DNA of 20,219 nucleotides from Syncephalis plumigaleata (Eukaryota; Zoopagomycota; Zoopagomycetes; Zoopagales; Piptocephalidaceae), in the NCBI GenBank assembly GCA_025201365.1, contig JAIXMF010000255.1, positions 1 through 20,219 of the forward strand. Reading direction: 5' to 3'. Each line of letters begins with the position of its first letter. Position 1 is the stretch's first letter. A program made the position numbers and the translations under genes. This document shows positions 1-20,219 of the stretch, piece by piece. The notes under the pieces are model-generated. The model saw nothing but the letters and a program-made list of their open reading frames with translations, did no database searches and was not told the origin of the DNA.

Positions 1-664
1 ACGTCATCAGCATAGATATATATATATGTCGCTTTTAACGAGCGATAAAGTAAAATAAAGAAAAATGTTGCATCGCGTGGCGCCTCCGTGTAAGCAAGCC
101 TCTTCTCCATGTATCCAATTTGGCATGCCCCTTTTCTTGTCAAGTTAATACCGCATATCTAGTCAATCGGTCGTACATGTGTGGCGTATACATTTCTGCC
201 TGATGTGCGTTACGTAGGAAACTGAAACGAGAACGAAGGCAAAAAACAGCAGCAACAGCCTGTCCATGGCCAAACTGGGGTTGACTCCAATTTGCTGTTT
301 GTCGCGTAGTGTTACAATAAACATAACAGGAATTGGACAGTTTGTTTCCCACATGGCATGAATGTCGTTGAATCACGTTGATTGATCTGCCATATTGCGC
401 CAAATGACAAAAATAGAATTAACCTAGACGTCGACAAGTAGATGCGCACTTTTTGACGTATGGCCAGACATGAGGGAAATGCTTGCAAGCTGCGCGTATG
501 GTAATTTATAATAGCATTAATTGTCTATAGGGAAGTACATTGATTGCAATTTATTCGCTACATCTAATGGAGCACCATTTGCTTAAAAGTTTATTCCAAT
601 GGCGTGTACAATTACATTAGAGATATAACTATGTTATGTTTATAGTATTGTCCTATTTATTCAG
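1..664. other. Left-edge stretch without a supported gene
   Basis: I see no gene here that I can defend. The right part (about 400-664) is AT-rich and lies downstream of the minus-strand PAF-acetylhydrolase paralogue, so it probably holds its 3' UTR. On the minus strand at 354-163 there is a 63-codon ATG frame with one strongly hydrophobic segment (MDRLLLLFFAFVLVSVSY). A second minus-strand frame over 403-140 overlaps it. Neither matches a family I recognise and neither has clear flanking splice sites. They could be an exon of a gene leaving the window on the left, or chance. Confidence 0.4.
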
Positions 665-959
665 CTATTTCTTCAGTAGCTTCTTTTCATCATCGCCAAC
701 AGTACCATCCAATCGATGCACTAATAGCCGCTCCGGTATTATTGACGTATTACTAGTTATTATATTATCCGCTATTGGTATGCGTAATGAATCCAATTTT
801 TGCGGACATGCTGGCAGCGTATGGCGTAGGAATTCCAAACATACCTGAGTGTTAAGTCCAAGTGTTTGCGCAGGATCGCCTATCTTTGCGAATGGAATAT
901 ACGTTACAATACTTCCGAGCAAAAGTGCAAAATCACTTTGATGCGGATGTTCCGAATTG

Positions 960-2220
960 CGAACTGTGAACAGCCATGATGGTCCATAGATCCTTGCTCT
1001 AATGTGCGATGACTATGAGCATTGGCATCCTCTTGTTGCTGTTGTTTCGTCGCCGCACTGCTCTCGCGTTGTTTGCCATTCCAGTAGATCATATGATCTC
1101 GTAGTATGTTGTAGTTCTGGCTCCATTTCGTGAATGCTTGCGAGTTGATGGCCATGATTGGTGGTGGTGTTGGCTTTGCACGTTGATCATCCTTGTCGTT
1201 TGTCGTTGTACCATTGTTGTTCACTTCCTTCGATACGGCAAACATCCATGGATCAAATGCAACGCCACACTTGTATGGCGTACCCGGTTCACGTAGTGCC
1301 TCAATGGTGGTTGCCCCGCCAAAACTATGGCCTGCCATTGCTGCTCGGTTTAGATCAAGTCGGTTCTTAAGCTGTTTCTGATCAAATCCATTCGACATGG
1401 CAACATTAGTGTCGTCATTGTTCAATGTGGCAGCGCTCTCTTCTAGGCAATTGTCGACAGCATCACCAGAGTCGAGTCGTTCCAGTAGTTCCCATGCCGA
1501 GTGCACCTCACCAAGTCGATGATGAATCTGGCCTCGTCGCATTCGATACTCGTCTTCATCCCGCTTCGGTCGTCGATACGGTATGGTGCGTTTGCCTTTA
1601 TCGAGCGATGTCACCGAGGCAGTGCCGTCACGATGTTCGATCGCACACACAACAAACCCGTGCGAGGCAAGTTCGCCACAAATACCGCTGTACGTTGTCC
1701 TACATCCACCTAATCCATGCGAGAACACAACAACAGGGAATCGATATGGATGATCTTTTGCTGGTGGTGGTGATTCTTTATCTTCATCTTCAGGCAATCT
1801 AGTAGCTACTGGTGCATCCATACATGCTGGTAGTTTGGTGAATCGCACAATGCTTGCAATAAATGGAATTGATATCAACCGAGGAATTCCAAGGAATTCA
1901 CTATAACCTATTTATCTCAATTGTTAGTAAGCACATATTATATGCATAGAATGTTACTTGCCTTGTCCATACACATAGGATGGCGGTGGTAGCCATGTTG
2001 CTTGATGCTCATGACCGGTAGGTTCAGCCGGATAGTATAATCGTACAAGCAACGGCTCCTTTTCACCGGCAAGCTCCTTATCCGCATCTTCAGGGTGGGT
2101 GGCCGTTTCCGTGCTAGTCATCGATGCACCTCGGTGTTGTCGACCACTGCCGCCAAACCATTCGATATCATGACAGCTAACCCTGTAGGGCCCGGTATAT
2201 TTTGGTAGTTTTGCGAATAA
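960..2220 (-). repeat. Left arm of ~1.26-kb inverted repeat (PAF-acetylhydrolase copies)
   Basis: This 1261-nt segment matches 11939-13200 (1262 nt) in reverse complement, the one-base length difference being the frameshift. The identical part includes the whole 54-nt intron. Coding differences I noted are few (Asp/Ala, Ser/Ala and Gly/Ser substitutions plus some silent changes), except in a 55-nt island at 1840-1894. Identity stops abruptly at both ends. Confidence 0.9.
1908..1961 (-). other. GC-AG intron in the frameshifted PAF-acetylhydrolase
   Basis: The donor reads CAAG|GCAAGT and the acceptor AAATAG, with a TACTAAC branch sequence. Using the nearby GT of GCAAGT as donor would put a stop directly after the join. 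Using GC gives the family sequence Y-G-Q-G-Y-S-E-F. It is identical over 54 of 54 bases to the intron at 12198-12251. Confidence 0.85.
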
Positions 2221-2247
2221 GCTCAAATATTCCATCATCCTAGGCAT

Positions 2248-2891
2248 TGGAGAAAAACAGGATAGATAGAAAGAGAGTGACAACTAAATGTTTTCTTTTT
2301 AAGAATAAACCCCTCTTTTGATTTCAATGTAAACCAAATAAATACTAGAAGCAGAAACGAGTAACGTAAGCTACTAGCAGACAAAAAATAATGTATACAA
2401 TTATGATGAAATAATATAAGAATTCCCCCAGTATTTATAATGTTAATAACCGTACCAGTCCCCTATTGTGTCATAACCGGATTGTTAACCATCCGATGGT
2501 AGTACAATGTATCAACGATAAGACCAATATGCAATATACGTATGCCAATTACTACCTCTTAATCCACATTAGGATCAATATTGCAAATATAGAGCATTAT
2601 CACCTGCTTACTGATAGGATGACCATCAGGATTCCTTTGTAGGCATGATGAATCGTATGTGATGAACGTGACTCCATTTGCAATTCGCTGCCACTATTGC
2701 GAACTTAGATGTCTATGCTAGTTACGATTTATGCCTGCACATTCCTTCCATAATGGCAAGATTAGTCAATGCAGTCTGCCATTATCGCCAGTCTATTGTT
2801 AAATGCCGAGTAGTAGCTTATTGACTATTCAATTGCAATAATAAACAAAAAGGGGGATGATTTATTACTTAAAAAAGAGACACTAGACAGA
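2248..2891. other. Intergenic region, no gene seen
   Basis: This AT-rich stretch lies between the 5' end of the frameshifted PAF-acetylhydrolase and the stop codon of the Atg38/NRBF2-like gene, both on the minus strand. It should hold the former's promoter and the latter's 3' UTR. All frames are frequently interrupted. I found no N-terminal extension like that of the other PAF-acetylhydrolase copy and no inverted-repeat ends. Confidence 0.5.
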
Positions 2892-5369
2892 TCAAACTGA
2901 TGTAGAGGATGCTGCTCTAGCGTATGACATTGATCCAGTGTGTGACTCTGATGTAGTTGCATTGTCCGTTGTTTCCACCGCTGTATCCAATTTACTTGGT
3001 GTCACCTGATTCCGTTTGGATGATTCTTTCAAGCGTTGCCAATTTTGTTTAAATTTGATAATGGTAGCCATCTATAGATTGACGATGACGATGACGATGA
3101 CGATGTGAGCAATAATTAGAACAATCTCCATTGACAATACTTGCCTGTTTTTCCTTTTCCGCAGATATACGACGTACTTCTTCCTCCAATTCATGGATAC
3201 GTGCTTGCAATTGCGGCACTAGTTATGTCAGAGCAATGTTAGACCATTGTATAATAAATGCTTATTGCCTGCTTATGTGGATATTACCAGATGGTTCTCC
3301 TGCTGTCGTGGAACATTGCATTAGCGTAGACTTGACGAGTTCCTGACTCTGCAATAGTTTTTGTGCCTGTATCGTGTTAATATAAGCAATTCGCTAATTT
3401 AATTACTCTTGTAATCATCTATTACCCGTTTCCTTATATCATCTCGAAACTGGTCCAGATTATTACGTAACGTGGCATGTTCCTCTGCCGACTAGTTCCA
3501 TCATAGTGTGTAAATAATCATACAATTAACGTACATATATCGGTTAAACCTAGTTACCTTCTCTAGTGTTGCAACACGATCCGATAGCATATCTACCATT
3601 TGTTTCAGTTGTTTATTTTCCATTTCGTATTCTTCAATTGATTTTGTTGCTTTAATCCTCCTATATACATATACAAAGCATTATTAGTTAGCTAAGCAAC
3701 AACCTCAACAATAATCATTTAAATTGTTACTACGTACATTGCCGAGAATTGTGGTGTCATATCCGACATAGCATCACTGATTAATGCACTATTATGTCCG
3801 GTAGAGCTTGTATTGATTACTGTATGATTGGTCGATGATCCAGCAGTATAGTCACAATCATTACTGTTGTTCGATGGTCGGTCAACGAGATAGAAAGAAT
3901 CTGACATGGTCCTTTGTACAGATGCGTCTGCAATTTCCGTGGCAATCTCCTCCGATGGTGAATCCAAATGGCTCGGTGTACGTGCCAACTCTTCCATCGC
4001 TGCTGCATTACTTATGACACCATCTTCAATGCGTGACTGTTGCGTCATTGGATCAGATTCATTGTTTGTCGGTATCGAGCCATACATCATTGAGGCTTGA
4101 TGGTGCAACGACTCTTGTGCCGATGCCAAATCTTGTCGTAGATTCTCCGTGTATTCCGAATTGTATAGTGGAACTGTAGACAATGCAACCGGATTCGAGA
4201 TACGATCCATTAGTGACTCGACTGCCTCCCAGAACTTCTCGAATGGATCTGTCTTCATATTCTATCATGGTTGATTATTTAGTGGAGAACGAAGCGCGAG
4301 TAACTGCTATTCCACACTTACTCGACCTGGAATAATCATGTACGAGGAACTAGCACCTAATAGGCAATGCAATTAATGAGATATCACGTTTTGTTTCTAT
4401 GATAAGTTAACTATACCATCCCATGAGGATGTTGTACGCTCTGTCGTCGACTCGGCAATACTGGACATTCCTAATAGCGCATGCTTATGGTTATTAGTAT
4501 TACTGCATTGTCAATGACATGCTCATCATACCGCTATGATCGTAATTTCGATTGGACGGTGATTCTAGCATAGTAACACTGTTACTTGAACCGAGATTCG
4601 GCAATGGTGCGGATGGATTGACGGCAGGCAACGAGGCCGTAGACTGAGATAGACCAGATTTGGCACTCGTAGTACGATTAAGTGGTCGTGGTGGAATTGC
4701 ATGCACCGAACTCATGGTGCAGCGTAATTTGGCCTGATTCAACGAGGCATACGAGTTGGCCAGTGTTCCCGTCGTCGATGGAGGACCCGATGAGAATCTA
4801 GCTCCTCTATTGCTACGTGACGATGACGATGATGATGATGACGGCGGTGTCACTACTGTACCCGTTGATGTTGCCTGCATATTAGCCGACAACTGCTGTA
4901 CTCCCTGTCGTTCCTCTCGCTTTAAACGACGTTGTATATCGTTGACGGCACGCTCATAAGTCTTTTGCATCATGGAAAGTGTATCTACAACCTGTGAAAT
5001 ACAAAAGGAAATACCGATCAATATCTAGATGTTCCTTGCTGGCAAATTGCTTGCTTACCTGTGGATCCTCGATATGCTCCATGGTTTCAGGTACGCGCTC
5101 TTGTTCCATCATAGTTGGTTTGCATAGAAAGCCCATACTTATAATTACCTACCCAATAATTCCGTGTATAGCGCGAGTGCTCTTGTCATTTGCCCGCGTT
5201 GCAAGTGAGTCTCCGCGGCTTGAGCCAACTCATGAACCTAGCGAGTGTAATATATATATATATATATATCAACATAGTTGAATACGTATGTTTGAAGACA
5301 GTCACTTAGGCTCTATCTATCTATCTTTCCTTTTCATTTACTTACCTTGGCTACTGGACTGTCTTCCAT
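2892..5369 (-). CDS. Atg38/NRBF2-like MIT-domain coiled-coil protein
   Basis: Predicted 574 aa in 12 exons: 5369-5346, 5237-5153, 5099-5059, 4991-4532, 4470-4417, 4356-4322, 4261-3738, 3660-3558, 3491-3426, 3366-3288, 3218-3145, 3071-2892; all phases join. Residues 1 to about 80 form a MIT-like helical bundle (VHELAQAAETHLQRGQMTRA, later DTLSMMQKTYERAVNDIQRR). A Ser/Pro-rich region with a poly-Ser tract follows. A conserved-looking block DPFEKFWEAVESLMDRISNP starts near 236. Residues ~410-515 are coiled coil, and the C-terminus is basic (FKQNWQRLKESSKR). MIT plus C-terminal coiled coil is the plan of Atg38/NRBF2, the dimeric subunit that stabilises autophagy-specific Vps34 PI3-kinase complex I. 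I infer that role from architecture. The last intron (3144-3072) is GC-AG and carries a GATGAC-type hexamer array. Confidence 0.65.
3072..3144 (-). other. GC-AG intron with hexanucleotide array
   Basis: The donor is AACAG|GCAAGT and the acceptor CTATAG. The alternative GT donor four bases on would break the frame. Inside, 3081-3104 is about four copies of a GATGAC-type hexamer. Confidence 0.75.
5238..5345 (-). repeat. Longest intron, expanded by a TA microsatellite
   Basis: Intron 1 of the Atg38/NRBF2-like gene is 108 nt against a usual 52-75 nt. It holds a TA dinucleotide run around 5251-5269 and TCTA repeats near 5313-5325. Donor GTAAG and acceptor CTAG are normal. Confidence 0.7.
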
Positions 5370-5642
5370 GATGATTAGCAGCAATAAGACCGCAAGAAAT
5401 ATAGCCAACTATTATGAACAGATACAGCTAGCTAGCTAGCTAACTAACTCAATAGATAGATAAACCGGGTGCTATACAAATATATATAGATATAGATATA
5501 GATATAGATATAAGCAGAACCGGTAGATATCTATTGACAACTAGAGTCGTAACTGAGGAAAAGTTAAAAAAAGCCAGGCAAGTCCAATCAAACTGGAAAT
5601 GGTGTGCGTGTATCTGTGAGAAATCCTATTATAGTAACAATA
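5370..5642. promoter_or_regulatory. Upstream region of the Atg38/NRBF2-like gene
   Basis: It lies between the ATG at 5369 and the transposon at 5643. It contains simple repeats only: GCTA/ACTA tetramers at 5427-5449 and a GATATA-type hexamer array at about 5482-5510. The promoter is presumably here; I see no specific site. Confidence 0.35.
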
Positions 5643-6190
5643 CAGTGTTTTTCCATCCAATTTGCGCATTTATCCTTTAACATTTGCAGTTTATTAATCA
5701 ATAGATTCACACAATTGTTAACACCATTATTACCATAGAAATGTCACTTGACACAGCATGATAATAATAATTCAGTATTTGGTAATGAATCCTATAGTGA
5801 TAGCGATAACTATCATCATCAATTCTATAAGGTAGATGATACAAGTGTACTAGTATAGTTGGATATTGCCATGTTATGTACTTACAAGTAGCTATTGATT
5901 ATCGTGTATGGAATCGGGATATGGCTGCATGTCTGAATTTTATTCAGATTATTCGCAGTGTTCGTAATGGAAAGGGTATTCCAACACAATTCCAACGAAA
6001 TACCGTTCCTTCTAAACGTTCAAGCAATGATGAGCAAGACCAAGAGGGAACCAAACAACAAAAAACAATTTATCCGTGATAGTTATCGCTATCTACACCC
6101 CAAAATACAGGGTAATTGTAAGTGTTATTATAACTATCATTTATTCATAAAACAAATGGCTAACTGCGCAAATTGGATGGAAAAAGCCTG
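5643..6190. mobile_element. 548-bp Tc1/mariner-type (TA-target) non-autonomous element
   Basis: It is bounded by 26-bp terminal inverted repeats that begin CAG and share TTTCCATCCAATTTGCGCA, with two mismatches between the ends. TA dinucleotides flank both sides (5641-5642 and 6191-6192), matching the TA target-site duplication and CAG ends of Tc1/mariner/pogo elements. The subterminal ~95 bp on the left and ~78 bp on the right reappear, reversed, in the element at 9601-9838. It encodes no DDE transposase; the only coding trace is a Fanzor-like C-terminus at 5840-6079. It sits in the short gap between the Atg38/NRBF2-like gene and DENR. Confidence 0.85.
5840..6079 (+). pseudogene. Fanzor/TnpB-like nuclease C-terminal remnant
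   Basis: The frame is open from 5840 to the stop at 6077-6079, with an ATG at 5876, but there is no room for a full nuclease. The segment YRVWNRDMAACLNFIQIIRS (from 5900) fits the RuvC-III motif of TnpB/Fanzor proteins (aromatic/Asn-Arg-Asp, then Ala and Asn, then a helix). It is followed by a G-x-P-x-x-F-x-R tail I associate with fungal Fanzor1-type proteins. Cys/His residues just upstream (KC...YCH) could be a degraded zinc ribbon. Fanzors are known passengers of several eukaryotic DNA transposon types, Tc1/mariner included, which fits its place inside a TA/TIR element. The RuvC-I and II parts are missing, so it cannot be an active nuclease. The family call rests on motif memory alone. Confidence 0.55.
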
Positions 6191-6343
6191 TATGAAGGAA
6201 TGAATGATATCATAATAATCATTTGATCAATATGTTGATGTAAACTTGTCTATGATCATCAGAATGATAATGATGATGGTCATAGTGGTGGCAATTTCTC
6301 TCATTTATATTCTTACTTGTTCGTTGCTCATTTATCCGTGATC

Positions 6344-7405
6344 ATGGCCGATACAGAGATCCAACCTACTCTACAACGTCAGGAAGTTGTTTATTGTGAA
6401 GGTATTTACGGATTGTTATTGTTTATAGTAGACATACTCGTTGACTAACAATAATATCACTGACATAATAGTGTGTACACTTCCACCTGAGGTAATAATC
6501 TACGTATACAAACACATAATATGTTTATTGATATTCAGTTTTGCAATATATACGTCTATTCATAGTATTGCGAATTCGGATCAACTTTGACCAAGTGTCA
6601 GCAATGGCTTAAAGATCATCATGAAGACTTGTTTGAACGTATTTATGGTGATGCTCAAGGTAACTAACTAACTGACTAATAGCAGTAGTAGTAGTAGCAG
6701 TTATTAATCTGCTATTTCTATTTAGTTGACACATCTGCTTCGACCAGTGCTGAAAAGAAACCTGCATGGGGTAAATTAATTGCAATCTATTCATTCGCTT
6801 CATCCATTGTTAATCCATATTGATAGGTGGTATGGGTTTGAAGAAAGAGCGACCAGTAAGTGTTTTACTAGGATGAATAGAATAATCTAGACATTAGCTA
6901 AATCAGTATTGCATCAGGCCAATCGAGTTATTATTAAGAGGATAGAACGAAATCGTCGTAAACACGTTACGAGCATCTATGGCTTACACTTGTTTGGTAT
7001 GATTGTTAACGTAGTCAACTAGGATGATATAGTAGCGTGCAAACATGATATCTAACTGTCAAATTATTCTAGATGTGGATATGAAGAAAGCGGCCAAGAT
7101 GTTTGCTAATCGATTTGCTTGCGGCTCCTCTGTAACCAAGAATAATCAAGGCAAAGATGAAATTGTCGTGCAAGGTGATGTAACCGATGATGTTCGCGAC
7201 TTGATTCTCACTACATGGCCAGCGGTAAGTGATTGATGACACTTTCATATACAAGTGTATATCATTGAACAATCAAGTAATAACATGATTGTGTGTGTGT
7301 GTGTGTGTGTATTGTACATATACATAGGTGACAGAAGATGCCGTAGAGACTGTGATCGAGGAGAAGAAAAAAGCAAAGAATCCTCCATTGCCACCACCGC
7401 AATAA
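6344..7405 (+). CDS. DENR: Density-regulated protein (DENR/Tma22), 40S-binding translation factor
   Basis: Predicted 184 aa in eight exons: 6344-6401, 6472-6491, 6566-6659, 6726-6770, 6827-6855, 6918-6996, 7073-7224, 7328-7405. DENR pairs with MCT-1 (Tma20) on the 40S subunit. It promotes removal of deacylated tRNA and re-initiation after short ORFs. The N-terminus carries the zinc-binding cysteines C18, C21, C28 and C37 (YCEVCTLPPEYCEFGSTL). Residues ~84-155 are the SUI1 domain, with KRIERNRRKHVTSIYGL, KKAAKMFANRFACGSSVTK and GKDEIVVQGDV. Length is close to the usual 190-200 aa. Exon 2 is only 20 nt. Intron 7 (103 nt) contains a TG dinucleotide run. The first in-frame ATG lies in a plausible context after an AT-rich leader, 152 nt from the transposon end. 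Confidence 0.95.
7225..7327 (+). repeat. DENR intron 7 with TG microsatellite
   Basis: This 103-nt intron is the second longest in the window. A pure TG/GT run of about ten units occupies roughly 7289-7310. Splice ends are GTAAGT and CATAG. Confidence 0.75.
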
Positions 7406-7722
7406 GCGTATATGATAATTGCGTAATTACTATATAAAACAGTTGTTATGTTATGAAATAGAAGAAAGCAATTTGAAGTACATTTTCTATTCGAGTATAA
7501 CATGATAAAAGACAATGATATCAATCAGTAATACTAATGATTTATTTTAACGAACAAATATCTGTACTAATAAACTGATAGATGTCTATCATCACATATC
7601 ATCAGATAGACGATCATTGTTGAAATGATGACAACAATAGTAACAGCATTAGAGTAGCAGTAGCATACTTAAGCTTGTTTCTCCTCCTAGAAAGAGCATA
7701 TTAACAAACATGATCATTATTA
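7406..7722. terminator. Convergent 3' ends of DENR and the Vip1-like gene
   Basis: These 317 bp separate two stop codons that face each other, so both 3' UTRs and poly(A) signals must lie here. ATAAA-like runs occur on the plus strand (TATATAAAA near 7430). A near-perfect palindrome TGATAGAtgTCTATCA is at 7576-7591. No coding potential is seen. Confidence 0.4.
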
Positions 7723-9001
7723 TTATTGCTCATTGCAACTTACTGCAAGTTTACGTGATTCATTCACGGTATCAATGGCACGAGTGGCAGCTTGTGACAA
7801 CAACTTGGACGCTTGTTGACCAGGAGCAGTCTCCAGTGCACGGGTAGCAGCAGTTTGCATTTGATTGGCCGCGTAGTAAAGCTTATCGGTGATCTTGTAG
7901 GTGTCGTTCAAAGCGGTGGCGCGTGTCACAACTATATCACGTACTTTATACTTTTCATCGAGTTTAGTTACTGTATAGAGATGGATAGAGGAGAGAATGT
8001 CATCGTTAGTACTTGTACTAATGAGAATACGTGTTATACTTTACGTGATGACGTACATTCAGTAAGTGCTTGTTGGTAGGCCGATTGTGCCTTGTTGGTA
8101 ACACCGTATTTCTCTATTGAATACATAAGCAAATGTACTATGGTGATGACGATAATGATAACACAATTACTTACCATCGAATACCTTGGCACGATTGATG
8201 ATGGTAGCTGACAAAGCATAACCGGATGCCAACAATTCCGTAACAATCGAGGTCATTGGCTATAATACAATATAGAATGAGTCAATGTTTAACTACGAGT
8301 AGTAGTAGTAATTATCGCACCTTTTCCTCTTGAGAGATGTTGCCATCATTCGATTCGGTGTCACTGGCACCACGATGATGATCACCGGAATACTCGTCTT
8401 TGAAGTAGTATTCTACACTGATTTGTTCCTCGGCAATAATTGCATTGGTAAGCATGGTGGCAGTCTTGGAAGCCGAATCTAATATACGTATATATATATA
8501 TATATATATATAGTAAATAAACAGATAGTATCTTATTAGTTACAATCTAATAGAATGTGATCAATACACATACCCTTTTCAAACATAACAAGTGCTTCTT
8601 TTTTGCCATCCTTGGCACTAACAAACGAGTAAAATAAGGAATAACGTCAGTTATATGCACTATGCGTATAGACATATGAAGTCATATACATACTTGTTAA
8701 CTTCGATTTCGCTTATTTTACCGCAGAATAGGAAGAATTCACGGACTAAATATCACCGTCAATCAAGCATTAGTAAGTGTGCACTACTGGATACAGCATT
8801 TATCTTGTATGCTATTCACTTCTACTACTTACCCATTTCCTTGGTAGCATCAGGTCCGATATTCTTGACGTAGACCAACTTTGGAGTTGGCTCCGAGGGA
8901 ATCTACACGTTATTATACAGCAATATCATTAGTTATCTACTAAACAAACAGACAAACAAGTAAACAAGTAGACTACATACTGTCATTTCAAATCCGGACA
9001 T
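7723..9001 (-). CDS. vip1: Vip1-like RRM RNA-binding protein
   Basis: Predicted 244 aa in eight exons: 9001-8981, 8902-8833, 8745-8694, 8617-8574, 8478-8321, 8259-8175, 8113-8057, 7970-7723; every phase joins. Residues ~12-85 are one RRM: RNP2-like KLVYVKNI, then FFLFCGKISEIEV, RNP1-like KEALVMFEK, and a final strand QISVEY. An acidic linker follows. The C-terminal half is helical: SIVTELLASGYALSATIINR, FDEKYGV, LDEKYKVRD and the final TRAIDTVNESRKLA. This layout matches fission yeast Vip1 and relates to plant BPA1-like proteins. The molecular role is poorly defined; RNA binding follows from the RRM. A RRM gene of this kind supports a fungal source. The intron at 8573-8479 carries a TA run. 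Confidence 0.85.
8479..8573 (-). repeat. Vip1-like gene intron with TA microsatellite
   Basis: This 95-nt intron is the third longest in the window and holds an AT/TA dinucleotide run at about 8487-8512. Donor GTATGT and acceptor ATTAG are intact. Confidence 0.7.
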
Positions 9002-9600
9002 TTTGAACAATGAGTTGACAGTAGTCGTAGTAGTAGCGTTGAAGAGAGTAAAACACGTAGTAGAAACGTAAAGAAGTAAAAGAGAAAGAGTGAAAGAGTG
9101 AAAACTAAACGAGAGTAGTTGCTGACGGGTAAAGAAGTACGAGTAATCGATTTACTTGCTCATTAAATAGTGCATTCGGTTGGGGATAACACTACTCTGT
9201 CCACCCCACACCATCATTGCTTATCCATTATCCATCTATCCTTCATAGTCACATGTGAATATTAAACTGTAGTGATGATGTGTCAGTTACATATGCTGTA
9301 TCAGTGAATGGGCTACAACATCTATCTCTTCTCCATTTATTGGCACGTGTCAATCAATATCAGAGCACATTTGGCATTGTCTATACGAAGTAAATGAACG
9401 GATGTAGTCCACGTGAATACCATCGTGATGATGGTTCTCTATCCATTCTATATTACACAGCTGTATAGTCATTTCAATAGTGATTATAGAATAGGAAGTA
9501 GAAAGCCAAGAATTGTACAAAATAGTAGTGATGTGTTTATTTTTAGTGGTATGTAGACAATACAGGTAAATCAGTAACAATAAGCTAGTGACGTCATTTA
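9002..9600. promoter_or_regulatory. Upstream region of the Vip1-like gene
   Basis: About 600 bp between the Vip1-like ATG and the short transposon. The part near the gene is purine-rich on the plus strand (GTAGTAGTAG and AAAGAGTGAAAGAGTG runs near 9020-9110). A perfect CRE-type palindrome TGACGTCA lies at 9589-9596, three bases before the transposon's TA target. I see no coding region. Confidence 0.35.
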
Positions 9601-9838
9601 CAGGCTATTTCCATCCAATTTGCGCAGTTAGTCTTTTGTCTTTACGAATAAATAATAGTTATCATTAATTGCAATACATGATATCGCGATCATTAACATC
9701 TCCCTCAACTGCTAGGGCAATGACAACTACTCAATAATAATAGCAATGCGATGATGGTGTTAACAATTGTGTAAATCTATTTATTAATAAACTGCAAATG
9801 TTAAATGATAAATGCGCAAATTGGTTGGAAAAACCCTG
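9601..9838. mobile_element. 238-bp MITE of the same family, opposite orientation
   Basis: It has TA on both sides (9599-9600 and 9839-9840) and CAG-beginning terminal inverted repeats with the same core (CCATCCAATTTGCGCA on the left, one change on the right). Its right end, reversed, matches the left ~95 bp of the element at 5643-6190. Its left end, reversed, matches that element's right ~78 bp. Only about 60 bp of unrelated or unalignable sequence remains between. The Fanzor-like segment is absent, so it is an internally deleted relative. Confidence 0.85.
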
Positions 9839-9943
9839 TAATCATCATTCATGGCAGTGTATGTCATCTATTGTTTACTAGCTACGTGTCAATAAAGTGT
9901 AATCATTCTATTTGTACTATGATACTGTGTAGTGTATCTTCCT

Positions 9944-11221
9944 TCATTCCACTAGATCGCATTCTGTACGCATCTTGAGTTGTATCACAGCACCTCTTGC
10001 TACATTCCATTTGTTTAGCAAAGCTGATTGTTCCTCTGCCAAGCTATTTCGATGTTGACCGAGTTCCTCTGTAATGGAGTCAATAAACTGTTGATTCGTA
10101 CTACAATCGATCTAGTTAGTGATATCATGTAGAATGTAATCACTTCTCCTTACACTATCAGTTGAGAGAGTCGTTCCAATGAAGAGCGAATAGTTGATTG
10201 CCATTCTATGCTCGCTTGTATGAGTGAATGATGCTTGATTGCTGTCATTCTTCTTTAACTTACCTGTTAGAAACTGGATTGATTCGAGGGATGTGCTGTT
10301 ATCGTTTAGGCCTAAGTGATCAGTGGAATTACACGCTGGTTGTTGAGGTGAACTTGATATTGCAGAAGTGCATGGCATTACTTGAGTTGATTGCTCATCA
10401 GCCTCTCTCATTTCCTGTCTAGTTGGCATGTTACTAATAGAAGCAGCAGCAGTAGTAGTAGTAGTAGTAGTAGTATCTGTGACAGGTGGTGCTTGATGTT
10501 TAGATGACGTTGATACGGGTTCTTTATCTGGTCCGTGCGATGGCGTAGATGATTCCTGTTTATACTATATCATTGTTCATACTAGTGTATTTGTATAATA
10601 AATAATGCTTACCATCATAGAAAATGGTAGCATGTCCTCAATGCCTTCCAATGAATTACTCTGTTGATAATCAGGTGTAAATGCTGAATCGAACTCATTC
10701 ATAAATGGTTCTTTACTTATAAGTTTAGTAGAATGAATGTTGTTTTCCAATGAATAACTAGTAGTATGTTCGATATGATGACTTGATGATCCTATGAATG
10801 GTAGTGATATAATTGAATCAGATGCATTTACTCTGGAATAGCTTGTACGATGTTCACGCTCCCATTCAATGCCTGTAGATCGATTGATAGTATGCTCATT
10901 ATCACTGCTATCATCAAGTACAGTAATACGTTCTAATTCTTCTTCTTCCTCCTCTTCATCTTCTGCTTGATCTACTGGCTTGTTGAATAGAGCAGCCAGT
11001 TTAGTAAGTCTACTTGAATTCATATCAGTATCATATCTATTCTTGTTAAACGAGATACGCAGTCGGCCTGGTGTAAATGGTTTTGGCCCAGGAGATGCCG
11101 ATGCCGACAGCATGCCATCAGGATCGAGTGTACGTCCATCGTAGAGACGACGTCGTTGTCTAACAGGCGTGTCAACTTCCGAAGGTCGCTTACTAAATGA
11201 TTTCCGAAATGGAGATGTCAT
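9944..11221 (-). CDS. Unrecognised acidic, C-terminally coiled-coil protein
   Basis: I do not recognise this gene. Predicted 372 aa in four exons: 11221-10613, 10555-10264, 10214-10154, 10100-9944, with introns of 57, 49 and 53 nt; the last has a CACTAAC branch 14 nt before its acceptor. The N-terminus is basic and Ser/Pro-rich, with TPVRQRRRLYDGRTLDPDG and FTPGRLRISFNKNRY, resembling phospho-regulated or nuclear-localised tails. An acidic stretch (EDEEEEEEELE) follows at ~90. The middle is low complexity, with a poly-Thr run from a GTA/ACT trinucleotide array (10448-10476). The last ~70 residues look ordered and helical: SIEWQSTIRSSLERLSQLIV then TEELGQHRNSLAEEQSALLN. A nuclear or chromosome-associated coiled-coil protein is possible, but that is a guess. 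Confidence 0.65.
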
Positions 11222-11707
11222 TATTAATAGATTGACTGATTGACTAATTGACTAATTGAAAGAAATGATGGCATACACGCTGAATTGATCAATGATTGAT
11301 CGATGATGATTTACTCTAATTTGTTGCCTATCTAAAATGTCATTACACACCGCATCGTATAAGAAATAGAATACGCTCACTGACGTCAATTATGTCATAC
11401 GCACGCAATAAATCCGCTAGTTGGTGTCATGAGATTTGCGTTGCTAATGGATCATCTGTTTCATATACGCGTATTCCGGCAATGCAGGAAGAAACTTTTC
11501 TTACTCATACACACTAGTCAGTCAGGTTGACTATCGTCATTCCCACGAATCATAGTAAATGTGTTATATTCGGTTTTTCGGAGGTTTTTTACCGAAATAT
11601 TCCTACTATATATGCTATGTCCAGTAGAGAAAACAAAAAGTAAAATGTAATTCATTCTTGTATGATATCTGGTCTATCTCTTGCAACTAGCGTTGCTCTT
11701 GTTCATA
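11222..11707. promoter_or_regulatory. Bidirectional promoter region
   Basis: These 486 bp lie between two diverging start codons, those of the coiled-coil gene (-) and the intact PAF-acetylhydrolase (+). A perfect CRE/ATF-type palindrome TGACGTCA is at 11381-11388. An imperfect inverted repeat TTCGGT...ACCGAA spans about 11570-11597. No coding sequence is seen. Function of either site is inferred only. Confidence 0.4.
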
Positions 11708-13588
11708 ATGGAAAATCACAATGATAATAGTAGTAATAATAGCGATAATCAATCGTCGCGTTTCTTCACATCTATTACTTCTGGCGTGAATACGTTGAGG
11801 AAACGTACTATGGTCACACTGAATGGCACGTTTTCATCGACATCAAATGAGGAGACATCAGTGAAGCAGGAGTCTAGCGAAGCAGAGGCATCGTCTACAT
11901 CACGTAGTTGGAGTAGTCGAATACTGCCGCAGTTTAGTTTATTCGCGAAACTACCAAAATATACCGGGCCCTACAGGGTTAGCTGTCATGATATCGAATG
12001 GTTTGGCGGCAGTGGTCGACAACACCGAGGTGCATCGATGACTAGCACGGAAACGGCCACCCACCCTGAAGATGCGGATAAGGAGCTTGCTGGTGAGAAG
12101 GAGCCGTTGCTTGTACGATTATACTATCCGGCTGAACCTACCGGTCATGAACATCAAGCGACATGGCTACCACCGCCATCCTATGTGTATGGACAAGGCA
12201 AGTAACATTCTATGCATATAATATGTGCTTACTAACAATTGAGATAAATAGGTTATAGTGAATTTGCTCGAATACCTCGACTACTGTCTATTCCGCTTGT
12301 TACGGCCATTGTACTGTTTACCAAACTACCAGCATGTATGGATGCACCAGTAGCTACTAGATTGCCTGAAGATGAAGCTAAAGAGTCACCACCACCAGCA
12401 AAAGATCATCCATATCGATTCCCTGTTGTTGTGTTCTCGCATGGATTAGGTGGATGTAGGACAACGTACAGCGGTATTTGTGGCGAACTTGCCTCTCACG
12501 GGTTTGTTGTGTGTGCGATCGAGCATCGTGACGGCACTGCCTCGGTGACATCGCTTGATAAAGGCAAACGCACCATACCGTATCGACGACCGAAGCGGGA
12601 TGAAGACGAGTATCGAATGCGACGAGGCCAGATTCATCATCGACTTGGTGAGGTGCACTCGGCATGGGAACTGCTGGAACGACTCGACGCTGGTGATGCT
12701 GTCGACAATTGCCTAGAAGAGAGCGCTGCCACATTGAACAATGACGACACTAATGTTGCCATGTCGAATGGATTTGATCAGAAACAGCTTAAGAACCGAC
12801 TTGATCTAAATCGAGCAGCAATGGCGGGGCATAGTTTTGGCGGAGCAACCACCATTGAGGCACTACGTGAACCGGGTACGCCATACAAGTGTGGCGTTGC
12901 ATTTGATCCATGGATGTTTGCCGTATCGAAGGAAGTGAACAACAATAGTACAACGACAAACGACAAGGATGATCAACGTGCAAAACCAACACCACCACCA
13001 ATTATGGCCATCAACTCGCAAGCATTCACGAAATGGAGCCAGAACTACAACATACTACGAGATCATATGATCTACTGGAATGGCAAACAACGCGAGAGCA
13101 GTGCGGCGACGAAACAACAGCAACAAGAGGATGCCAATGCTCATAGTCATCGCACATTAGAGCAAGGAATCTATGGACCATCATGGCTGTTCACAGTTCG
13201 TGACTCTGGACATCAGAATCAAAGTGATTTTCCAATTCTATTTCAACGTCTAATGCGACACGTACCAAACTTTGGCGGAAAATGTGATCCAGTAGAAGCA
13301 TTAGAGCTGAATAACCGCATGAGTTTGGAGTTTTTACGAAGAACATTGATGAATCAAGATTTACCGGTGGAACCATTACACATCCCAGTTGATGATAATA
13401 TATTCACCGAGGATCTATCGAAACATCATCGTCTTCAATTAGTACATCGATTAGATGGCATTGTCAGTCAAGATGAGCAAGATATGCTAAATGCTGAAGA
13501 CACGACCGCTACTGAAAAGAAACCATCTAAAAGTTCCAAGATAAGCCTGAAAGCTAAATCGCCTAAAATTGCCGCTGCATCACCTTAG
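11708..13588 (+). CDS. Platelet-activating-factor acetylhydrolase family esterase, intact copy
   Basis: Predicted 608 aa, exons 11708-12197 and 12252-13588. It should hydrolyse the sn-2 acetyl or short/oxidised acyl group of phospholipids. The triad is readable: Ser358 in GHSFGG, Asp382 in AFDPWMF, His484 in DSGHQNQSDF. An oxyanion-type SHGLGGCRTTY lies upstream. The family N-terminal block KLPKYTGPYRVSCHDIEWFG follows a ~77-residue Ser/Asn-rich extension. Asp-to-His spacing (~100 residues) exceeds the ~55 of human Lp-PLA2 because of Asn/Thr/Pro- and Gln-rich inserts. There is no signal peptide, so it is probably intracellular. The C-terminus is Lys/Ser-rich. The start is the first in-frame ATG. 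The single intron has a GC donor. Residues ~169-186 correspond to the membrane-contacting helix after the Y-G-Q-G motif and differ sharply from the left copy. Confidence 0.9.
11939..13200 (+). repeat. Right arm of ~1.26-kb inverted repeat
   Basis: Reverse-complement partner of 960-2220. Near-identity runs through exon 1, the intron and most of exon 2, broken only by the island 12265-12319. Past 13200 and before 11939 the genes share family similarity at best. Confidence 0.9.
12198..12251 (+). other. GC-AG intron in the intact PAF-acetylhydrolase
   Basis: Donor CAAG|GCAAGT, branch TACTAAC, acceptor AAATAG. A GT donor would create an immediate stop (AAG TTA TAG). The GC donor yields G-Q-G-Y-S-E-F, as the family requires. 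Confidence 0.85.
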
Positions 13589-13794
13589 CAGATCATCATC
13601 ATCATCATCATCATCATTATAAAATTCAAGAATATGTCTAATCCAATTCCCCAATATCCATATACTATATAAACATAAATAAATACTCTACTGTTTTATA
13701 TACACTAATCTAAATGATAACTACTTCATATGTCACAATGATCCCTATACAGAATTGAATTATTATATTAAGACAGAATACACTATTACTTGAC
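13589..13794. terminator. Convergent 3' ends of PAF-acetylhydrolase and REEP genes
   Basis: These 206 bp lie between facing stop codons. A perfect ATC trinucleotide array (about 13593-13618) follows the PAF-acetylhydrolase stop by a few bases. AATAAA-like signals occur on the plus strand (AAATAAATA near 13677-13685). No gene is seen. Confidence 0.45.
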
Positions 13795-14805
13795 TTATGT
13801 AAAAAGCTCAGATGTTGAATAATGCGTGGAGAAAGGCTGGTCCTCCTGCATTGCACTGGCATAGTCGATCGTATACGTAGATAGTTGTATTGTCGATGTG
13901 TCATCAAACACGGATTGTGGATTCTGCCATGATGAACGACTGGTGAGTTCGTGTGATAGTCGTTGCTTGAACACATCCCAGTCATCTCCATTATGAGCGT
14001 AAACATTATGCGATGTAGTTGATGTGCTAGCGATGCTTTCATTCACTACTGTCTCATTATTCTCCGTTATTTGCTGCGTATCAGTAGATACAGATGACAC
14101 TGTAATTGTCACATCACTATTTGGCTTATTATACTTGAATTTACGTCCTAGATTAGCGAATCGTACTGCTCCTCGTGCCACCGGACATTGCAACCAGTAG
14201 AGAAGCAGCAGTTTAAGCGGATGATAAGCCGCGAATCGATCTTGTATCCGTTTATTCCAATGCTCCGTCAGTTGAAGTATGGCGAATACCGCCCAATAGG
14301 CTAGCCATCGTCTTGTCTCGCTTGTCCACTTGTGAATAGCGACGGCATCGGCATCGGCATCGGCATCATTAGGATTGTTAGGATTGATCGGCACACGTAA
14401 TAAGCGCCATGTACTGCAGACCGGATAGACAATACCGGCTAGCGTTAGAAATAGACCGCGCGACTCGCGATACAACCAACGTAAGCCAACTGCTGTCCCG
14501 AATGATGTAGCGATAAAAATGTGCACAGGAGAGAAGCCAAGATAGACTAGAAGACGAGCAAGCGGATTCAACACGAATAAACGCTCCATACCTGCCATTC
14601 GTGTGATAATATGTCGTTGTAACCATTGAAGTAGCCAGTTACGCGGTGCAACTACTATACGTCGACCGGGCTGTTGCTGTTGCTGCTCGAACCAGGCATT
14701 CAGTCGTCGTGTCACTCGTAGCAAGTCGTTCTTCTGTTCAGTGTCGCTTTTCCCGTTGGAATTAGACGGTGTATTACACGACTTATTCTGTACTGCAGGT
14801 GTCAT
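13795..14805 (-). CDS. REEP/Yop1 (TB2/DP1/HVA22) family ER membrane-shaping protein
   Basis: 336 aa, no intron, ATG at 14805. The family bends tubular ER membrane by hairpin segments. Residues ~113-216 carry the domain: RGLFLTLAGIVYPVCSTWRL, then WLAYWAVFAILQLTEHW, then YHPLKLLLLYWLQCPVARGA, matching the family pattern of YP, W-x-x-YW, E and the PxxxK...WLxxPxxxGA end. A further hydrophobic stretch precedes it (~85-110, LVYLGFSPVHIFIATSFGTA), after an N-terminal tail with a Gln run. Unusual is a ~24-residue Asn/Pro and Asp-Ala insert at ~138-162 inside the domain, encoded by a GCATCG-type hexamer array (14344-14367). The C-terminal ~115 residues are Ser/Thr-rich and unlike short Yop1, closer in plan to long REEP1-4-type proteins. 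It is the only clearly intronless long gene here. Confidence 0.9.
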   Translation of the reverse strand: MTPAVQNKSCNTPSNSNGKSDTEQKNDLLRVTRRLNAWFEQQQQQPGRRIVVAPRNWLLQWLQRHIITRMAGMERLFVLNPLARLLVYLGFSPVHIFIATSFGTAVGLRWLYRESRGLFLTLAGIVYPVCSTWRLLRVPINPNNPNDADADADAVAIHKWTSETRRWLAYWAVFAILQLTEHWNKRIQDRFAAYHPLKLLLLYWLQCPVARGAVRFANLGRKFKYNKPNSDVTITVSSVSTDTQQITENNETVVNESIASTSTTSHNVYAHNGDDWDVFKQRLSHELTSRSSWQNPQSVFDDTSTIQLSTYTIDYASAMQEDQPFSTHYSTSELFT

Positions 14806-15158
14806 TGTCGTATTAGTGGGTATATAAATAGTTAGATAGGCAGATCGACTAGAACAAAAGCACGTAGCAAGTCATATAACAGATATGATATATAATATAT
14901 ATATAGAGTGGTCGCAGAATCAATACAATAAAATAACAGAGTAACTAGAGTAAGTAATGCGACGATGAGAAAGTAAGCGTACACTTTGTTAGGGTTTATT
15001 TCCCCCTTGTAAATCAATAGATGATTATTGCTATGATTGAAGGTGGACAGATTATACAGGGCTTCTTCTTTTCGGCATTTGAACAATTCAAATCAGACAT
15101 TAATGTTCATTTTATTCATTTTCATATCAATAATATCAATAATAATAATATCTCTCGT
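14806..15158. other. Intergenic region between ESF1 and REEP genes
   Basis: These 353 bp separate the ESF1 stop from the REEP start, both on the minus strand. It holds ESF1's 3' UTR and REEP's promoter. A TA-rich run at about 14886-14905 is the only notable sequence. Short frames here look like chance. Confidence 0.4.
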
Positions 15159-18106
15159 TTATACGATACGTGTACGTTTACGTATATCACCTTTAGGCTT
15201 ATTACTAGTATTCTTGCGTTTTATCTAATGGTAATATAATGTTACTATGACTGTATGTATGTATCTAGTTCAATAAATAGCTTACCGAATTGACTAGCAT
15301 TGCTAAACCTTTATCTGAATGACGAGTGGTATCACTCTTTGTATCCTGTGTTTTCTGCTAAGCAGCATTAGTATCTACGTTGATATTTACGTGATTTCCT
15401 GTGACTTACATCAAAATCTGATGTCTCCTTCTTGCTATTAGATAGGTTACGACGCTGTCTCTCGTCTAATAGCTGTTTCATCGCGTTAGTCTTTTTAAAT
15501 CTAATTAGTGTGAGTTAAGAATATTAATTCAATGGATATATGTATATATTGCTTATTCGATTGATCAATGCAAACTAAAGGATACTGTGGATTGGTCGGG
15601 TCAATTGCAAAGTGATGCGATTCGTGTAGTGCTGTGAATCGAGGATCGCTCACGTCCATCTTGAAACTATCCTGTAGCTCGTCACCATCATCGTCGCCGT
15701 CATCGTGCTTATTACGCTTATGTCGTTGCTTCTTTCCTTTATTCTTCTCGTGTTTGACAATCTTCTTCATGTCAAAGTGCTCGCGATCATCCTTCGAATC
15801 CATAAGCAATAGTTCCAGTTCTGCTCGTTCACGATCACGTTCAAGCTTCTCTTCAGCGGTAAGCGTTTGCTTCTTTTTAGATTTCTTATCCTTATTCTTG
15901 CCATTGGTCATTGGCTCCACTATATCAATCATAATTAGCATAATCAATTTACGTATATATTCATTCACGTTACCTGCAAAGCCTTCCTCCTCCATTGCTT
16001 CACGGAAATAAGGATCGTCCATATCCACTTCATCATCAGAGAATGGTGCTATTAATCATGGAATGAGTTATAATCGCCGATGAACAATCAACTATGCATG
16101 TATATATCATTTACCTTCTTCGGACAAAGTAGTCGATGTTGCCTTTTGCTTATTCTTCTCTTTGCGTGCTTGTCGTTTCTCACGTTGTTTACGCATGTAT
16201 TTCTCCAATGTAGTCTCTTCCTTCTGCTCCTAAAAGCATTGTTTAATTAATCTACAATGCCTTATTGCATACACGTAACCACTTACTTCGCGTGTCTTTT
16301 TCTTTTCAAGCAATTCAGATGCCGTCTCGCTTAAGCCTGGTGTAAATGTGATCTCCATATCACCTTCTGGCATCTTCTCCTTTTCCTCGTCATCGTTTGC
16401 CGCTTCATTCAATAGAGTCTTGTATCGTTGTCGCATAGTTTCTACGTCTTCATTGTCACTTTCACCAGATGATGAAGCTAGGTAAGCTTTAAAGTCCATA
16501 TCTTGCAAATCATTCTTGTTAAACTTTTGACGCAATGTCTTGACACGATCGGGATCGTCATCATCCCAAGTCAGGGTGATATTCGAGTGTTGCAATGCCT
16601 GAGTGGCAAATTCAAGTCGTTTATGATTCTCGGAAGTACTAGTGGCTACACCTCTATCATTATAATAGTAATAAATTAGTCATGATCATAATAATGGATA
16701 ATATGTCTCCCTATCCACGTACACTGGCTTTTCGTTAAACTCCATATCATCGGGAATGAATCGTAGATCAAAGAAATTCGACGTGGCTTCCACTTCTGCA
16801 CCATCACACTGATCATAGATTGCCTGTGCCGTGCTCACTTTATCGCATTCTACCACTGCAAAATAATAGCGCAAACGTTCCAGCTGGTATTTACGTAGTG
16901 CATCCTTATTGAATTCCTCTCCATCATCATTCTTGAATAGCGACTCTTCCGTTACCTCATCATCACTGTTATCACTATCGGAATCGTCATCTCTATTGAA
17001 GATCTCCTTTGGTGGACCTTCACGCGCTTCCTATATATTGATTTGTAGGTATAAATATATACTTGATCGATTATCAGTAGCTTAGTAGAACATTACCTGT
17101 TCAAGTCGCTCTTTACCAAACTCGGATGTGTATATTTTAACCGAATGGATTGCTGATCCATCTGGTTTGAATCCATTAAAGATGGTAAACAGATCGGATG
17201 CCTATTATGATAGATAGATATATCATTGTTACTAACTTGTTCATAATCTTTCTACTATCAACTATCATCTACTTACTTTAAGATGATCCCAATCAAGATT
17301 TACCACTCCAATACGCTTAGTGGCATCACCAAGTGGTACCTGAATTACATTAGCGTTACTAATTGCTCAACTGCATTGTTTCTTTGTTGCTTTCTCTCTC
17401 TCTCTCTCTCTCTATCTTACCTCATCATCATCTTCACCGTGCTCTCCTTCCCCATCCTCAGCTGCCAATTCATCATGATCACCATCCACTTCATCAGAAT
17501 CTGACTCTTCCGATGAGGATGAAACACCTTCACCACGCATTGGATCATAATTACGTGCTTTCGGCATAGTATTTTCATCTGATTCTGATTCCTCTGATTC
17601 CTCTTCGCTAGCTGATTCCTCACTTGTACTCGCTGCCACCTGAGCATCAAGTTCCTGATCACTATACTCCTCCTCTGATTCTTCACTATCTGACTCTGCA
17701 GAAGCACTATCATCTTCCTTCTCCTTCTCTTCTCCTTCATCCTTAATGCGATAATATCGTTTCAATTCATGTTGTCCAGCATTATCCTGCAATTTACGAC
17801 CGTATTGATCCACTTTGGCTATTATCCATATAAGAATGAGATATATCAGTAGACTTCACCAATAGCACATAGAATATACTTACGCTTCCCGCTGAACTCC
17901 TCGCTTGTCATCATATGCTTGAAACGATCGTCCAAGTCAATCTTGACCGCATCTTTCTTAGTCCGTTGAAAACGCGGGTCATAATGAATACGAGCAAAAC
18001 GAGTATCGTCGGTTACAGGACGACGTGCGCCATTAGCGGACGGTACAGGCTTGGGCTTAGAGGTGTCTCCTCCAGATGCCGACTTGCTCTTGTTGCGTTT
18101 ACCCAT
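15159..18106 (-). CDS. ESF1: Esf1, 18S rRNA processing factor
   Basis: Predicted 738 aa in 12 exons: 18106-17884, 17818-17421, 17339-17277, 17201-17097, 17030-16723, 16653-16287, 16229-16115, 16048-15974, 15919-15586, 15500-15410, 15357-15286, 15224-15159; all phases join. Esf1 is a nucleolar protein of the small-subunit processome needed for 18S rRNA maturation. The N-terminal signature is present (TRFARIHYDPRFQRTKKDA, then DQYGRKL and YYRIKDE). A long Asp/Glu/Ser tract precedes an RRM-like core (RIGVVNLDWDHLKASDLFTI, SVKIYTSEFGKERL, NFFDLRFIPDDMEF). DMDFKAYLASSSGESDNED, TLEKYMRKQREKRQARKEK and lysine-rich repeats follow. The NUC153 block near the end reads DPRFTALHESHHFAIDPTNP then FKKTNAMKQLLDERQRRN. 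Exon 9's donor is GTATCC, chosen because it restores N-P-Q-F-K-K-T. Length matches the family. Confidence 0.95.
17340..17420 (-). repeat. ESF1 intron 2 with GA/CT microsatellite
   Basis: The intron is 81 nt. A CT run (GA on the coding strand) spans about 17395-17413, directly beside the donor GTAAGA. Confidence 0.7.
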
Positions 18107-18431
18107 AATGACGGTGTACTACGTTTACTACTAGTGACAAGAATAGGAAAGTAGTTTGAATTCAATCGTTTAAAGAAAAAAAAGAAAAATGCAATATAAT
18201 CACGTGGTAAATGGCACATTAACAATGTGAATGAGTGAATGAGTAAGTGAGTGAGAATCTGATCAAATCAGTATCATGATTACGCTGCCTCACACTTCAC
18301 TCAATCGTGCATATCAATGTGCCACTTATTCGTTCGTTCGTTTTCACTTGTTTAGTTGTTTCTCTCTTTCTCTCTATTCATTCATTCATTCGTTCATTTA
18401 TTCACTCGTCTGTCGTCAACCCTATTAAACT
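18107..18431. promoter_or_regulatory. Bidirectional promoter region of ESF1 and ERH
   Basis: The two genes diverge from these 325 bp. A run of GAGTGAAT-like tetramers (about 18228-18253) and a complementary ATTC/CGTT array (about 18328-18393) flank the middle. They could pair as an imperfect inverted repeat or simply be slippage-derived. A CACGTG E-box lies near 18200. No gene is visible. Confidence 0.4.
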
Positions 18432-18950
18432 ATGGCAAGTATGATAGATGTCGGTGTAGATGCTATGCTAATCGTGTGATCTTTAGACTACCCACACTAT
18501 TTTACTTATTCAACGCGATCACAATCCGAAATCGCGTACATTCTCGGAACACGAGACAGTAAGCGCTGCAATGCAAGGTACCGTCTAGCTAATTACATCA
18601 TCTTGCCGCGTAACTTACAAACTATTGTTGTTATTTACTGTACCACGTCACTTATAGCTTTGGTCGATACCTATCAGGCACGTCTCAAGGCGATTCATCC
18701 ACGGGAGGCAAATATCACGTATGATATCAATCAACTCTATGAGTACATAGATGCCTACGCGGAACTAGCAGCTCTCGTGTAAGTTATTATTGAGAATGCA
18801 TTCAGTACTAGTTGTAAGCAATATTTATTTACACCATTATAATAACTCTATCTCTTTAGCTTTGATACAAAACAAATGGCGTATGCACCCCGTGACAAGA
18901 ACTGGATCAAGGAACGGATTCATCACTTGCTCGCTCGTACTCAAAGATAG
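18432..18950 (+). CDS. ERH: Enhancer of rudimentary homologue (ERH)
   Basis: Predicted 101 aa (human 104) in four exons: 18432-18434, 18487-18577, 18658-18778, 18860-18950. ERH is a small dimeric nuclear protein that acts in mRNA processing and RNA elimination complexes. The sequence follows the family throughout: THTILLIQR, SRTFSEHETVSAAMQ, ITYDINQLYEYIDAYAELAA and YAPRDKNWIKERIHHLLART. Exon 1 is the ATG alone, followed by a 52-nt intron with a GC donor (ATG|GCAAGT) and acceptor CTTTAG. This gives M-T-T-H-T-I-L-L, where human has M-S-H-T-I-L-L. Other ATGs nearby do not reach this frame. It shares its promoter region with ESF1 and its stop lies 64 bp from that of DPM1. Confidence 0.93.
18435..18486 (+). 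other. GC-AG intron directly after the ERH start codon
   Basis: 52 nt, donor ATG|GCAAGT, acceptor CTTTAG. Using the GT in GCAAGT would give a wrong frame (N-Y-P-H-Y). The GC donor gives the family N-terminus. Confidence 0.8.
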
Positions 18951-19014
18951 TAGTAACGGTGCGGAAGAGAATGTGCGTAACAGAAAACAGAGAGTATAAT
19001 CCCGCGTGTTGCGC

Positions 19015-20219
<1,205 letters not shown>

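Follow-up and report, generated by a model that had tools for sequence, protein, structure and literature searches.

Homogenised and old sequence side by side in two inverted PAF-acetylhydrolase paralogues of Syncephalis plumigaleata: a probable case of interlocus gene conversion

Introduction

Where duplicated genes undergo conversion, peaks of divergence indicate sites under selection, as set out in PMC3924837. For the primate red and green opsin genes, that article cites Teshima and Innan for a divergence peak at exon 5 amid conversion. The locus of Syncephalis plumigaleata that we describe here resembles the opsins in several ways: the duplicates are neighbors (~24 kb apart in the opsins), they are mostly homogenised, introns included, and a short coding stretch has stayed diverged. 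However, the opsin comparison drew on known functional sites and two species, whereas here alignment alone links the diverged stretch to function (PMC3924837). A second parallel is provided by GOT1p1 and GOT1p2 of Tigriopus californicus, likewise paralogues of a metabolic enzyme that have high-divergence regions despite conversion. Several populations enter that account (PMC3728101), whereas ours is based on one isolate and two haplotype-like contigs. The inverted arrangement has a counterpart in the Saccharomyces flip/flop repeat, whose inverted paralogues are held near-identical through recombination. In that system, as described in PMC9731477, the repeats measure 4 kb and a 24-kb interval inverts repeatedly; at our locus, in contrast, a single orientation is seen and the arms measure 1.26 kb.

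Literature searches on platelet-activating factor acetylhydrolase combined with gene conversion returned nothing on the subject, judged by titles and abstract openings. The process itself is known; what is new is this well-supported instance of it, together with a possible link between the diverged patch and membrane binding.

Two inverted PAF-acetylhydrolase paralogues

The analyzed stretch of DNA (hereafter, the window) is an entire contig of 20,219 bp, C174, from an assembly of 32.6 Mb in 383 contigs. Genes of the Chitin_synth_1 family in this assembly indicate a fungus; IFT46, a flagellar marker, matched nothing, which is uninformative because no control gave a signal. It carries two genes, A and B, arranged head to head in inverted orientation, each with a single intron (Table 1). 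Judged from their sequences, A and B are PAF-acetylhydrolase paralogues and predicted enzymes. A search of the whole assembly with the PAF-AH_p_II profile (PF03403) gave scores of 161.3–198.2 bits at 4/4 loci against a cut-off of 20. These four matches, the only candidates and all of them scored, correspond to two loci per haplotype, and therefore no third gene that could have served as a donor is seen.

Table 1. Coordinates of the two genes and of their homogenised and unconverted parts in the window
Feature	Position	Strand	Remark
Gene A, PAF-acetylhydrolase (PAF-AH_p_II) paralogue, two exons	665..2247	-	ATG at 2247, stop codon 667-665
Gene B, PAF-acetylhydrolase paralogue, two exons	11708..13588	+	608 aa
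Intron of A	1908..1961	-	54 bp, GC-AG (GCAAGT...TAG), TACTAAC branch-like site
Intron of B	12198..12251	+	54 bp, identical to that of A
Homogenised tract, copy in A	960..2220	-	edges from base-level alignment
Homogenised tract, copy in B	11939..13200	+	edges from base-level alignment
Unconverted patch in A, 18 codons	1840..1894	-	22/55 differ; aligns with human Lp-PLA2 111-123
Unconverted patch in B	12265..12319	+	22/55 differ
Unconverted C-terminal coding part of A	665..959	-	contains the predicted catalytic His
Unconverted C-terminal coding part of B	13201..13588	+	homologous to that of A, old divergence

The intron begins with a GC donor, which we accepted because joining the exons at the GC border keeps the reading frame open. 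An alternative intron with a GT donor four bases further on was rejected, since on reading the sequence joining there creates a stop codon. In the window copy of A, the length differs by one base close to where the tract has its 3′ end; this shifts the frame of exon 2, which then ends at position 904. The allele of A on a second contig, C373, has an open frame of 509 aa. As the difference falls within a stretch that is otherwise free of substitutions between the contigs (see below), it could be a consensus error. We used the C373 copy of A for the alignment of A with B; except for one gap, its bases equal those of the window copy there.

Human plasma PAF acetylhydrolase (Lp-PLA2, PDB 3d59), with which we compared A and B, is a member of the same family. 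Alignment with it points to Ser290, Asp314 and His416 as the catalytic residues of A, and we take the Ser, Asp and His residues of A and B to form the catalytic triad. The Ser and Asp motifs fall together in a strongly aligned stretch; the His motif lies apart from them in a weakly aligned one (2.3 bits for A, 18.4–18.6 bits for B). The human chain differs from A and B in that it is without several of their inserts, its match to their C-terminal parts is weak and the N-terminus of B is longer. Beyond gene B, minus-strand frames at 13795-14871 and 15501-16055 match TB2/DP1/HVA22 and a NUC153 domain, both ordinary housekeeping families.

A homogenised tract bounded by old divergence

Comparison of the window with itself revealed an inverted pair, 929-2227 against 13231-11933, at 96.1% identity. 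The original prediction had placed near-identical inverted tracts at 960-2220 and 11939-13200, ~9.7 kb apart, and base-level alignment arrives at the same edges and spacing. Within the tract, A and window B differ at 41 of 1262 columns. More than half of these differences (22) are crowded into one short patch, leaving 19 in the remaining 1207 columns. The predicted identity of the introns at 54/54 bases is confirmed for A and window B; against the C373 allele of B, the intron of A scores 53/54, owing to one change in that allele.

Outside the tract, 44–55% of columns differ. Upstream, the figure is 103/190 columns for window B and 105/190 for C373 B; downstream, up to the stop codon of A, it is 129/288 and 128/288. 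The 3′ end of the tract lies three codons before the predicted catalytic His codon. The original prediction read both flanks as diverged sequence in the same family frame. This is so on the C-terminal side, where the two genes are clearly homologous, but not upstream, where 9 codons of A and 77 of B precede the tract and no clear homology is seen. Evidence of old paralogy thus comes from the patch and the C-terminal side, and not from the upstream edge by itself.

Could the clustering of differences be fortuitous? When the 180 sites that differ were shuffled over the 1569 columns, none of 20,000 arrangements for each B allele reached the observed best segment (813 and 802, compared to shuffle maxima of 185 and 195), and chance is therefore excluded. 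Synonymous sites display the same contrast. Against the two B alleles, synonymous divergence of A is 0.104 and 0.067 in the 5′ part of the tract and 0.062 with both in the 3′ part, so that the whole tract lies within 0.062–0.104. In the C-terminal part it is infinite (saturated) and 3.96, and in the patch it reaches 1.459. For comparison, the two B alleles differ from each other by 0.067 and 0.052 in the 5′ and 3′ parts of the tract, 0 in the patch and 0.025 in the C-terminal part. Since synonymous sites and the intron share the low divergence of the tract, constraint at the protein level is not its cause.

These values also bear on the possibility that one gene arose by recent segmental duplication of the other and that its ends then changed quickly. 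Identity of the tract, taken by itself, would suit such an origin. However, a recent copy could not have accumulated the near-saturated synonymous change of the patch or the saturated change of the C-terminal part, the C-terminal parts are still alignable homologues, and fast change would be needed in separate stretches. We therefore concur with the original prediction that a simple recent duplication does not fit, and regard it as extremely improbable.

The same mosaic on a second contig

A contig of 969 kb, C373, holds the same locus. It is collinear with the window in three blocks of 98.0–98.6% identity; genes A and B have the same orientation on both contigs and show the same mosaic. The tract copies, 9.7 kb apart in the window, are separated by 13.2 kb on C373, which has an extra 3.7-kb stretch that is part of a mobile element (see the last section). 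How the two contigs are related was judged from a gene family. The RNA polymerase largest-subunit family has matches at three places only in the assembly (C1, C318 and C340); most of the assembly thus seems to be collapsed, and C174 most likely represents a second haplotype that was left over, allelic to part of C373. Alternatively, the pair may represent a recent segmental duplication. A chitin synthase (Chitin_synth_1), found with equal score on C2:580134 and C139:12511 of G000, is perhaps a further left-over haplotype.

The two contigs differ by substitutions at 1.31% of positions outside 241-3278, with the element at 5640-6200 left out. Yet there is not a single substitution in the 3.2 kb of 44-3278, even though the 3,038 bp of 241-3278 should hold ~40. 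This is by far the longest substitution-free run; the next one, which spans the left-out element, measures 1.06 kb, and the maximum in 5,000 uniform placements was 1,224. The region may have lost heterozygosity or be homozygous, or it may be the shared collapsed end of an assembly bubble. Because gene A lies inside it, its two copies are not independent, and A counts as one independent sequence. The B alleles, in contrast, are independent, with 21 differences in the 1207 columns outside the patch.

The second contig is also informative about a possible assembly artefact, in which gene A would have been assembled with reads from gene B, or two alleles fused. The small size of the window, its apparent allelism with part of a 969-kb contig and the frame-shifting base of window A in an otherwise substitution-free stretch would be in line with such an error. 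However, the long contig shows the same mosaic and the same joins with a B sequence of its own. Moreover, a chimera would match one B allele, whereas the tract of A departs from the two at 19 and 20 of 1207 columns, and nine sites outside the patch, spread over both parts of the tract, are peculiar to A. A chimeric misassembly is accordingly unlikely, and we give an artefact of either kind very little credence.

Gene conversion between old paralogues

The original prediction suggested ectopic gene conversion that overwrote old paralogues, or a selective copying event. Conversion agrees with the synonymous jump from the tract to the patch and C-terminal part, with the survival of the patch and with the recurrence of the mosaic on the second contig. 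A tract of low divergence, bounded by much higher divergence and extending through an intron, is what conversion between loci would leave behind. We therefore consider it very probable that the two old inverted PAF-acetylhydrolase paralogues underwent interlocus gene conversion, in one direction or the other. Two points weigh against this reading: one conversion alone does not explain the surviving inner patch, and A rests on one independent sequence, its two copies being perhaps a single collapsed one.

In the simplest scenario, a break in one gene would have been mended by ectopic homologous recombination without crossover, most simply by synthesis-dependent repair. About 1.26 kb of one gene would have been copied into the other, starting within exon 1 and running through its 3′ part and the intron into exon 2, to stop a few codons short of the predicted catalytic His. 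The inner 55-bp stretch, the outer coding ends and the surroundings would have retained their old sequence. Comparison of the window with C373 shows no inversion between the arms, and such collinearity is expected from a non-crossover event. To account for the inner patch, the scenario needs an addition, which might be mismatch repair that acted in patches, a second event or restoration at a later time.

The distances outside the patch suggest when copying took place. Over 1207 columns, A differs from window B at 19 and from C373 B at 20, and the B alleles differ from each other at 21. At ~1.6% from either B allele, the tract of A is a copy of neither; the distances form a star in which it behaves like a third B allele. 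Copying would thus be relatively recent, dating roughly to the divergence of the two B alleles from their common ancestor, or else the donor was a third B haplotype. The three-way star points to neither direction of copying. Similar distances in both parts of the tract fit a single event with an escaped patch and several events of like age equally well. We also considered whether A had recently exchanged sequence in patches with one of the B haplotypes, and rejected this: the 10 sites specific to window B and the 11 specific to C373 B are intermingled, so that neither allele is the closer donor.

Base composition does not single out a donor among tract, patch and flanks. Third-position GC is 0.41–0.43 in the tract, 0.29–0.32 in the C-terminal parts and 0.28 in the patch, compared to 0.40 in the N-terminal part of B and 0.67 in the 9 codons of A before the tract. 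Searches of genome-contig and viral-contig collections found no relatives that could be used as an outgroup or in an alignment. Four matches in plasmid records were set aside as distant bacterial proteins (32–35% identity over 32–37% of the query), too remote to inform direction or structure.

If conversion is the correct explanation, the locus offers a clear-cut example of inverted paralogues evolving in concert, and trees of such genes would be misleading in a way that depends on the tract.

A diverged patch and membrane binding

The 55-bp patch within the tract was absent from the original prediction. At 40% different, with 22 of 55 positions changed compared to 19 or 20 of 1207 around it, the patch is as old as the C-terminal flank, and it is invariant between the two B alleles. 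In phmmer searches with A, it falls on residues 111–123 of human Lp-PLA2, and MAFFT alignments with A and B under two settings place it likewise; with B, the local phmmer alignment to Lp-PLA2 begins only after the patch. The C-terminal parts align with the human protein from residue 348 on, at the low scores given above. Lp-PLA2 numbering corresponds to chain position + 46, which we checked against Trp97, Trp105 and Trp115 as given in PMC8764669. Structure prediction of exon 2 of B without an alignment gave no usable model (mean pLDDT 35.5, pTM 0.23); the mapping of the patch is hence based on sequence alignment.

Three regions of Lp-PLA2 are of relevance here. According to PMC8764669, peptides 114–120 and 360–368 associate with the membrane and 192–204 with HDL. 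By the alignments, the patch contains the first of these, the unconverted C-terminal part the second and the converted tract the third. This suggests a tentative extension of the conversion reading, in which the patch and the C-terminal part might be islands held by selection for different membrane-binding faces while the core is homogenised. The alignment of the patch of A and of the C-terminal parts with the human protein, the membrane association reported for 114–120 and 360–368 (PMC8764669) and the precedent of divergence peaks at selected sites (PMC3924837) are all in its favor. The pattern described by Teshima and Innan, a diverged stretch within a converted tract, is present as well.

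On the other hand, this is a single patch interpreted post hoc, and a patch of 18 codons placed at random in the tract would include the seven-residue segment in ~3% of cases. The alignments are uneven, given where the phmmer alignment of B begins and the 2.3 bits of the C-terminal match of A. The C-terminal part is long and includes much besides 360–368. A dN/dS of ~0.24 in the patch (0.349/1.459) gives no sign of positive selection, and the HDL-associated region, third of those reported, is inside the converted tract. As far as the aligned sequences allow, conversion might keep a shared catalytic core while selection shields two membrane-binding segments, resulting in one core with two lipid-surface adaptors, an idea that we regard as rather doubtful. 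If true, the membrane-binding segments would be the specialised part of PAF-acetylhydrolases, and modular specialisation would become visible as islands in a conversion tract.

Mobile elements near the locus

The mobile element between the tract copies of C373 spans 285975-290202 (L006 about 3976-8203). It is 4.2 kb long, has inverted ends and contains a 712-aa Fanzor1-like frame. The best PDB match of this frame is Fanzor 1 of Parasitella parasitica, a mould of the Mucorales (E 8.9e-114); its sole Pfam match, OrfB_IS605, is under the cut-off. Since the element is mobile, the relationship to the Parasitella protein says little about the group of the host. The same insertion is present in the window at 5640-6192 with its inside deleted, and 5840-6079 retains a frame like the C-terminal frame of the element. 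We take the ends of the element, TACAG..., to be of mariner type. Fanzor1 proteins in mariner elements with TA duplications are known from the general Fanzor element paper (PMC3627910), which was also the only relevant item, by titles and abstract openings, in a literature search for Fanzor with miniature elements.

A short element of ~240 bp at 9599-9840 of the window has ends that match those of the Fanzor element. All 40 scored candidates (the best 40 of 980 from a first look) proved to be copies at 89–100% identity, its own copy included. The element thus belongs to a high-copy miniature family, probably related to the Fanzor element. When C373 293609-293667 is compared by eye with window 9600-9838, ~59 bp at the place of the short element are unalignable and there is no clean empty site. 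Further along C373, a direct repeat of 301 bp at 304259-304559 and 309721-310021 (100% identity; total span 5.8 kb) begins 241 bp past the end of homology with the window and is perhaps a young LTR retrotransposon.
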